DNA from: Halorubrum coriense DSM 10284
Lineage (GTDB): Archaea > Halobacteriota > Halobacteria > Halobacteriales > Haloferacaceae
DNA: 64,000 nucleotides
NCBI RefSeq assembly: GCF_000337035.1
Contig: NZ_AOJL01000037.1
Coordinates: 1-64,000, forward strand
Direction of reading: 5' to 3'
The first letter of the stretch is position 1. Every line of letters starts with the position of its first letter. Below the pieces are notes generated by a model. The model had not been told where the DNA came from, did not search any database, and saw nothing but the letters and a program-made list of their open reading frames with translations. The position numbers and the translations under genes are program-made. Shown piece by piece: positions 1 to 64,000 of the stretch.

Positions 1-108
1 GACATCTCGTTGGACGACCAGCATACCGACTACCGATTCCTCACGGCGGTCGAAGACGATCTCCACGAGTACGTTCGTCTCTATCTGACCGACAACGACC
101 TCCTCTGA
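1..108 (+). CDS. C-terminal end of a probable Nudix (GDP-mannose mannosyl hydrolase-like) protein, 5' end outside window
   Basis: The frame is open from base 1 and ends in TGA, giving 35 residues. The tail has a DDQHTDYRFL segment followed by LHEYVRLYL. This resembles the end of Nudix sugar-nucleotide hydrolases, in which a QH..Y/W segment precedes a HPY(T/V) motif near the C-terminus. The Nudix box itself would lie upstream of the window, so the family call rests on the tail only. Its place at the edge of a glycan gene cluster fits a sugar-nucleotide hydrolase. Confidence 0.4.
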   Translation, partial: DISLDDQHTDYRFLTAVEDDLHEYVRLYLTDNDLL

Positions 109-258
109 ATCCGGTGAGCGGATCCGGTCAGCGGAGCGCCCTTTCGCGTTACCCGAATCTCGATCGGATCGCCGCGCAAGAGGTCGCCGGGCCGCTCCGC
201 CCGCGAGATGGGTTCGAGACCAGTACAGTGCCGCCGTGCCTCGTCGAATAAAATCGAC

Positions 259-1287
259 TCAGATGAGTTCGTTCGTCCACGTCTCGGGCGTTTGCTCGTT
301 GACGATCTCACACTCGATGTGGTAGTCGAACTCCTTCGCTCCGCGCGCTTTCATCCACTCGATCATCTCCTCGAGCCCCTGCCGCAACGTGTACTCCGTC
401 TCGTAGTCGAGCAACTCCCGAGCCTTGTCGGCCGAACAGTTCGCCAACCTGACCTCCTGTGGCCGCTCCCGTTTGTAGATGGGGTCCAGATCAAAGTCGA
501 GGATGTCGGCGATCGTCTCGGCCAACTGGTTGATCGAGACGAACTCGTCGTCCGGACCGATGTTGATGACCTCGCCCGTGACGTCGTCGTAGTGGCCGAG
601 CTTCTGTAACGGCCGCACGTTGTCTTGGATGAACGTGAAGCAACGCTTCTGCTCGCCGTCTCCGTAGATGATGGGCTGTTTGCCCTGGAGCATCCTGTTG
701 ATGAAGATCGCGGCGACGTTGCGGAACGGATCGTCGTAGCGCTGCCTGGGGCCGATGATGTTGTGTGGAACGGCGATGACGTGCTCGAACCCGTGGACGT
801 CGGCCATCAGCTGAACCATCTCCTCCGCTGCGACCTTACTTACGGCGTACGGGTCTTGCGGTTGGGGCTCCATGTCCTCGGTGAACGGCGTCTCGTTTTC
901 GCCGTACCGGGACATACTCGAGCAGAAGACGAACCGTTCGACGCCGGCGTCGGCGGCCGCCGCCAACGTCGCGGTCGTTGACTGATATATACTCTGGTTG
1001 ACTCGCGCCGGCGAGAAGACGCTCAGTCCCTCGTACGCCAGTGCGGCAGTGTGATAGACTACGTCGGCCCCCGCCACTGCCTCCTTCATCTTCCAGACGT
1101 CCTTACAGTCGATCTCGTGAAGCTCCGCCTCCTCCGGAACGTTCGACTCGTATCCGCCACTGAAGTTGTCATTGCCGGCGACGGTGTGGCCCGCTTCGAT
1201 GAACGCGTCGGCGAGATGGCTCCCTAAGAACCCGGCAATCCCGGTGACGAACACGTCCTTCGAACGATCTGTGTTGGTTGCGGACAT
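259..1287 (-). CDS. NAD-dependent sugar epimerase/dehydratase (extended SDR)
   Basis: This is an extended short-chain dehydrogenase acting on nucleotide sugars, of the UDP-glucose 4-epimerase type; substrate not assignable. The N-terminal Rossmann motif is TGIAGFLG and the catalytic YxxxK is YAVSK. The family-typical block IIYGDGEQKRCFTFIQD in the C-terminal substrate domain supports the call. The frame extends 11 codons upstream to 1320, but the Met at 1287 (MSATNTD) starts nearer the Rossmann strand and is preferred. About 342 residues, normal for the family. Substrate supply for the glycan locus is the likely role. Confidence 0.9.
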   Translation of the reverse strand: MSATNTDRSKDVFVTGIAGFLGSHLADAFIEAGHTVAGNDNFSGGYESNVPEEAELHEIDCKDVWKMKEAVAGADVVYHTAALAYEGLSVFSPARVNQSIYQSTTATLAAAADAGVERFVFCSSMSRYGENETPFTEDMEPQPQDPYAVSKVAAEEMVQLMADVHGFEHVIAVPHNIIGPRQRYDDPFRNVAAIFINRMLQGKQPIIYGDGEQKRCFTFIQDNVRPLQKLGHYDDVTGEVINIGPDDEFVSINQLAETIADILDFDLDPIYKRERPQEVRLANCSADKARELLDYETEYTLRQGLEEMIEWMKARGAKEFDYHIECEIVNEQTPETWTNELI

Positions 1288-1322
1288 CGAACTGTCTACG
1301 GAGTGGTAAACCCAATTCAATT

Positions 1323-1338
1323 TAATTATAAATTAGTT
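1323..1338 (-). promoter_or_regulatory. AT-rich promoter of the sugar epimerase gene
   Basis: An AT-rich run that reads TTTATAATTAAATT on the minus strand lies about 35-50 bases before the chosen start at 1287. It is the only strong TATA-like element in this gap. It implies a short 5' leader, or a start close to 1320 or 1287. Confidence 0.5.
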
Positions 1339-1487
1339 ACCTGCGCGTAGTATTGTCCTAATTTACCGGTTAAATGCCGATATGTCAAACAGAACTGTCA
1401 GGATCTGAGCGTCAGACGCAGTCCAGCGATACTTGTACTCGGGTTTCACCGGATGGTGTCAAAATCGGCCATCCAGACCGCAGGGAC

Positions 1488-2741
1488 TCAGTCGTTCGCC
1501 TCGGTTCGGCGCTCCGCGAGAATATTCTCCCGGGTCTCGTAGGCCTGTTGAACGATGTCTTTGATCCAGATGTACTCGTAGGTACTCACTCGGCCGAGAT
1601 TGAACATGTTGTCGTACGCGCTCAACTTCCCGTTGATACGTTCGAACGTTTCTATCTGCTCGGTGACCGGCAGCGGGTACGCGCGCGGCGCTCGACGGAC
1701 CTGCGCGTCCAGTAACTCGGCGTCGATACCCTGTTCGTCGAGAAACTCGAGCAGGTAGTCGGCGTACCAGCGTTCGTCGTTGGACCAGGTATCGTCACCG
1801 ACGAAACAGGGGAACTCCACCGTGAGGATCTGCTCCCCGGCCGGCGTTTCCTGCGGCACGAACTCGTAGTCGGTGATGCGGGTGAAATCGTAGTGGTTCG
1901 GGAAGTAGCCCCAGTCGACGTGGTCGGGGAAGAGCGACTCGTCGGCACCGACGTGGGCACCGAGGATGACCATACTCCGGTACTCCAACGACTCGTCGGT
2001 GTCGACGACGATGCTCGGGTCGATCGTACTGACGAAGAGGTCGCTCTCGATCCGGTCGCCCGACTCCGTTTCGACGGCCGTTATTCGGTCGCCCTCCGTT
2101 TCCAATCCGGTGACTCCGTCGAAGACGATGTCACAGTCGGCGATCATCGACTGGAGAACGTCCGTGTACTTGTCTTCCGGGTAGTAGGCTCCACCGCCGA
2201 AGAACTCCTGCTCCTCGTCAGGAAAACTGATCTTGAAGTCGAACCAATCGCCCGTGATCCGCTTCGGGTCGATCCCCCAATGTTTCTCGGTGTAGCTCCG
2301 GTTGTACCGTTCGTACAGCGTTCTACCGACTTGGTTTATCATGTACTCCTCGAAGAACTCGGCGTCGGTCTTTCCGGGTGCCTGCTCAAGCTCTTCGCGG
2401 ATCTGGTCCGCGTCGTCCCACTCGTCGATGTTCTGCTTGCTCACCGGATAGTGGTGCGGGTCGTCGAGATCGCCTCGGGGGTACGTCGCGGCGTAAAACT
2501 CGTGTGGCTCGATATGGGTGAACTCCGAGAACAACTCACCGACTACCGCCTCTTCTTCATCGTCGAAAAACAGTAGATGCGGTGCGGAATCGCAGTGATA
2601 CCCGGTCTCAAACTCGATTTCGCGCAACAGCCCACCGACGGCGTCTCGCTCGATGACGGTCACGTCGAAGCCCTCGTTCGCTAGGAGGTAGCCGGTGGAA
2701 CAGCCCGCGACACCGGCGCCAATTATCGTGACATCTACCAT
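1488..2741 (-). CDS. UDP-galactopyranose mutase-like FAD protein
   Basis: A 417-residue flavoprotein. The N-terminal dinucleotide motif is IGAGVAGCSTG, followed by an acidic strand end (VIERD) for FAD binding. A central segment, EEYMINQVGRTLYERY then YTEKHWGIDP, closely resembles the YTEKQWG block of UDP-galactopyranose mutases, which interconvert galactopyranose and galactofuranose. Residues 270-417 are rich in aromatic residues as in Glf. It may act on another sugar nucleotide. It is cytoplasmic, and its position in the glycan locus supports a role in making an unusual furanose or related precursor. The ATG has a TATA-like box about 26-34 bases upstream, so the transcript is probably leaderless. 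Confidence 0.75.
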   Translation of the reverse strand: MVDVTIIGAGVAGCSTGYLLANEGFDVTVIERDAVGGLLREIEFETGYHCDSAPHLLFFDDEEEAVVGELFSEFTHIEPHEFYAATYPRGDLDDPHHYPVSKQNIDEWDDADQIREELEQAPGKTDAEFFEEYMINQVGRTLYERYNRSYTEKHWGIDPKRITGDWFDFKISFPDEEQEFFGGGAYYPEDKYTDVLQSMIADCDIVFDGVTGLETEGDRITAVETESGDRIESDLFVSTIDPSIVVDTDESLEYRSMVILGAHVGADESLFPDHVDWGYFPNHYDFTRITDYEFVPQETPAGEQILTVEFPCFVGDDTWSNDERWYADYLLEFLDEQGIDAELLDAQVRRAPRAYPLPVTEQIETFERINGKLSAYDNMFNLGRVSTYEYIWIKDIVQQAYETRENILAERRTEAND

Positions 2742-2765
2742 TACTCGTGGGGTCGGCGCAGACTC

Positions 2766-2776
2766 ATTAAATTATT
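2766..2776 (-). promoter_or_regulatory. TATA-like box of the Glf-like gene
   Basis: Reads AATAATTTAAT on the minus strand, centred about 30 bases before the ATG at 2741. This spacing is typical of a leaderless haloarchaeal promoter. Confidence 0.55.
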
Positions 2777-2930
2777 CACACCTTACGGCCGCTCGTCGGA
2801 GTATCGTTCGGACGCTCGCGGGCGCGCATCTCACGTACGGCGCAATGGGTGGCCTCGGCCGAGCTGACTGCGAGCCTAGGTCCCGTGGTCCGGTCGCGTG
2901 GAGTACGCGTGGACCCGTCGCGTACCGAGG

Positions 2931-3530
2931 TTACCGGTCCCTGAGCGCTTCGGCTCCCGGGGCGTCGTCCGCCAGCCAGAGCACCGTCGCCGCCGAAGCG
3001 AGTGCCAGTTCGACTACGCGGATGTATCGGCTGAGGCGTGCTCCGCTCGGCACGTGCCGCGCGGTCCAGCGCGGCTTCGCCTCGATGGCTCGATCGATTG
3101 CTGGCAACTGTTCGAGAAGCTGGAAGATCCCGTCTGCCGGGAGCCCGACCGGCCAGAGAACAAATCCGACCTCGACGAGGTCCCTCGCGAGCGTCCCTTG
3201 AAGCAGGAAGACCGACGCGTCGAGGAACGGATGAGAGACGTATCCGACCGCGAAGAGCACCACCGGGACCGCCGGTCCGCGACAGCGCCGGAGGACGGAA
3301 CCGAAGACGAGGATGGCAGGGATCGCGAAGAGCAGAGAATGAGCGACCGTCCGCCCGCTCGCGAACGGCCCGCCGACCGCGACCGCGAGCGGCTTATCAA
3401 CGAGATCCGGCAGCAGTGTCCCCACGACCACGAGGAGCGTCTCTCGGCGCGTTATCGATCGACGCCGAGTCGCACGGACGACTCCCGAAGCCAAGACATA
3501 CCCTACCGCCAGATGTGCGTGCGGGAGCAT
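2931..3530 (-). CDS. DUF457/YdjM-type inner-membrane metal-dependent hydrolase-like protein
   Basis: A 199-residue polytopic protein. Conserved features of the YdjM (DUF457) family are present: an N-terminal HAHLAVGY, a loop GTLLPDLVDKP after the first hydrophobic segment, AHSLL, and SHPFLD. These His and Asp residues suggest a metal site at the membrane. The biochemical function of the family is not firmly known. A larger member sits at 34169-35089. It lies between the Glf-like gene and a GT2 gene, all on the same strand, so it may be carried in the same transcription block. Confidence 0.75.
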   Translation of the reverse strand: MLPHAHLAVGYVLASGVVRATRRRSITRRETLLVVVGTLLPDLVDKPLAVAVGGPFASGRTVAHSLLFAIPAILVFGSVLRRCRGPAVPVVLFAVGYVSHPFLDASVFLLQGTLARDLVEVGFVLWPVGLPADGIFQLLEQLPAIDRAIEAKPRWTARHVPSGARLSRYIRVVELALASAATVLWLADDAPGAEALRDR

Positions 3531-3576
3531 AGCGAAACGAATTCAGGGGGGTTCATGCCGGATCATTCCGCGGGTC

Positions 3577-4818
3577 TCACTCCGCGCTCCCGAGCGCACT
3601 CAAGAAGAACGATGAGGACATGATCTGTGTCCCGAGGACTACCGAAATGAACGCGACGACGATCGCTTTCAAAGACGGAAGCGCCGTGTACCCGGTCGTC
3701 GCCCACGTTAGAAACACCGAGCCGAGGTACGCCAGTCCGAGTGCGCTGACGCCGACCCCCAAGCTCATCCCGTGCTCCAATCGCACGTGTTCTTTCGCCC
3801 ACTGGGTGAGCCGGTCTGAGGGCGCACGAATGCCGGTGTCAGCCGTCGCGCTGAACACTGCGAGACACCAGAACTGGAAGCCGGTGATGAGGGCCAACCC
3901 GCCCGCGACGGTCGTCAGTACGCCGGGCGAATACTGGCCGATCTGTGTGCCGCTGACCGACAGCACCAATGATACCAACCCGACCACAGCCAAGGCTGTC
4001 CCGGGAAGCGAGAAGATGTGTCCCGGAGTGTTGACGAGCATGAACCGGACGTGGCGCCAGCCGTCACGGAAACTGTGGAGCGTCGCGTCGCCCTCCCGCT
4101 CGTGGTAGACGATGGGGACCTCTTCGATGCGGAGGCCCTTCACCGACGCTTCCATCAGCATCTCGCTGGCGAACTCCATCCCGCCCGACGACAGTTCCAG
4201 CCGGTCGAGCGCGGCGCGAGTGAAGACTCGGAAACCGCTATGGGCGTCGCTAACGCCCGCGTCATAGAACATGTTCAGAAACCACGTCAGGAACGGGTTG
4301 CCGACGTATTTATGTAACAAAGGCATCGACCCGCTCTCTATCGTTCCGTTGAGACGGCTTCCGAGGACCATATCGGCTCTGCCGTCCCTAATCGGGGCGA
4401 GCAACTTCGGGATCGACGTGAAGTCGTAGGTCACGTCGGCGTCTCCCATGGCGATATACTCGCCGCGCGCTCGCTCGAACGCGTATCGATACGCGTTGCC
4501 GTACCCCATTTCGGTCGGCTCGACGACGATCGCCCCCTCGTGGCGCGCTATCTCGGGCGTCCGGTCGGTCGAGCTGTCGCTGATGATGATCTCCGTGGGC
4601 ACGCCGAGTTCGAGGATAGCCTGTTTTATTTTTTGAATACAAACGAAGACGCCCTTTTCCTCGTTGAGCGTCGGCATTATCACGCTCAGTACCGGGACCT
4701 GACTGCTGTCGGCCTGTACGAGTAGGTCCGAGACGTCCGGCTGGTCCCCCTCTCGATCCCTCGACTCGGAAGTTACGAGACTAGGATATTCCCGGCCGGT
4801 TGTGATGGTATCCTTCAT
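3577..4818 (-). CDS. GT2 glycosyltransferase with C-terminal membrane domain (dolichyl-phosphate sugar synthase-like)
   Basis: 413 residues. After about 40 polar residues comes a GT-A fold: VIMPTLNEEKGV (nucleotide site), the DSSTDRT block, then MGDADVTYD with the metal-binding DxD. GSRL and the MEFASEMLMEA stretch follow. Four hydrophobic segments follow from about residue 268 to the C-terminus. This layout is typical of enzymes that load a sugar onto dolichyl phosphate at the cytoplasmic face, or of membrane-tethered GT2 enzymes. A good ribosome site, GGAGG, lies six bases before the ATG. The start overlaps by ATGA with a 24-codon open frame. Confidence 0.88.
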   Translation of the reverse strand: MKDTITTGREYPSLVTSESRDREGDQPDVSDLLVQADSSQVPVLSVIMPTLNEEKGVFVCIQKIKQAILELGVPTEIIISDSSTDRTPEIARHEGAIVVEPTEMGYGNAYRYAFERARGEYIAMGDADVTYDFTSIPKLLAPIRDGRADMVLGSRLNGTIESGSMPLLHKYVGNPFLTWFLNMFYDAGVSDAHSGFRVFTRAALDRLELSSGGMEFASEMLMEASVKGLRIEEVPIVYHEREGDATLHSFRDGWRHVRFMLVNTPGHIFSLPGTALAVVGLVSLVLSVSGTQIGQYSPGVLTTVAGGLALITGFQFWCLAVFSATADTGIRAPSDRLTQWAKEHVRLEHGMSLGVGVSALGLAYLGSVFLTWATTGYTALPSLKAIVVAFISVVLGTQIMSSSFFLSALGSAE

Positions 4819-4889
4819 CTGTCCTCCTCTCGGAACGGTCGACGATCGCCGGGATCGGTCGGGTTGATGTCGCGCTTGTACTGGCTCAT
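4815..4889 (-). CDS. Possible 24-residue leader ORF coupled to the GT2 gene
   Basis: An ATG at 4889 opens a frame reading MSQYKRDINPTDPGDRRPF and ending in a TGA that shares ATGA with the start of the downstream GT2 gene. The ribosome site of the GT2 gene lies inside its last codons. The peptide is polar and unlike any family I know. It may be a real coupled micro-ORF or chance. A similar arrangement precedes the GH26-like gene at 15490. Confidence 0.3.
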   Translation of the reverse strand: MSQYKRDINPTDPGDRRPFREEDR

Positions 4890-5442
4890 ATCCGGCTGGT
4901 CACCCGACGCTAATTCGATCACAGGTGATAGTTATCCGTCTTTTACCGGTCTGACGGACCGGTATCAGGTGTTTACTAACCGATCCCGGAGCACCGCGTT
5001 GATTTGGGATCGCAACAGCCGGCTTCGTGGTCGATGGTCGATCGTCGGTAACTGTCTCCTTACGACGCCCTACGAATCGCAAAACCGAACGCCAGCCGAC
5101 GAGATCCGACCGCCGATAGATTATTACCGCCCGCCCCTGGAGAGCCGCGTTCGTGAGATCGAAGCGGCGTCGTAACGCGTCGTCCGGTCGCTCCGCCGGT
5201 GGACTGCGGCCGCTCCCGTCGACCGCTCTCCTCTCGGTAGGACGCGTGTGCCGGGTCAGGAATCCGAAGTTGGCCTCGCGTTCGACCGCGCCGTGTCCTT
5301 CGAGCAACTCAGAGAGCGGCAATGGGTGAGCCGACGCGCGATTCCCGCTGGGGAGCGTTCACGAACCTCCCAAAGAAGTGAAATACGATGCGCTCGCCGT
5401 GCCCGTGCTCTCCGTGTGCCGTGTTCAAACCCGTCTACTGCG
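4890..5442. other. 553-base gap without a convincing gene
   Basis: Short frames exist on both strands but have no family resemblance and no haloarchaeal amino-acid bias. The part nearest the GT2 gene holds a perfect inverted repeat at 4944-4964 and is more AT-rich. The rest may be decayed coding sequence, but I cannot name an ancestor. Confidence 0.5.
4944..4964. repeat. Perfect inverted repeat upstream of the GT2 unit
   Basis: TACCGGTC and GACCGGTA flank a five-base spacer. It lies 55-75 bases upstream of the micro-ORF start at 4889. No poly-T follows on the minus strand, so it looks more like an operator than a terminator. Confidence 0.4.
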
Positions 5443-6519
5443 TCAATCGCTGAGAGTGATCGACGAGTCAGCACCGACGGTGAGATTCAGACAGGTTGCT
5501 TGATCGCGGTTGCCAGATAGAGACGATCGTGGACCAATTACGCTTTCCTCAAGCGTACAATCGACCTCCGTCTTAACGCCGTCCATGATCACGGTCGAGC
5601 GAATATCCGCGTTCCTGATCGTACATTGGTTTCCGATGGTGACGTATGGACCGATCCTCGCGTCACTGCGAATCGACGTGTCTTCTCCGATATAAACAGG
5701 TCCCCGGATTTCTGTACCCGCCTCAACGGTCGCTCCCTCGGCGAGGCGAACTCTGCCTGTTATCTCGGCCCTGTCGGAAACGTCGCCTTCTATCTCAGGA
5801 ACCATCGATTCGACGAAATGTCGATTTGCTTTCCGGAGATCGTCGACCGTCCCGACGTCCATCCATACCCCAGTTGTCTCCGTCCAGTACGCTTCGTACT
5901 CCGATATCAACGTATCAATTGCGTGAGTGAGCTCGAGTTCGCCTCGGTCAGACGGTTCGAGATCCTCTATGATATCGAACACGGCCGGCGTGTAAGCTTG
6001 GACACCGATGTAAGCTGAATTCGTCGGGGGATCGTCTGGCTTCTCCAGTATCCGCCGTATCTCACCCTCCCCATCCAAATCCGCAATTCCAAATCGCGTC
6101 GGGTCATCCACGGACTTCAAGATGATTCCCACTTCGTGTTCGTTCGGATCAAACTCACGGACTAATTCGGCAGTGATGTTCTCTCCCGTGATCGTATCAC
6201 CGAAATATACGACGAATGGGCTATCACCGACGAACTCCTTCGCACAACGGACCGCGTCTGCCAGCCCTCGGGGGTCACCCTGATGAATGTACGTTACCGA
6301 AACGTCATACTCCGAACCGTCACCTATCTGTTCACGGACCTTTTCCGGGAAATCTCCGCCGAGAACGACGCCGATATCGTCAATCCCGGCCTGCTTGAGA
6401 TCTTCTATGACGTACTCTAAGACCGGCTTGTTCACAACGGGCAACAGTTGCTTCTGAGTAGCGTTAGTGAACGGTCGGAGCCTCGTTCCCGATCCCCCGG
6501 CGAGGATTACAGCTTTCAT
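5443..6519 (-). CDS. Glucose-1-phosphate thymidylyltransferase-type sugar nucleotidyltransferase, long form
   Basis: 358 residues. The N-terminal signature AVILAGGSGTRLRPFT binds NTP, followed by KQLLPVVNKP with the sugar-phosphate lysine. GDTI, EKPDDPPTN and a GVWMDVGTVDDL block are typical of RmlA. Residues from about 245 are a left-handed beta-helix with hexapeptide repeats, as in archaeal long-form RmlA enzymes. It should make dTDP- or UDP-sugar from sugar 1-phosphate. No rmlB, rmlC or rmlD neighbours are evident. Codon use is noticeably more AT-rich than in the flanking genes, which suggests separate acquisition. Confidence 0.9.
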   Translation of the reverse strand: MKAVILAGGSGTRLRPFTNATQKQLLPVVNKPVLEYVIEDLKQAGIDDIGVVLGGDFPEKVREQIGDGSEYDVSVTYIHQGDPRGLADAVRCAKEFVGDSPFVVYFGDTITGENITAELVREFDPNEHEVGIILKSVDDPTRFGIADLDGEGEIRRILEKPDDPPTNSAYIGVQAYTPAVFDIIEDLEPSDRGELELTHAIDTLISEYEAYWTETTGVWMDVGTVDDLRKANRHFVESMVPEIEGDVSDRAEITGRVRLAEGATVEAGTEIRGPVYIGEDTSIRSDARIGPYVTIGNQCTIRNADIRSTVIMDGVKTEVDCTLEESVIGPRSSLSGNRDQATCLNLTVGADSSITLSD

Positions 6520-6761
6520 ACGGCCGTCATTTCACCGAGGGACATAGTACCTTTGACGGGCAGGACATAATTGACCGATCGTAGGCTGAGCGGGCCGTAG
6601 CGAGAACTGCTAAAACAGCTCACACCCCTCCGGAGAACCAGTAGAAACGGACAGACGAGCCGTTTCCCCGCTCGTATGACCCGCGTGTCGGGGGGCTCGC
6701 TATGGAATGTTCCACCTACCAAAGTGCCCTTGGCTGGAGAACCGACAGAGGAGACGAACCC

Positions 6762-7733
6762 ATGAGCCACTCGACAGAGTCCGAAGCCACGACGCCGGTG
6801 CGAGGCGACGAACGGACCAGCGCGGCCGACTCGCCGGCCTCCGGGCCCGCAGTCGCTATCATAATTCTGACCTGGGAGAACTACGAGGAGACCGCCGACT
6901 GCCTCGATTCGCTCCGGTCGGTCGACTACGATAACTATCGCGTCATCGTCGTCGACAACGGCTCCGAGGACGGTTCGGTCGACCGATTGCGGCGGGAGTA
7001 CGGCTGGTGCGAGTTCGTCGTCAACGACGAGAACATCGGATTCGCCCCGGGAAACAACGTCGGCATCTCCTACGCGCTCGACACGGGAGCGGACTACGTG
7101 CTGCTCCTCAACGACGACACGATCGTACGGCCGGACTTCCTGACGCCGCTGGTCGACGCGATGGAGCGGTACGATAGGGTCGCCGCCGTCGGGGGCGTGA
7201 ACCTCTTGCCGGACTCCGGTGAAATTCACAACGCGGGGTACGTCTTCCACCCGTGGCTCGCGGCCAAGGGCGAACTACACCGGGAGCCGGTCTCCGACGA
7301 GCCCTATCCGGTCGATTTCGTACAGTCCTGTCTGATCCTCTTGGATCCGGAGTTCTTGGCGGAAATCGGGCTGTTGAACGAACAGTATTTCCTCGGGATG
7401 GACGACGTCGACCTCGCCTGGAAGGCGCGCGCGAACGGGTGGAAGGTGCTGGTCGCGCCCGACTCCCAGATATACCACCGCGTCGGCGAGACGGGGTCGA
7501 GTTCACCGTTTAGCATCTATCACAAGACGAGGAACAAACTCCAGTTCGCCGAGGAGAACCTCTCGCCGGCTCGCCGGCTCCCGCTGTACCTGTCGCTCCT
7601 GGCGTACCGATCCCTGCTGTCGATCTGGTGGGCGGTGTCCGGGAACCGACGGGCGATCCGAACGACGGTGCTCGGTGCGTACGACCACTACAGGGGCGTT
7701 GAGTTCCGGGATTACGACGAGATTTCCGAATAA
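6762..7733 (+). CDS. GT2 glycosyltransferase (rhamnosyltransferase-like)
   Basis: 323 residues from the preferred ATG at 6762, which follows a GAGGAG ribosome site; the frame extends 20 codons further upstream. After a polar N-terminus of about 28 residues it has AIIILTWENYEET, VVDNGSEDGS, NIGFAPGNN and LLNDDT, the last being the metal-binding DxD variant of GT2 family enzymes. A conserved GMDDVDLAWKA block contains the catalytic acidic region. The pattern matches O-antigen rhamnosyltransferases and WcaE-type proteins. No long membrane domain; a C-terminal hydrophobic patch may tether it to the membrane. It diverges from the nucleotidyltransferase gene across a 242-base promoter gap. Confidence 0.88.
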   Translation: MSHSTESEATTPVRGDERTSAADSPASGPAVAIIILTWENYEETADCLDSLRSVDYDNYRVIVVDNGSEDGSVDRLRREYGWCEFVVNDENIGFAPGNNVGISYALDTGADYVLLLNDDTIVRPDFLTPLVDAMERYDRVAAVGGVNLLPDSGEIHNAGYVFHPWLAAKGELHREPVSDEPYPVDFVQSCLILLDPEFLAEIGLLNEQYFLGMDDVDLAWKARANGWKVLVAPDSQIYHRVGETGSSSPFSIYHKTRNKLQFAEENLSPARRLPLYLSLLAYRSLLSIWWAVSGNRRAIRTTVLGAYDHYRGVEFRDYDEISE

Positions 7734-7791
7734 CAGGCGAGAGCGCGTCAACCTTCCCGGCCGCTCGACACTCGGTCCCGAGAGGACGGGT

Positions 7792-8961
7792 TCACTCGAC
7801 GCCCAGCGCGTCGATCACCGCGTCGTACTCGGCCATGAGCGAATCCCAGGAGTGTTGGGCCGCGATCTCGCGTCCCGATTCCCCGAGTCGGCGTCGCAGC
7901 TCCGGCGAGGACCGGAGCCGCTCGATTTCGCCCACGAACCCGTCCATGTCGTCACAGACGAGCGCCTCCCGGCCCGGCTCCACGGCCAACCCCTGGGTTC
8001 CGACGGTCGTCGAAACGACCGGGAGTTCGGCCGCGAAGTAGTCGAGCATTTTCAGTTTGGTTCCGGACCCGGTAGTCAGCGGACAGAGGGCGGCGTCGGC
8101 GAGACGCAACGCCCCGGCGAGGTCGTCGACGTATCCCGGGGCGTAGACGTTGTCTGCGGACACCGACAGCGGATTCCGGCCGAGGAGCAGGAAGTCGACG
8201 TCCGGCAGCGCTGGCGCGATGTCGTCGATAATTGACCTCGCGGCACGACGGTTCGGCGCGTAATCGTACGACCCGAGGAAGACGCAGGTGAATCCCTCAC
8301 CGGGTATCTCGCACTCGCGGGCGGCGGCTTCCGGGTCTCCACCGCGGTTTATCCGCTGGTAGTCACAGCCGTTCGGGATGACGAGCGCGTCGCTGGCCGA
8401 CCCGACGTCGAACCGCTTCCTGTCATCCTCCGATTGGAACACGGTCACGTCGGCGGCCTCGATGGCGTTCGCCTCGAACTCCCGGAAGTTCTCGACCAAT
8501 CGATGTCGGACGATCGCCGGAACGCTCCGCTCTCGCAGATACCCGTCAAGTATCTCGTGGTCGGCATTGTGCTTGTTCAACAGGAGCTCGGCGTCGTGGG
8601 ACCTCGCGAGACTGATGGCCGCGTCCGTCACCTGCGGGAACTCACACACGACGACGTCGAAGGATACTCCGGTATCTTCCACGGGCTCGACCATCGCGTC
8701 CGCGAGCGGTCGTCGGAGCGGATGCCGGGGTGACACCGCGAACAGGCCGGTCCAGAGTTCGTCCCAGACCGGCTGGTAATGAAACAGCGGGCTGGTCACG
8801 CCGATCGGTTCCATATCGCCGTCGAGGCGCTCGTCTCCGGGGGGAGCGGCGACCCACAGGTCACCGAGCGTGCTCAGCTTCTGTGCGGTCTTCCAGAGCC
8901 GAACCTCGGCTCCGTTCTTCGGCGGGTACATCGACGTTCGGCTCAGTTGAACGATGTTCAT
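7792..8961 (-). CDS. GT4 (group 1) glycosyltransferase
   Basis: 389 residues with a GT-B layout. The N-terminal acceptor domain starts MNIVQLSRTSMYPPKNGAEVR; the C-terminal nucleotide-sugar domain has FLGSYDYAPNRRA, LLGRNP, APGYVDDL and a GSGTKLKMLDYFAAELPVVST stretch. The usual ExFG-type motif is replaced by a KLKMLDYFA variant, as in many GT4 enzymes. It is a retaining glycosyltransferase on the cytoplasmic face. The gene converges with the upstream GT2 gene. A TACTTAC element lies about 135 bases upstream. Confidence 0.9.
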   Translation of the reverse strand: MNIVQLSRTSMYPPKNGAEVRLWKTAQKLSTLGDLWVAAPPGDERLDGDMEPIGVTSPLFHYQPVWDELWTGLFAVSPRHPLRRPLADAMVEPVEDTGVSFDVVVCEFPQVTDAAISLARSHDAELLLNKHNADHEILDGYLRERSVPAIVRHRLVENFREFEANAIEAADVTVFQSEDDRKRFDVGSASDALVIPNGCDYQRINRGGDPEAAARECEIPGEGFTCVFLGSYDYAPNRRAARSIIDDIAPALPDVDFLLLGRNPLSVSADNVYAPGYVDDLAGALRLADAALCPLTTGSGTKLKMLDYFAAELPVVSTTVGTQGLAVEPGREALVCDDMDGFVGEIERLRSSPELRRRLGESGREIAAQHSWDSLMAEYDAVIDALGVE

Positions 8962-9172
8962 AGCGCAGTGGTCGGGCTCGTCATCGCCGCTCGGGCGGGA
9001 TCGTCGCAGATCCGATCGCCGAGGCGAGGCGTCGAGCGAGCGACCCGGCCGGGGCGGACTGTCGTCGACTCACCGGAGGGGAGGGCGCGCCGTTTGTAAG
9101 TATGTATTGCGTACCCCGCGTCGCGCGGTCCGATCGCCGACGGGACCGGAGACGCGGACGGCAGATCGACCA

Positions 9173-10633
9173 CTACAACAGCGCCCCGAGACTGTTGATG
9201 TCCCGCGCACCGACCTCGTCGAGGCCGTAGAGGACGGCACCGTACAGTACTCCGCCGACAGCGGCTGTCAACAGCGACACTGCGACACCGTAGGTTCCGG
9301 TCACGTACAGCGCTGCGGTCGGACAGGCCATGACCGCCCCGGCGATCAGCGCGTTCCGGAACGGAAGCACCGGGAACTGCCAAGCGATGTACCGCGAGGA
9401 GAACACCAGCGTGAACGCACAGTAGAGTCCGTAGCTAATCACCGTCGCCACGGCGGCGCCCACGTACCCGAAGGCGGTGATGAGCGGGACGTTGAGGGCG
9501 ACGTTCAGCGCGATGACGACGAGGATTCCGTACGAGAGCAACGACGTCTGCTCTTTGATTTCGATGGCGACCTGGGCGAGATTCGCGAGCGACCAGAGGA
9601 ACAGACCGACGGCGACGATGGGGATGATGACGTATCCGCTCGTGAACTCGTCCCCGATCAGGAGGGTGCTGACGGTCCGACTGAGCGCGGCGACGCCCAC
9701 TACCACAGGGACTCCCAACAGTATGAAGTATCTCATGAACTTGGTCAGCGTGTCGGCTATCTCGCCTTCGTTGTCCCCCTCCCACGAATCGATTATGATC
9801 GGCGACATGGCCTGAAGCATCGGGGTGTAAGCCAGTCTGAGCCCCCGGTCCACGAGCATGTAGTTCGAGGAGTAGATGCCGACCGCGACGCTTCCGGCGA
9901 ACACTTCGAGCAGCACCCGATCCGCCTGAACCAAGAACGCGTCTCCGATCACGAATCCGATCATCGGAACGCCGTACCCGGCGAGGCGGCCGATCGTCTC
10001 TCTGTCGACCGCCGGGGACGTCCGGACCTGTTCCGACGTGACGAAAGCGAGGACGCAAGCGACGGCGATTCCGATAGTGGTCCCCCAGATCCACCCGACG
10101 ATGTGATCGAGGACGAATATCGCCAGCACGACGGAGAATCCGAGTCCGACAACGGCCCGCGCGAGACGGAACAGCGTGACCTTCTGCGAGTTGAGGATCG
10201 ACCGGAAGAACGCGAGGAGTACCTGTAACCCACCTCGTGCGAGGGCCAGCCCCAACGACGCAAAGAAGAACACGGTGTACGGACCCAGCCGGTGTCTCAA
10301 GACGAGGTACCCGCCGATGGCGGCCAGCAACAGAACCGACGAGATCCCGAGGTAGACCGAGAACGCGTTTCTGATGACGAGTTCTTCGTCCAGCTGTGGG
10401 GCGTATCGCAGCACCGAGTAGTTGAGCCAGCCGTAGAGAAGCGTGCTGACGATTCCGGCGACCGCTAGCGAAAGTGAGTACCGACCGAACGTCTCCGGCC
10501 GGAAAGTCCGGGTGAACAGCATCAGCGCCCCGAGCGAGAGCAACGCAGGGACGACGTGCGCGACGGAATAGAAGCTCAGATCGTGAACGAGCTGACGGAC
10601 CCGGTCGCCTACCTCCTGCGTCGTGCCCTCCAT
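9173..10633 (-). CDS. Polysaccharide/lipid-linked oligosaccharide flippase (Wzx/AglR-like)
   Basis: 486 residues with about 12-14 predicted hydrophobic spans. Family traits include the N-terminal VPALLSLGALMLFTRTF, then FGRYSLSLAVAGIV, and the central YGVPMIGFVIGDAFLVQADR segment typical of MATE-like polysaccharide exporters. It should move the lipid-linked glycan across the cytoplasmic membrane. Its presence with several glycosyltransferases shows that the cluster makes an exported or surface glycan. A 15-base palindrome and a TACTTAC element lie 27-45 bases upstream of the ATG. Confidence 0.92.
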   Translation of the reverse strand: MEGTTQEVGDRVRQLVHDLSFYSVAHVVPALLSLGALMLFTRTFRPETFGRYSLSLAVAGIVSTLLYGWLNYSVLRYAPQLDEELVIRNAFSVYLGISSVLLLAAIGGYLVLRHRLGPYTVFFFASLGLALARGGLQVLLAFFRSILNSQKVTLFRLARAVVGLGFSVVLAIFVLDHIVGWIWGTTIGIAVACVLAFVTSEQVRTSPAVDRETIGRLAGYGVPMIGFVIGDAFLVQADRVLLEVFAGSVAVGIYSSNYMLVDRGLRLAYTPMLQAMSPIIIDSWEGDNEGEIADTLTKFMRYFILLGVPVVVGVAALSRTVSTLLIGDEFTSGYVIIPIVAVGLFLWSLANLAQVAIEIKEQTSLLSYGILVVIALNVALNVPLITAFGYVGAAVATVISYGLYCAFTLVFSSRYIAWQFPVLPFRNALIAGAVMACPTAALYVTGTYGVAVSLLTAAVGGVLYGAVLYGLDEVGARDINSLGALL

Positions 10634-10659
10634 TGGCTCACGTGACAGCGAGGATGGAA

Positions 10660-10678
10660 GTAAGTAATCGCCGATTAC
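10660..10678 (-). promoter_or_regulatory. TACTTAC box plus palindrome at the flippase promoter
   Basis: On the minus strand TACTTAC (10660-10666) lies 27-33 bases before the ATG, at TATA distance. It overlaps the perfect palindrome GTAATCG-C-CGATTAC (10664-10678). An operator overlapping the core promoter is plausible. Confidence 0.5.
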
Positions 10679-10750
10679 GAGCCATTCGCCGCACCTCGTT
10701 CGGACGAGGGGTCGGGTCTCGGCACGGTCGAAGCGGGCCGTTCGAACGGG

Positions 10751-11914
10751 TCATTCACTGTTGAAGACCGTTTTGAACGTCCGGGACGCCTCCGGAAGCG
10801 ACTCGTACTGCTCCGAGACGTGTAGTTCGCTCGGTCCAACGAAGTGAGGGCCGGCGACGAAGCTCCACACGTTGTGCCACGCGACGACGTCGCTGTTCGC
10901 TCCGATCCAGTCCGCGAAACGCTCGAAGAACAACGGATTGTCACCGCTGCCGGCGTCGTTCCAGTTCCGAGCCGCGACGCCATACTCCGGGAACACGAGA
11001 GGCTTCTCGCGGTCTCTGGCGAACTCGACCCAGTGGCTGAGCCCGAAGTCTTGGTTCACGAGACGGTTCCAGTTCTCTTCTCTGAGCCTCTGGACACACG
11101 CGTCCCCGCAGCCGGGCGGATAGTAGTGCTGGCTCTTGTCGTACACCGTCAAGCCGACCTGGTCGACCCACTCGTCTCCCGGGTACGCGGCCGTCGGATC
11201 CATGTGTACGCGACCGACGTGGGGTGCCCATACGTACTCGAACGCCGCTCCGTCGGCGGCGTTCATCGCCTCGACGACCCGTCTCCACGCCCGGACGAAT
11301 CTGTCCGGATGGCCGACCGCCCCGTCCGGTGACCACCGCCCGTTCATCTCGTGGCCGATACGGACCGTCGCGTCCGCCATCCCGTGCCGGATCAGGCTCC
11401 GGGCGAACGTCTCGTGCCGGTCGGCGTGATCCCCGGCCGCGACGGCGGCCAACGTCGTCTCTCCCGGGGGGAACATCTTCATCGTGACCGCAATCTCCCG
11501 GTCGGACGCGATCGGCTCTATCGGCCTCTCGAAGGGCATGTTGTCCACGAGGTACTCCTCCCACCCACCCGTCGGAACGTTGAACGAGTAGTAGTCGACG
11601 GGTCGGCCGAACCACTCTTCCCAGGGTGCTAAGGCGCTCTCGTCGCCCAAGTAAACCCCCACCTTCGGGTCATCGCCGGTAGAATCCGGCGTTCCCGACG
11701 TCTCGGTCCCGGTGGTCGGCTGCCCCTCCGACTCGTCTGACGACATCGGGCCCAGGCACCCCGATAGCAGACTCGTCCCAGCCACGGCGCCAGCGGCCGT
11801 CCGCTTCAGGAAGGTTCGCCGCGCCCGCTCCACCGGGCCTTTCGTAGGGGGAGAGGGCTGCCGGTCGCTCGCGTCTGCGGCGGAGCCCCCCCGGCAGTAA
11901 GTGTCGCCGGTCAC
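10751..11914 (-). CDS. Tat lipoprotein with GH26-like glycoside hydrolase domain
   Basis: 387 residues. A polar N-region leads to RRTFLKR (Arg32-Arg33), a hydrophobic stretch and the lipobox LSGC with Cys53, so the protein should be Tat-exported and lipid-anchored outside the cell. After a Thr/Ser/Gly/Asp linker the domain shows the GH26 signatures: RIGHEMNGRWSP with the acid/base Glu189, and VFPEYGV with the candidate nucleophile Glu310. GH26 enzymes cleave beta-mannans and related polysaccharides, and some are exopolysaccharide hydrolases. In this locus it probably trims or releases the glycan. A second GH26-like gene is at 15490. Confidence 0.82.
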   Translation of the reverse strand: MTGDTYCRGGSAADASDRQPSPPTKGPVERARRTFLKRTAAGAVAGTSLLSGCLGPMSSDESEGQPTTGTETSGTPDSTGDDPKVGVYLGDESALAPWEEWFGRPVDYYSFNVPTGGWEEYLVDNMPFERPIEPIASDREIAVTMKMFPPGETTLAAVAAGDHADRHETFARSLIRHGMADATVRIGHEMNGRWSPDGAVGHPDRFVRAWRRVVEAMNAADGAAFEYVWAPHVGRVHMDPTAAYPGDEWVDQVGLTVYDKSQHYYPPGCGDACVQRLREENWNRLVNQDFGLSHWVEFARDREKPLVFPEYGVAARNWNDAGSGDNPLFFERFADWIGANSDVVAWHNVWSFVAGPHFVGPSELHVSEQYESLPEASRTFKTVFNSE

Positions 11915-11941
11915 GCTCCCCGTTCGTCCACGTCACATTTA

Positions 11942-11948
11942 GTAAGTA
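11942..11948 (-). promoter_or_regulatory. TACTTAC promoter element of the GH26 lipoprotein gene
   Basis: TACTTAC on the minus strand lies 28-34 bases before the ATG, followed by TAAA. This matches its position at the flippase promoter. A further GTAAG lies closer to the gene, near 11897. Confidence 0.45.
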
Positions 11949-12158
11949 CACACCTACCTCCGACGGCATCCGCGAGCGGCACGAGAGCCCGGGCCACGCG
12001 GACCTGCGCCGAGGCGTCTCTACCGCTCGGACGATCCCGCCGTCACGTCCCGGGGTTACGCACTCGTTTAGTTCGATTTTCCTCTGTATTACTAATGCCC
12101 CGTAGTCTCGACTCAGACGCAGTCAGGACCGCCGGAGGCGGGGAAATCGGTGTAACTC

Positions 12159-12755
12159 ATGAACACGAATCCACTCGAGCTCTTCTCGGACAAGGGTGCG
12201 GTGACCCTCCTTTCGATGTGTAAGTCGTACCTCGAGGAGGAACTGTACAGGCGGACCCTCGACGCTCGGCGCAACGTGTCTGTCCACCCGTCGGCAGAGA
12301 TCGATCCCGAGACGAAGTTCGATACGAACGGGACGATAACCGTCGGCCGTGACTGCCGAATACGCAAATACGTGGTCATCGCTCCGTCGGGCGGTCAGAT
12401 CAACATCGGTGAGAACTCGCTCGTCAACGCCTTCGGGATGATAATGGGACGCGGACCGGTCGAGATCGGTACCGATGTCCTGATCGGACCGCACACCACT
12501 GTCGTCGCCGGAAACCACACGTTCGACGACCCGGACACTCCCATCGTTCGACAGGACGTCGTCGGTACGGGTATCACGATCCGTGATGACGTGTGGATCG
12601 GTGCCAACTGCGCCGTGCTCGACGGCGTTACCCTCGGGGAGGGATCCGTCGTTGCGGCCGGAAGCGTCGTCACCGAATCCGTCCCGGACCACACGGTCGT
12701 CGGTGGTGCGCCCGCGGAGGAGATCGGCGACCGAGGCGCGTCACAATCGCCGTAG
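12159..12755 (+). CDS. Hexapeptide-repeat acyltransferase (WcaF/maltose acetyltransferase type)
   Basis: 198 residues. After a helical N-terminus of about 45 residues the protein is built from hexapeptide repeats, such as INIGENS, VEIGTDV, ITIRDDVWIGANCAVLDGVT and SVVAAGSVVTESVP. This is the left-handed beta-helix of acetyltransferases. The catalytic His is in AGNHTF. The end, VVGGAPAEEIG, is typical of the family. It probably O-acetylates a sugar of the glycan. It lies on the plus strand, divergent from the GH26 lipoprotein gene. Confidence 0.88.
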   Translation: MNTNPLELFSDKGAVTLLSMCKSYLEEELYRRTLDARRNVSVHPSAEIDPETKFDTNGTITVGRDCRIRKYVVIAPSGGQINIGENSLVNAFGMIMGRGPVEIGTDVLIGPHTTVVAGNHTFDDPDTPIVRQDVVGTGITIRDDVWIGANCAVLDGVTLGEGSVVAAGSVVTESVPDHTVVGGAPAEEIGDRGASQSP

Positions 12756-12892
12756 TTCGTGGCGTTCAGAGCTCCGAACGGAAACAGACGACCGTCTCCT
12801 CGGCGCCCGGATCGGATCGCCGAAACGTCATCACAACCCGACTGACCTCGGGTTATCCGAACGAGTTCGCGGCACGTTCCACGGTTAGGAGG

Positions 12893-12935
12893 TACTTACT
12901 CGAACGGCGTCCCAGTTCACCGGTCCATAATTATA
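12893..12935 (+). promoter_or_regulatory. Promoter of the large membrane glycan protein gene
   Basis: TACTTAC at 12893-12899 is followed by an ATAATTATA box at 12927-12935, about 29-37 bases before the ATG at 12964. The TATA-like box fits a leaderless or near-leaderless start. The TACTTAC element repeats one seen upstream of other genes in the cluster. Confidence 0.5.
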
Positions 12936-12963
12936 CTGCGGACAGTCCACGTGCGTATCACGG

Positions 12964-14946
12964 ATGGTTGTCGAAGCCCGGCGTCTGGCCAGCCACTATT
13001 ACTTTCCGACGCTCCTGGTCGTCGCGATAATCGCCATGGTAACTGCGCTCGAGGTACTGGGGCCCATCGCTAGCATCAAAAGCGGCTACCTGTTTCTGGG
13101 GGTCTTGTTCGCCTCCGTCGTCTATTACGGACACGAGGTGACGCCGCCGGAGCAGGTCCGGAGCGGCCGCGGCGTGGCGCCGTACTACGGACAGGTGGTG
13201 CTCGGCGTCGTCGCTCTGGCAATCGCCGCTGTCGCGGCGGCCGCGATGCTTCCGTTCGCCGATGCGACGACGGTCCGAACCGGCGCTATCGTGGTCGGTC
13301 TCCCCGTCGGGTATACGGTACTCGTCCTTCAGGTCGGTGAACAGGCACCCTCCGATTGGCTCCTGACCCAGATCCTCGCGCTCTTCGCACTGGATCCGAT
13401 CACGAAGGTCCTCTCGACGGACTTCTACTTCGGCCGAGGCGATATCCCCAAACACGTCCGATTCACGGAGCTCGTCACCACGACCGGTACGTGGAGGATC
13501 ATTCCGGAGGCGACATCCTATCACTCCTTCCCGGGGTTACAGACGTTGGTCGGGTCCGTCAGTCTCCTCTCCGGGCTTTCGGAGTACGACTCGCTCGTCA
13601 CCGTCGGCATTATCACGTACCTCATCGTCGTCGTGATCGCGTATCTGCTCGCCGATCTGCTGTTCGACGACTGGCTCTTGCCGGTGTGTGTCGCGTTAGG
13701 CGTTACCGTGTTGAGCCCGATCCACCGGTACAGCGTCTACTTCTTCCCACAGTCGCTCTCAGTCGGACTGGTACTCGTCGTTATCCTAGCCGCGTACCGG
13801 TTCGATGCGGTTCCGGAAGCCGGGGACGGGAACAACCTGCTGGTCGCGTTCCCGATCGTCGTCGCACTCTGGTTCACCCACCACCTGACCACCGTCCTCT
13901 TCGCCCCGGTGGTACTGTGCCTCGTTGCGGTGCCCGTCATCGCCGACCGGTGTGGGTTCGAGGGAGTACGTCGGCTCAAGATCCTCTCGCTCGGGGCGTG
14001 GATCGGGGGAAGCGTTGCCTACTGGATCCTCGGCGGAGTGTTCATACAGAGCCTCATTAGCGCCGTCGGGATGGTACTCAGTCAAGGGGGGGTGAGCGAC
14101 ACCGACGCCGGCGCGCCGGTCGTCTCGCTCGGCGCGGCGGTCCCGGAACCACTGATCGACGAGGCGGTTCTCAGTCTCCTCAGCGTCGGTGCCGTCTATA
14201 ACGTTACGCTCGTCTGTGTCTTCTCGTTGAGTGCCTTGTTGCTGCTCAGAGATCCGAACCGGTACCGCTCCTCGGCGGCGATTCTCACCGTTGGTCTGTT
14301 GGGTACGGGGGTTATGATTCGGACCCCCATCGACGTACACGGTCTCGCGCGCACTCAGTTGGTCGTCAGTGTCTTCGTGGCGTTCCTCGTCGCCGTGACG
14401 TTCTCCCGGCTTCTCCCCTTATCGCTCGGTTCGATCAAGACGACGGGACCTGCCCTCTTGCTCGTCGTGTTGGTCGCGACCAGCGGGTCCGCGTACGCCG
14501 CGGACGATCTGTACGGCCTCCATTCCGGTCCCGACCTGTGGGAAACTCGGACGACGCCCGAGACACAGAAGGAATTCAGCAGCGCGGAGATGGGAGGGTT
14601 TCAGCTCGCTGCCTCCTTCGCCGATCGGAACGATCTGAGACTCGGAACCGACTGGAATTCAGAGATCGGCCTCAGTAGATACCGATACGATCTGCCGACT
14701 GGCTCGTTCGCCGTCGAAGAGGGGCGTATCAGGACGGACAGGGACGTGATAATGTACCGACAGCGATGGGTCGACCACAGCGTCCGTTTAGTTCCCGAAC
14801 GGCGATCGTTCATCACGCTCCTGATCTCAAACGAGTGGTTTGATCGAATGGTAGGGGCCGAGAACAAGGTGTACACGACGGGCGATATCGGGATGATCGG
14901 CGACAACCCGAACGCCACGTACGTCGAGACGACGGACCGACCGTAG
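12964..14946 (+). CDS. Large polytopic membrane protein, candidate GT-C glycosyltransferase or polysaccharide polymerase
   Basis: 660 residues. About a dozen hydrophobic segments occupy residues 15-510, followed by a soluble C-terminal part of about 145 residues. A hydrophilic loop after the early spans has FYFGRGDIPKHVRF and YHSFPGLQTL. An acidic residue in such a loop, followed by a membrane bundle and an extracytoplasmic tail, is the layout of GT-C enzymes that use dolichyl-phosphate sugars. No named family is certain. It sits between an acyltransferase and a GH26-like gene in the glycan locus, so polymerisation or late glycosylation outside the membrane is plausible. Confidence 0.6.
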   Translation: MVVEARRLASHYYFPTLLVVAIIAMVTALEVLGPIASIKSGYLFLGVLFASVVYYGHEVTPPEQVRSGRGVAPYYGQVVLGVVALAIAAVAAAAMLPFADATTVRTGAIVVGLPVGYTVLVLQVGEQAPSDWLLTQILALFALDPITKVLSTDFYFGRGDIPKHVRFTELVTTTGTWRIIPEATSYHSFPGLQTLVGSVSLLSGLSEYDSLVTVGIITYLIVVVIAYLLADLLFDDWLLPVCVALGVTVLSPIHRYSVYFFPQSLSVGLVLVVILAAYRFDAVPEAGDGNNLLVAFPIVVALWFTHHLTTVLFAPVVLCLVAVPVIADRCGFEGVRRLKILSLGAWIGGSVAYWILGGVFIQSLISAVGMVLSQGGVSDTDAGAPVVSLGAAVPEPLIDEAVLSLLSVGAVYNVTLVCVFSLSALLLLRDPNRYRSSAAILTVGLLGTGVMIRTPIDVHGLARTQLVVSVFVAFLVAVTFSRLLPLSLGSIKTTGPALLLVVLVATSGSAYAADDLYGLHSGPDLWETRTTPETQKEFSSAEMGGFQLAASFADRNDLRLGTDWNSEIGLSRYRYDLPTGSFAVEEGRIRTDRDVIMYRQRWVDHSVRLVPERRSFITLLISNEWFDRMVGAENKVYTTGDIGMIGDNPNATYVETTDRP

Positions 14947-15412
14947 TTTCCGGTCGTCGTTTCGCTCCGAGAGTCTCGGCGAATACGTCCCGGACCGCTG
15001 CTTCCGATGAACCGTTTCCGGACCCGCCCCGGCGCGTGATGTCGTCGCGAAACCCGAGGGGCCGGTGCTGGTTTTCGCGGGTTTTCGGCGATCCGTACAC
15101 GCAGACACGGAGGCCCGACCGACGTACACCGTCGTCCACGCGCCCGAGTCCGGGTCGACCACTCCGCGAGTCCCGAAAGGCGAGACGAACGGGGTAGCCC
15201 CCAGCGTCAGCGACTCAGAACACCGACTCCTCGGTGTGTAAACGGACCTTACTTTCCGGTAATGTCGTGTTTCAATCTCGATCTTTGACCTTACTTCCGT
15301 AGTAACTGGTAAGTAACTATCTCCAACGTACATCTATAAATGACCAAACTTACACTAATAGCTGGTAAGGTTGGAATACTTTTAATTATGGTCCACCTAT
15401 AGACGTTGATGT
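14947..15412. other. 466-base gap: empty GC-rich part, then AT-rich promoter region
   Basis: Bases 14947-15240 show no convincing gene on either strand. From about 15240 the sequence becomes AT-rich and carries repeated CTTAC and GTAAG half-sites, described separately, and a TATA-like run (TTTTAATTAT) near 15378-15389. It is the control region of the GH26-like gene. Confidence 0.6.
15248..15369 (+). promoter_or_regulatory. Array of CTTAC...GTAA(G) half-site pairs upstream of the GH26-like gene
   Basis: Three inverted pairs are visible. CTTAC at 15248 pairs with GTAA at 15259. CTTAC near 15290 pairs with GTAAG at 15309. CTTAC near 15349 pairs with GTAAG at 15365. The last two share the longer direct repeat CTGGTAAG (15306-15313 and 15362-15369). 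The array ends just before a TATA-like run, so it may be an operator cluster. Confidence 0.45.
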
Positions 15413-15493
15413 ATGAATCAGGCTGAACGAGCCGGTTCGGGCGGGGTCGCGTGTAGTAATGACGGGACGTACTCAGGCGGTGGTGTACGATGA
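15413..15493 (+). CDS. Possible 26-residue leader ORF coupled to the GH26-like gene
   Basis: An ATG at 15413, about 25-35 bases after a TTTTAATTAT box, opens a frame starting MNQAERAGSGGVAC. It ends in a TGA that shares ATGA with the start of the GH26-like gene. The promoter spacing makes this ATG the expected first start on the transcript. It has no signal-peptide character and no family match that I recognise. Confidence 0.4.
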   Translation: MNQAERAGSGGVACSNDGTYSGGGVR

Positions 15494-16617
15494 AACACGG
15501 CGCGTACGTGATCTCCGAGTCGAGAGTCCGGCAACTCGAAGACGAGTGGTTCGGTGGTGCCGAAATCGATCTCGTTACGACCACCTTCACCGAGGGGTTC
15601 CACGACGCGATCGGCATCACGTGGGAGCCCGGTGCGGGTGCGAGCGAGAAGCGCGAGTCCCTCCGGCGAACGTTCGGGGAGACCGATCGTCGGATGATCA
15701 TCGCCTACGAGTTCGCGGGCGAGGATCGCGGAGCGTACGGCCCCCCGGCCAACGGTGACTTCGACGATCGGTACCGCCAGTTCGCCAGCGATCTTGTGGA
15801 CCTCGGGATGGGTGACTCTTTCATCGCCCCGAACCACGAGTTCAACCTCGACTGGGGCAACAAATCGGCCTGGGACGATCCGGAGAACTACCGGGACGGC
15901 TACGCGCGCTGTGTGCGAGAGATGCAGTCCGTCGACGGAGCCGAGTTCCGATTCTGCTATGCGCCGGCCCGGAACCGGCTCGGCGTCGCCCCGGAAGCGT
16001 GGCCCGTTGCGTCCGACTACTGGCCGAGCGGGGAGGATCCGCCGATCGTGATGCCGACATTCTACGACGCCGGGCAAGTGTACCCGGACGACCTGTCGTC
16101 GGTCAACCAGACCGAGCTACAGGACCTCCGAGACCAGATCTGGCGGGAGAAGCACAAGCCGCTACTAGACATGTGGAACGACTTCGCAACGTCGCGGAAC
16201 GCGCCTCTGGGTTTCCGCGAGTGGGGGGTCGGAGACGACGACTACTACCATCCGGCTGGCGGCGACAACGCCGAGTTCATCCACCGGATGTTCGACTACA
16301 TGCGCAATAACGGCGTCGAGTTCCAAGCCTACTGGAACGTGGAGTCCGGCGGTGGTGGTACCCATCGACTCTGGCCCGAGAGCGAAACAACCCTCGACAG
16401 CGCCGGGGAGGCGTTCAGGACCGAGGCGTCAGTCGACATCGGTAGCGGCAGTGACGAGGGATCCACAGACACTTCGGACGAGACCGAAACGACGTTGGGC
16501 GGCTACAACCAACCGTCGTCGGGAACGCTGAACTGGCACGTTCCGATGAACGAGAACTTCGCGGACATCGAGGCGGACGTCAAGTCACTGGATCAGCGGT
16601 TGAGCGATCTCGAGTAG
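15490..16617 (+). CDS. GH26-like glycoside hydrolase-fold protein with C-terminal tail-like domain
   Basis: 375 residues, no signal peptide visible. The body has a TIM-barrel hydrolase pattern. IAYEFAG is followed by FIAPNHEFNLDW, with Glu117 in the position of the GH26 acid/base, then PTFYDA and FREWGVGDDD, with Glu244 as candidate nucleophile. An acidic Ser/Thr/Glu linker (about 320-340) joins a short C-terminal module, NWHVPMNENFADIEADVKSL, ending in a predicted coiled coil. That module looks like tail- or fibre-type trimer segments. Secretion would need a non-classical signal or a wrong start. The start overlaps the 26-codon ORF by ATGA. Confidence 0.65.
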   Translation: MKHGAYVISESRVRQLEDEWFGGAEIDLVTTTFTEGFHDAIGITWEPGAGASEKRESLRRTFGETDRRMIIAYEFAGEDRGAYGPPANGDFDDRYRQFASDLVDLGMGDSFIAPNHEFNLDWGNKSAWDDPENYRDGYARCVREMQSVDGAEFRFCYAPARNRLGVAPEAWPVASDYWPSGEDPPIVMPTFYDAGQVYPDDLSSVNQTELQDLRDQIWREKHKPLLDMWNDFATSRNAPLGFREWGVGDDDYYHPAGGDNAEFIHRMFDYMRNNGVEFQAYWNVESGGGGTHRLWPESETTLDSAGEAFRTEASVDIGSGSDEGSTDTSDETETTLGGYNQPSSGTLNWHVPMNENFADIEADVKSLDQRLSDLE

Positions 16618-16776
16618 CTGAACCGTCGTGCGTGAGCGGATCCGGGTATCCTGTCGCTCCCACCGGACCGCCGTTCGGCACGGTCCCAACGGGATTCCTC
16701 CCGTAGTCAGTCCATTCATCGCCGGAAAGTTCCGAATATAAAACCGGAACGGACGCGAAGCGCGGACCGAACACCG

Positions 16777-17739
16777 ATGTCGGGTCTACACGCGCTCGCC
16801 GAATCGCTGTCCGCTCGGGTACCAACAACTGACCGACTCGAACAGACGGCGGACGCGGTCATGAAAGTGCTCTCGTCGTGGGCCCCACACGGGACCGACA
16901 TCTTTGAAGAAGACTGGGACGTGCTCGTGATTCTCGACACGTGTCGAGCCGACGCGATGGACGAGATGGCCACCGAGTACGAGTTTATTTCGTCCGGAAC
17001 GTCGGTGTGGTCGCGGGGGAGCGCCACACGCGAGTGGGTCCCGCACACGTTCACTCGGTCTAACCTCGAGGAGATACGGGACACGGCGCTCGTCACCGCG
17101 AACCCGACGAGCAGATGGGGGCTCGGCCACGAGGCTCAGCCCGAGTGGCCGGCGTTCATGAAGCGACTCACTCGTTGGGACACCGTCGACCCCGACGACT
17201 TCCTCGAATTCGACGAAGTGTGGCGGTACGGGCCGCAGAACCCGTTCAGCGGAACCGTTATGCCGTACGCCGTCACTGACCGTGCCATCTCGGTGTGGCG
17301 GTCGGAGTCGCCAGATCGACTGATCGTTCACTATCTTCCGCCCCACCAACCGTACGGCGCTAGAGCGCTCCGCGAGAACCGCGCGCTGAACGACGTCGAG
17401 CGAGCACCCTGGAGGGCGTTGAAAAACGGGAAGCCCCGGGAGGAGGTCTGGTGCCGCTACCTCAACGAACTCCAGTTCGGCCTCGACAGCGTCCGGACGT
17501 TGGTCGAGGACATCGACGCCGAGCGCATCGTTATCACCTCAGATCACGGTGAGGCGTTCGGGGAGTTCGGGCTGTACGCGCACCCGATGGTCCCGATTCC
17601 GCAGCTCCGGCAGGTTCCGTGGGTCGAAACGAGCGGCCGGGGCCGCGACGAGTACACGACACACCTTGAGCCGACGGGCGGGAGCGACAGACTTGAGTCG
17701 GCGGTCGAGGAACAGCTCGAGTTACTCGGGTATCGCTGA
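16777..17739 (+). CDS. Alkaline-phosphatase/sulfatase-superfamily protein
   Basis: 320 residues. The N-terminal metal and nucleophile region is VLVILDTCRADAMDE and the C-terminal metal motif is ITSDHGEAFGEFG. HYLPPHQPYG sits between them. These are the landmarks of sulfatase-like phospho/sulfohydrolases and phosphotransferases. The protein is shorter than a typical sulfatase (450 or more residues) and lacks the CxPxR formylglycine motif. It has no signal peptide, so a cytoplasmic or membrane-associated role in glycan modification is an inference. A TATA-like AATATAAAAC lies at 16735-16744. Its end, LELLGYR, resembles LEDLGYR in the sulfatase at 19039. Confidence 0.75.
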   Translation: MSGLHALAESLSARVPTTDRLEQTADAVMKVLSSWAPHGTDIFEEDWDVLVILDTCRADAMDEMATEYEFISSGTSVWSRGSATREWVPHTFTRSNLEEIRDTALVTANPTSRWGLGHEAQPEWPAFMKRLTRWDTVDPDDFLEFDEVWRYGPQNPFSGTVMPYAVTDRAISVWRSESPDRLIVHYLPPHQPYGARALRENRALNDVERAPWRALKNGKPREEVWCRYLNELQFGLDSVRTLVEDIDAERIVITSDHGEAFGEFGLYAHPMVPIPQLRQVPWVETSGRGRDEYTTHLEPTGGSDRLESAVEEQLELLGYR

Positions 17740-17783
17740 GCAGCGCAGACGTGACACCCTCGCCTTTCAGACGACCCGTCTCC

Positions 17784-18794
17784 CTATTCCCCGGGACTCG
17801 AAACTCGAATCCAGAGATGTACCTCTCGGTAGGCGTTGTCTACCGAGGGATTCGGCGGGGGCTCTCCGGTGTACAGAAGATAGGTCAGCCGATAGCTCCG
17901 ATCGTCAACCCTCGGCTCGATATGGTGTGGAATACGCTCCGTTTCCCCATGGTCCAACGTCGTGGAGAGCGTCTGGAGTCGGGTCTCCGAGACCAGAAGT
18001 CTCGCTCCGTCGTCCTCCTCGAACGCTTGGAGAAGAACGATGGCCGTGTATGTAGTCGTCTCCCCCTCCCGATTGGTTACCCCGAGCGCGAACGACTCGT
18101 TCCCACCTCGTGATACCGTCTCCGGGTAGTTCCTCGGGACGTACTCCCCGCTTTCGTTTTCCGACAGCAGATACAGTTCGGTGACTTCGCCGCCCTGAGA
18201 CGATTCCACCCCCGCCCCGACGGAGAGGACTGCGGCGATGAACACCAATGCGAGGAGGACGTTCATCGCGTTTGCCGCGGTCCCCTGACCAGCGAGCGCC
18301 GACCGGACTCGGATCGATACGGTCCGGTGCGGGGATCGCATCCGGACGTCGGAGGGTAAACCCGACCGCCGTTTCGCCGCCAGCGGGAGGCCGACCGCGA
18401 CGAGTGCGGCCAGCCCGACATACAAGTTGCTCCGGGATATCCCGGGGAACCAGTAGCCGAGAGCGAGTCCCAGTAGGACGGCGATTGCGACGCTCACGCC
18501 GAAAGAGAACACGAGTCGTTCGAGCGACCCGAGTCCACCGTCCGAGTGCTCCGTAGCGGACGCGCTGTCCGCCGTCTCGCTCGGACAGGACCGCTTCGGG
18601 AACAGGACGCTGAGGTAGACGTAACCGGGAGCGAAGAGGACGAACACGAGCGAGACAACGGGCCGGAGCGGCGTGTCGCTCAACGGTGAGACGAACACGA
18701 ACAGGCCGACGACGGCGGTCAACGCCGCTATTGCGAGGAGGTCTCCGACGGAGTCGAAGGCGTGTCCGTCGGCCGCGTCAGGCTCTCCCATCAT
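17784..18794 (-). CDS. DUF1616 family membrane protein
   Basis: 336 residues. Four hydrophobic segments lie in the first 150 residues (LAIAALTAVVGLFVFVSPLS, VSLVFVLFAPGYVYLSVLF and others) and one near 185-205. A soluble beta-rich domain of about 130 residues follows. The Pro-Gly-Tyr in FAPGYVYLSVLFP and the soluble part (FALGVTNREGETTTYTAIV) are typical of DUF1616, common in haloarchaeal surface-glycan loci. Function unknown. It converges with the sulfatase-like gene at 16777. A TATACTTTTA box lies about 25-32 bases before the ATG. Confidence 0.85.
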   Translation of the reverse strand: MMGEPDAADGHAFDSVGDLLAIAALTAVVGLFVFVSPLSDTPLRPVVSLVFVLFAPGYVYLSVLFPKRSCPSETADSASATEHSDGGLGSLERLVFSFGVSVAIAVLLGLALGYWFPGISRSNLYVGLAALVAVGLPLAAKRRSGLPSDVRMRSPHRTVSIRVRSALAGQGTAANAMNVLLALVFIAAVLSVGAGVESSQGGEVTELYLLSENESGEYVPRNYPETVSRGGNESFALGVTNREGETTTYTAIVLLQAFEEDDGARLLVSETRLQTLSTTLDHGETERIPHHIEPRVDDRSYRLTYLLYTGEPPPNPSVDNAYREVHLWIRVSSPGE

Positions 18795-19038
18795 GCGGCC
18801 AGTTCGACTTCGGGGGTAAAAGTATAGACGCGGTACGAGTCGAATACCGGGGTGTCGGGACTGACGGCCGAGTATAGCCGGTCCCTACCAGAGATCGGCG
18901 TTCTCCGCCACGACTTCGGTCCGTCGCCGTCCGGTCGGCCAGTTCGGTTCGATATCGGCCGCTCCCCGCCCGAGTATCGATGAAGCCGGTCCGATGCGTT
19001 CGACGGGGTGCCGGTGATCGACGTGTCGGCTGGTCCGC

Positions 19039-20388
19039 TCATCGGTAGCCCAGATCCTCTAAGCGTGCTTCCACGTCCGGTTTTAGCCGGCGGTCGTCGG
19101 GCAGCCGGCTGTCGACACCGACATCGGATGCCCGTTGGGTTGCGACCCGCTGGACCCGTCGCAGTTCGTCGTCGTCGTGGCTCTCCGGTGACACTACCTG
19201 CCCAGAGTTCAGGTCAGTGAGACGCGTTTCGTCGAGGATGTCGTCGATCTCGTACAGCCAGGAATCGGACCGGACGCCGACGATCGAGTCGCCGTGTACC
19301 TCGTGTTCGGCGACGACGTGGTCTCTGGCTCCTGGCTCCGGATACCGACCCGCATACTCGGCGGGAACGTCCAGCCCGGTCGCTCGATGGAACAGGGGCG
19401 GCAGGTCGACGAGGCTTACCAGTTCGTCGGTGGCCGCCGATAGGTCGGTCGGCCCGTTGACCACCACGAGCGGGACGCGTATCAGCTCGTCGTACATGCG
19501 CTCTGGCTTGCCGTACCGTCCGTGTTCGCCGAACAGCTCGCCGTGATCCGACGTGAACACGACGAGCGTGTCGTCGAGGCGGCCACTCGATTCGAGCGCC
19601 TCCAGTAACCGCTCCACTTGGCCGTCGACGTACGCGATCGACGCCCTGTACAGCCGCCGGATGTCGGCCATCTCCGCGTCGGTGAGTGACGCCGAGTCGT
19701 CCAGCAACCGGGAGTAGAGTTGGGAGACGGTATCGATATCGACGTGTTCGACGCCGAACTCGGCCCGGTATTCGGAGGGCGGATGGCACGGATGGTGGAC
19801 GTCCATGTAGTGGGCCCAACAGAAGAACGGGTCGTCCGCATCGGCCATCCACGCTATCGAGTCGTCCGTGATCACCTCCGCGCTGACGTACGGCCGCGGT
19901 TTGCTGGCGACCGCCCGATACGCGGTCTTGATGAATCCAGTCAAATTAATCAGGTCGTCGACCCGCTCGAGCCAGGGATTGTTTATTTCGATCCCTCTGG
20001 GGAACACCGTCGTCGCGACGCCCATCAACGGGTTCTGGTAGTCCTCGAACTCGTCGAAGCCCCGGTCGTAGTTGAAATGGGTCGACAAGAAGGGGTTGCT
20101 GTGGAAGCCGGCGGTCGCGAAACCCCGGTCCCCGAGCAGCGCTGCGACGCTGGGCCGCTCGGCCGTCAGCGGTCCGAGACCACCGTACGAGAGCGGCAAC
20201 GTTCCGGTCAGCATCGCCGGGAACGACGGCGTGGTCCCCGGGCCCGTCGCGAACGCCCGATCGAAACTGACGCCGGTTTGCTCCAGTCTCGGTCCCGCGA
20301 CGAGCGCGTCCTGCATCTGTTTCCAGACGTCGTACCGAAGCGAGTCACACGTGACGAGCAGCACGTTGTCCACCGACCCGTTAGTCAT
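19039..20388 (-). CDS. Sulfatase-family hydrolase/phosphotransferase
   Basis: 449 residues with the full sulfatase fold. LLVTCDSLRYDVW gives the metal Asp and a Ser in place of the formylglycine Cys/Ser of CxPxR. TGTLPLSYG, WAHYMDVHHPCHPP and FTSDHGELFGEHGRYGKP follow. LGDRGFATAGFHSNPFL and VPLVVVNGP also match the family. Because the Pro of the sulfatase signature is missing, classical formylglycine chemistry is uncertain; a phosphatase or phosphoryl-group transferase is also possible. It is the last gene of a four-gene operon (two epimerases, GT4, sulfatase) and its start overlaps the GT4 stop by four bases. Confidence 0.85.
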   Translation of the reverse strand: MTNGSVDNVLLVTCDSLRYDVWKQMQDALVAGPRLEQTGVSFDRAFATGPGTTPSFPAMLTGTLPLSYGGLGPLTAERPSVAALLGDRGFATAGFHSNPFLSTHFNYDRGFDEFEDYQNPLMGVATTVFPRGIEINNPWLERVDDLINLTGFIKTAYRAVASKPRPYVSAEVITDDSIAWMADADDPFFCWAHYMDVHHPCHPPSEYRAEFGVEHVDIDTVSQLYSRLLDDSASLTDAEMADIRRLYRASIAYVDGQVERLLEALESSGRLDDTLVVFTSDHGELFGEHGRYGKPERMYDELIRVPLVVVNGPTDLSAATDELVSLVDLPPLFHRATGLDVPAEYAGRYPEPGARDHVVAEHEVHGDSIVGVRSDSWLYEIDDILDETRLTDLNSGQVVSPESHDDDELRRVQRVATQRASDVGVDSRLPDDRRLKPDVEARLEDLGYR

Positions 20389-21644
20389 GCTTTCACCGTC
20401 TTTCTGTCCGGTCCGGCGAGCATCTCGTGGTACCGGTCTATCGAGGCGTCCTTTACGAAATTCTCCTCGAACGCCTCGCGTGCGTTTGCGCCGTGCCGGT
20501 CGACGAGCTCCGGGTTCCGCTCATATCGTTTGATTGCGGCCGCGGCCTCCTCGACCGACCCCTGTTCGACTTGGACACCTGCGTCGAACCGATCGACGAT
20601 ACGGGCTTCGTCGTCGTTCGCCTTGGCGATGGTCAACACGGGCTGCCCCGACGCCATCGCCGTGTAGAGTTTGCTAGAGACGACGATACCCTCGAACCCC
20701 TCTTTGACGGCGACGACGGAGACGTCGGCGGAGGTCAGACTGTACGGTAAGTCGTCCCACGGCTGGTACGGTAGGAATCGGACCGAGTCGCCCCGCAACC
20801 CCTGCTCTTCGGCGAGTTCTACGATACGCCGTTTGTTGTCTCCTTCACCGATGATGAGAAACTGGACATTCTCTCCCTCGAGTTCGGCCGCCGCCCTGAC
20901 GAGCGTTTCGAGATCGTGAAATTCAGCGATGTTTCCGGAGTAGAGCACGGTGAACTGGTCTTCGAGGCCGTGTTCCTTACTGAACCAGTTGTCCGACTTC
21001 GCCATCGGAGTGATGAACTCCTCGTCTTCCCAGTTGTGGATGACGTGGATCTTGTCGGCGTCGAACGACGGCCCTCCCTTCGCACTGATCCGCTGTTTCA
21101 TCACGGGACCGAGAGCAACGACGTGCTCGGCTCCCAGCAGCGCTCGTCTGTCGAGAGCTCCCCAGATCCGATCGAGGGCGCCGCCCTTCCGGAAGTAACC
21201 GAGCGCTGCCGGTTCGTCCGGGTACAGATCGTACGCGATGTAGGTGTACTCCCAGCCTCTGACGGTACACACGAACCACATCGCGACGGGCATGAACGGC
21301 GGACAGGTCACGAACACCACCCTGCGTTCGCGTTCGACGCGCTCGAAGAGCAACAGCGCGGTCATCCAGACGGTAAACAGCGTCCAATTGACCAGCCGAC
21401 GGAGTATCGACGCCTGCCGGAACTGCGGCGCGCCGATCCGGCGGACGAGGACGCCCTCGTGGAGCGACCGTTTCGGCTGTCGCTCGTTGTCCCCACTGTG
21501 GTAGTTGGGCTGGCCAGTGTACACGGTCATGTCGAGGCCTCTGTCGTTGAGTCCGACCGCCAAGTCCGTCATCAACTGCCCGGTAGAGGCCGTATCCGGG
21601 TGGAAGTATTCGGTGACCAGCAGGTACTCCGGTTCCGGTGCCAT
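20385..21644 (-). CDS. GT4 glycosyltransferase (WcaI/WbuB-like)
   Basis: 419 residues with a GT-B fold. The N-terminus, LLVTEYFHPDTASTGQLMTDLA, with YTGQPNYHSG, matches WcaI/WbuB-type enzymes. A hydrophobic stretch at about 85-110 may dip into the membrane. The nucleotide-binding half has VLYSGNIAEFHDLETLV, FLIIGEGDNKRRI, FLPYQPWDDLPYSL and EGFEGIVVSSKLYTAMASG. Its start is directly next to the stop of the epimerase gene and its stop overlaps the sulfatase start, so all are co-translated. It adds a sugar to the growing lipid-linked glycan. Confidence 0.92.
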   Translation of the reverse strand: MAPEPEYLLVTEYFHPDTASTGQLMTDLAVGLNDRGLDMTVYTGQPNYHSGDNERQPKRSLHEGVLVRRIGAPQFRQASILRRLVNWTLFTVWMTALLLFERVERERRVVFVTCPPFMPVAMWFVCTVRGWEYTYIAYDLYPDEPAALGYFRKGGALDRIWGALDRRALLGAEHVVALGPVMKQRISAKGGPSFDADKIHVIHNWEDEEFITPMAKSDNWFSKEHGLEDQFTVLYSGNIAEFHDLETLVRAAAELEGENVQFLIIGEGDNKRRIVELAEEQGLRGDSVRFLPYQPWDDLPYSLTSADVSVVAVKEGFEGIVVSSKLYTAMASGQPVLTIAKANDDEARIVDRFDAGVQVEQGSVEEAAAAIKRYERNPELVDRHGANAREAFEENFVKDASIDRYHEMLAGPDRKTVKA

Positions 21645-22664
21645 CTATCGCTCGTGGAGGAGTGTCTCGAGGTTCGATTTCACGCGCTCCCTGTCCTTCG
21701 CGTCCGTGTACCAGTCGACCGTCGCTTTGAGACCCTCTTCGAGGGAATACTCCGGCTCCCATCCCAGGATCTCTGCTGCTCGAGTGGTGTCCGCCGCGCG
21801 GTGGCGAACGCCGACGGGCTTGTCCGTCATGTACTCGATCCGTCCCGGCTCCTCGCCGAGACACTCGAATATCTTCTCGACCACCTCGTTGATCGACACG
21901 TATCGGCTAATTCCAGCGTTTACCGGCGTCCCGTCCGTGACGTTCTCCGCTGCGAGGCGAAGCGCGCGCGTGATGTCTTTGACGTAGGTGAAGTTCCGAG
22001 TCTGCTCGCCGTCACCCCATATCTCGAACGGGTTCTGCCCGGCGTACGCCTTCGCGATGAGCGCGATGATCGCGTGGGTTTCGTTCTCACGCGGGCCGTA
22101 CGCAGTGAAGATACGGACGATGCTGGTGTCGATGCCGTACTGTTCGTGATACGCCTGTAGCGACCGTTCGCCCATCAGCTTCGCCCACCCGTACACCTCG
22201 TCGGCGTACGCTCCGCCACGGGTGTCGAAATCGACCATGTCCTCGCCGAGGCGTCGTTTCTCCTGCTGTATGTCCGTCGGATACGCGCACGCGCTGGACG
22301 CGAACGTTATCCGCTCGACGCCGTTCTTCGCCGCGGACTCGTACACGGTGTTGTCCAGCGCCATGTTCGTGGCGCAGTTCGCGGGGTAGTTCGATATGTA
22401 CCCTCGCCCGCCGTGATCCGCGGCGAGGTGGAAGACCGTATCCACGCCGTCGGTGGCGCGGTCAGCGAAGCCGACGTGCTTGAGGTTTCCGTCGAGGATC
22501 TCGACCCGATCGGCCACCGAGGCGAGGTTGTCCCGCGTCCCGCTGGAGAAATCGTCGGCGACTCTGACCCGTGCCCCTTGGTCCACGAGGTCTTCGACAA
22601 GGTGGCTCCCGATGAACGACGCCCCGCCCGTGACGAGCACGCGCTCGTCGCGCCACTCGGTCAC
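21645..22664 (-). CDS. NAD-dependent sugar epimerase/dehydratase (extended SDR), GTG start
   Basis: 339 residues from a GTG at 22664 that overlaps the upstream gene's TGA (GTGA); the longer open frame to 22775 lies inside the upstream gene and has no family similarity. The Rossmann motif is LVTGGASFIGSHL. The usual catalytic YxxxK Tyr is replaced in the VYGWAKLMGE block, where Tyr-Gly-Trp-Ala-Lys keeps the YxxxK spacing. Also present are FTAYGPRENETHA and IWGDGEQTRNFTYVKD. It is a nucleotide-sugar epimerase or dehydratase with unknown substrate. It is about 30-35% like its upstream neighbour by eye, which suggests an old duplication. Confidence 0.9.
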   Translation of the reverse strand: MTEWRDERVLVTGGASFIGSHLVEDLVDQGARVRVADDFSSGTRDNLASVADRVEILDGNLKHVGFADRATDGVDTVFHLAADHGGRGYISNYPANCATNMALDNTVYESAAKNGVERITFASSACAYPTDIQQEKRRLGEDMVDFDTRGGAYADEVYGWAKLMGERSLQAYHEQYGIDTSIVRIFTAYGPRENETHAIIALIAKAYAGQNPFEIWGDGEQTRNFTYVKDITRALRLAAENVTDGTPVNAGISRYVSINEVVEKIFECLGEEPGRIEYMTDKPVGVRHRAADTTRAAEILGWEPEYSLEEGLKATVDWYTDAKDRERVKSNLETLLHER

Positions 22665-23683
22665 GGCGACCCCCCGTCGGCGGAGACCGCCGTCTCCGGC
22701 GTCGTCTCGAGTTCCCTTTCGGCCCACCGGTAGACCTCCGGGAGCCCGGCGTCGAGCGGGACCGAGGGCTCCCACTCGAGCTCGCTTTCCATCTCGGTCA
22801 TGTCACAGGCGTACTTGTCAGTTCCAGTGGGTTTCGACCGGTCGTACGCCAGCGAGAGGTCCTTGTCGCTGATCTCGATTATCCGGTTTGCGAGCTCGCG
22901 TATGCTGACCACCTCCGTCGAGTTCCCGAGGTTTATCGGCTCGCCGTCGGACTTCTCGGTCAGCACTTCGATCATCCCGTCGACGAGGTCCGTCACGAAG
23001 ATGAACCCGCGCTGTTGAGACCCGTCGCCGAACAGCTCGATGGACCCGCCGTCGGGCGCCTCGATGACCTTGCGACAGAGCGACGGGATGACGTGGCTGC
23101 TATCCGGATCGAGGCTCTCGCGCGGGCCGTAACAGTTGAATATCCGGACGCTGCTCGTCCGTAGGTCCGTGTCGGCGTGATACGCTCGACAGGCGACCTC
23201 ACCGAGGACCTTCGCCCATCCGTACGTGCTGTGTGGGTCGGCAGGGATGCCTTGGTCTTCGGAGAAGCGGTTCAGTCCGTCGTGTTCCTGTCGGTAGATA
23301 CACGCGCTCGAGGCGAAGAGGAAACGATCGATGTCGTTTATCCTCGCGGCTTCTAGCATACACTGATTCATCAGGACGCTCGGGGTGAGCCCGCCCACGT
23401 TCTCCTGTTTGATGTAGTGGACTCCGCCGACGCTTGCGGCGAGGTGGAATACGTCGTCGACACCCTCCGTGGCCTCGACGCAGCCCTTCTGCGTGGTCAA
23501 GTCGACCGGCAGCAGTTCGATACTCTCCCGGATACCAGAGAGGTTCGACACGTCTCCCCGAGAGAAGTTATCTGCGACTCTGACCTGCGCCCCGAGGGAC
23601 ACCAACTTCTCGGTCAGGAAGGAACCGATGAAGCCCGCGCCGCCGGTCACGAGAACGGTGCGATCGGCAACTCCGTCTGTCAT
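22661..23683 (-). CDS. NAD-dependent sugar epimerase/dehydratase (extended SDR)
   Basis: 340 residues and the first gene of the four-gene operon that runs down to 19039. The Rossmann motif is LVTGGAGFIGSFL. The catalytic block is STYGWAKVLGE (YxxxK), with IFNCYGPRESLDPDSSH and LFGDGSQQRGFIFVTD in the substrate domain. FASSACIYRQE supplies the catalytic Ser region. It is close to GDP-mannose/UDP-sugar 3,5-epimerase-type SDRs (GME-like) in its segment order; the exact substrate is uncertain. The C-terminal TGA overlaps the GTG of the next gene. Confidence 0.9.
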   Translation of the reverse strand: MTDGVADRTVLVTGGAGFIGSFLTEKLVSLGAQVRVADNFSRGDVSNLSGIRESIELLPVDLTTQKGCVEATEGVDDVFHLAASVGGVHYIKQENVGGLTPSVLMNQCMLEAARINDIDRFLFASSACIYRQEHDGLNRFSEDQGIPADPHSTYGWAKVLGEVACRAYHADTDLRTSSVRIFNCYGPRESLDPDSSHVIPSLCRKVIEAPDGGSIELFGDGSQQRGFIFVTDLVDGMIEVLTEKSDGEPINLGNSTEVVSIRELANRIIEISDKDLSLAYDRSKPTGTDKYACDMTEMESELEWEPSVPLDAGLPEVYRWAERELETTPETAVSADGGSP

Positions 23684-24447
23684 ATTTCTACCTAGTAACG
23701 ACTGCGACCCGACATTGTTATAGAGAAATTATCCGATCGGTCGAGGGTCCAGTCGCGTGCTACCAGCGGGCGCCAGCCGCTTCACGCCGGTTCGTCCGAT
23801 GATTTTTCACCGTTCGCTGTCGGGAAATTAGTGGCCCGTTCTCTCACGGGTCGGCGTGGCTGGTCGCGAACGAGCCACGGAGAGGACAGAGACGTACGTC
23901 GGTAAGCGTCTGTTACCTCCCCTCGGTTCGCCCGGATGACGTGGAGTTCGTCCCGACGGGTAGTTGCCCGACTCCTCACGGCGGTATCGTCCGACGCCCA
24001 CGAGTTGCGGTTGCGACGGGAGACCCACCCACGGAGTTGTCAGGTCCGTTGACGTCGAGTCAGCGGCGAGTCACTGACGTCCGGGCACGCGTCCTTCGAC
24101 GAGGTCCGCGCCGCGGGAACCCGTTCGTCGGTGCGGGGTCGGACGGAACCGCTCCGGCCGTGCCGACGGCGTTCGCTCGGTGTGTACCGCCCGTATGGGT
24201 CGGAACGAAATTGCTCGCGTGTCGTCCGTCGACCCTACTACCGCTCCGGTCCGCGTCCGATTCTTCCGCCGACATGCGGCTATTCGGAAGCGGTAAAGCC
24301 AGTCGGAAGGACCATACTACTGTATTATATGGGGAAATACCTTGAAGCGAAATCAGCTTCAGATGTGGTTATCTGGTAACTAACCCTACTCAAAAGTCGG
24401 AACGTGGTAAGAAGCGTTAATTTACGCTGTGCTGATTTTCGCACGCA
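23684..24447. other. 764-base gap between divergent units, no confident gene
   Basis: Only short frames without family resemblance are seen. Bases 23684-24250 are GC-rich with haloarchaeal base composition. From about 24290 the sequence is AT-rich with a TATA-like run (TGTATTATAT) and a 16-codon ATG frame (24329-24379, MGKYLEAKSASDVVIW). This end is the control region of the downstream lipoprotein. The GC-rich part may be decayed coding sequence, but no ancestor is recognisable. Confidence 0.5.
24407..24427 (+). promoter_or_regulatory. Promoter of the PPC-domain lipoprotein gene
   Basis: A TTAATTTAC box at about 24417-24425 lies 23-31 bases before the ATG at 24448, fitting a leaderless transcript. 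A GTAAG element (24407-24411) lies just upstream, as seen at other promoters of the glycan locus. Confidence 0.5.
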
Positions 24448-25185
24448 ATGGCCAAGGACGACGACACGTGGTATGACAGCATTATCGACGGATCCGGCGA
24501 CAGTAGCATGCCCTTACTAGGGACGGAGACGGGAGAGACCGACGACGGCGGATCCCCGAGTGACGGCGGCCTCACCAGACGGTCGTACCTCGCGAGCGCC
24601 GGCGCGGCGGCGGCCGCTCTCGCCGGGTGCGCGGGACGCGCGGGTCAGCCTGTCGTCACTCCGGTGACGGTGTTCGGCTTCGGTGGCGGTACGGCGATCC
24701 GACAGTCAGAGGAACCGTCGACGTCGGTCGCTGAGTCCGAACCCAACGACACCCTGGGGGCCGCGACGCCCGTGGCGCTCGGCGAGCAGATCAGCGGCGA
24801 CCTCCGACCGAGTGACAGCGACTGGTACGCCCTCGAACTGTCGAACGGACAACAGCTGGCAGTCACGTTCTGGCGCTCTTCGCAGACGGGGGTGACCGCA
24901 GTTATCGTCTACGACGCCGACGGAGTCTTCAGCAATCTGCGGTACATCAGTACGGACGAGACGGTCGCCTTCGAGGTGACCGCCGAGACCAGCGGGACCC
25001 ACCACGTTCAGGTCGTGGACACGCAATCGAGCGACGGGGCGTACACCCTGGCACTCGGAGACGCGTCGGCGACCGAGACGCCCGACTCGGATTCGGGGAC
25101 TGAAACGCCGACGCCGACCCCCATTGAGGACGACTACGGCCAACAGGGATACGGGGAATACGGCTACGGTGGTATCAAGGCCTGA
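24448..25185 (+). CDS. Tat lipoprotein with a PPC-like domain and a Tyr/Gly-rich tail
   Basis: 245 residues. An unusual polar N-region of 43 residues precedes the twin arginine (TRRSYL, Arg44-Arg45), a hydrophobic Ala stretch and the lipobox LAGC with Cys61. Residues 95-205 resemble bacterial pre-peptidase C-terminal (PPC) beta-sandwich domains: ESEPNDTLGAATPVALG, then SGDLRPSDSDWYALEL and GTHHVQVVDTQSSDGAYTL. An acidic Ser/Thr/Pro linker follows. The protein ends in a short Tyr/Gly repeat (QQGYGEYGYGG). It should be Tat-exported and anchored on the outer face. It probably binds or organises the glycan; no enzymatic motif is seen. Confidence 0.75.
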   Translation: MAKDDDTWYDSIIDGSGDSSMPLLGTETGETDDGGSPSDGGLTRRSYLASAGAAAAALAGCAGRAGQPVVTPVTVFGFGGGTAIRQSEEPSTSVAESEPNDTLGAATPVALGEQISGDLRPSDSDWYALELSNGQQLAVTFWRSSQTGVTAVIVYDADGVFSNLRYISTDETVAFEVTAETSGTHHVQVVDTQSSDGAYTLALGDASATETPDSDSGTETPTPTPIEDDYGQQGYGEYGYGGIKA

Positions 25186-25546
25186 GGGGCCGTGACGGGC
25201 GGACGATCCGGGTCGCAGTCGTAGCCCGAAGAGGCGTCCGGGCCGACACTCCGGTACCGATCCGAACGGTGGACCGTCTCGAGAGAAGACGTCGCCCGCG
25301 CCGCCAGACAGACGCCCGGAATCGCCTTCGGTATCGCCCGTGACGTGAAATCTCACTCGACGCGGCGACGGGGTTCTGCCGCAGGCGATCAACAGCGGAC
25401 GTCGGATACGAGCGAGCGTGTACGCCGGTCCCCTACTTGAGAGACGTGACGCCGATCGACCGAAGTGCGACGTCCGGATCGCGTCGGAGCGAGCGGGAGG
25501 GCGTCGAGCAGAAGTTCTAATCCGTTCGCTCTACACAACGGTACAC
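25186..25546. other. 361-base gap, no gene seen
   Basis: No coding frame on either strand shows family resemblance. The end next to the epimerase holds a weak TATA-like TTCTAA at 25515-25520, about 27-32 bases before the ATG at 25547. This supports that ATG as the intended leaderless start. Confidence 0.5.
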
Positions 25547-26458
25547 ATGTAGAACAAACGCGTCCTCGTCACCGGCGGCGCGGGCTTCATCGGATCGAAC
25601 CTCGCGAATCGCCTCGCGGCCGACAACGACGTGATCGCGGTCGACGACACCTACCTCGGCACGGAAGAGAACCTCGACGACGCCGTCGAGTTCGTCGAGG
25701 CCTCGGTCGTCGACGGCGACTTCCCCGCCGACGTCGATGTCGTCTTCCACCTCGCCGCGCTCTCCTCGCGGAACATGCACGAGTCCGACCCCCAGCGCGG
25801 TTGCCGCGTCAACGTCGAGGGGTTCGTCAACACCGTCGAACGCGCCCGCGAGGCAGGCTGTGAGACCGTCGTCTACGCCTCCACCTCCTCGATCTACGGC
25901 AGCCGCACCGAACCCTCGCCCGTCGACATGGACGTGGAGGCCCACACCGCCTACGAGGCGTCGAAGCTCGCCCGCGAGCGCTACGCCGAGTACTACGCCA
26001 ACCACCACGAGATGAGCGTGGCGGGGCTCCGCTTCTTCTCGGTGTACCAGGGCTTCGGCGGCAACGAGGAGCACAAGGGCGAGTACGCGAACACGGTCGC
26101 GCAGTTCGCGGACGCCATCGCCAACGGCGAGGCCCCGGAGCTGTTCGGCGACGGCAGCCAGACCCGCGACTTCACGCACGTCTCGGACGTGGCGCGCGCC
26201 TGCGAGCTCGCCGCCGACGAGGAGTTGACGGGCGTGTACAACGTCGGCACCCAGGAGGCGTACACGTTCAACGAGATGGTCGCGATGATCAACGACGCGC
26301 TCGGCACGGATATCGACCCGGAGTACGTCGAGTGCCCGTTCGACGGTTACGTCCACGACACGATGGCCGACTACTCGACGTTCCGCGAGGCGACCGGCTG
26401 GGAGCCCGAGATCGGCTTCGAGGAGGGCGTCGAGCTGGTGTGCGAGCCGTACCGGTAG
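25547..26458 (+). pseudogene. Sugar epimerase (extended SDR) with a TAG stop at codon 2
   Basis: Read from the ATG at 25547, the second codon is TAG (25550-25552) and the rest of the frame is intact to 26458. The sequence after the stop is NKRVLVTGGAGFIGSNLANR, a complete SDR N-terminus with the NAD-binding TGGAGFIG. The catalytic YEASK, FFSVYQGFGGN and LFGDGSQTRDFTHVSD follow, with the family's normal end. The only in-frame later start is GTG at 25631, which would delete the whole NAD motif. A single C-to-T change in an ancestral CAG would explain it. Either the gene is off, or translation starts in an unusual way, or the base is wrong. The family is a common haloarchaeal UDP-glucose-4-epimerase-like protein. 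Confidence 0.8.
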
Positions 26459-26507
26459 CGACGACGCGGCGGCTGTGGCTCCCGACAGCCGGCGTTCCCT
26501 CCGCGGC

Positions 26508-27512
26508 TCAGACGATCGAGGCGACCGCCTCGGAGAGCGACTCGTCGCCGTCGGCGACGTCGCGACGGTAGTGCATGTACACCGCGCCGAGCGGCGGCTG
26601 GACGACGTACGCCAAGGCGATCGGCAGCACGGCGGTCTCGGGCACTGCCGGCGCGGCGACGACGACCGCCACCGCGATCGAGAGGTTGCGCATGCTCGTC
26701 GCGTACACGAGCGCGACGCCGCTGGCCGCGTCGCGGAGCACGCGCCCGAGCCCCGCCCCGACGGCGAGTAAGAGCGCGTAGAACGCGACGATGGGGAGGA
26801 TCGTGACCCCCGAGGCGACGGGGTCGGCGAGGATGCTCTCGGAGCGCATCGCCATGGCGATGAACACGATCAGCATGACGCCGAAGGAGCTGATTCCGCC
26901 GAGCGTCGGCTTCAGCCGTTCGAACCCGTCTTTACCCAGTCGGTCGAGCAACACCCGCCGCGTGAGGGTGCCGGCGACCATCGGGACGACGACCACGCGG
27001 GCGAGCTGCCCGTACAGCGCGGTGGGGTCGAAGCCGACGCTCGCCGGGATCAGCGCGGCGAGGTACGTCGGCAGCACCGCGACGGCGACCAGCAGGTTCA
27101 CCGCCATCGCCACGAGCGCGGACTCCAAGTCCCCGTTGGCGAGCCCGGTCCAAGCGGCGGTCATGCCCGAGGTCGGGATGAGCGCGATGAAGTAGAGCCC
27201 GACCGCGTAGCCGACGCTCCCATCGAAGAACAGCCGCGCGAGCCCGACCGCGAGCAGCGGCGCGACCCCGAAGTTGACGAGGAGGCTGAGCGCCACGACC
27301 CGCGCGTGGCTGCGGACGTTCACTACCTCTCGGAGGTCGATGTTGATCATCATCGGGTAGATCATCAGGAACAGCACGGGGACCACCGCCGACTGGAGGA
27401 GCGTCTTGAACGACGCCCCGGCGAACTGTCCGACGAGTAACCCCGTCGCCAGCGACCCGACGACGACGTAGATCAGGTTCGATTTGATACCGGTGAGGAA
27501 CCGCCGTATCAT
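26508..27512 (-). CDS. ACR3/bile-acid symporter-superfamily permease
   Basis: 334 residues with about ten hydrophobic spans. PVLFLMIYPMMINIDL and LIPTSGMTAAWTGLANGDLE match the ACR3 arsenite-efflux branch of the BASS superfamily, where the second region normally reads PCTAMVxVW. The conserved ACR3 Cys is replaced by Thr here, so arsenite transport is uncertain. It may move another anion or organic acid. A perfect inverted repeat lies 9-31 bases before the ATG, implying tight local regulation. Confidence 0.75.
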   Translation of the reverse strand: MIRRFLTGIKSNLIYVVVGSLATGLLVGQFAGASFKTLLQSAVVPVLFLMIYPMMINIDLREVVNVRSHARVVALSLLVNFGVAPLLAVGLARLFFDGSVGYAVGLYFIALIPTSGMTAAWTGLANGDLESALVAMAVNLLVAVAVLPTYLAALIPASVGFDPTALYGQLARVVVVPMVAGTLTRRVLLDRLGKDGFERLKPTLGGISSFGVMLIVFIAMAMRSESILADPVASGVTILPIVAFYALLLAVGAGLGRVLRDAASGVALVYATSMRNLSIAVAVVVAAPAVPETAVLPIALAYVVQPPLGAVYMHYRRDVADGDESLSEAVASIV

Positions 27513-27520
27513 CGTGTGCG

Positions 27521-27543
27521 TTATTGTGGTTTGCGCACAATAA
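27521..27543 (-). promoter_or_regulatory. Inverted-repeat operator at the permease promoter
   Basis: TTATTGTG (27521-27528) and CACAATAA (27536-27543) are perfect inverted arms around a seven-base spacer. They cover the -9 to -31 region before the ATG, where a leaderless gene would have its TATA box. A dimeric repressor bound here would block transcription. Confidence 0.6.
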
Positions 27544-27606
27544 TGGTTCGGGCCGACGGTCGTGTTCGCGGATCGAGTCGCGTCGCGGGTCGTGGTCGCC
27601 GCCGGG

Positions 27607-27816
27607 TCAGTGCCCCTCGACCGCGCTGCCGGCCGCGATGAGGAACCCGGTGATCGCGGTGATCAGCGCCACCGTCCCGATCGCGATCGCGCCGATCCGG
27701 AACGTGTCGCCGGAGAGGCGTTCGGCGATGAGAAACAGGAAGACGGTCGTGACGAAGCCGATGAGCACGAGCGTGCGCCCGAAGCGGCCCGTGTCGATGC
27801 CGGGCTCGCTAGACAC
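27607..27816 (-). CDS. Small two-span membrane protein
   Basis: 69 residues from a GTG start that overlaps the upstream gene's end by eight bases. Two hydrophobic segments (TLVLIGFVTTVFLFLIAERL and IGAIAIGTVALITAITGFLI) flank a short loop with a Gly-Asp. No family recognised. The overlap shows translational coupling with the 87-residue protein upstream, so the two probably act together. Confidence 0.7.
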   Translation of the reverse strand: MSSEPGIDTGRFGRTLVLIGFVTTVFLFLIAERLSGDTFRIGAIAIGTVALITAITGFLIAAGSAVEGH

Positions 27817-28072
27817 GATTCAGTATCTCCTTGAGGACGCCTTGGTAGTCCTCCTCGGTGGCGGCGTTGCCGAGCGAGTGGATCGACTGACAGATCCACA
27901 ACCCGGCGGTGAAGTTGATGAACGCCGCCATCGAGACGATGCCGAGCTGTCCGTCGACGAACAACCCCGAGACGACCGCGCCGACGAATCCCAGCGCCAT
28001 GAGCGCGTGGGTGACGAGCGATCGGGTGCCGAAGTCGGCGAGCTGTAGTGATAACCGAGTGCCAACGGCCAT
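27809..28072 (-). CDS. Small membrane protein, coupled pair partner
   Basis: 87 residues. Two hydrophobic segments (LVTHALMALGFVGAVVSGLF and GIVSMAAFINFTAGLWICQS) are followed by a soluble acidic C-terminus of about 25 residues. No family recognised. The stop overlaps the next gene by eight bases. A TTTACAT box lies about 23-29 bases before the ATG, so the pair has its own leaderless promoter. Confidence 0.75.
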   Translation of the reverse strand: MAVGTRLSLQLADFGTRSLVTHALMALGFVGAVVSGLFVDGQLGIVSMAAFINFTAGLWICQSIHSLGNAATEEDYQGVLKEILNRV

Positions 28073-28240
28073 ACGACTCGTTGCGGCTGGCGATGTAAAG
28101 AGTTAGCGTGCTCCGACACGCCGACGCCGACGCGCGGCCCGGGCCGTCGGTCGCGAGACGTGACGGTCGCGGAACGGGGCCGTCGTCCGTTCGCTCCCGA
28201 CGAGCCGCTCAGCCTCGACCGGGCGCTGCCGGTCGCCGAG

Positions 28241-28540
28241 TCACTCGACGGCGGGGGCCGTCTCGTCGGTCCGTCCCGGAAGCTCCAGTTCGATCTCGAG
28301 CTCCGGCTCGCCCACGCCCTCGAAGTCGATCTCGAGTTCGACCGGCTCGCCGAACGAGAAGGGCAGCTCCCACTCGTCGGTGGCGATCGTCAGCTCGTCC
28401 GCGTCGCGGAGCTGCTCGCCCAAGCCGATCAGGAACTCCCCCGCCTCGCTCGCGTCGAGCCGATATTCCTGTTCGAAGTCGCGGCCCGCGCGGATGGTCG
28501 TGCGTTCGGACTCGTCGCCGTCGGATGGTGATTGCGTCAT
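28241..28540 (-). CDS. Amphi-Trp domain protein
   Basis: 99 residues, acidic. The diagnostic block is ATDEWELPFSFGEPVELEID, with the Trp in an alternating amphipathic strand that gives the amphi-Trp family its name. It is preceded by the helical EAGEFLIGLGEQLRDADEL segment. The tail, ELEIELELPG, forms a further strand. The domain is frequent in haloarchaea and its role is not known. The start at 28540 gives the family's usual length; the frame stays open further upstream without similarity. A metal-regulator-like palindrome lies 92 bases upstream. Confidence 0.88.
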   Translation of the reverse strand: MTQSPSDGDESERTTIRAGRDFEQEYRLDASEAGEFLIGLGEQLRDADELTIATDEWELPFSFGEPVELEIDFEGVGEPELEIELELPGRTDETAPAVE

Positions 28541-28631
28541 CGTGGTGAACCCCTGCGTTCGCGACGGCCGCGCCGCCCGCGACGCGACCCCGAGCGGCGC
28601 GGCGCCGGGGAGCGGCGGCCATCGGAACGGA

Positions 28632-28645
28632 TTAGGCAGGCCTAA
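28632..28645. promoter_or_regulatory. DtxR/Idr-like iron-box palindrome
   Basis: TTAGGC-AG-GCCTAA is a perfect palindrome in the divergent gap between the amphi-Trp gene and the saccharopine-dehydrogenase-like gene. It resembles the TTAGG...CCTAA operators bound by DtxR-family iron-dependent regulators. A TATA-like run (CTAAAACTAAAG) overlaps its right end. The regulator itself is not in the window. Confidence 0.5.
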
Positions 28646-28748
28646 AACTAAAGCTGCGCGGTTCCGACGACGATGCGGGAGTTGCTCGACGTCGACCCGA
28701 CCGGTGAACCCCGCCAGTTTAGCCCGGCCGGCCCGTTTACGCTCACGA

Positions 28749-30002
28749 ATGACCGACTCGAACCGGACGCACGACGTGGTTGTGTGGGGCGCGACCGGGG
28801 TCGCCGGGCGCTTCGCCGCCGAGTATCTCACCGAGCGGTACGCGCCCGAGGACCTCTCGCTCGCCGTGGGCGGGCGGAACCGAGGGAAGCTCGACGCGCT
28901 CGTCGACGACCTCACCGGCCGGAGCGACGCGTGGGACGACGTGCCCGTCGTCGTGGGCGACGCGACCGACGCGGAGAGCCTGCGCGCCATCGCCCGCGAC
29001 ACCCGGGTCGTCTGTACGACGGTCGGCCCGTACACGACCTACGGGACGCCGCTGGTCGAGGCCTGCGTCGAGGCCGGCACGGACTACTGCGACCTCACCG
29101 GCGAGGTGAACTGGGTGCGCGAGACCGTCGACCGCTTCCACGAGGCGGCCGTCGAGAACGAGGCGCGGATCGTCCACAGCTGCGGGTTCGACTCCGTCCC
29201 GGCCGACATCGGAACGCTGCTCGTCCAGTCGTTCGCGACGGAGACGTACGGCGAGCCCTGCGAGGCGGTCCGGATCTACCTCGACGGCGGGAGCGGGAGC
29301 GTCAGCGGCGGCACGCTGGCGAGCTTCGGCGAACTGTTCGAGGCGGCCGCGACCGACCCGCTCGCCCGCGAGGCGCTTCGGAACCCCTACTCGCTGGCCC
29401 CCCGCGGCGAGCGGAGCGGCGTCGACCCCGGCGAGCAGCGCCGGCCGCGGCGCGACCCCCTCCGCGACGAGTGGACCGCCCCGTCGCCGATGGCCCCGGT
29501 GAACGAGCGGGTGGTCCGGCGGAGCAACGCCCTGCTCGGCTACCCGTGGGGGCGCGAGTTCCGGTGCGGCGAGGTCGTTCCGACCGGATCGGGACCGGTC
29601 GGCGCGGCGACCGCGAGCGCCGTCGCGGGCGGGCTCGGGCTGTTCTCCGCGGCCATGTCCGTCGGCCCGGTGCGCGACGCGCTCCGCCGCTACGTCTTCC
29701 CCGACCCCGGCGAGGGACCGACCCGGGAGGAGGCGGAAGCGGGCGGCTTCCTGATCCGCGTCCTGGGCCGCGGGACGAGCGCGGACGGCCCGTTCACCGT
29801 CGAGGCGGAGTTCGGGGCCGACCGCGACCCCGGCTACGGCGCGACGGCGCGGATGCTCGGCGAGTCGGCCGTCTGTCTGGCGCGCGACGACGTCGACTCC
29901 CCGTTCGACGGCGGCGTGTTGACGCCGGCGTCGGGGATCGGCCTGCCGCTCGCGGACCGGCTCCGGGAGGTCGGCTTCACCGCGACGGTCGGCGAGGCGT
30001 AA
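28749..30002 (+). CDS. Saccharopine dehydrogenase-like / trans-acting enoyl reductase family protein
   Basis: 417 residues from the ATG at 28749. The Rossmann N-terminus is VVVWGATGVAGRFAAEYL. It is followed by AVGGRNRGKLDAL, CTTVGPYTTYGTPLVEAC and YCDLTGEVNWV. HSCGFDSVPADIGTLLVQ is a strong family signature. These are shared with the mycobacterial lipid trans-acting enoyl reductases and plant/animal saccharopine-dehydrogenase-like oxidoreductases, which probably reduce lipid or isoprenoid double bonds. In a haloarchaeon a role in isoprenoid lipid saturation is possible but unproven. A GTTTAG box lies about 30 bases upstream. Confidence 0.85.
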   Translation: MTDSNRTHDVVVWGATGVAGRFAAEYLTERYAPEDLSLAVGGRNRGKLDALVDDLTGRSDAWDDVPVVVGDATDAESLRAIARDTRVVCTTVGPYTTYGTPLVEACVEAGTDYCDLTGEVNWVRETVDRFHEAAVENEARIVHSCGFDSVPADIGTLLVQSFATETYGEPCEAVRIYLDGGSGSVSGGTLASFGELFEAAATDPLAREALRNPYSLAPRGERSGVDPGEQRRPRRDPLRDEWTAPSPMAPVNERVVRRSNALLGYPWGREFRCGEVVPTGSGPVGAATASAVAGGLGLFSAAMSVGPVRDALRRYVFPDPGEGPTREEAEAGGFLIRVLGRGTSADGPFTVEAEFGADRDPGYGATARMLGESAVCLARDDVDSPFDGGVLTPASGIGLPLADRLREVGFTATVGEA

Positions 30003-30038
30003 GAGAGACTTCTCAGGCGGGTCCTTCCCGCCCGTCGA

Positions 30039-31010
30039 TCACATGTAGCCGAGGTCGCGGAGGCGCTCCATCAGGTCCTCTTTGTCCTGGGCGCGGCCGG
30101 CGCGCTCGGTCGTGTCCTCGAGGTTCTGGAGCCATGCGGGCTCCTCGGTCGTCTTCTCGGTCGAGACCTCGCTGCCGAGCGAGCGGAACCCGGCGAAGTA
30201 CTTCGGCGAGATCGGAACGTCCTCCTGGGTGACCCCCTCGGGCAGGTCGTCGTCGGCCTGCGGGATGTACCCCTCGTCGGGGAACGCCCCGACGCTGTCG
30301 GGGACGACGAAGTTCCAGAAGGCGTCCCAGACGTCGGCCTCGGCGAACTGGAGGATGGGCTGGATGCGGTCGTGGGGCGGGAACAGGTCGGGGTCGTGGC
30401 GCGGCGAGAAGAACGTCTCGTCGGCGCGCGCCTCCTGTTCGTCCCACCGGACGCCCGAGATGACGCCGTCGATGTCGTACTCTTCGAGGGCGTCGTTGAG
30501 CGCGACCGTCTTCAGCAGGTGGTTGCCGACGTAGGTGTCGAGCAGGAACGGGAACGAGTCCTCCTCGAACTCGAGGATCTCCCGGATGTGGTGCTGGTTG
30601 TGCTCGGAGAGCGCGTCGACGGGGATGTCGTCGCCGGGTTCGAGGCCGTGCTCCGCGACGTAGTCGCCGACGTCCTCGTTGCGGGCGTACACGAGGTCGA
30701 TCTCCCACTCGTCGGCCCAGTGCTCGACGAAGTCGGTGATGTCGTCGAAGTGCTGGAAGTGGTCGATGAAGACGGCGGTCGGCTTCTCGTAGCCGTACTC
30801 CTCGGCGACCTGATTGATGAAGTACAGCGTCAGCGTGGAGTCTTTGCCGCCGGTCCACATCACCGCCGGGTTGTCGTACTGTTCGAGCCCGCGGCGGGTG
30901 ACCTCGACCGCCTTCTCGATCTTGTGCTGGATCGACGGGTAGTCGTCGGGGGTCTCTCCCTCGCCGTCGGTGTAGTCGACGTCGACGCTCGCCGGGAAGT
31001 CGTCGCTCAT
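30039..31010 (-). CDS. CysD-like PP-loop protein (PAPS reductase / sulfate adenylyltransferase subunit 2 family)
   Basis: 323 residues. The PP-loop is MWTGGKDSTLTLYFINQ, the ATP-pyrophosphatase site of the PAPS reductase superfamily. SGVRWDEQEARADETFFSPR and RIQPILQFAEADVWDAFWNF follow. The terminal block SLGSEVSTEKTTEEPAWL...ERAGRAQDKEDLMERL matches CysD, the catalytic small subunit of ATP sulfurylase. No CysN GTPase partner is nearby. The enzyme may adenylate sulfate alone, act with a distant partner, or thiolate another substrate. It is divergent from an alkaline-phosphatase-superfamily gene. Confidence 0.85.
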   Translation of the reverse strand: MSDDFPASVDVDYTDGEGETPDDYPSIQHKIEKAVEVTRRGLEQYDNPAVMWTGGKDSTLTLYFINQVAEEYGYEKPTAVFIDHFQHFDDITDFVEHWADEWEIDLVYARNEDVGDYVAEHGLEPGDDIPVDALSEHNQHHIREILEFEEDSFPFLLDTYVGNHLLKTVALNDALEEYDIDGVISGVRWDEQEARADETFFSPRHDPDLFPPHDRIQPILQFAEADVWDAFWNFVVPDSVGAFPDEGYIPQADDDLPEGVTQEDVPISPKYFAGFRSLGSEVSTEKTTEEPAWLQNLEDTTERAGRAQDKEDLMERLRDLGYM

Positions 31011-31145
31011 ACGCCGGAGATGTCGCCGCGAAGGGAGATATGCCTTCTGAATCGGACGCGGAGCGCGCCCGCGCTCGCCGGAACGGTCCCTCCCGCGATC
31101 TCACGGAACACAAGGGATATGCCGGCCGCCCCGGAACCGTCGAGC

Positions 31146-32489
31146 ATGGGTCTGTTCGATCGGCTCCGCGGCGAGGACGACGAGCGCGTCGTCTTCCTCG
31201 GCATCGACGGCGTACCGCTCGACCTCGTCGAGGACCACCCCGAGGTCTTCGAGAACCTGACCGACATCGCCGAGACCGGCTCCGGCGGGCGGTTGGAGAG
31301 CATCGTGCCGCCGGAGTCGAGCGCCTGCTGGCCGAGCCTCACGACCGGCGTGAACCCCGGCGAGACGGGCGTCTACGGGTTCCAGGACCGCGAGGTCGAC
31401 TCCTACGAGACGTACGTCCCGCTCGGGCGGCACGTGAAGGCGACCCGGCTGTGGGACCGCGTCACCGACGCGGGTCGCGACGCGACCGTCCTCAACGTCC
31501 CCGTCACCTTCCCGCCGTCGACGCGGATCCAGCGGATGGCCTCCGGCTTCCTCTCGCCCGACCTGGAGTCGGCCACGAGCGACGAGTCGCTCCGCGAGAC
31601 GCTCGACGGCTTCGGCTACCGCATCGACGTCAACGCCAAGCTCGGCCACGACGACGACAAGACCGAGTTCATCGAGAACGCGCACGCCACCCTCGACGCA
31701 CGATACGAGGCGTTCTCGCACTACCTCGCCGAGGACGACTGGGACCTCTTCTTCGGCGTGTTCATGAGCACCGATCGCGTGAACCACTTCCTCTTCGGCG
31801 ACTACGCGACCGGCGGCGAGTACAAGCAGGAGTTCCTCGAGTTCTACCGCACGCTCGACGAGTATATTGGCGAAATCCGCGACTCGCTCGGCGACGATAC
31901 CACGCTGGTCGTCGCCTCCGACCACGGGTTCACCCGGCTGGAGTGGGAGGTGAACTGTAACCAGTTCCTCGCCGACGAGGGGTGGCTCTCCTACGCGGCC
32001 GACGACCACGACTCGCTGACCGACATCGACGACGAGACGCGGGCGTACTCGCTCATCCCCGGCCGCTTCTACCTCAATCTGGAGGGACGCGAGCCGAACG
32101 GCGTCGTCCCCGAGTCGGAGTACGAGGCGACGCGCGACGAGCTCATCGCCGACCTCGAATCGCTCACCGGTCCGGGCGGCCGGCAGGTGTGTAAGCGGAT
32201 CGTGAAGGGCGAGGACGCCTTCGACGGCGCACACGACGGCATCGCGCCCGACCTCGTCGTCATCCCCGCCGACGGCTTCGACCTCAAGTCCGGGTTCTCC
32301 GGGAAGGAGGCGGTGTTCACCGAGGGGCCGCGCAACGGGATGCACAAGTTCGAGAACTCGCTGTTGTACGCCACGGAGCCCGACCTCGACCTGAGCGACG
32401 CGAACCTCTTCGACGTGACGCCGACGGTCCTCGACCTGCTCGACGTCGACGCCGACGCCGAGTTCGACGGCGAGAGCCTTGTGTCGTAG
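31146..32489 (+). CDS. Alkaline-phosphatase-superfamily phosphodiesterase/sulfatase-like protein
   Basis: 447 residues. The nucleophile region is SSACWPSLTTGVNPGETGVYGF, where SxxxWPSxxTG is the type I phosphodiesterase/nucleotide pyrophosphatase form. VVFLGIDGVPLDLV gives the first metal Asp, MSTDRVNHF supplies the central Asp and His, and VVASDHGFTRLE the C-terminal metal site. The HDGIAPDLVVIP block and ATEPDLDLSDANLFDVTPTV are typical of the archaeal subgroup. It has no signal peptide. Substrate unknown: phosphodiesters, nucleotides or sulfate esters are possible. Its divergent CysD-like neighbour hints at sulfate or nucleotide chemistry. Confidence 0.85.
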   Translation: MGLFDRLRGEDDERVVFLGIDGVPLDLVEDHPEVFENLTDIAETGSGGRLESIVPPESSACWPSLTTGVNPGETGVYGFQDREVDSYETYVPLGRHVKATRLWDRVTDAGRDATVLNVPVTFPPSTRIQRMASGFLSPDLESATSDESLRETLDGFGYRIDVNAKLGHDDDKTEFIENAHATLDARYEAFSHYLAEDDWDLFFGVFMSTDRVNHFLFGDYATGGEYKQEFLEFYRTLDEYIGEIRDSLGDDTTLVVASDHGFTRLEWEVNCNQFLADEGWLSYAADDHDSLTDIDDETRAYSLIPGRFYLNLEGREPNGVVPESEYEATRDELIADLESLTGPGGRQVCKRIVKGEDAFDGAHDGIAPDLVVIPADGFDLKSGFSGKEAVFTEGPRNGMHKFENSLLYATEPDLDLSDANLFDVTPTVLDLLDVDADAEFDGESLVS

Positions 32490-32566
32490 GGCCATCGGCT
32501 CCGGCGCCGTCCCGGAACAACCGTAACCGACACGGCTATGCCCCCAGCCGCTGGGGTTGAGGTGTC

Positions 32567-32998
32567 GTGACCGACGGTATTCGGTTCGTCGCGCTCGGTG
32601 CCGTTCGACGGGACGACGAGTTTCTGGTCTGGGAAGGGGAATCGCCGAGTGGGGAGCCGTTCTATCGATTGCTCGGCGGCGGCGTCGAGTTCGACGAACA
32701 CAGCCGCGAGGCGGTCGTCCGCGAGTTCGACGAGGAACTCGGCGTGGAGTTGCTCGACCCGACAGCGGTCGGCACCTTCGAGCGCGTCTTCGATCACTGC
32801 GGCGAGACCGCCCACGAGGTATGGCGGGTCTACGAGGGGGATATCGCCGAGGACTGGCTATACGACCGGGATTCGTTCACGTTCGTCGAGCCGGAGAGCG
32901 GGACTGAACACGTGGCACGCTGGGTCCCAGTCAATCGGCTGCGGCGACCGAAAGTGACGTTTTACGCGCCCGAAGTGCTCGACGCGCTGACCGACTGA
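32567..32998 (+). CDS. Nudix hydrolase
   Basis: 143 residues from a GTG at 32567. The complete Nudix box GGGVEFDEHSREAVVREF...EELGVEL is at about residues 37-62 and fits Gx5Ex7REUxEExGU. The N-terminal strand (RFVALGAVRRDDEFLVWEG) and the FVEPESGTEHVARWVPVNRL region complete the fold. It hydrolyses a nucleoside-diphosphate-linked compound; the substrate cannot be told. It lies 78 bases after the alkaline-phosphatase-like gene on the same strand and may be cotranscribed with it. Confidence 0.92.
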   Translation: MTDGIRFVALGAVRRDDEFLVWEGESPSGEPFYRLLGGGVEFDEHSREAVVREFDEELGVELLDPTAVGTFERVFDHCGETAHEVWRVYEGDIAEDWLYDRDSFTFVEPESGTEHVARWVPVNRLRRPKVTFYAPEVLDALTD

Positions 32999-33014
32999 CG
33001 CGGACGCCCGGCTC

Positions 33015-33779
33015 TCAGATCCGCTCCGTCGGCGTCGAACACCGCAGACAGAGGATCCCGGTCCCGGCCCAGTTCACGTGTCGCGACCCGCACTCGGGAC
33101 AGCGGTGGCCGTCGTTGTTGTACTCGGTCGTCCCGCGGGGCGCGGCGAGGTGCCCGTCGTCGATCGCGCGGTCGAGGAGGCTTCGAAACCGCTGCTTCTT
33201 GAACCGGGCTCGGTGCGCGAGGAAGTCGCCCGGGCGGTCGGGGTCGGAGCCGTGGACGTCCTCCCACTTGATCGCGATCTCGCCGTCCGCCTGTCCCCGC
33301 GCGACCTGCTTGATCGTCGCGGCCGCGGCCTCGAAGAGCGGCGTCGTCGCGAGCGCCTGCGGCGAGTCGACCGCGTCGGCGGCCGCGTAGCGCTCCGCGG
33401 CGTCGTCGTACGCGGCCGCGGCGCCGTCGAGCCCCCCGGCGACCCGGAAGTCGGCGACGAACTCCGCGAGGCAGGCGTTCTGTCCGGGTGCGTCGAGCAC
33501 CCGCTGGAAGTCTCGGCTCGCGGCGATCCCCTCGACCGCGCGCTGGGTCGCCCGGGCGTCGGCGCCCGCGACGCGGTACGCGACCGCCGCGGCGAGCAGC
33601 TGTTGGAGCCCCTGCCCGATCCACCCCTTCTCGTCCGGTTCGAAGGGGTCGATCTCCGGCCGCGGGTCGGCGAGGACGCGTCGTCCCCCGCGGGTGTATC
33701 GATCCCCGGCCGTCTCGTACTCGCGGGCCGCGAGCGCGTCGACCGCCGCGTCGTAGTGACCGCCGTCCTGCGTGTTCAT
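33015..33779 (-). CDS. Haloarchaeal protein with helical repeat body and C-terminal zinc ribbon
   Basis: 254 residues from the Met at 33779; the frame extends up to 33869 with other possible starts. The body is Ala-rich and helical with TPR-like repeats (YDAAVDALAAREYETAGDRY, LLAAAVAYRVAG, LDGAAAAYDDAAERYAAADA). The end is a four-Cys zinc ribbon: RCPECGSRHVNW followed by CLRCS. It resembles a conserved haloarchaeal family of unknown function. A scaffold or nucleic-acid-linked role is possible. It converges with the Nudix gene. Confidence 0.75.
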   Translation of the reverse strand: MNTQDGGHYDAAVDALAAREYETAGDRYTRGGRRVLADPRPEIDPFEPDEKGWIGQGLQQLLAAAVAYRVAGADARATQRAVEGIAASRDFQRVLDAPGQNACLAEFVADFRVAGGLDGAAAAYDDAAERYAAADAVDSPQALATTPLFEAAAATIKQVARGQADGEIAIKWEDVHGSDPDRPGDFLAHRARFKKQRFRSLLDRAIDDGHLAAPRGTTEYNNDGHRCPECGSRHVNWAGTGILCLRCSTPTERI

Positions 33780-33828
33780 ACCGTACGCAGGGGCCGGACC
33801 GGGTTGCATGTGACGGTCGCGGCGGCCT

Positions 33829-33957
33829 TCACTTCCGAGACGTTCCGACGGCCTCGGCTCGGATCTCACGGCCGACGCAGAGGCGGCAATCGGACCCGGG
33901 CGCGGCGACGCAGCGGAGGACGTACCCCGCGTCGTCGCCTGGTCCGTCGGTGCTCAT
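33829..33957 (-). CDS. Possible 42-residue Cys-containing small protein
   Basis: An ATG at 33957 opens a frame with YVLRCVAAPGSDCRLCVGRE, three Cys in a C-x7-C-x2-C pattern that could bind metal. It ends about 50 bases before the start of the zinc-ribbon gene on the same strand, so the two could form an operon. The AT-rich sequence upstream would serve as promoter. No family recognised; it may be chance. Confidence 0.35.
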   Translation of the reverse strand: MSTDGPGDDAGYVLRCVAAPGSDCRLCVGREIRAEAVGTSRK

Positions 33958-34009
33958 TCCAGATTGCCGGGTAATATTCGACACTGCCAATAATGTAGCA
34001 CGGTTTATG

Positions 34010-34050
34010 CTTCCAGACGATATTTGTTCACTATTTGATGCGTCTGGAAG
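34010..34050. repeat. 10-base inverted repeat in AT-rich sequence
   Basis: CTTCCAGACG and CGTCTGGAAG form perfect 10-base arms around a 21-base AT-rich spacer. It lies where base composition changes from about 70% GC to lower GC. It could be an operator of the downstream small ORF, a terminator-like structure, or an end of an inserted segment. Confidence 0.4.
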
Positions 34051-34168
34051 GGCTGCCCGCCGACCGCTGCGGCTACCCACAGGGACGATCAGGTGACGGA
34101 CGGGATACGACGGGCGACATCACGGTCGTGACGCAGTCTCGGGTCAAACGCACCCGACGGCCGTATCC

Positions 34169-35089
34169 TCAAAAGAGCAAGTACGCGACGCCGTACCCGA
34201 CCGCCGCAACGGTCACTGTCGCCGTTCCGGTAACGATGGTTCCCAGTGCGTCGATCGGTCTCGTAAACGGGTGAGACAGCAGTCCGACGCCGACCGCGCT
34301 CAGCGCGAGGATACTGAACACGAATACGACTGCGTCGTGGAGCGTCGGCGGCGGAATAACGAAGACGGCCCCAGAGTACCCCGTCCCGAGCCCTGCCCGC
34401 GGGTGGACTAACCGACGGATGGAAACGTCGTGCGAGCGAGTGTACGTCCATATTCCCAGCCAGACGGTTCCGATCTCGATGAGGAACGCTCCGAGTAAGT
34501 GCAGCGTGGGATCTGGGTGCAGGGTGATCCGGTGACTCACCAGCATCGCATCGAACGGATAGAAAAACAGCGGCGGGCTGCCGGTGACTAAGTCCCCGAA
34601 CGGATGTGAGAGCAACCCGAGAAACGCGACGGCCAGCACCGCTGGTGCGGGAACGCCGCGTCGTCGGGCGGCCGTCGCGACCACCACGCCGCCGAGAGCG
34701 TACACGACGGTGATCCCCGCGACTGCACTTCCGCCGGTCACACCGGCAACGGCGATCAGCCCCGCAATGACACCCGCGCCGGCTACGTGCCCGATCCGTC
34801 GATCCCCGGCTAAGAACGCCGCGCCGATCGCGAGAACACCTCCGAAGAGGAGCGAGTGGGTCGGGCCTCGATGGATGATGTTCGCTGTGTTCCAGAACGT
34901 GTCCGGGTCGATCGTCTGGACAGACTGAAGGGCTAACGCGACCGGGGCGTACGCGATGTCGATGTCAGGCACGAGCGCGAACAGCCCAGCGAACACGCCG
35001 AACTGGAGCGCTCTGTCCCGGCCGACACCGAGACGTGTCGCGGCCAGCGCTCCGACGGCGAACGCCACGAGACTATGCCCGACGAACAT
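34169..35089 (-). CDS. DUF457/YdjM-type metal-dependent hydrolase-like membrane protein
   Basis: 306 residues, about eight hydrophobic spans. It begins MFVGHSLVAFAVGALAATRL and has LFALVPDIDIAYAP, IIHRGPTHSLLFGG, LLSHPFGDLVT and SHRITLHPDP. The conserved His and Asp positions match YdjM-family proteins with a possible membrane metal site. It is longer than the family member at 2931. Function is not established. AGATATAACT lies about 25-33 bases before the ATG, a clear leaderless promoter. It is the first gene of the lower-GC segment. Confidence 0.85.
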   Translation of the reverse strand: MFVGHSLVAFAVGALAATRLGVGRDRALQFGVFAGLFALVPDIDIAYAPVALALQSVQTIDPDTFWNTANIIHRGPTHSLLFGGVLAIGAAFLAGDRRIGHVAGAGVIAGLIAVAGVTGGSAVAGITVVYALGGVVVATAARRRGVPAPAVLAVAFLGLLSHPFGDLVTGSPPLFFYPFDAMLVSHRITLHPDPTLHLLGAFLIEIGTVWLGIWTYTRSHDVSIRRLVHPRAGLGTGYSGAVFVIPPPTLHDAVVFVFSILALSAVGVGLLSHPFTRPIDALGTIVTGTATVTVAAVGYGVAYLLF

Positions 35090-35812
35090 ACCCGTGGTTT
35101 TGTTTCAAAAGATATAACTATCTCGTGTCGCCCGGCCCACCAATCGGTCTACACGGCGAAGTACCGACCCGAGCAGAACGGGCTAAATGTGGCCTCTCAC
35201 TCAGTGTCCGACGAAGTCGTCTGCGATGTAACGAACCGGCAGTATTAGCTGCTACCGCTCACAGACGAGCGTGCGTCTGAGTTCGCTAACTGTGCTCAGA
35301 TTCACCGACAGGGGTCGTCTCGGGGCGATCGACGACGGGTTTATCTCGTATCCTCGGGACGCGATCGAGCCCGGAAACTCCGGTGCGGCTCCCTCGGCTC
35401 GGGTGAGACCACGCGTTCCGTTGCCGGTGTGACGTCGCGGTGGCGGTGGCCGAGCGCGACGAACTCGCCCGCGCACTGCGGCGGGCCTCCGAGACGGCGA
35501 CTGCCTCGGCCCAACAGGCGTTCCTGAATCGTCTGTCCCCCGCCGAGCGGAGCTGCTTGAGGGCATCTCCGGGGCCGCCACGATCGGTGTACGCCAGTGA
35601 ACGTTCCTCCTCCTCGTCCCCTCCGTGTCGCTCACCCTGTCGCTTCAACGTTCGTCCCACGCAGCCCGGGGCGGCCCTGGTCGGCTCGGCCCCTCTCGGT
35701 GTGAAAAGTAACACGACCGACGACGAGTGAATGTACCAAGAGCCGTTAGCTGACCCGATGGCGATACGAGGGTGCCGAACGCCGGGCCGGGAACGCGACC
35801 TGCCTGCGTTCG
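35090..35812. other. 723-base gap, no confident gene
   Basis: The first 30 bases are the promoter of the DUF457 gene. A plus-strand frame at 35440-35730 has a helical stretch (ERDELARALRRASETATASA) but then loses character, and it could be a decayed gene. The minus-strand frames are extensions of other shadows. I see no family match on either strand. Confidence 0.45.
35108..35118 (-). promoter_or_regulatory. TATA-like box of the DUF457 gene
   Basis: Reads TAGTTATATCT on the minus strand, centred about 24 bases before the ATG at 35089. Typical leaderless spacing. Confidence 0.6.
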
Positions 35813-36502
35813 TCAGCGGTCTGCCGACCTCGACCGGAGCCGATCCCCCAACTGGTCGGAGATGCCGGTCAGGTACGTCGTCCCGAAGACGGCGACGAGT
35901 ATGCCGCCGATACTGTTGTACATGAGGTCCAAGACGGTGTCGTCGAGCCCGTACTGCGTGAGCACTTTGGGGATGCCGAACAGGTCCGCGCCCACGGCGA
36001 TGTAAAACTCGATGAGCTCCCAGATGACGCCGAACGCTAACACGAATATCAGCAGGTACGCGAACATGAACTTCGGTCCCAGATGGATGTGGTCGGTGTG
36101 TTCTTGGACGGCTCGCGTCACCGCGTAGCCCGATGCGACGACTATCGACGAGGACAGCGCGTGGGTCAGGTGGTCCCACCACCACGTCGCACCGTACAGA
36201 CTCTCGAAGTCGAGTCCGGGGAGCGGCACCGTCCCGAGCGCGTGTAGGAACACCGCCATCGTGATCCAAATGACGAGCCACACGTCCATGACGATCCGGT
36301 ATCGACGCTCTAAGAGTGCGGGTAACTGTGTGACGAAGAGCCCGATTGCGGCGTCGAACGCGATCACGACGTTGCCGGAGTACAATCCGAACCCGAGGAT
36401 GGCGACCAACAGGACTTGGAGCACTCTGACGACTCCCACCTGCGTGCGCTGAGAGACGTGTATCCGGGTTCGGATGCTCAGCATGCGGGTCCGGATGCTC
36501 AT
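35813..36502 (-). CDS. DUF2238/YjdF-like membrane protein
   Basis: 229 residues from the ATG at 36502 that overlaps the upstream gene's stop by ATGA. The family block ATWWWDHLTHALSSSIVVAS followed by FGVIWELIEFYIAVGADLFG matches DUF2238 (E. coli YjdF), with its WDHLTH and WELIE motifs. Six hydrophobic spans. The last segment, NSIGGILVAVFGTTYLTGI, is typical. The first codons carry a 21-base tandem duplication (MSIRTRM then LSIRTRI), so the true start could be either Met. Function of the family is unknown. Confidence 0.85.
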   Translation of the reverse strand: MSIRTRMLSIRTRIHVSQRTQVGVVRVLQVLLVAILGFGLYSGNVVIAFDAAIGLFVTQLPALLERRYRIVMDVWLVIWITMAVFLHALGTVPLPGLDFESLYGATWWWDHLTHALSSSIVVASGYAVTRAVQEHTDHIHLGPKFMFAYLLIFVLAFGVIWELIEFYIAVGADLFGIPKVLTQYGLDDTVLDLMYNSIGGILVAVFGTTYLTGISDQLGDRLRSRSADR

Positions 36503-37104
36503 CGCGCACTCACCCCCTCTCCGCCGACGCGTTCGAGGTTGGCCTTGAGCTGCCGCTGGAAGTACAGCCGAAAGACGCCGCCGGCGACGAACGCCGCCAG
36601 TGCCGCGGCGTTGAAGATCATCATCAGCTCCTCGTTGGTTTCGATGAAGGCCGTGTCGAAGTAGTAGGCCGAACCCGCCGCCAGAATCGCCCAGAGGCCC
36701 GCAGTCGCCATCGTGGCGAACACGACGAAGAACACGGCGAAGTTCGGCGTCATCCGCACGGACCCCGTCGATTGGAACGCAACGACCACGAGCATGCCCA
36801 GCGCGGCGATACTGAGACCGGTGACGACATCGGCGAGGAAGTTGACCCCGAGCGCTCCTGTCGAAAGGGGGATCGCACAGACCAGTAACAGCGGCCACGG
36901 AACCGTTCGGGTCCACCGTCTCTCGACGAGCGCCGGGGTGATGGCGACGAACGCCGCGACGGCAGCGAGCGCCATCCGGGCCAGCAAGAGCTCCAGAAAG
37001 GCGGTTATCGCGACGGCGAAGAGAGCGCCGACGAGGGCCCACGCGATTGCCGCGTTGATCCGAGTGTCCTTGAGGAACCACTCTTCAGGTAGTCGTTGAC
37101 TCAT
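36499..37104 (-). CDS. Membrane protein paired with the DUF2238 gene
   Basis: 201 residues from the Met at 37104 (MSQRLPEEWFLKD); the frame reaches 37215 but the extra part has no haloarchaeal character. Six hydrophobic spans. LVERRWTRTVPWPLLLVC parallels the LLERRYRIVMDVWLVIWI stretch of its neighbour. The WDHLTH and WELIE motifs are absent, so it looks like a degenerate or divergent half of the same family. It overlaps the DUF2238 start by four bases, suggesting the two proteins form one complex. Confidence 0.75.
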   Translation of the reverse strand: MSQRLPEEWFLKDTRINAAIAWALVGALFAVAITAFLELLLARMALAAVAAFVAITPALVERRWTRTVPWPLLLVCAIPLSTGALGVNFLADVVTGLSIAALGMLVVVAFQSTGSVRMTPNFAVFFVVFATMATAGLWAILAAGSAYYFDTAFIETNEELMMIFNAAALAAFVAGGVFRLYFQRQLKANLERVGGEGVSAR

Positions 37105-37156
37105 GCTCGGGAGCGCTCCGTGAGACGATCGGTGTGGGCTGCGCCAACCGACGGCT

Positions 37157-37738
37157 TCATACTCGACTCCGCTGGGCGGCGTTTCCGACAACCGAGCTAT
37201 CGCGCTCCTGCCCAAGAAGCACCACCGAGACGCCGGTCACGAGCAAATTGATCCCGAAGAGAACACCGACAGCCCAGACCGCGTCGGTGGGGAATCCGCT
37301 CCAGAGGAAGCCGCCGAGCAGGAGCGAGAGACTCCCGCTAGCGAGCAGCCACACGGCTCCGGGCTGTCCGCGGCTTCGTATCCCCCACGCGACCTCCACG
37401 ACCCCGTCGGCGATGAAAAATCCGACGGCGAGCAGGGTCAACGTCAACAGCCCGAAGAGGGGGTTCGCCAGGAAGATAATTCCGGCGACGCCGTAGACGA
37501 CGGCAAGTGTCACTTGACCGAGTCCGTCTCTGAGCGTCCCCGTAGAGGAGGCGTGTAACACGTGTACAATCGCGCCGGCGACGAGGACGACGCCGAGTAA
37601 CACGGACAGCGAAAGTCCCGTGACGAACGGAAATATCACCGCGAGACCCCCGAGTACTGCGAGGAGGGTTCCGGCCACCGCAGCGGTGCGGCTCCCGGTG
37701 CGGGTCGATTCGTTTTCAACAGTGTTAGTTTCTACCAC
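37157..37738 (-). CDS. HdeD/DUF308-like membrane protein
   Basis: 193 residues from a GTG. Six hydrophobic spans arranged in three hairpins, for example LLAVLGGLAVIFPFVTGLSL and AVVYGVAGIIFLANPLFGLL. The repeating aromatic/Gly pattern F-x-P..G..L..L.G matches the HdeD acid-resistance membrane family. The exact function is not known. A TTTTTATG box lies about 20-27 bases before the GTG. It is divergent from mscS across a gap with a perfect inverted repeat. Confidence 0.85.
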   Translation of the reverse strand: MVETNTVENESTRTGSRTAAVAGTLLAVLGGLAVIFPFVTGLSLSVLLGVVLVAGAIVHVLHASSTGTLRDGLGQVTLAVVYGVAGIIFLANPLFGLLTLTLLAVGFFIADGVVEVAWGIRSRGQPGAVWLLASGSLSLLLGGFLWSGFPTDAVWAVGVLFGINLLVTGVSVVLLGQERDSSVVGNAAQRSRV

Positions 37739-37827
37739 ATTATATACTACGTCAGTCTACATAAAAACGATAGAGACTTTTCAATTCAGTTCATCCGTTG
37801 CTAGAAATTCTTTTGTTTCGTAAGTGG

Positions 37828-37857
37828 CTCGGATCAAACATATTGGACAGATCCGAG
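37828..37857. repeat. Inverted repeat in the HdeD/MscS divergent promoter
   Basis: CTCGGATC (37828-37835) and GATCCGAG (37850-37857) are perfect arms around a 14-base AT-rich spacer, so the half-sites are 22 bases apart (two helical turns). The position between the two divergent promoters suggests a shared operator. Confidence 0.5.
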
Positions 37858-38072
37858 ACACTCCACCGCGAATCGCCACAGGAGGCCCCGGTAATACCGG
37901 TTTCACGTTGCGATAAATTACGGTACCGTCTGCTTACTGGCTGCGATATTACAGGGCGACCGCGCGCCGGTCGCGAGTGGATTCGAAGCCCGTCGACCCC
38001 GGCGGACGCTCCCAGAAGCGGCCGGTCAACGGGCGAATAACAGAGTACGACGAATACCATCGGACCGTAGAG

Positions 38073-38954
38073 ATGGGACTGATACAACAGGGAGTCTCGA
38101 TCGACCTACAGCAGTATATCCCGATGTTCGTGAACGCGATTGCGACGACGCTGCTATTCGTCGTCGTGTTTCTCGTTGCGTACCGACTCGGGCGGTCAGT
38201 CGTCACCGGAGCGGTCGAGAACAGTCTCAAACGTCGGGATTTCGACGAGACGCTCGTCGGGTTCGCCGCGAGTATGACCGCCGTCGTGATGACCGTCTTT
38301 GCGGCCGCACTGGCCGCCGCGATCGCCGGATTCGGGACCGTTCTCGCCGCGTTCGCGACTCTCGGAGGGGCGCTCACGCTCGCGATCGGCTTCGCGGCGC
38401 AGGACCTCATCGCGAACTTCGTCGCCGGCGTGTTCCTCATAAAAGACAAGACGTTCACCGTCGGCGATTGGATAGAGTGGAACGGGGGCGACGGCGTCGT
38501 CCGTGAGATCCATCTGCGGGTGACGAAACTCGACACGCTCGACAATCAACTGATGACGGTGCCGAACAGCGACCTCGCTAACGCGACGGTGACCAACAAC
38601 GTCGCGAACGATCGACGCCGGGTGGCGGTGGGGTTCGGGGTCGAATACGACGAGGATCTCACCCGAGCACGGAACGCCATCGTTGAGGAGGGCGCCAGTA
38701 TCGACGGCGTCCTCGACATCCCCCGACCGACGGCTCCCCTCGCGGAGCTGGGCGACTCGTCGGTCATTCTCTCAGGACGTGTCTGGATCGACCCGTCGGA
38801 AAACAGCTATCCGGCGGTGCGTTCGCAGTTCGCCGAAGCGGTCAAGGACCGCTTCGACGCCGAGGGCATCGACATCCCGTATCCCAACACGGAGCTCTCG
38901 GGCGACCTCGAAGTCACGAACGTCGCTCCTGTGGAGGGGAATACCGGAGACTGA
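38073..38954 (+). CDS. mscS: Mechanosensitive channel of small conductance (MscS family)
   Basis: 293 residues from the Met at 38073; the open frame extends 32 codons upstream. Three hydrophobic segments, the third being the Gly/Ala-rich pore helix (IAGFGTVLAAFATLGGALTL then AIGFAAQDLIANFVAGVFL), are followed by the beta domain with FTVGDWIEWNGGDGVV and VPNSDLANATVTNN. The C-terminal alpha/beta vestibule ends in DIPYPNTELS. It should protect against hypo-osmotic shock. The neighbouring HdeD and DUF2238-like genes suggest an envelope-stress group. Confidence 0.92.
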   Translation: MGLIQQGVSIDLQQYIPMFVNAIATTLLFVVVFLVAYRLGRSVVTGAVENSLKRRDFDETLVGFAASMTAVVMTVFAAALAAAIAGFGTVLAAFATLGGALTLAIGFAAQDLIANFVAGVFLIKDKTFTVGDWIEWNGGDGVVREIHLRVTKLDTLDNQLMTVPNSDLANATVTNNVANDRRRVAVGFGVEYDEDLTRARNAIVEEGASIDGVLDIPRPTAPLAELGDSSVILSGRVWIDPSENSYPAVRSQFAEAVKDRFDAEGIDIPYPNTELSGDLEVTNVAPVEGNTGD

Positions 38955-39316
38955 TCGACCTCCCTTCGGTTCGGAGACTCGGAGCGTGAGCCGTGAGCGG
39001 ACGTCAGCGTCTACAAGTCGCCGCCCGGGAAGCCGGCAACACGCCGGGGACGTCCGGAGGGTTCGGTAGGTGTGAATCCGTCGACCGGGCGGTTCGACTT
39101 CGTCCCACCGTCGGCGTGACACTCGTTCCGGTCTCCGATTCCGCTCGTGATCATCGTGAGTACCGTGGTGTCCGAGCGTAGCGTAACGCGTGCTGCGCGT
39201 CGTACGGCCTCTGTCTCTGGCGCGGTTCAGGTGCCTCAACGGCGTGAAATCGGACTGTACGCCACCGAAATCTCGGTCCCCGACGATTCTTCCCGGCGCG
39301 TCCCCGAGAGGAGGGT
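38955..39316. other. 362-base gap, no gene seen
   Basis: GC content rises back towards the level of the following core region. No frame on either strand has a recognisable domain. A GAGAGGAGG ribosome site just before 39317 belongs to the next gene. Confidence 0.5.
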
Positions 39317-39910
39317 ATGGCAGAGCGCCCTCCGGAAGCGGCCGCCGGCGAGCGAGCGGGCGAGAGGTCGAGCGACGGAGGGCGGCCCTCCGACCGCACC
39401 GCCCACGGACCGGCGGGGAGCGGACGCGGTCTCGTCGCCCGGACGGGGTGGATCCTCGTTCTCACCCTGCTCGCGGTGCCGATGGCGGTCATCCCCGCCG
39501 CCGACCTCACGGTCGTGAGTCTCTGGGGCTTCCTCAACCCGGCCGCGTCGGGGTCGGGGCTCGGCTTCGGCGGGTACCCCGTCTGGGCGTACTTCCTCGA
39601 TCAGTCGCGGCCGTTCGCGGCGCTCCCGGCGTCGATCCGCGCGTGGCCGCTGGCGGTAGGGTTCCACGTCCTCGCAGCGGCCAGCGCCGCGTCGGGCCGG
39701 GTGTTCGGCCGCGAGGACCGCCGCGTCACCGGCGGGCTGCTCGTGCTGGCGGGGACGGCGAGCCTGTGGGTCTCGGTGGGGTTGGCGGCGCGGTTCGGCG
39801 TCGGGACCACGTCGGGACTGCTCACCGTGCTTCCGGTCGGCGCGGTCGCGACCCTCGCCGTCGCGGCCGCCGCGTACGGGCGCGACCTCCGGGCGGTCGT
39901 CGTACAGTGA
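39317..39910 (+). CDS. Haloarchaeal four-span membrane protein
   Basis: 197 residues. A charged N-terminus of about 40 residues is followed by four hydrophobic segments: GWILVLTLLAVPMAVIPAAD, LAVGFHVLAAASAASGRVF, TGGLLVLAGTASLWVSVGLA and GLLTVLPVGAVATLAVAAAA. A loop reads FLNPAASGSGLGFGGYPVWA. It resembles the haloarchaeal family often listed as TIGR04206, of unknown function, but I am not sure. The ATG is preceded by a clear GGAGG site. Confidence 0.7.
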   Translation: MAERPPEAAAGERAGERSSDGGRPSDRTAHGPAGSGRGLVARTGWILVLTLLAVPMAVIPAADLTVVSLWGFLNPAASGSGLGFGGYPVWAYFLDQSRPFAALPASIRAWPLAVGFHVLAAASAASGRVFGREDRRVTGGLLVLAGTASLWVSVGLAARFGVGTTSGLLTVLPVGAVATLAVAAAAYGRDLRAVVVQ

Positions 39911-39961
39911 TCGCTGCCGGTCCGGAATCCCTTTTCGAGGTTTGGTCCGTTCCGTTTGCGC

Positions 39962-40171
39962 GTGTCAACGACTGTGTCGACGCCCGACGCCGACGAGACG
40001 GACGCCTACTGCAGTTCGCTGATCTTCGACCACGACCCGACCTGCGTCCGCGACTGCGAGGAGAACCGTGGCTCACCGGCGTACTCCCGTTACGACGCCC
40101 GCCTCGCGACGCACATCGACGAGCGCGATCTCACCGCGGGGAACGCCCGCGAGTGGTCGCCGGGGGAGTGA
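39962..40171 (+). CDS. Small haloarchaeal protein with conserved-looking cysteines
   Basis: 69 residues from a GTG at 39962. It is acidic and polar, with a CSSLIFDHDPTCVRDC cluster of three Cys followed by SPAYSRYDARLATHIDERDL. The compact Cys pattern suggests a metal or disulfide site. No family recognised. It ends 27 bases before the convergent chorismate synthase gene. Confidence 0.65.
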   Translation: MSTTVSTPDADETDAYCSSLIFDHDPTCVRDCEENRGSPAYSRYDARLATHIDERDLTAGNAREWSPGE

Positions 40172-40198
40172 GGCGACGCGCGGGGCGGCCGTCGTCCG

Positions 40199-41386
40199 CT
40201 ACTCGTCGCGCGGGCTGCTCGGGTGGTACTCGGTGTCGTACTCGCCCGGGTTCCCGTCGACGCGGTCCGGGTTGATCCGGCCGCCGAGCAGCATGAAGTC
40301 GAGGACGGTACAGTACAGCATCGCCTCGACGACGGGGACGGCCCGCGGCGGGAGGACGGGGTCGTGCCGGCCGACGACCTGGACCTCCTTCTCCTCGCCG
40401 GTCTCCCAGTCGGCCGACCGCTGCTTCTTCGGGATCGACGTGGGCGCGTGCCACGTCGCCTCGCCGTAGATCGGCTCGCCGGTGGTGATCCCGCCCTGGA
40501 GCCCGCCGTGGTCGTTGCCGACCGGGACGGGGTCGCCCGCCTCGCTCTCGACGTGGTCGAACGACTCGCCGTCGTCGAACGTCCAGTTCTCGTTGCGGTC
40601 GCTGCCGGCCACGTCGGTCGCGTCCTTCCCCAGCCCGTACTCGACGCCGGTGGTCGCCGGGATCGAGAACATCGCCTGCCCGAGCCGGGCGGGGAAGCTG
40701 TCGAAGCGCGGGGATCCGAGCCCGCGGGGGACGCCGCGGCACTCGAAGTAGATGGAGCCGCCGATGGAGTCGCCGCGCTCCTGGTACTCTTCGATCAGCT
40801 CCTGCATCTTCGCGGCCGCGTCCGGGTCCGCGCAGCGCACGTCGTTCTCCTCGCTGCGGTCGAGGAGCTGTTCGAAGCTCACCGGGTCGGCCTCGACGTC
40901 GCCGATGCGGTTGACGTGGGCTTTGATCTCGACGTCGTGGTCGGAGGCGTCGAGCACCTGCTCCGCGACCGCGCCGGCCGCGACCCAGTTCACCGTCTCG
41001 CGCGCCGAGGAGCGGCCGCCGCCGCCCCAGTTGCGCGTGCCGAACTTCGCGGAGTAGGTGTAGTCGCCGTGGGAGGGGCGCGGGGCCGTGACGTACGGCT
41101 CGTACTTGCCCGAGCGGGCGTCCTTGTTCTGGATCACCATCCCGATCGGGGTGCCCGTGGTGTAGCCGTCCTGAACGCCGGAGTTGACGACGACTTCGTC
41201 GGGCTCGCCCCGCGAGGTGGTGATCATCGACTGGCCCGGCTTGCGCCGGTCGAGCTGCGCCTGGATCGCCTCCTCGTCGAGCTCGACGCCCGCGGGCACG
41301 CCGGAGACGGTGACGCCCATCGCGTCCCCGTGGCTCTCGCCGTAGGTCGTCAGCTGGAAGAGTCGGCCGAACCGATTCCCGTTCAT
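40199..41386 (-). CDS. aroC: Chorismate synthase
   Basis: 395 residues from the Met at 41386. It makes chorismate from 5-enolpyruvylshikimate 3-phosphate with reduced FMN, the last step of the shikimate pathway. The N-terminal signature is FQLTTYGESHGDAMGV, followed by RRKPGQS, TGTPIGMVIQN, RPSHGDYTYSAKFG and the GGGRSSARETVNWVAAGAVA block. SIPATTGVEYG and NDHGGLQGGITTGEPI complete the pattern. A normal archaeal length. It sits alone, without other aro genes in the window. Confidence 0.98.
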   Translation of the reverse strand: MNGNRFGRLFQLTTYGESHGDAMGVTVSGVPAGVELDEEAIQAQLDRRKPGQSMITTSRGEPDEVVVNSGVQDGYTTGTPIGMVIQNKDARSGKYEPYVTAPRPSHGDYTYSAKFGTRNWGGGGRSSARETVNWVAAGAVAEQVLDASDHDVEIKAHVNRIGDVEADPVSFEQLLDRSEENDVRCADPDAAAKMQELIEEYQERGDSIGGSIYFECRGVPRGLGSPRFDSFPARLGQAMFSIPATTGVEYGLGKDATDVAGSDRNENWTFDDGESFDHVESEAGDPVPVGNDHGGLQGGITTGEPIYGEATWHAPTSIPKKQRSADWETGEEKEVQVVGRHDPVLPPRAVPVVEAMLYCTVLDFMLLGGRINPDRVDGNPGEYDTEYHPSSPRDE

Positions 41387-41548
41387 ACCGGTACGTGTGG
41401 CCGGGGGCATATAGGGGTTGCAATCCGCGCAACGGGTGCGGTCCGCCCGGGCGCGACGGAGACGGCGCGCCGGCCGTCGCGGCCACCGCGGTCGCCGGCA
41501 CGGCGCGCGACCGATGGGGGTATGTAACGGGAACGCGTTGGTGGGGGC

Positions 41549-41770
41549 GTGCGCGATCGCCTCACCTCCGACCTCGGCGTGTACGCCCTCTCGGGGTTGT
41601 TCTCGCTCGTCGTCTTCGCCTTCGCCCTCTGGATCCTCTCGCGGACGCTGCCCGGCGGGCTCGCGAGCCGACAGCTCGGTGGGCTCGTCGTCGGCTACCT
41701 GCTGTTCGTCGGCGTCTACACGACCGCGTGGTTCATCTACACGGGGATCGACAGCCGCGAAGAGGTCTGA
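41549..41770 (+). CDS. Small two-span membrane protein
   Basis: 73 residues from a GTG. Two hydrophobic segments (LGVYALSGLFSLVVFAFALW and LGGLVVGYLLFVGVYTTAWF) flank a loop SRTLPGGLASRQ. Ends in IDSREEV. A conserved-looking haloarchaeal small membrane protein with no known role. It precedes the enoyl-CoA hydratase gene by 92 bases on the same strand. Confidence 0.7.
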   Translation: MRDRLTSDLGVYALSGLFSLVVFAFALWILSRTLPGGLASRQLGGLVVGYLLFVGVYTTAWFIYTGIDSREEV

Positions 41771-41862
41771 CCGGCGGGCCGCGGCCGCCGACCGACCCCG
41801 GTTCCGCCCGGGCCGGATCCGCCTGCCGAACCGTTTTCACGCCGCCGCGCGACGGGACGCGT

Positions 41863-42639
41863 ATGAGTCGGGACACCATCGCATTCGACGTCGACGACCG
41901 CGGCGTGGCGACGATCACCGTCGACCGCCCCGAACAGCTCAACGCGCTCACCGCCGAGACGCTCGAAGCCATCGAGGACGCGCTCGGCGAGGCCGCGGAC
42001 CGCGAGGCGCGCGCTCTCGTGATCGCCGGCGCGGGCGACGAGGCGTTCGTCGCCGGCGCGGACATCTCGCACATGGTCGACCTGTCGACGCCCGAGGCGC
42101 AGGCGTACGCCGAACTCGGCCACCGCGTCGCGGACGCGATCGAGACGTTCCCCGCCCCGACGGTCGCCGCCGTCGACGGCTACGCCTTCGGCGGCGGCTG
42201 CGAGCTCGCCCTTGCCTGCGACCTGCGGGTCGCCGCCGAGAGCGCCGTGCTGGGGCAGACGGAGATCGACCTGGGGATCATCCCCGGCTGGGGCGGCACG
42301 CAGCGGCTCCCGGCGCTCGTCGGCGACGAGGTCGCCCGCCGGCTGATCTTCCTCGGCGAGCGGATCGACGCGACCGAGGCCGCCGAGGTCGGCTTCGTCG
42401 GCGAGGTCGTCGCGGACGACGCGTTCGACGACCGGATCGACGAGCTGGCCGGCGAGCTGGCGGCAAAGCCGGCGACCGCGCTGCGCGCGGCGAAGGAGGC
42501 GCTGAACGCGGCCGGCGAGGGGTCGGCGGCGACCGGGCTCGCCTTGGAGCGCCGGGCGTGGGCCGGCCTGTTCGGGACGCACGACCAGCGCGAGGGGATG
42601 GAGGCGTTCGTGGAGAAGCGCGAGCCCGAGTTCGAGTAA
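41863..42639 (+). CDS. Enoyl-CoA hydratase/isomerase family protein
   Basis: 258 residues. The crotonase fold signatures are clear: VDRPEQLNALTAET, the oxyanion-hole AFVAGADISHM, and GYAFGGGCELALACDLRVA. The hydratase Glu pair is in LGQTEIDLGIIPGWGGTQRL. The C-terminal half (ALRAAKEALNAAGE) is normal. It adds water to trans-2-enoyl-CoA in fatty acid or amino-acid-derived acyl-CoA breakdown. No other beta-oxidation genes are adjacent. Confidence 0.95.
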   Translation: MSRDTIAFDVDDRGVATITVDRPEQLNALTAETLEAIEDALGEAADREARALVIAGAGDEAFVAGADISHMVDLSTPEAQAYAELGHRVADAIETFPAPTVAAVDGYAFGGGCELALACDLRVAAESAVLGQTEIDLGIIPGWGGTQRLPALVGDEVARRLIFLGERIDATEAAEVGFVGEVVADDAFDDRIDELAGELAAKPATALRAAKEALNAAGEGSAATGLALERRAWAGLFGTHDQREGMEAFVEKREPEFE

Positions 42640-42751
42640 CCCGACCGCGCCCGTCGGCCCGGTCGCGGTCCTGCGGCTCGGCGGGCCGGTAAGGCAAAGA
42701 GTCGTTTGCGCTACGAGGACGGCTTTATTCTTCGGCCGCGAACGGTCGTCT

Positions 42752-43255
42752 ATGAACCGTAGACGACTCCTCGCCGCGTGCGGGGCCGGCGTCGGAACGC
42801 TCGCCGGCGGCGTCGCGTGGCGCCGGGTCCGCGGCCCCTCGGTGCCACCGGGGATCGAGGCGGCCACGACCCACCTCGAGGCCGACGTGCTCTTCCGGGC
42901 GCCCGACCGCGACCCCGAGTTCCCCGAGTGGAAGTCGGAACACCACACCGTCGTGCCGGACGCGGCGGCGGCCGAGGAGCGGCTCGTCGACGACGGCTCG
43001 GTCGCCGAGTTCGTCGCGGCGACCGACTTCGCGGAGTCGGTCCTGATCGTCGTACAGAACGGCATGCAGTCCGAGATGGAACTCGTCCTAGACGCGATCG
43101 AGCGGGTGGCGGACGGCCTGCGTCTCGACGTCTCGGTCGAGGCCCCCTCGGGCGGCCCCGACGACCTCCGGACTCACTCGCTGCTCGTCCGGCTCACCGG
43201 CGCCGAACCGCGCGTTCCCCTGCGCGTCACCGTGGACGTCGAGGGGTACGTCTGA
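42752..43255 (+). CDS. Exported haloarchaeal protein with Tat-like signal
   Basis: 167 residues. The start MNRRRLLAACGAGVGTLAGG is a short Arg-rich signal with a hydrophobic core; LAAC could act as a lipobox with Cys10. The mature part is acidic and has alternating strands (ESVLIVVQNGMQSEMELVLD, HSLLVRLTG, PLRVTVDVEGYV) suggesting a small beta domain. No family recognised. A CTTTATTC box lies about 23-30 bases before the ATG. Confidence 0.75.
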   Translation: MNRRRLLAACGAGVGTLAGGVAWRRVRGPSVPPGIEAATTHLEADVLFRAPDRDPEFPEWKSEHHTVVPDAAAAEERLVDDGSVAEFVAATDFAESVLIVVQNGMQSEMELVLDAIERVADGLRLDVSVEAPSGGPDDLRTHSLLVRLTGAEPRVPLRVTVDVEGYV

Positions 43256-43336
43256 CCGGGGCCGAGCGGGCGGTTCCGGCGCGATTCTCACCGGCACTCG
43301 AGACAGACATACGCGACTCCGGCCCCACGTGACGGT

Positions 43337-44097
43337 ATGATCCCGAACTTCGGCGACAAGTACGACGCCGACGCCCTCTTCTCGCCGAGCGACGCGGTCG
43401 CCGCGCAGGGGGACGGGCTGCCCGACGTGCCGCCGGCGGTCCTGCTCGGCTACCAGTCCGAGCTCACCGACGCGGTGCGAGAGCGGAGCGACGACTGGGT
43501 CGAGCTCGTCAGGGGCCAGGGCGTGGACCTGCTCTCCGAGGCGGTCGGGTACGTTGCGGTCCACGAGTCGGGTATCGGCGCCCCGGTGACCGCGACCGTG
43601 ACCGAGAACGTCATCGCCGCGGGCGCGGAGGCGGTGGTGATGCTCGGCGGCGGCGCGGCGCTCCAGCCGGACCTCGCTCCGGACGCGGCCGTCCTTCCGA
43701 CCGACGCCATCCGCGACGAGGGCGTCTCGCACCACTCCTCCCCCCGGAGGAACCGGTGACCGCGACCGCGTCCCTCGTCGACGAGCTGGACGCGTCGCTC
43801 TCGCGCGCCGGGTTCGACACGCCCCGCGGACCGACGTGGACGACGAGCGCGATGTACCGCGAGACCGTCCCCGAGGTCGAACGCTACCGCGACGAGGGGG
43901 TCGTCACCCTCTGTATGGAGTCGGCGGCGATCTGGGCGGTGGCCGAGTACCGCGGCGCCGACGCCGCGACGGTCCACGAGATCGGCGACTACCTCACCCC
44001 CGACGACTGGGTTCCCGAGGCGGACGCCGACCGCGGGCTCCCGGAGATGCTCGACCCGACCGTCGAGGCGCTGGAGCGGCACGTGGGCGAGCGGTGA
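43337..44097 (+). pseudogene. Nucleoside phosphorylase (Udp/PNP type) split by a one-base deletion
   Basis: Two frames make one protein. Bases 43337-43759 encode the N-terminal part (MIPNFGDKYDADALFSPSDA, LLGYQSELT, AVHESGIGAPVTA, AVVMLGGGAA). Bases 43756-44097 encode the rest, with [19 protein letters not shown], the purine/uridine phosphorylase MExxA site. At the break the first frame reads HHSSPRRNR and stops. Adding one A after 43736 would give [14 protein letters not shown] and restore the frame. The second frame has its own GTG (43756), overlapping the first stop as GTGA, and GGAGG six bases before it. So it is either a broken salvage enzyme or an accidental two-peptide enzyme. Confidence 0.85.
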
Positions 44098-44180
44098 GCC
44101 GGGACCGGCTCGGGCGAGCGACCCGAACCCCGCGCCGCGACCCGTGCGACCGAGGTCCACGGAACCCCGGGATCGCCACG

Positions 44181-44190
44181 CTTTATTAAT
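44181..44190 (+). promoter_or_regulatory. TATA-like box of the hpt gene
   Basis: CTTTATTAAT lies 20-29 bases before the ATG at 44210, typical for a leaderless haloarchaeal transcript. Confidence 0.65.
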
Positions 44191-44209
44191 CCGCCCGAGT
44201 ACCGGCGAC

Positions 44210-44779
44210 ATGGACCAGTTGCGGCAGTCGCTCCTCGACGCGCCGATCATCGAGAAAGGCGAGTACCAGTACTTCGTCCACCCGATCAGCGACGGCGTTC
44301 CCATGCTCGAACCGGAGCTGCTCCGGGAGATCGTCATCCGGATCATCCGGAAGGCGGAGTTGGAGAACGTCGACAAGATCGTCACGCCCGCGGCGATGGG
44401 TATCCACATCTCCACCGCGCTCTCGCTGATGACCGACATCCCGCTGGTCGTCATCCGCAAGCGCCAGTACGGCCTCGGTGGCGAGGTCCCGCTGTTCCAA
44501 GAGACCGGCTACTCCGAGTCGGAGATGTACATCAACGACGTGGAGGAGGGCGACCGCGTGCTCGTCCTCGACGACGTGCTCTCGACCGGCGGCACGATGA
44601 AGGCCATCCTCGACGCGCTCACCGACGAGGTCGGCGCGGACGTCGTCGACGTCGTCGCCGTCATCAAGAAGGCGGGCGAGAACGAACTCGACGACACCGA
44701 CTACAACGTGAAGACGCTGATCAACGTCACCGTCGAGGACGGCGAGGTCGTGATCGTCGACGCGCAGGGCGACGAGTAG
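44210..44779 (+). CDS. hpt: Archaeal hypoxanthine/guanine phosphoribosyltransferase
   Basis: 189 residues. The PRPP-binding motif is [20 protein letters not shown]. The N-terminus [20 protein letters not shown] and the [20 protein letters not shown] and [12 protein letters not shown] blocks match archaeal HGPRTases, which are closer in sequence to adenine phosphoribosyltransferases. It salvages hypoxanthine and guanine to IMP and GMP with PRPP. The frameshifted nucleoside phosphorylase just upstream would supply free bases, so the two make a purine-salvage pair. Confidence 0.93.
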
Positions 44780-45190
44780 GACGCCGCCGAGTTGCGTCGC
44801 GTTTTCCGGGGAGTCCGGGAGCCACAGCCGCGCGGCTGTGCGTAATCGCTTGTAACACGGCGATCGGCACGAACACTCCCGAAGCCCCAGCCGCAAGTCC
44901 CACACCGCAACCGCAGCCTCGCGCCTCCCCAGCCTCGTCGGGCGCGTCCGTCGGACTCCCTCCGGTCGTCCTCGTCGCGTCCGACTCCAGCGAGGGACCG
45001 ACGGTCCCTCCGGCAGCCGGCGCGACGCGCCGGCGACCTCGCACGCGCACCTCGCGACCGCCGAGGGCGGCCGCTCGGCGGCGCGCGCCGACCGCGCCGC
45101 GGCGTCTGCCGGGTATAAACCCCGCGTCGCCCTCTCTCGCTGCCGGGCGCGGGCGTCTTTTATACCGAGGTCGTCAATGACTGACCACAC
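44780..45190. other. 411-base gap with a structured, repeat-like GC-rich segment
   Basis: No gene. The segment contains four perfect inverted repeats between 44823 and 45081 and two TATA-like boxes (TATAAA at 45114-45119 and CTTTTATA at 45157-45164). The second box serves the DJ-1/PfpI gene at 45191. The composition, rich in CCTCGCGCC and CCCAGCC runs, looks like an interspersed haloarchaeal repeat. Confidence 0.55.
44823..45081. repeat. Cluster of four perfect inverted repeats, probable interspersed repeat
   Basis: The repeats are CACAGCCGC/GCGGCTGTG with no spacer (44823-44840), GAGGGACC/GGTCCCTC with three bases between (44992-45010), GCCGGCGCG/CGCGCCGGC with one base between (45016-45034), and CCGCCGAG/CTCGGCGG with eight bases between (45058-45081). 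Such density is not expected by chance alone, even at this GC content. It could be a mobile repeat or a structured untranslated RNA. Confidence 0.5.
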
Positions 45191-45868
45191 ATGACTAGCG
45201 CACTGTTCGTCGTGAGCGAGGAGGGGTACTGGGCCGAGGAGTGTATCGAGCCGCTGACGACGCTCGAATCGGAGGGCGTCGACGTGACCGTCGCGACGCC
45301 GTCGGGGTCGCCGCCGGTCGTCGACGAGCGCTCGCTCGACCCCGAGGCCGCGGGCGGCGAGGAGCGAGTCGCGGAGCTCCGCGAGGTCGACGAGGAGCAC
45401 CCCGAACTGAACGATCCGGAACCGATCGCGACCGTCGACGCCGACGGGTACGACGCGGTCGTCTTCCCCGGCGGTCACGGCACCGTCTGGGACGTGAACC
45501 AGGACCGCCACGCCCGCCAGCTGCTCCTTGACGCGGTCGCGGGCGAGGAGAGCGTCGCGCTCGTCGTCTGCCACGCGGTCGGCATCCTCGGGTTCACGCG
45601 CGAGGCCGACGGGACGCCGCTCGTCGAGGGGCGCTCCGTCACCGGCTTCCCGAACGACTGGGAGGACGGCATCGTCGACGACCACGACGTGATGCCGGAC
45701 GGTCGGAAGCTCCCGTACTGGGTCGAAGACGAGGTCCGGCTGGCGGGCGCTGAGTGGGACGCCGAACTCGACGCCGACACCAGCGTCACCGTCGACGGCG
45801 ACCTGATCACGGCCCGCGGCCCGGGCTCCTCGGCCGCCGCGGCCGCGACGCTGCTCGACGAACTGTAA
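45191..45868 (+). CDS. DJ-1/PfpI (class I glutamine amidotransferase-like) protein
   Basis: 225 residues. The nucleophile elbow is ALVVCHAVGIL with Cys127 followed by His128, and the conserved Glu is in GYWAEECIEPL. AVVFPGGHGTVWDVNQD is the glycine-rich loop of the Hsp31/PfpI group. The members act as glyoxalases, deglycases, chaperones or proteases; Cys-His with the upstream Glu fits a DJ-1/Hsp31-type glyoxalase or holdase. A TATA-like CTTTTATA box lies about 27-34 bases before the ATG. Confidence 0.92.
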   Translation: MTSALFVVSEEGYWAEECIEPLTTLESEGVDVTVATPSGSPPVVDERSLDPEAAGGEERVAELREVDEEHPELNDPEPIATVDADGYDAVVFPGGHGTVWDVNQDRHARQLLLDAVAGEESVALVVCHAVGILGFTREADGTPLVEGRSVTGFPNDWEDGIVDDHDVMPDGRKLPYWVEDEVRLAGAEWDAELDADTSVTVDGDLITARGPGSSAAAAATLLDEL

Positions 45869-45898
45869 CTCCGGGCGAGGGACGCGGGGCCCGTCCGC

Positions 45899-46201
45899 TC
45901 ACCGGATCACGAAGGCCGGTTCGTCGATCCGCTCGCTCTTACACTCCGGACACCGCGACGGTTCGTTGACCGGGTCGTCGAAGCCGTCGAACCCGCAGTC
46001 GCGACAGGTCGGCGGCGCGACGAGGAACTCCTCGTCGTCGTCGCCGGCGTCGGACCCGTCGCCGTCGGCCACGGACCGCGAGACGTGTTCGAGGTGTTCG
46101 TACACGGCCGGCGTCGGCAGCGACAGCGTCGCCGCGAGGTCGCTCGCCGTTCGCGGCTCCTCCCGGAGCGCGTCGGCGATGCGCTGGCGGGTCGTCTCCA
46201 T
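45899..46201 (-). CDS. Small HTH transcription regulator with zinc ribbon
   Basis: 100 residues. The N-terminal winged-helix half reads TRQRIADALREEPRTASDLA then LSLPTPAVYEHLEHVSRSV, a clear helix-turn-helix. The C-terminal half has CRDCGFDGF and CPECKSERI, a four-Cys rubredoxin-like zinc ribbon. This architecture is common in archaeal predicted transcription regulators. It converges with the DJ-1/PfpI gene; the target is unknown. The open frame continues upstream, but the Met at 46201 gives a compact domain start. Confidence 0.85.
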   Translation of the reverse strand: METTRQRIADALREEPRTASDLAATLSLPTPAVYEHLEHVSRSVADGDGSDAGDDDEEFLVAPPTCRDCGFDGFDDPVNEPSRCPECKSERIDEPAFVIR

Positions 46202-46312
46202 GCGTCGTCTTCGCCCCGCGCCGGCTAAAGCGGTCCGGGACGCGGCCGCCGCCGTACCGCGCGACGACGGCGCGGGCACAAGAGGTATGTCACCGGAGTG
46301 AGACGGAGGGGT

Positions 46313-47287
46313 ATGAAAGCCGTCGTACTCGCTGGTGGCTACGCGACCAGGCTCTGGCCGATCACCGAACACCGGCCGAAGATGTTCCTCCCGGTCGGGG
46401 AGAACACCGTCATCGACGAGATATTCGAGGACTTGGAGGCCGACGAGCGCGTCGACGAGGTGTTCGTCTCCACGAACGAACGCTTCGCCGACACGTTCGC
46501 CGACTACCTCGACGACAGCCCCTTCGAGAAGCCGACGCTGTCGGTCGAGGAGACCGTCGCGGAGGACGAGAAGTTCGGCGTCGTGGGGGCGCTCGAACAG
46601 CTCGTCGAGCGCGAGGGGGTCGACGACGACCTGATCGTCGTCGCCGGCGACAACATGATCAGCTTCGACCTAGCCGACTTCGCGGACTTCTTCGAGGACA
46701 AGGGGACGCCGACGCTGGCGGCCTACGACGTGGACGACCGCGAGCGGGCGAAGTCGTACGGGCTCGTCCAGCTCGACGGCGACGAAGTGGTCGACTTCCA
46801 GGAGAAGCCCGACGACCCGCAGTCGACGCTCGTCTCCATCGCCTGCTACGCGTTCCCCGCCGAGACGCTCCCGGACCTCACGACCTACCTCGAAGACGGC
46901 GAGAACCCCGACGAGCCCGGGTGGTTCCTCCAGTGGCTCCAACAGCGCGGCGCGGTCCACGCGTACACCTTCGACGGCGCGTGGTTCGACATCGGCACCG
47001 CCGACAGCTACCTCGACGCGGTCGAGTACGCGCTCGACGGCGGGACGCTCGTCGACGACGACGCGACCGTCGAAGGGAGCGACTTGGGCGACGTCGTCCA
47101 CGTGATGGCGGGGGCGTCGGTGAGCGACTCGACGCTCGACCGCGCCGTCGTCTTCCCGGACGCGACCATCGCCGACTCCGAGGTCCGTAACTCCGTGATC
47201 GACACGGGCGCGACCCTGACGGGCGTCGACCTCTCCGGCGCGCTGATCGGTTCGTACACCTCGATCACCGAGGGCGACGGCTTCTAG
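46313..47287 (+). CDS. Sugar-1-phosphate nucleotidyltransferase
   Basis: 324 residues from the ATG at 46313. The NTP-binding signature is AVVLAGGYATRLWPIT followed by RPKMFLPVGENTVIDE, and the sugar region has VVAGDNMISFDL, VDFQEKPDDPQSTLV and AWFDIGTADSYLDAVEYAL. The C-terminal 70 residues resemble a short left-handed beta-helix (VVFPDATIADSEVRNSVIDT). It makes an NDP-sugar, probably from glucose 1-phosphate. It is the second such enzyme in the window; the first is at 5443. GC-rich codon use marks it as part of the core genome. A GGAGG site is present. Confidence 0.92.
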   Translation: MKAVVLAGGYATRLWPITEHRPKMFLPVGENTVIDEIFEDLEADERVDEVFVSTNERFADTFADYLDDSPFEKPTLSVEETVAEDEKFGVVGALEQLVEREGVDDDLIVVAGDNMISFDLADFADFFEDKGTPTLAAYDVDDRERAKSYGLVQLDGDEVVDFQEKPDDPQSTLVSIACYAFPAETLPDLTTYLEDGENPDEPGWFLQWLQQRGAVHAYTFDGAWFDIGTADSYLDAVEYALDGGTLVDDDATVEGSDLGDVVHVMAGASVSDSTLDRAVVFPDATIADSEVRNSVIDTGATLTGVDLSGALIGSYTSITEGDGF

Positions 47288-47339
47288 CGGGGGTCACCGC
47301 GGCCGGCGCAGCCGTCGCGCTCACCCCCGTCGGAGCCGC

Positions 47340-47546
47340 TCACTCGTCGGTCCCGGCCTGCGCGTGCGTGTGGTGGTAGCAGTCGAACGCGGGGTCGCCG
47401 CCGTCAGTCGCGGGGTAGAAACAGACCCGCTGGTAGCGCTCGTTGTCCAGCAGGTTCGCGACGAAGCCGCCGGTGTGCCGCGAGACCGAGTCGTACGGGT
47501 CGCCGCAGGCGGGGCAGTCCGCCGGCGGGTCCTCGGGGACGTACAT
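47340..47546 (-). CDS. Small zinc-finger-like protein
   Basis: 68 residues. DCPACGDPYDS near the N-terminus and RVCFYPATDGGDPAFDCYHH near the C-terminus give two Cys pairs plus two His, a likely metal site. The middle is helical (GFVANLLDNERYQ). No family recognised. It is convergent with the nucleotidyltransferase gene and separated from it by 52 bases. Confidence 0.75.
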   Translation of the reverse strand: MYVPEDPPADCPACGDPYDSVSRHTGGFVANLLDNERYQRVCFYPATDGGDPAFDCYHHTHAQAGTDE

Positions 47547-47617
47547 GCGACGTGTCGGTCGACGCTACGCTCCCGAGCCGGAAAACGACCGCGGCGGGGG
47601 TCGGCGGCCGACGCGGC

Positions 47618-49084
47618 TCAGGAGCCGTTCGACCCGTCGCCGCTCCCGCCCTCGACGCCGAGCGCGTCGAACAGCTTCCGCCGGACCGCCTCCTCGGTGA
47701 GGTGGAGCAGCGTGTCGCGGTTCTCGCCGCTCGCCTCGATACCCGTGAAGATGCCCAGCGGGATCTCGAGCGACCCCTGCGTGGAGTGGCCCGCGGCGTC
47801 GCCCATCTCCGAGAAGGCCTCGTCGAGCACGTTACCGATGTTCAGCCGGATGTCCTTCGAGCGGGCCGCGAGGTAGATCTTGTCGTCGGCGATCCCCAAC
47901 ACGGCCGTCGTCGTGATCCCCTCTAGGTTGAGGAGGTGTTGGGCCGCCTGCGCGAGCGCCTCGCGGTCGCGGATGAACCCGGCCGTCGAGAAGAGGTGGC
48001 TCCCTTGGACCTCGCGGTTCTGGATCGCCTCCGCGAGCACGTCCAGCGTCTCCGGGCTCATCGACGGCGACTCCACCTGTTCGAGCGTGTCGTGGTTCGC
48101 GAACGGGTGGAGGTACGCGGCGGCGGTCAGGTCCGCCGGCGTCGTGTCCCGCTTGAAGTCCAGCGTCTCGGCGCGGATCCCGTAGAGGAGGGCGGTCGCG
48201 ACCGCCTCCGAGGGCGACTGGTCGAACTCCTGGAGGTACTTCGTGAGGATCGTCGACGTCGAGGAGACGTTGGTCCGGACGTCGACGAACCGCGCGTCGA
48301 ACGGTACCTCGGCCTCCAAGTGGTCGAGGTAGACGTCGACGGGCACGTCGAGGTCGAGGTCCTCGGCGGCGGCCTTCGCGAGGTCGACGGCCGCGACCGT
48401 CGCGTACTCCGCGAGCGGCGGGGCCTCGCTCCGGGCGAGCAGGTCGATCCCGAGGAGGTTGACGAAGGCCCTGTTCTCTTGATGGCCGACGTCGCCGGAG
48501 TAGATGATGTCGGCGTCGACGCCGAACGCCTCCGCGATCGCTTGGAGCGCGGTCGCGGACGCGATCGAGTCCGGCTCCGGGTTGTCGTGCGTGAGGATCG
48601 CCATCCGGTCGCCGCCCTCCTCGATGATCTCCGCCAGCTGGCGGGCCATGTACTCCAGCTCGCCCGTCTCCAGCGACTGGAGCGCGCTGTCGGCGATCAC
48701 CGTCGAGGGGTTGATCACGACGTCCGCGCCGCGCTCGCGCAGCTCGTCCTCGCTGACGGGGTCGGAGGCCCGGGCGACGAGGTAGTGATCGCCGCCCGTC
48801 TCTCTGACCGCGGAGACGGCGGCCTTGTTCGCCTCCACGTCGCTGGCGAGTATCAACACGATGTCCCGGTCGTCGAGTTCGTCGACGACGTCCGGCTCGG
48901 CGATGTCCTGAACACGTGCGTTGAGGTCCTGGTCGCGGAGGGCCTCCACCCGGCTCTCGTCGCGGTCGAGGATAAGGACGTCCTTGCCGCGCTCAGTCAG
49001 TTCCTCCGCGACGGCGTGGCCGACGCTTCCGCAGCCGAGAATGGCGTATCGGGTCCGCGCGGATCCGGATGCCCCACTACTCAT
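47618..49084 (-). CDS. TrkA-N plus DHH-family phosphoesterase protein
   Basis: 488 residues from the Met at 49084. Residues 10-130 are a TrkA-N/RCK NAD-binding domain (YAILGCGSVGHAVAEELTER, VLILDRD). Residues about 145-350 are a DHH phosphoesterase domain: MAILTHDNPEPDSIASATAL and DIIYSGDVGHQENRAFVNLL. The DHHA1 end has SHLFSTAGFIRDREALAQAA and GHSTQGSLEIPLG. This fusion is frequent in haloarchaea. The DHH part may hydrolyse a small nucleotide such as oligoribonucleotides or cyclic dinucleotides; the TrkA part may sense a ligand. Confidence 0.9.
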   Translation of the reverse strand: MSSGASGSARTRYAILGCGSVGHAVAEELTERGKDVLILDRDESRVEALRDQDLNARVQDIAEPDVVDELDDRDIVLILASDVEANKAAVSAVRETGGDHYLVARASDPVSEDELRERGADVVINPSTVIADSALQSLETGELEYMARQLAEIIEEGGDRMAILTHDNPEPDSIASATALQAIAEAFGVDADIIYSGDVGHQENRAFVNLLGIDLLARSEAPPLAEYATVAAVDLAKAAAEDLDLDVPVDVYLDHLEAEVPFDARFVDVRTNVSSTSTILTKYLQEFDQSPSEAVATALLYGIRAETLDFKRDTTPADLTAAAYLHPFANHDTLEQVESPSMSPETLDVLAEAIQNREVQGSHLFSTAGFIRDREALAQAAQHLLNLEGITTTAVLGIADDKIYLAARSKDIRLNIGNVLDEAFSEMGDAAGHSTQGSLEIPLGIFTGIEASGENRDTLLHLTEEAVRRKLFDALGVEGGSGDGSNGS

Positions 49085-49207
49085 TGAAGGGATTTCCGCG
49101 GCACGACACTTAACGAGTGCGCTCTCGCCGTGAGAGGCGTCCGAGACCACCGGTCGACGGCGGCGCGGTCGGGCGACCGAGAGAGCGATCCCGCCGGCGG
49201 GGAACTC

Positions 49208-51901
49208 CTACTGCGAGACCGGGTCGGCCGCGCTCTCCGCGGCCGCGGCGTCGCTCGCGCCGCCGCTCGCGCGCCGCGCGTTCCGGACGAGCGCGGCGAC
49301 GAGGATCGCGGCACCGACCGCGCGAGCCGCCACGTCGTTCGTCACCGAGTAGAGCGCGGCGTCGACGCCGACCAGTCCGAGCGCGGCGCTCGCCGGGAGC
49401 AGGACCATGCCCGGGACGGACAGCAGCACCGCGGCGGTGACGAGCGACCACCGCGATCCCGACCGCACGTCGGTCCGGTAGTACCCGATGATCGCGACGC
49501 CCAGCGCGTACACGCCGGCGAACGTCGCGAGGATCGGGACCGCCACCTCCGGCAGGAAGAAGCCGAGGTCGGCGACGTCGGCCCCGGTGAGGACCGTCCC
49601 CTGTCCGTCGCTGGTCCGCAACAGGAGGATCCCCGGCGAGAACACGAAGGCGAACGGCACGAGGATCTTGTTCAGCGAGAGGAGGAACGCCTGCTTACCG
49701 GTGTCGAACGGGTCCGACTTCGCGATCCCCGACGCGGCGTACGCCGCCACCATCACCGGCGGCGTCACGTCGGCCATCAGCCCGAGGTACAGGACGAACA
49801 GGTGGACCGCCAGTAACGCGATCCCGAAGTCCGGGAGCACCGGCCCGAGGAGCACGACAATGATGATGTACATCACCGTCGTCGGCATCCCCATCCCGAC
49901 GATCACGGCCGCGATCCCGGCGAGGATGAGGAGCAGCACGAGCGACCCGCCGCTCACGTCCAAGATGAGCGCGCGGAGGCTCCCGCCGAGCCCGGTGATC
50001 CCGATGACCCCCGGGATGATCCCCGCCGCGGCGACCGCGACGACAACGAGCGTCGCGGTCCGGGCCCCGCTGTCCATCGCCTTCAACACGAACGACGCGA
50101 ACCGCCCGGTCCGCGACGCTCCGACGTCCGTCCCGAGCCGCTCGTCGACCCACTCGGCCGACCCGTCGACCGCGTCGTCGAGGTCCAGCAGCGGAGCGTC
50201 GCCGCGCGGGTCGGCGAGGAGGAACGCCACGCTCACCGCGGTGACGATCGTCGGGAGCGAGTTCGCCGCCTCGCCGAAGGCGGCGACGAGCCCGACGTCG
50301 ACCGCCTCGGCCCCGTACAGCAACCCGACCGGAGTCACGCCGAGGGCGAACAGCGACCCCGCGAACAGCGCGTAGCCGGCGGCCACGGTCCCGACGAGGT
50401 ACGTCCCGTACCGCTCGTTGTACGCGGCGACCATCGCGATGAGCGCGACCGTCGCGGCGATCGTGAGCCAGCCGGCGCGCCCGACCGAGAGGCGGGCGAT
50501 GACGAGGTAATACAGCAGGAGTCCGAGCGGCACGAGGTAGAACCATCCCCGGCGCATGTGCGGGACGACGTCCAGCAGCTCGGCCCGGTCGAGCCCGCCG
50601 ATGTTCCGCTTCGCCGCCTCGAAGTGGACCATCACCCACATGCCGAAGAAGAAGGCGATCGCCGGGAGGGTCGCGGCGATCACGACGTCCCGGAACGGCG
50701 TGCCGGTGTACTCGACGATGAGGAACGCCGCCGCGCCCATCACGGGCGGCAGAATCTGTCCCCCGGAGGAGACCGACGACTCGACCGCGCCGGAGAACTC
50801 CGGCGAGTAGCCCGACCGCTTCATCAGCGGGATCGTCAGCGCGCCGGTCGTCACGGTGTTGGCCACCGACGACCCCGACAGCATCCCCATGAAGCCGGAC
50901 GCGACGACGCTCGCCTTCGCGGGTCCGCCCTTGCGCGTCCCCGTGAGGGAGTACGCGAGGTCGATGAACCACTTGCCGGCACCGGACATCTCCAGGAACG
51001 CGCCGAAGAGGATGAAGATGTAGATGAACCGCACCGACACCCCGACGGGCACGCCGAGGATCCCCTCGACGGTGTACCAGAGGTTCTGGACGATCTGGTC
51101 CCAGCGGAGCTGCGAGGTGGCGAACGTCCGCGCGACGGGGACGTCCCGCGGGAGGAGGTAGCCGTACTTGGCGTACAACAGGAAGAGGCTCACGAGCCCC
51201 GTGAGGAGCAGTCCGAGCGCCCGCCGGGTCGCCTCCAACACGAGCAGGATGGCGAGCACGCCCATCAGGTACGCGAACGTGTACTCGGCCAGCGGCCCGA
51301 TCGAGAGCGGCGCGAGCGCCGGGTACACGTCGGCGAGCCCGCCGGCACCGCGCAGGCCCAACACGCGGATCACGTCGGTGATCTCCTGGTACCGCGTCGC
51401 GTAGTAGATCGTCGGGAACGTCGACAGCAGTATCAAGACCAGGTCCGACGGCGTGATCCGGTCGCCCCCCTCGTCCACGAAGACCCACCAGATCGCGTCG
51501 CGGACGGCCGAGACGGCCGTCGAAACGGGGGAGCCGTCGAACCGGTCGGCGATCCCCCGCGTCGCGCGGTCGATACCCGCCGTCAGGTATCCCCGTCCGT
51601 CGGAGCCCGGGAACAGCAGGAACGCCAACACCAGCGCGAAGTTGACGTGGATCGCGCGGATCTGAAGCGAGGAGAGCGACCCGAGGTCCACGGTCCCGTA
51701 CCCCGGGATCGTGAAGTCGAAGACGAACCCGCGCGCGCCGAGCCAGAGCTGGAACGCCGAGAAGGCGATCCCGATCGCCGCGACCGCGACGACGCCAGCG
51801 CCCGACAGCGAGCGCCGGTTGTCGATCTCTTCGAACACCTCCGTTGCCACGTCGCTCTCCGATTCCAACGATTCGTCGCCGTTCGATGTGTTCGAGGTCA
51901 C
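49208..51901 (-). CDS. TRAP transporter fused permease subunit (DctQM type, TAXI family)
   Basis: 897 residues from a GTG. About 20 hydrophobic spans. The small (4-span) and large (12-span) permease parts are fused, as in TAXI-TRAP systems. Typical blocks are GSSVANTVTTGALTIPLMKR, then YSPEFSGAVESSVSSGGQIL and PPVMGAAAFLIVEYTGTPF in the large part. GMPTTVMYIIIVVLLGPVLP is also family-typical. With the TAXI binding protein and the DUF1850 gene upstream on the same strand it forms a complete Na+- or H+-driven uptake system for an organic acid; the substrate is unknown. Confidence 0.95.
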   Translation of the reverse strand: MTSNTSNGDESLESESDVATEVFEEIDNRRSLSGAGVVAVAAIGIAFSAFQLWLGARGFVFDFTIPGYGTVDLGSLSSLQIRAIHVNFALVLAFLLFPGSDGRGYLTAGIDRATRGIADRFDGSPVSTAVSAVRDAIWWVFVDEGGDRITPSDLVLILLSTFPTIYYATRYQEITDVIRVLGLRGAGGLADVYPALAPLSIGPLAEYTFAYLMGVLAILLVLEATRRALGLLLTGLVSLFLLYAKYGYLLPRDVPVARTFATSQLRWDQIVQNLWYTVEGILGVPVGVSVRFIYIFILFGAFLEMSGAGKWFIDLAYSLTGTRKGGPAKASVVASGFMGMLSGSSVANTVTTGALTIPLMKRSGYSPEFSGAVESSVSSGGQILPPVMGAAAFLIVEYTGTPFRDVVIAATLPAIAFFFGMWVMVHFEAAKRNIGGLDRAELLDVVPHMRRGWFYLVPLGLLLYYLVIARLSVGRAGWLTIAATVALIAMVAAYNERYGTYLVGTVAAGYALFAGSLFALGVTPVGLLYGAEAVDVGLVAAFGEAANSLPTIVTAVSVAFLLADPRGDAPLLDLDDAVDGSAEWVDERLGTDVGASRTGRFASFVLKAMDSGARTATLVVVAVAAAGIIPGVIGITGLGGSLRALILDVSGGSLVLLLILAGIAAVIVGMGMPTTVMYIIIVVLLGPVLPDFGIALLAVHLFVLYLGLMADVTPPVMVAAYAASGIAKSDPFDTGKQAFLLSLNKILVPFAFVFSPGILLLRTSDGQGTVLTGADVADLGFFLPEVAVPILATFAGVYALGVAIIGYYRTDVRSGSRWSLVTAAVLLSVPGMVLLPASAALGLVGVDAALYSVTNDVAARAVGAAILVAALVRNARRASGGASDAAAAESAADPVSQ

Positions 51902-51994
51902 TGTTGTGTCATCCTCCGCGGTGTTTCGTCGCCTATCGCCGAGGGGTCGATCCGGCGCGGGACCCCCTCGATCCGGATACTCGACGGCCGCGCG

Positions 51995-52549
51995 TCACCG
52001 ACCGAGCGGGCCGCGGCGGTCGACGGTGAGTTCGACCGCTCCGCCGCCGCTCAGTCCCGAGATGTCGTACCGCTCCCCGCCCACGATCAGGTCGTGGCCG
52101 GCCACGTCGCCCGTCTTCAGATGAAGCGTGCGGTACTCACTAGATGGGGGATAATATACGTACCGACCGTCCCGCTCCGTGACGTCGGCTTGCGACGGCA
52201 GCCCCGCCCCGAAGGAGCTGAACTCCATCCGCGTCATCCGGAGCGCGTCCGCCGTCGGTACGTACACGTCGCGGACCGTCGTCTTCTCGACGCTGTGCGT
52301 GTACTCGATCACGATCTCCGTGTCGGCGTCGACCTGCGTCGCGATCAGCTCGGTCCCGTTCTCGTGGGTCACGACGAGGGTTCGGTCGCCGCCGAGCGCG
52401 CCCACGCCCGCGTCGCCGGCGACGCCGACCGCCGACACGACGACGGCGACCGTGACGAGCAGCCCGATCGCGGCCGCGACGGCGGTCCGCCCTCGCGGGC
52501 TCGTCCCGGGGAGCGGCGAGGCGTGCGCGTCCCGAGCCCCGCGGGTCAC
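51995..52549 (-). CDS. DUF1850 family protein of a TAXI-TRAP operon
   Basis: 184 residues from a GTG only three bases after the stop of the binding-protein gene. One hydrophobic N-terminal span (AVAAAIGLLVTVAVVVSAVG) is followed by the DUF1850 core: IVIEYTHSVEKTTVRDVYVP, then FSSFGAGLPSQADVTERDG, and the closing LIVGGERYDISGL. DUF1850 proteins accompany TAXI-TRAP transporters in many genomes. The role is probably assembly or substrate capture outside the membrane. Confidence 0.88.
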   Translation of the reverse strand: MTRGARDAHASPLPGTSPRGRTAVAAAIGLLVTVAVVVSAVGVAGDAGVGALGGDRTLVVTHENGTELIATQVDADTEIVIEYTHSVEKTTVRDVYVPTADALRMTRMEFSSFGAGLPSQADVTERDGRYVYYPPSSEYRTLHLKTGDVAGHDLIVGGERYDISGLSGGGAVELTVDRRGPLGR

Positions 52550-52552
52550 GCG

Positions 52553-53545
52553 TTACTCGAAGTAGCGCGCCGCGCCCTCGTGGAGCTCGACGGACATCCC
52601 GTCCTGCGCGGAGTCGGCCGAGATGAAGTCGGTCTTGATGCTCAGCTCGCTGACGTTGTCGAATATCGCCGCGGTCACCGCCTCGACGATGTCGGCGTCG
52701 TACTCCGACCGAGTCGCGATCATCGCTTGGACCGAGACGGTGTCAATGTCCTCGTCGATACCGGCGTACGTCCCGGCGGGGATCGTGTCGTCGGCGAACC
52801 AAGAGGCGTCGTCGCGAGCGGCCTGCCGCTCCTCGTCCGAGAGGCTCAGGATGCCGACGTCGGTGCTGGTCGCGAGCTCCTCGACGGCCCCCACGGGCCA
52901 CCCGCCGACGACGAACGCGGCGTCGACGTCGCCGTCGCGCAGCTGGTTCGCCGCCTGCGTGAAGTCGGTGTTCTGCTCATCGAAGTCGTCGGTCGTGAGC
53001 CCGGCCGCCGACTCGAGGATCTGGAGCGCGTTCACCTGCGTCCCGCTGCCGAGGTCGCCCGTGTTGACCCGCATCCCCTCCAAGTCGGACAGCGAGCCGA
53101 CGTCGGACTCGGGGTTGGTCAGCACGTGGATCGTCTCCGGGTACAGCGTCGCGACGCCGCGGAGGTTCTCGACGGGCGAGCCGTCGAAGGCGTCGAGCCC
53201 CTCGCCGTTGCGGGCGAAGTAGGCGATGTCGTTCTGGATCAGCGCGAAGTCGGCGTCGCCGCCGCCGAGGCTACCGACGTTCTCCACCGACGCTCCCGTC
53301 GAGGAGACCTCGACCGGATACTCGGTGTTGTCCTCGATGATCCCCTCGAACTCGCCGGACAGCGGGAAGTACGTCCCGCCCGTCCCGCCGGCGTGCCAGC
53401 GGATGACCTCGGTGTCGCCGCCGCCGCCGTCTCCGTCTCCGTCTCCGTTTCCGGAACAGCCGGCGACGCCGACGATACCCGCGGCGGCCGCTCCCCCGAG
53501 GAATGTTCGCCGATCGATCCGTTTGTTGCTTCGTTCATGTGACAT
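52553..53545 (-). CDS. TAXI family TRAP solute-binding lipoprotein
   Basis: 330 residues. The Tat signal DRRTFLGGAAAAG with the lipobox GVAGC (Cys30) anchors it outside. A simple Gly-Asp linker, encoded by repeated GTCTCC units, precedes the binding domain. TAXI blocks include WHAGGTGGTYFPLSGEFEGI, then SSTGASVENVGSLGGGDADF, and LRGVATLYPETIHVLTNPES. GMRVNTGDLGSGTQVNALQI is also typical. It delivers a solute to the fused permease encoded downstream. A GTTATCAA box lies about 22-29 bases before the ATG. Confidence 0.95.
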   Translation of the reverse strand: MSHERSNKRIDRRTFLGGAAAAGIVGVAGCSGNGDGDGDGGGGDTEVIRWHAGGTGGTYFPLSGEFEGIIEDNTEYPVEVSSTGASVENVGSLGGGDADFALIQNDIAYFARNGEGLDAFDGSPVENLRGVATLYPETIHVLTNPESDVGSLSDLEGMRVNTGDLGSGTQVNALQILESAAGLTTDDFDEQNTDFTQAANQLRDGDVDAAFVVGGWPVGAVEELATSTDVGILSLSDEERQAARDDASWFADDTIPAGTYAGIDEDIDTVSVQAMIATRSEYDADIVEAVTAAIFDNVSELSIKTDFISADSAQDGMSVELHEGAARYFE

Positions 53546-53678
53546 ACCGTGTCAATACTCTTTGGGAGTTGATAACCGTTTCCTCCTACCGTCGGCCGAA
53601 CCGACCGACCCGACACCCGCCGCGCCCGGGCGATTCGGTCGACCCCGGCGGGGCGGCGACGGGGTCGAATGAAAAGGC

Positions 53679-53685
53679 CTTTTAC
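53679..53685 (+). promoter_or_regulatory. TATA-like box of tRNA-Lys
   Basis: CTTTTAC lies 25-31 bases before the first base of the tRNA, the expected spacing for archaeal RNA polymerase. Confidence 0.55.
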
Positions 53686-53709
53686 CGTGACACGGATAGC
53701 GAATAGCGA

Positions 53710-53783
53710 GGGCCGGTAGCTCAGTTAGGGAGAGCGACGGACTCTTAATCCGTCGGTCGCGTGTTCAAATCGCGCCCGGCCCG
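53710..53783 (+). tRNA. tRNA-Lys (anticodon CTT)
   Basis: A 74-base cloverleaf. The acceptor arms GGGCCGG and CCGGCCC pair fully. The D arm has GCTC and GAGC. The anticodon stem ACGGA/TCCGT carries the loop CTCTTAA, giving anticodon CTT. The T arm has TTCAAAT. The discriminator is G, and CCA is not encoded. No intron. It reads AAG codons. Confidence 0.95.
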
Positions 53784-53879
53784 CTCCTTTGTCGCCGCGG
53801 CCGTTCGCTCTGAGCGGTATCTCCGACGATGTCCGAGGCGTCGCCGAACTCTCGTGGGATCGTGTAGCGGCCGCGACCG

Positions 53880-54773
53880 TCAGCCGCGCAGCCGCAGCAC
53901 CGACTTCTCCTTCCCGTGCGACTCGATCATCACGTCGGATTCGGCCCGGAGCCAGTCGGGGACGCCCGCGACGTGGCGCGCGTGTTTCTGCGGCGCCGCC
54001 TCCGGGTCACTGTGGAGCCGCGCCGGCTCCGAGTAGTGCGTGATCGGCCTGACCTCGCCCCACGTCTCGCGGGCCGCCTCGAACCCCTCGCGGTGCGTGC
54101 GGCCGCGGTCGGTGAACGCGTGGTGGTGGTAGTCGAACGTCACCGGCACGCCGGCGTCGGCCGCCACCGCGTCGACGAGTTCGGTGACGCCGAACAGCGA
54201 CCCCTTGTCGTCGTTCTCGACGACGAGCCGCTCCCGGGCGCGCGGCGCGAGGTCGGTCACGACGTCGCGGAACCGGTCGGCCGTGGCCGCCTTGTCGCCG
54301 TAGTGTGCGCCGATGTGGACGTTGATCGCGTGTCGCGGCGACCGCGGCAGCTCCATCAGGTCGAGCCAGCGGCCGTGGTGTTCGACCGACTCGACCGACC
54401 GCGCGACCGTGTCGCTCGACTCGCTCGCCAGCTTACACCAGTGGCTCGGGTGGAAGGTGAGCCGCATCTCGTTCGACCGAACGATCTCCCCGCAGTCGGT
54501 CGCGAGCGACCGGACTCGCTCGTAGTTCGGGAGTTCGTCGAGTTCGAACTGCGAGTTCCACGGGACGAGCGTGGAGCTACACCGGTAAAACCGGATGTCG
54601 CGGTTGCGGTTCCACCGCAAGATCGCGCGCAGGTCCTCGAAGTTCCGCTCGGCGAGTTCGGCGACGCGCTCGATCCCCTCGGTCTCCCACGTCCGCTTGC
54701 GGATGTCCCGGTTACAGCGCCGCGGCGGATCCCGCTCGCGGAGCGTCCGGTTCATCGCGGCGTATCCGAGCAT
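53880..54773 (-). CDS. uvsE: UV damage endonuclease UvsE/UvdE
   Basis: 297 residues from the Met at 54773 (MLGYAAMNRTL); a GTG seven codons upstream at 54794 is also possible. It nicks DNA 5' to UV photoproducts in an alternative excision pathway. Family blocks: YRCSSTLVPWN, RLTFHPSHWCKLAS, NVHIGAHYGDK, RLVVENDDKGSLFGVTEL, VTFDYHHHAF and ITHYSEPAR. The conserved His, Glu and Asp residues bind the metal cluster of the TIM barrel. UV-exposed brine dwellers would benefit. It converges with nothing nearby and follows the tRNA on the opposite strand. Confidence 0.93.
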   Translation of the reverse strand: MLGYAAMNRTLRERDPPRRCNRDIRKRTWETEGIERVAELAERNFEDLRAILRWNRNRDIRFYRCSSTLVPWNSQFELDELPNYERVRSLATDCGEIVRSNEMRLTFHPSHWCKLASESSDTVARSVESVEHHGRWLDLMELPRSPRHAINVHIGAHYGDKAATADRFRDVVTDLAPRARERLVVENDDKGSLFGVTELVDAVAADAGVPVTFDYHHHAFTDRGRTHREGFEAARETWGEVRPITHYSEPARLHSDPEAAPQKHARHVAGVPDWLRAESDVMIESHGKEKSVLRLRG

Positions 54774-54925
54774 GATCGGTCCTTCGCGCGCCACGGTCTA
54801 GACGGGATCGGTCGCGGCGGTGCGTCGCCGACCTCCCGGCGGCTCCCCGCGGCACCCCGCGTAACCGTCTTGTGTCACAGCGCCGTATCGATCGTCGATC
54901 CCGGCGCGCGGACGCCGGGGCGACC

Positions 54926-55243
54926 ATGGGACAGGAAACGCTGAACGGCGTCGACATCTCCGAGCTCCGGGCGACGTACGACCGGAAAGTCCGCGAGGAA
55001 CTGCCGGCCCGCGCGACCGACGACTGGCCGATACGGGCAGATCACTGCTTCGCCCGCGTCGTGCTCGACAACGTGTTCGGCGGCCCGTGGGACGAACACG
55101 TCTCGGGTCGGCCGGCGTACGAGCGGCTCTCCGTCGCCGAACTGGAGGCGGCCGTCGAGATCGCGGACGTGATGCTCGCCGAGGGGCGGCCGGCGGTCGA
55201 GAGGTACGACGAGAACTCGCTCCGCTGGCGCGGCGAGCGCTGA
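54926..55243 (+). CDS. Conserved small protein of unknown function
   Basis: 105 residues from the Met at 54926. It has ADHCFARVVLDNVFGGPWDE and VSGRPAYERLSVAELEAAVE, then IADVMLAEGRPAVERYDENS, ending LRWRGE. Similar short proteins occur in other prokaryotes and are sometimes labelled acetyltransferase-related, without evidence that I can see here. No catalytic motif is evident. It is divergent from uvsE. Confidence 0.75.
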   Translation: MGQETLNGVDISELRATYDRKVREELPARATDDWPIRADHCFARVVLDNVFGGPWDEHVSGRPAYERLSVAELEAAVEIADVMLAEGRPAVERYDENSLRWRGER

Positions 55244-55336
55244 CCGCAACGCGCCGCGGCCCGCGGCTCGGATCGCGGTCGGTGGTCCCTCACCGCCGGC
55301 TCAACGCTTTTCTCGGAGCGGTGCCGACGACCGTCC

Positions 55337-55555
55337 GTGAAACGAAACGTCGGCCGTATCGACGCGATCGCGCGGATCGTCGGGGGCGTCGCCGTCGGGA
55401 TCCTCGCGCTTCTCGCCGCGACGACGGACGTCAGCGTGCCCGTCGTCTCGGCCGTCGGACTCGCGGTCGGCTGCGTCGTGCTCGTCGTCGAGGGCGCGAC
55501 GCGCCGGTGCCTGCTGTACCGCGTGCTCGGGATCGACCGCTGTCCGGTGGACTGA
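55337..55555 (+). CDS. DUF2892/YgaP-like small membrane protein
   Basis: 72 residues from a GTG. It begins MKRNVGRIDAIARIVGGVAV, has two hydrophobic spans, and ends RRCLLYRVLGIDRCPVD. This matches the YgaP-type transmembrane domain (DUF2892), in which NxGxxDxxxR opens and CPxYxxxGI closes the fold. The function of the free-standing domain is unknown. Confidence 0.85.
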   Translation: MKRNVGRIDAIARIVGGVAVGILALLAATTDVSVPVVSAVGLAVGCVVLVVEGATRRCLLYRVLGIDRCPVD

Positions 55556-55581
55556 CCGCCGAGGAATCGCCTGCCGGACCG

Positions 55582-56514
55582 TCACCCGCCGTCCTCCGCC
55601 GCGTCGGGGTCCGTCGCCGCCAAGGGCGGCTCGACATCGAGCAGGTCGGCGCTCACCTCCCACAGTCGGCGGGCGGCGGTCTCGTCCCGGGCCGCGCGCG
55701 ACGCCGTCGTCGGCTCCCGGTCAGCGAAGTACCGCCCCGAGACGGTCGCCGTCTCCGGTTTCAGCGCCGGCACGAGGAGCTCGGCGGCCCCCTCGGCGAC
55801 GCTCGTCACGAACGGGAGGCCGTCGAGCGCCCCCAGCGCGCTCGAGACCGGCCCCGGCAGGAACCGGCTGAAGCCGCTGCCCGGGATCGCTCCCGGGTGG
55901 ACGCTGTTCGAGGTGACGTCGCGGTCGGCGGCGTCGAGTCGAGCGGCCAGTTCGTTCGCGAACAGCACGTTCGCGAGCTTCGAGTGGCCGTACGCCCACG
56001 TCGCCGAGTACCCGTCGACCGTCCGTACCCGCGTGAGGTCGAGTTCCGAGCCCCGGTGCGCGGCCGACGCCGTGGTGACGACCCGCGCGCCCGGCCGGAG
56101 GTGATCGAGCAGCTCCGCCGTCAGCAGGTACGGCGACAGGTGGTTGACGTGGAACGTGTACTCGACGCCGAGGTCGGTCACCTCCCCGTTGCGAAAGAAC
56201 CCGCCGGCGTTGTTGATCAGGACGTCGAGGCCGTCCGTCTCCCTCCGGACGGTCACGGCCAGTTCGCGGACGGAGTCTGGGTCGGCGAAGTCGGCGCGGA
56301 CGAACCGCCCGTCGACGCCGGCGGCGGAGAGCTCCTCGACGACGGCCGCCCCCGCTTCCCGGTCCCGGCCGTGGACGATCACGTCGGCACCGAGCCGCCC
56401 CAGCGCGAGCGCCGCGGCCCGACCGATCCCGCTCGTCGAGCCGGTCACCAGCGCCTGTCGGCCGCGACAGTCGACGTCCGCGACGCCCGCGATACGCTCC
56501 GGATCGTCGGTCAT
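55582..56514 (-). CDS. Short-chain dehydrogenase/reductase (retinol dehydrogenase-like)
   Basis: 310 residues from the Met at 56514; the frame runs on to 56625 without similarity. The cofactor motif is ALVTGSTSGIGRAAAL, followed by VIVHGRD (NADP preference likely from the Arg), LDVLINNAGGFF, and the catalytic Ser/Tyr/Lys in ASAAHRG and YGHSKLANVLF. SVHPGAIPGSGFSRF follows. The layout matches retinol-dehydrogenase/WW-domain-oxidoreductase-type SDRs. The substrate is not assignable. Confidence 0.92.
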   Translation of the reverse strand: MTDDPERIAGVADVDCRGRQALVTGSTSGIGRAAALALGRLGADVIVHGRDREAGAAVVEELSAAGVDGRFVRADFADPDSVRELAVTVRRETDGLDVLINNAGGFFRNGEVTDLGVEYTFHVNHLSPYLLTAELLDHLRPGARVVTTASAAHRGSELDLTRVRTVDGYSATWAYGHSKLANVLFANELAARLDAADRDVTSNSVHPGAIPGSGFSRFLPGPVSSALGALDGLPFVTSVAEGAAELLVPALKPETATVSGRYFADREPTTASRAARDETAARRLWEVSADLLDVEPPLAATDPDAAEDGG

Positions 56515-56652
56515 ACCGATCGTTGGACGCGGACGCACTTGAGCGCGGTCACCGGCGTCGGTCCCGGTCCGGGCGGCGACCGGGCTCTCTCGGTCGCCGT
56601 CCCCACGACGTCGCCGGTGGATCATTTACCCGTGGAGACCGTTGGATGCGAT

Positions 56653-56835
56653 ATGGCGACGTTTGACGCGGACACGGCGATGGTCTGCGCCGGGGTGCTG
56701 CTCAGCGCCCTCGCGTTCGCGGAGGTCTACTCGACTTGGAAGCGGACCCGAGGAACCGAACGAGACGAGCGCGACTCCGAGACGACGGACGGGAGCGCGA
56801 CGCCGGATCGGGACTCGCCGGCGTCGGACGCCTGA
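56653..56835 (+). CDS. Small single-span membrane protein
   Basis: 60 residues. One hydrophobic span (TAMVCAGVLLSALAFAEVYS) is followed by a highly charged tail rich in Arg, Glu, Asp and Ser. No family recognised. It is one of several short membrane proteins in this part of the window. Confidence 0.6.
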   Translation: MATFDADTAMVCAGVLLSALAFAEVYSTWKRTRGTERDERDSETTDGSATPDRDSPASDA

Positions 56836-56881
56836 CCCCGGCGGTGAAAACCTCTTTACGGCTATAGAACCAACTTAATAT

Positions 56882-57118
56882 ATGCCCGAATCAGACGAGG
56901 TCACGGCCGACGTCGTGGACGATATCGACGCCGAGGGACTAGGTACCGCGGTGATCGCGTCGATCGCTTCCGTCGCGCTCGCCCTGTACTTCTACTACGT
57001 TCGTGGGGACAAACAGCGCGGGCAGTTCGTCGGACTGTGGCCGACGACGATCCTCGCCGTCGCGTCCTACTTTAAACTCGAAGAGATCCGTCAGAAACTG
57101 GACGAACTGGACGCGTAA
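56882..57118 (+). CDS. Small two-span membrane protein
   Basis: 78 residues. An acidic N-terminus of 20 residues precedes GTAVIASIASVALALYFYYV and FVGLWPTTILAVASYFKLEE, with RGDKQRGQ between the spans. The end IRQKLDELDA is a short helix. No family recognised. A CTTTAC box lies about 22-28 bases before the ATG. Confidence 0.75.
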   Translation: MPESDEVTADVVDDIDAEGLGTAVIASIASVALALYFYYVRGDKQRGQFVGLWPTTILAVASYFKLEEIRQKLDELDA

Positions 57119-57285
57119 CCCGACACCGCCGTCTTTTCTCCGACCGCCCCACCGACGAACGACGCGCGAACGACGCCGATCGAACGCCTCCAACGGCGGC
57201 GCTGGCGGAGTGACCTCCGGGACCGTCGCGCGGTCCGCACCGCCGTCGGCGCAACCCCTATATCGAGGCTGGCCCATCGATCTAC

Positions 57286-57633
57286 ATGGAGCTTCAGACC
57301 GCCGAGACGGCGGTAGAGCCGGGCGAACTCCGAGATCGACTGCCGCCGGCACCGGGCGAGTGGACGCGTACCGCCGACGCCACGGGCACTGTCGAGTACC
57401 GGCTGCCGAGCGACGAGAGCCCCTGTACCGCGGCGAAGCTGACCGTCCGCCCGGAACTGTTCACGGACCACGCGGTGCGGCTAGATAGGACCGTCGACTG
57501 CCGTGGCGTCGGCACGGACCGGTTCGACGCCGTCGAGGACGTCGTCGCGGTCGTCGAGCGCGAACTGGCGCACGTGCTCGGCGGGCTCGACGACGTCTCG
57601 GAGAGGGAGACGCCCGCTCGGGGGGACTCGTAA
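57286..57633 (+). CDS. Hypothetical haloarchaeal protein
   Basis: 115 residues, acidic and soluble. It has TGTVEYRLPSDESPCTAAKL then TVRPELFTDHAVRLDRTVDC, and a C-terminal helix (AVVERELAHVLGGL). No motif or family recognised. GC-rich third positions and an acidic composition support it as a gene. Confidence 0.6.
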   Translation: MELQTAETAVEPGELRDRLPPAPGEWTRTADATGTVEYRLPSDESPCTAAKLTVRPELFTDHAVRLDRTVDCRGVGTDRFDAVEDVVAVVERELAHVLGGLDDVSERETPARGDS

Positions 57634-57730
57634 CCGCCGCACTGGTGACGACGGGCGCTATCGCTTCGCCGGTCCGATCCGCCGCTGTCCGACCCGACAG
57701 GAGCGTCCTGTATCCACGGATCGAACCGGA

Positions 57731-58165
57731 TCAGCGGTCGTTCGGGGCGTCGAGGACGCCGCGGATCGCGGTCACCGCCTCCCTGAACGCGCCGACGTCC
57801 ATCGAGTCGGTGGTGAAGAGCACGCCGCCGTCGCCCGCGAGCACTCGCACGACGAAGCCGTCCTCGTGGAACCGCACGGTGAAGTCGTACTGGCCGATAC
57901 CCGGTCCGTCGTCGCTGCGCGCGATGTCCGTCCGGACCGATCGCTCCGCGAACCCGACCCGTTCGAGCGCGACCAACTGCGCCTTTCGCGTCCGCGCGTC
58001 CCCCGCCGACGGGTAGAGGTCGGAGCGGACGTAGAGGAGGTCGAACGCCGACGGCGTGAAGTAGACCACGCTGCGGAGCTCGTCGCCGAGACCGGTGCGG
58101 GTGGCGCTGAGGACGCTCTCGGCCCGTCCGCCGTCGATACCGGTCTCTGCGATGTCACTGCTCAT
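57731..58165 (-). CDS. Conserved haloarchaeal protein
   Basis: 144 residues from the Met at 58165. Features are TRTGLGDELRSVVYFTPSAF, then DLLYVRSDLYPSAGDARTRK and YDFTVRFHEDGFVVRVLAGD, and a C-terminal DAFREAVTAIR-like helix. It resembles a family of haloarchaeal proteins of unknown function, soluble and without a catalytic signature. The promoter region is shared with an SDR remnant on the other strand. Confidence 0.75.
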   Translation of the reverse strand: MSSDIAETGIDGGRAESVLSATRTGLGDELRSVVYFTPSAFDLLYVRSDLYPSAGDARTRKAQLVALERVGFAERSVRTDIARSDDGPGIGQYDFTVRFHEDGFVVRVLAGDGGVLFTTDSMDVGAFREAVTAIRGVLDAPNDR

Positions 58166-58226
58166 ACCCCTCCAATACGGGCGCTGCGGTATTAGCCGCT
58201 CCGGCGGTCGGTCGCGGACGGCGACG

Positions 58227-58559
58227 ATGACCGACGAGGAGTACGCGGCGATGCGGGAGACGAACGTCGACGGCGCGTTCTTCCTCACGCGCGCGGCGCT
58301 CCCGCACCTCACGGAGAGCGAGGGGAGCCTCGTCGCCGTCGGCGGCTTCGCCGGGGAGTACCCGCGGTCGTTCAACCCCGTGTACGCCGCGACGAAGTGG
58401 TGGGTCCGCGGGTTCGCGCACAGCGTCGCGGCGCAGGTCGGCGACGACGGCGTGGCCGTCTCCGTGATCAACCCCTCGGAGGTCCGCACGGAGTTCGGCA
58501 GCGAGGACGGGGAGCCGTCGAGCGCCGGGCCGCGACTTTCGAACCGCAACCCCTTTTGA
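58227..58559 (+). pseudogene. SDR-family remnant, truncated at both ends
   Basis: The frame from the ATG at 58227 encodes TDEEYAAMRETNVDGAFFLT and SLVAVGGFAGEYPRSFNPVY followed by AATKWWVRGF, the middle of a classical SDR with the catalytic YxxxK (YAATK). VSVINPSEVRTEFGSEDG follows. The first 85 or so residues, with the NAD motif and NNAG, are absent, and only 60 bases separate it from the neighbouring gene. The last 40 or so residues are replaced by unrelated sequence leading into the MFS promoter. It cannot bind cofactor, so it is a relic. Confidence 0.78.
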
Positions 58560-58580
58560 ATCACCGGACGGCGGACGGGT

Positions 58581-59870
58581 GTGAGCAACGCGACGGCCGG
58601 ACCGAGATCGCAGTTCTGGGCGCTCTACCTCACCCGGTTCGCGGAGGGGTTCGGGTTCATCACGCTGCTGACGCTTCTGCCGACGTATATCAACGCGCTG
58701 GACCCGCAAGCGGTCACCGTGTTAGGCGTCACGGTCTCGGCCGGATTCGTCATCGGGATGTACACCACCGGGTTCACGCTCGCGCAGACGGCCGCGGTGG
58801 TCCCGCTCGCGTGGGCCGGCGACCGGTTCGACAAGCGGCGCGTCCTCCTCGTCGTCCTCGCGGCCGGTGCGGGCGTGTACGCGCTGTTCCCGCTGGTCGA
58901 CTCCTCGGCCACCTTCGTCGCCGTGCGCGCGCTTCAGGGGTTCGTCGTCACCGGCGCGGGGCTGATGACGCTCTCGCTCGTCGGCCAGATCGCAGAGGCG
59001 GGCACCCGGGCGGACAAGATCGGGAAGGCGAACGCCGCCTCCTTCGCCGCTTCGATACTCGGCTCGCTCGGCGCGGGCGCCATCTACGACGCCGTCGGCT
59101 TCGGCCCGGTCTTCGGGGTCATCACGGCGCTGATGGTGGCCGCGTGGCTCGTCACGTGGGGCGTGCTCGACGACGACCCGACGCGGGTCGAGGGGTTCCC
59201 GTTCACCGACCTCGCGGTCAACCGCAAGCTCCTGACGATATCGACGTTCCGGGCGCAGTACGCCTTCGCGGTGACGATGGTCCGGACGTGGGTTCCCATC
59301 TACGCGGGGACCGCGGTCGGCGGCGGGGGGCTCGCGGTCGGCGCGACCGCGGTGGCGGTGACGGTCACCGCCGAGAAGGCGACCAACATGGTCGGGCAGC
59401 TGTTCACCGGCCGGCTCTCCGACGCGTACGGACGGTCGCTGTTCGTGTTCGGCGGCGGGGGCGCCTACGGGGTGATCGCGATGGCGATCCCGTTTTCGGC
59501 ACCGGGGGGTGCCGCCCTCGGTAGCGGCGTCACGGTCCCGATACTGGGCGCGCTCCCGCCGGCGTACCTCCCGCTCGTCGGGTTCTCCGGGCTCCTCGGC
59601 GTCGCCGACTCGTTCCGGGAGCCGGCCAGCATGGCGCTGTTCGCCGACGAGGGAACGGACGACGGCGGCGTCGCCTCCAGCTTCGGCATCCGAGAGCTGG
59701 TGTGGCGGCCGGGGTCGGTGGCCGGGCCCCTCATCGCCGGCTGGCTCATGGTCGAGGTGAGCATGGCGTCCGTCTTCTACGTCGGCGGCGCGTTCGCGGT
59801 CACCGGCGTCGTCGCGTTCCTCGCGATCCTCGCGCGGGACCACGGTCGCGCGGCGCTGACGGCGTGGTAG
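58581..59870 (+). CDS. Major facilitator superfamily transporter
   Basis: 429 residues from a GTG, about 12 hydrophobic spans. The loop between spans 2 and 3 has AWAGDRFDKRRVLLVVL, the MFS GxxxDRxGRR-type motif. The same motif recurs after span 8 as TGRLSDAYGRSLFVFG. Spans 4-5 have RALQGFVVTGAGLMTLSLVG. The substrate cannot be told; drug or metabolite export is usual for this group. A CTTTTGAA box lies about 25-32 bases before the GTG. Confidence 0.93.
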   Translation: MSNATAGPRSQFWALYLTRFAEGFGFITLLTLLPTYINALDPQAVTVLGVTVSAGFVIGMYTTGFTLAQTAAVVPLAWAGDRFDKRRVLLVVLAAGAGVYALFPLVDSSATFVAVRALQGFVVTGAGLMTLSLVGQIAEAGTRADKIGKANAASFAASILGSLGAGAIYDAVGFGPVFGVITALMVAAWLVTWGVLDDDPTRVEGFPFTDLAVNRKLLTISTFRAQYAFAVTMVRTWVPIYAGTAVGGGGLAVGATAVAVTVTAEKATNMVGQLFTGRLSDAYGRSLFVFGGGGAYGVIAMAIPFSAPGGAALGSGVTVPILGALPPAYLPLVGFSGLLGVADSFREPASMALFADEGTDDGGVASSFGIRELVWRPGSVAGPLIAGWLMVEVSMASVFYVGGAFAVTGVVAFLAILARDHGRAALTAW

Positions 59871-60009
59871 CCGCCGTTCGACCCGAAGGCGTCGGTCGTG
59901 CGTCGGCCCGTCCGCTCGCCGTCGAAAACGGTCCGTGAGATAGCTGCGCAGTGACACGCCGGGTCCGGCGCGGTGTCCGCCGGCGGTGGAACCCGCCGCA
60001 GTCGCTCGC

Positions 60010-61119
60010 TCAGTCGTCGCTCTCGGCCGTCGAGCCGCCCGCGGAGTCGGCGACCCGCTTCGTCTCGCTGTCCACGCTGATCCCCTCCCAGTCGTCGTCG
60101 GTGTGGAACCCCTCGCGTTCCTTCGCGCCGGGCGCGACGCGGACGAACTCGGCCCGCTCCCGGGCGCGCTCGATCGTGTGGCCGCCGCAGTACGAGAGCC
60201 CCGAGCGGATGCCCTGACAGAACTCCTCGGCGACGGTCGCCACCGGCCCCTTGTACGGCGTCAGCGCCTCGACGCCCTCGTCGGCGCCCACGTCCGCGCC
60301 CTTGTCGTCCCGCTCTTCGGCGGCGGCGGTCGTCGCCATCCCGCGCGACCGCTTGTACCGCGTGCCGTCGACCTCGACGACCGCGCCCGGGGCCTCCTCG
60401 GTCCCGGCGAAGAGGCTGCCGAGCATCACGGTGTCGGCCCCCGCCATCAGCGCCTTCGCGGCGTCGCCGGAGGTCCGGATCCCGCCGTCGGCGCAGACCG
60501 TGACGTCGAGGTCCTCGGCCGCCGTCGCGCAGTCGTCGACCGCGGTCAGCTGCGGGACGCCGGCCCCGGCGACCTTCCGCGTCGTACAGTGCGAGCCCGG
60601 TCCGATGCCGACCTTCACGCAGTCGGCCCCGGCCGCCGCGAGGTCCTCGACGCCCGCCGGCGTGGCGACGTTGCCGGCGACGAGGTCCGTCTGCGGGAAC
60701 TCCGTCGCGATCTCCTCGACGGCCGCGATCGTCCGGTCGAGGTGACCGTGCGCGACGTCGACGACGATCGCGTCCACGCCGGCGTCGACGAGCGCGGCGC
60801 TCCGAGCGAGGTGGTCCTCGTTGATGCCGACCGCGGCGGCGACCCGTTCGCCGGCCGCGGCCACCCGCTCGACCTGCGCCGACTGCTCGTCGACGGTGAG
60901 GAAGCGGTGGAGGACGCCGAGCCCGCCGGCGCGGGAGAGCTCGACCGCTAGCTCGGCCTCCGTGACCGTGTCCATCGCCGCAGAGACCAGCGGCGTCTCC
61001 AGTTCGACGTTCGGCGTGAACCGCGTCGAGAGGTCCACGTCGCTCCGGCTGTCGACGGGCGACCGCTGCGGGACGAGCAGCACGTCTCCGTAGCTCAGCC
61101 CGGTTCGTAGATCGTTCAT
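60010..61119 (-). CDS. IMP dehydrogenase/GMP reductase family enzyme without CBS domains
   Basis: 369 residues. The barrel starts [15 protein letters not shown]. The catalytic loop is [20 protein letters not shown] with Cys178 and Thr180. [20 protein letters not shown] binds phosphate, and [20 protein letters not shown] and [13 protein letters not shown] follow. The CBS pair of usual IMP dehydrogenases is missing; the short GINEDH segment spans that site. Size and lack of CBS fit GMP reductase, while the C-terminal flap region looks more like IMP dehydrogenase. A TTTTTC box lies about 27-36 bases before the ATG. Confidence 0.85.
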
Positions 61120-61198
61120 ACCCCTAGCGAGGAGAGGGACGGACCCTGAAAAACCTCTCGATAACCGGCGTCGGTCGCGCTCGCGCCGTCGCGGCCGG

Positions 61199-62365
61199 TC
61201 AGAACTCCTGCTCGGCCAGCGCGTCTTCGAGCGCCGCGAGGACGTATTCGACGTTCTTCGGGCGGGCGGAGTGACCCATACAGCCGATCCGCCAGATGTC
61301 GCCCTCCAGGTCGCCGAGGCCGGACGCGATCTCCAGGTCGTACTCCGCGAGCAGGTGGTCGATGACGGCGGCGTCGTCGACCCCGTCGGGCACGCGGACC
61401 GCGTTCAGGCTCGGGAGCCAGTACTCGTCGGGCGCGTTCATCTCGAGGCCGAGCTCGCGGAGCCCCGCCTTCAGGTCGCTCGCGACCTCGCGGTGGCGCG
61501 CCCACCGCGCCTCGATCCCCTCCTCGGCGACGAGGCGGAGCGCCTCGCGCAGCGCGTACACGTTCGTGATCGGCGCGGTGTGGTGATACGACCGGTCGTC
61601 GCCCCAGTACCCCTCCAGCAGGGAGAGGTCGAGGTACCACGACCGCGGGCGTTCCTCGCGGTCGAGCACCTTGTCCATCGCTCGGTCGCTGAGGGTGAGC
61701 GGGCTCGCGCCGGGCGGACACGAGAGGCACTTCTGCGGGCCGGAGTAGGCGACGTCGACGCCCCAGTCGTCGACCCGCATCTCGACGCCGCCGAGCGACG
61801 TGACGCAGTCGGCGATCACGAAGGCGTCGTGGGCGTGCGCGACGTCGGTCAGTTCCGCGACGTCCGGCTGGCGGACGCCGGTCGAGGTCTCCGCGTGGAC
61901 GAACCCGAACACGTCCGGCTGGTGTTCGTCGAACGCGCGCTCGACGTCGACGGGGTCGAGCGGTTCCCCCCACGGGGCGTGTACCTCGACGACCTCGCCG
62001 CCCGCGCGCTCGGCCATCGACTTCATCCGGCCGCCGAAGTAGCCGTTCGTCGGGACCAACATCGTGTCGCCCGGCTCGACGAGGTTACCGATCGCGGCCT
62101 CCATCGACGCCGACCCCGTCCCCGAAACCGGAATGGTCCACCGGTTGTCGGTCCGGAACGTGTAGCGCAACAGCTCTTGGACCTCGTCCATGATCTCGAC
62201 GAACGACGGGTCGAGGTGACCGACGAGCGGCGTGCTCATCGCCTTGAGGACGCGCGGGTGGACGTCGCTCGGACCGGGACCCATCAGCGTGCGGTCCGGC
62301 GGCGTCAGCTCGCCGACCTCGGGCGGTCGCTCGTCGACGCCGGGCTCGACGTGGGAGTTCGACAT
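61199..62365 (-). CDS. Class V aminotransferase (alanine-glyoxylate/serine-pyruvate type)
   Basis: 388 residues from the Met at 62365. The PLP lysine lies in YSGPQKCLSCPPGASPL. MGPGPSDVHPRVLKAM, SGTGSASMEAAIGNL and GFVHAETSTGVRQPD, with the family Ser-Thr, complete the pattern, followed by IADCVTSLGG. SYHHTAPITNVYALREAL and IWRIGCMGHSA match alanine-glyoxylate transaminases. It probably moves an amino group between alanine or serine and glyoxylate or pyruvate. A GTAAAAAAC box lies 24-31 bases before the ATG, so the transcript should be leaderless. Confidence 0.94.
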   Translation of the reverse strand: MSNSHVEPGVDERPPEVGELTPPDRTLMGPGPSDVHPRVLKAMSTPLVGHLDPSFVEIMDEVQELLRYTFRTDNRWTIPVSGTGSASMEAAIGNLVEPGDTMLVPTNGYFGGRMKSMAERAGGEVVEVHAPWGEPLDPVDVERAFDEHQPDVFGFVHAETSTGVRQPDVAELTDVAHAHDAFVIADCVTSLGGVEMRVDDWGVDVAYSGPQKCLSCPPGASPLTLSDRAMDKVLDREERPRSWYLDLSLLEGYWGDDRSYHHTAPITNVYALREALRLVAEEGIEARWARHREVASDLKAGLRELGLEMNAPDEYWLPSLNAVRVPDGVDDAAVIDHLLAEYDLEIASGLGDLEGDIWRIGCMGHSARPKNVEYVLAALEDALAEQEF

Positions 62366-62388
62366 ACCTCGGATCCCGGAAAGCGGCG

Positions 62389-62396
62389 TAAAAAAC
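62389..62396 (-). promoter_or_regulatory. TATA-like box of the aminotransferase gene
   Basis: Reads GTTTTTTAC on the minus strand at leaderless distance (24-31 bases) from the ATG at 62365. Confidence 0.6.
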
Positions 62397-62516
62397 CCGA
62401 CGGAACCGGGAATCCTCGGCGTCGAGTCGGTCGCGCGGCCGCGCGGTCGAGTGAGACCGGGGCCGTTCGAGCGTCGATCCCCGGCAACTAAGCGGCCCCG
62501 ACGAGTACACGTGCGC

Positions 62517-64000
62517 ATGTCCGGCCCCCCGCGTGGCTCGAACTCGGAACGGGACCTTCAGACGGTCCTCGACCGGATGGCGGACGGGTTCTTCGCCCTC
62601 GACGCGGACTGGACCGTCACGTACGCCAACGACGCCGGCCGGCGGATCCTCCGGTCCGCGATGAGCGACGAGGTGGTCGGCGCGGACGGCTCCGTCGAGG
62701 GACGCCACCTGTGGGACGCGATCCCCGGCTCGGCCGAGACGCAGTTCCACGACGAGTACCACCGCGCCATGGCGACCCAAGAGCCAGTCTCGTTCGACTC
62801 GTACTACGAGCCGCTGGGCACGTGGTTCGACGTGCGCGCGTTCCCCGACGACGACGGGCTGTCCGTGTACCTCCGCGACGTGTCCGAGCGGCGCGAACTG
62901 GAGCGGCGACAGCGGGAGAGCCTCCGCGCGATCCAGCGGCTGTACGCGGTCTCGTCGGACCACGATCGCACGTTCGAGGAGAAGGTCGACGCCATCCTCA
63001 CGCTCGGCTGCGAGTACCTCGACGTGCCGAACGGCTTCCTCACGCGGATCGACGACGGTCGACAGCGCGTCGAAGTGTCCCACGCCGACCACCCCCTCCT
63101 CCAGGTCGGGGAGACCTGTCCCCTCGACGAGGCCTACTGTAAGCGCACGATCGAACGCGACGCGCTGTTGACCGTCGTCGACGCGTCCGACGAGGGGTGG
63201 GAGGGCGACGAGGCGTACGAGACGTTCGGCCTCGAAACCTACATCGGCGGGCAGGTGGAGGTCGAAGGGGAGCAGTACGGCACGCTCTGTTTCGCCGCGA
63301 CGACGCCCCGCGGCGAGCCGTTCACCGACACGCAACGGACGTTCGTCGAGCTGCTCACGCGGTGGGTGAGCTACGAGCTGGAGCGACAGCGCGCCGCCGA
63401 GCGGCTCGAACGCGAGCGGAACCGGCTCGACGAGTTCGCGAGCGTCGTGAGCCACGACCTCCGGAATCCCCTCACGACCGCGCGGGGCCGGCTGGACCTC
63501 CTGGCCGACGACTGCGACAGCGAGCACATCGAGCCGGTCGAGCGGTCGCTCTCGCGGATGGAGACGCTCGTCGACGACCTGCTGACGCTCGCGCGCGAGG
63601 GAGACGCCGTCGACGACCCGTGCCCGGTCGACCTCGTCGCGGTCGCGACCGACGCGTGGGAGACGACCGATACGCAGCGCGGAACGCTCCGAACGGCGGC
63701 CGACGAGTTCGAGATCTTGGCGGACGAGGCGCGGCTCAGACAGCTCTTCGAGAACCTGTTCCGCAACGGCGTCGAGCACGGGGGCTCGGACGCGGCCCTC
63801 ACCGTGGGAGCGCTCCCGGACGGAGACGGCTTCTACGTGGCAGACGACGGGCCGGGAATCCCCGAGGACGAACGCGACCGGGTGTTCGAGACCGGCTACA
63901 CGACGACCGCCGACGGGACGGGGTTCGGCCTGAACATCGTGAGCGAGATCGCCGACGCGCACGGCTGGGCGATCCGCGTCGTCGAGTCCGAAGCGGGCGG
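62517..64000 (+). CDS. PAS-GAF sensor histidine kinase, 3' end outside window
   Basis: 494 codons are visible and the frame is open at the window end. Residues 10-125 are a PAS domain (LDRMADGFFALDADWTVTYA then DVRAFPDDDGLSVYLRDVSE). Residues about 140-290 are a GAF domain (FEEKVDAILTLGCEYLDV, GGQVEVEGEQYGTLCFAA). The dimerisation helix has FASVVSHDLRNPLTTARGRL with phospho-acceptor His313. The ATPase part has LRQLFENLFRNGVEHGG (N box), VADDGPGIPEDERDR (G1) and GTGFGLNIVSEIA (G2). No membrane span, so it is a cytoplasmic sensor. No response regulator is in view. It is divergent from the aminotransferase gene. Confidence 0.93.
   Translation, partial: MSGPPRGSNSERDLQTVLDRMADGFFALDADWTVTYANDAGRRILRSAMSDEVVGADGSVEGRHLWDAIPGSAETQFHDEYHRAMATQEPVSFDSYYEPLGTWFDVRAFPDDDGLSVYLRDVSERRELERRQRESLRAIQRLYAVSSDHDRTFEEKVDAILTLGCEYLDVPNGFLTRIDDGRQRVEVSHADHPLLQVGETCPLDEAYCKRTIERDALLTVVDASDEGWEGDEAYETFGLETYIGGQVEVEGEQYGTLCFAATTPRGEPFTDTQRTFVELLTRWVSYELERQRAAERLERERNRLDEFASVVSHDLRNPLTTARGRLDLLADDCDSEHIEPVERSLSRMETLVDDLLTLAREGDAVDDPCPVDLVAVATDAWETTDTQRGTLRTAADEFEILADEARLRQLFENLFRNGVEHGGSDAALTVGALPDGDGFYVADDGPGIPEDERDRVFETGYTTTADGTGFGLNIVSEIADAHGWAIRVVESEAG

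Follow-up and report, generated by a model that had tools for sequence, protein, structure and literature searches.

In-frame UAG codons occur in archaeal genes of methanogens, where UAG is recoded as pyrrolysine, and a review of archaeal recoding describes stop-codon readthrough only for selenocysteine and pyrrolysine (PMC8211752). A different kind of interrupted gene is the early single-nonsense pseudogene, in which one 5' stop breaks an otherwise intact frame in a single genome while the relatives remain intact. The gene described here lies in the haloarchaeon Halorubrum coriense DSM 10284, within the 64,000 nucleotides (contig NZ_AOJL01000037.1, positions 1 to 64,000) that we refer to as the window, and shares features with both: it carries an in-frame TAG as its second codon, and in all other respects its frame is intact. 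Unlike the pyrrolysine genes of methanogens, it does not have its UAG at a conserved active-site position, its genome yields no pyrrolysyl-tRNA synthetase over cut-off, and TAG is freely used as a stop. It is set apart from early-nonsense pseudogenes only by the codon-2 position of the stop in a probably leaderless gene. We consider the most likely explanation, with a probability of about 0.75, to be a real and very recent CAG-to-TAG nonsense mutation that renders the epimerase null in an otherwise preserved gene.

The start site and reading frame

An ATG at 25547-25549 is followed directly by TAG at 25550-25552, after which the frame is open from AAC at 25553 to a TAG at 26456-26458. The codons after the internal stop are AAC AAA CGC GTC CTC, and the translation begins NKRVLVTGGAGFIGS. 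The first-pass annotation had described an ATG, a TAG and then a complete epimerase, and sequence and translation agree with it exactly. The features of the locus are as follows.

25503..25521 (+): diverged BRE/TATA promoter (GTCGAGCAGAAGTTCTAAT), as expected for a leaderless transcript; its position corresponds to that of the cgaaaccgaagcgataat-type element in relatives; position weight matrix (PWM) score 6.9 bits
25547..25549 (+): conserved start codon ATG, shared by each of the 64 other distinct starts among homologues
25550..25552 (+): TAG stop at codon 2, a private nonsense change; relatives mostly have CAG or CAA
25553..26458 (+): extended-SDR NAD-dependent epimerase/dehydratase frame, otherwise intact, 301 codons plus TAG stop; PF01370 E 1e-46; at most 95% amino acid identity to Halorubrum orthologues; no decay
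25631..25633 (+): next in-frame start, GTG; its product would lack the Rossmann NAD-binding motif
26508..27512 (-): SBF/ACR3-like transporter, the intact syntenic downstream neighbour; about 94% identical and adjacent in H. ezzemoulense (G010)

The GTG at 25631 is the first in-frame ATG, GTG or TTG past the stop, and initiation there would drop residues 1-26, including the GGAGFIG motif, which bears out the earlier statement that no other in-frame start retains the NAD-binding motif. CAG is one transition from TAG. Besides codon 2, six of the remaining 301 codons are also one transition away from a stop, so the location of the stop at codon 2 needs no special explanation.

The frame matches the whole domain of Pfam PF01370 (residues 4-232 against profile positions 1-240 of 240), and both the GxxGxxG and YxxxK motifs are present, as GGAGFIG at residue 8 and YEASK at residue 134 when counted from the AAC codon. 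Residues 3-301 align with the solved structure of a UDP-glucose 4-epimerase (PDB 4zrm). In this full-length match and in its motifs the protein resembles extended-SDR NAD-dependent epimerase/dehydratases of the GalE-like kind. It reaches none of the NCBIfam equivalog cut-offs (the best score is 165 for TIGR02197, where 274.6 is required) and is therefore assigned at the level of PF01370, not of a substrate. Extended-SDR sugar-nucleotide epimerases of this kind are widespread in haloarchaea, and the gene is the Halorubrum orthologue.

Codon 2 and selection on the gene body

Among 65 distinct homologue start sites, the window gene is the sole one with a stop at codon 2; the other 64 have an ATG followed by a sense codon. 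An erroneously chosen start is ruled out by the identity of this ATG in all 64. Their second codons are CAG (35), AAC (14), CAA (6), GAC (3), CAC (3), CAT, CGA and GAG, so that glutamine is encoded in 41 of 64, and this comparison backs the derivation of the stop by a C-to-T change from CAG proposed in the first-pass annotation. A search of viral contigs for an ATGTAG start found none. The stop is of the kind that marks a nonsense pseudogene, being absent from the orthologues and abolishing the full product, with no alternative start that keeps the NAD motif.

The body of the gene is undamaged, as had been noted from the sequence. All 103 columns that are invariant in 62 homologues are kept, and only two residues are private to the window protein, both at variable columns. 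Its median pairwise dN/dS is 0.154 and falls inside the 0.08-0.22 spanned by the other orthologues, although this is a weaker measure than a branch-specific test based on ancestral sequences. By dN/dS and retention of invariant residues, then, no relaxed selection was detected on the body, a signal that older pseudogenes should show but a very recent one need not. As the 301 remaining codons carry no trace of relaxed selection, the stop is either very recent or an error.

Promoter and upstream edge

In the relatives, a conserved element such as CGAAACCGAAGCGATAAT lies about 30 bases 5' of the ATG, and the window has GAGCAGAAGTTCTAAT at this place. The relatives' element resembles the haloarchaeal BRE/TATA, which suggests a leaderless mRNA; leaderless transcripts make up 72% of the protein-coding transcripts of Haloferax volcanii (PMC4983044). 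Because the relatives carry this BRE/TATA about 30 bases before the ATG, the epimerase mRNA is probably leaderless and without an alternative start. The TTCTAA that had been cited in support of the ATG is at 25515-25520, or -32 to -27 relative to the start codon. Its placement is right, but the promoter as a whole gives weaker support than was supposed, being the poorest BRE/TATA match in the genus: a leave-one-out PWM gives 6.9 bits, against 11.0-30.4 in other Halorubrum, and of the 40 sequences scored only those of a Halonotius and the uncultured archaeon A07HR67 are lower.

The second new observation at this edge is that DNA similarity to all relatives ends about 10 bases or less from the start codon. 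Among 52 Halorubrum genomes this left flank is unique, no second strain sharing it, and the region varies widely from species to species. The promoter may have been weakened or exchanged before the stop arose, making that stop tolerable.

Neighborhood and paralogs

Upstream of the epimerase is a glycan region encoding glycosyltransferases, a flippase-like protein, a sulfatase-like protein and two more SDR epimerase/dehydratases, at 21645-22775 (-) and 22661-23683 (-). This side of the gene also includes a 245-residue secreted or lipoprotein-like protein (24448-25185, +), in which a twin arginine, the string AALAGCAG and a Tyr/Gly-rich C terminus were recognized by eye; it has no match in Pfam or NCBIfam, and the 51 other Halorubrum genomes searched give weak, local matches at best, none better than E 1e-5. 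On the downstream side, the SBF transporter and genes beyond it keep synteny with H. ezzemoulense and others. Comparison of about 12 right-hand neighbors with their relatives revealed no disruption, so in this compared region the assembly shows no visible excess of errors or of pseudogenes. A second apparent stop, at 45170-45190, was rejected, as it is upstream of the shared ATG of that gene at 45191.

Of 52 Halorubrum genomes, 47 encode a homolog at E <= 1e-60, the best ortholog being 95% identical; among the 46 genomes of good quality, 3 give no match to the epimerase. Genome searches for paralogs in the 69 contigs of the draft H. coriense genome identified an intact full-length copy, 76% identical and starting ATG GAC, at C55:38318-39220. 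A C-terminal fragment of another epimerase copy is located at C58:10508-10773. Other Halorubrum carry truncated or stop-bearing extra family copies (G051:C81:18064-18789, G007:C11:1186-1776 and G012:C10:78491-79108); together with the three genomes lacking a match, these indicate that loss is not unusual in the epimerase family. The intact paralog and the absence of the gene from 3 of 46 genomes make its loss look tolerable.

Alternative explanations for the codon-2 stop

The first-pass annotation had also raised rare initiation or readthrough, which finds no backing here. No pyrrolysyl-tRNA synthetase is encoded in the genome over the cut-off (PylS_Cterm best 26.5 bits against 178), and no suppressor tRNA with a CUA anticodon is among the 44 tRNA hits of the genome search, a list that is incomplete, with Cys and Trp tRNAs, for example, missing. 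TAG terminates 15 of 42 long open reading frames in the window, this epimerase included, and is therefore not avoided as a terminator. On these grounds pyrrolysine insertion or amber suppression was rejected, and rescue of the gene by recoding is unlikely. That the protein is still made, by readthrough of the UAG or by initiation at or beyond the stop, would account for the lack of decay in the gene body, but it is highly improbable given these results, the lack of any homolog conserving the stop, the absence of ATG, GTG or TTG before residue 27, and the restriction of described archaeal readthrough to selenocysteine and pyrrolysine. It is more doubtful still that a leaderless AUG-UAG mRNA is translated by readthrough or non-canonical initiation with the codon-2 stop acting as a translational control.

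The abrupt end of homology near the start codon and the unique left flank could also be read as a recombination junction bordering a replaced glycan island, with the original start removed and ATG TAG left at the seam. This is scarcely credible, as CATG-AG lies precisely where the relatives have it, and the spacing from TAATCC to the ATG is 23 bases, as in H. yunnanense; a break inside codon 2 would need a chance re-creation of matching bases and spacing. Alignments ending at the left flank are, moreover, common where flanks vary so widely between species. A consensus error in the draft assembly, with CAG as the true codon and a functional gene, is a less likely explanation than mutation that nonetheless deserves weight. 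The change is an isolated single substitution, purifying selection on the rest of the gene is normal, the gene is present in most Halorubrum genomes, the genome is a draft of 69 contigs, and an undamaged body is equally expected from an error in a functional gene. However, deep consensus assemblies seldom contain isolated substitution errors, the other compared genes of the window show no disruption, and an error would leave the most divergent promoter of the genus unexplained. The original shortlist of a very recent mutation or a sequencing error was the right one, and of the two we consider the mutation more likely.

In the favored nonsense-mutation reading, a single C-to-T change would have converted codon 2 from CAG, or Gln as in most relatives, to TAG in one strain. 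Translation would begin at the 5'-terminal AUG of the probably leaderless mRNA and terminate immediately, and as there is no other start codon in the next 26 codons, no functional enzyme would be expected from the gene. The loss may be tolerated through the intact paralog elsewhere in the genome, or the glycan step concerned may be dispensable.

Conclusions

The significance of this stop is local: it is an ordinary event that adds nothing new on decoding and implies no new decoding mechanism. An effect on virus sensitivity and mating has been proposed for variation in the glycosylation clusters of Haloferax (PMC5867893). If the stop is real, H. coriense DSM 10284 is missing a sugar-nucleotide enzyme encoded at the border of its variable glycan locus, and its surface glycans could change as a result.
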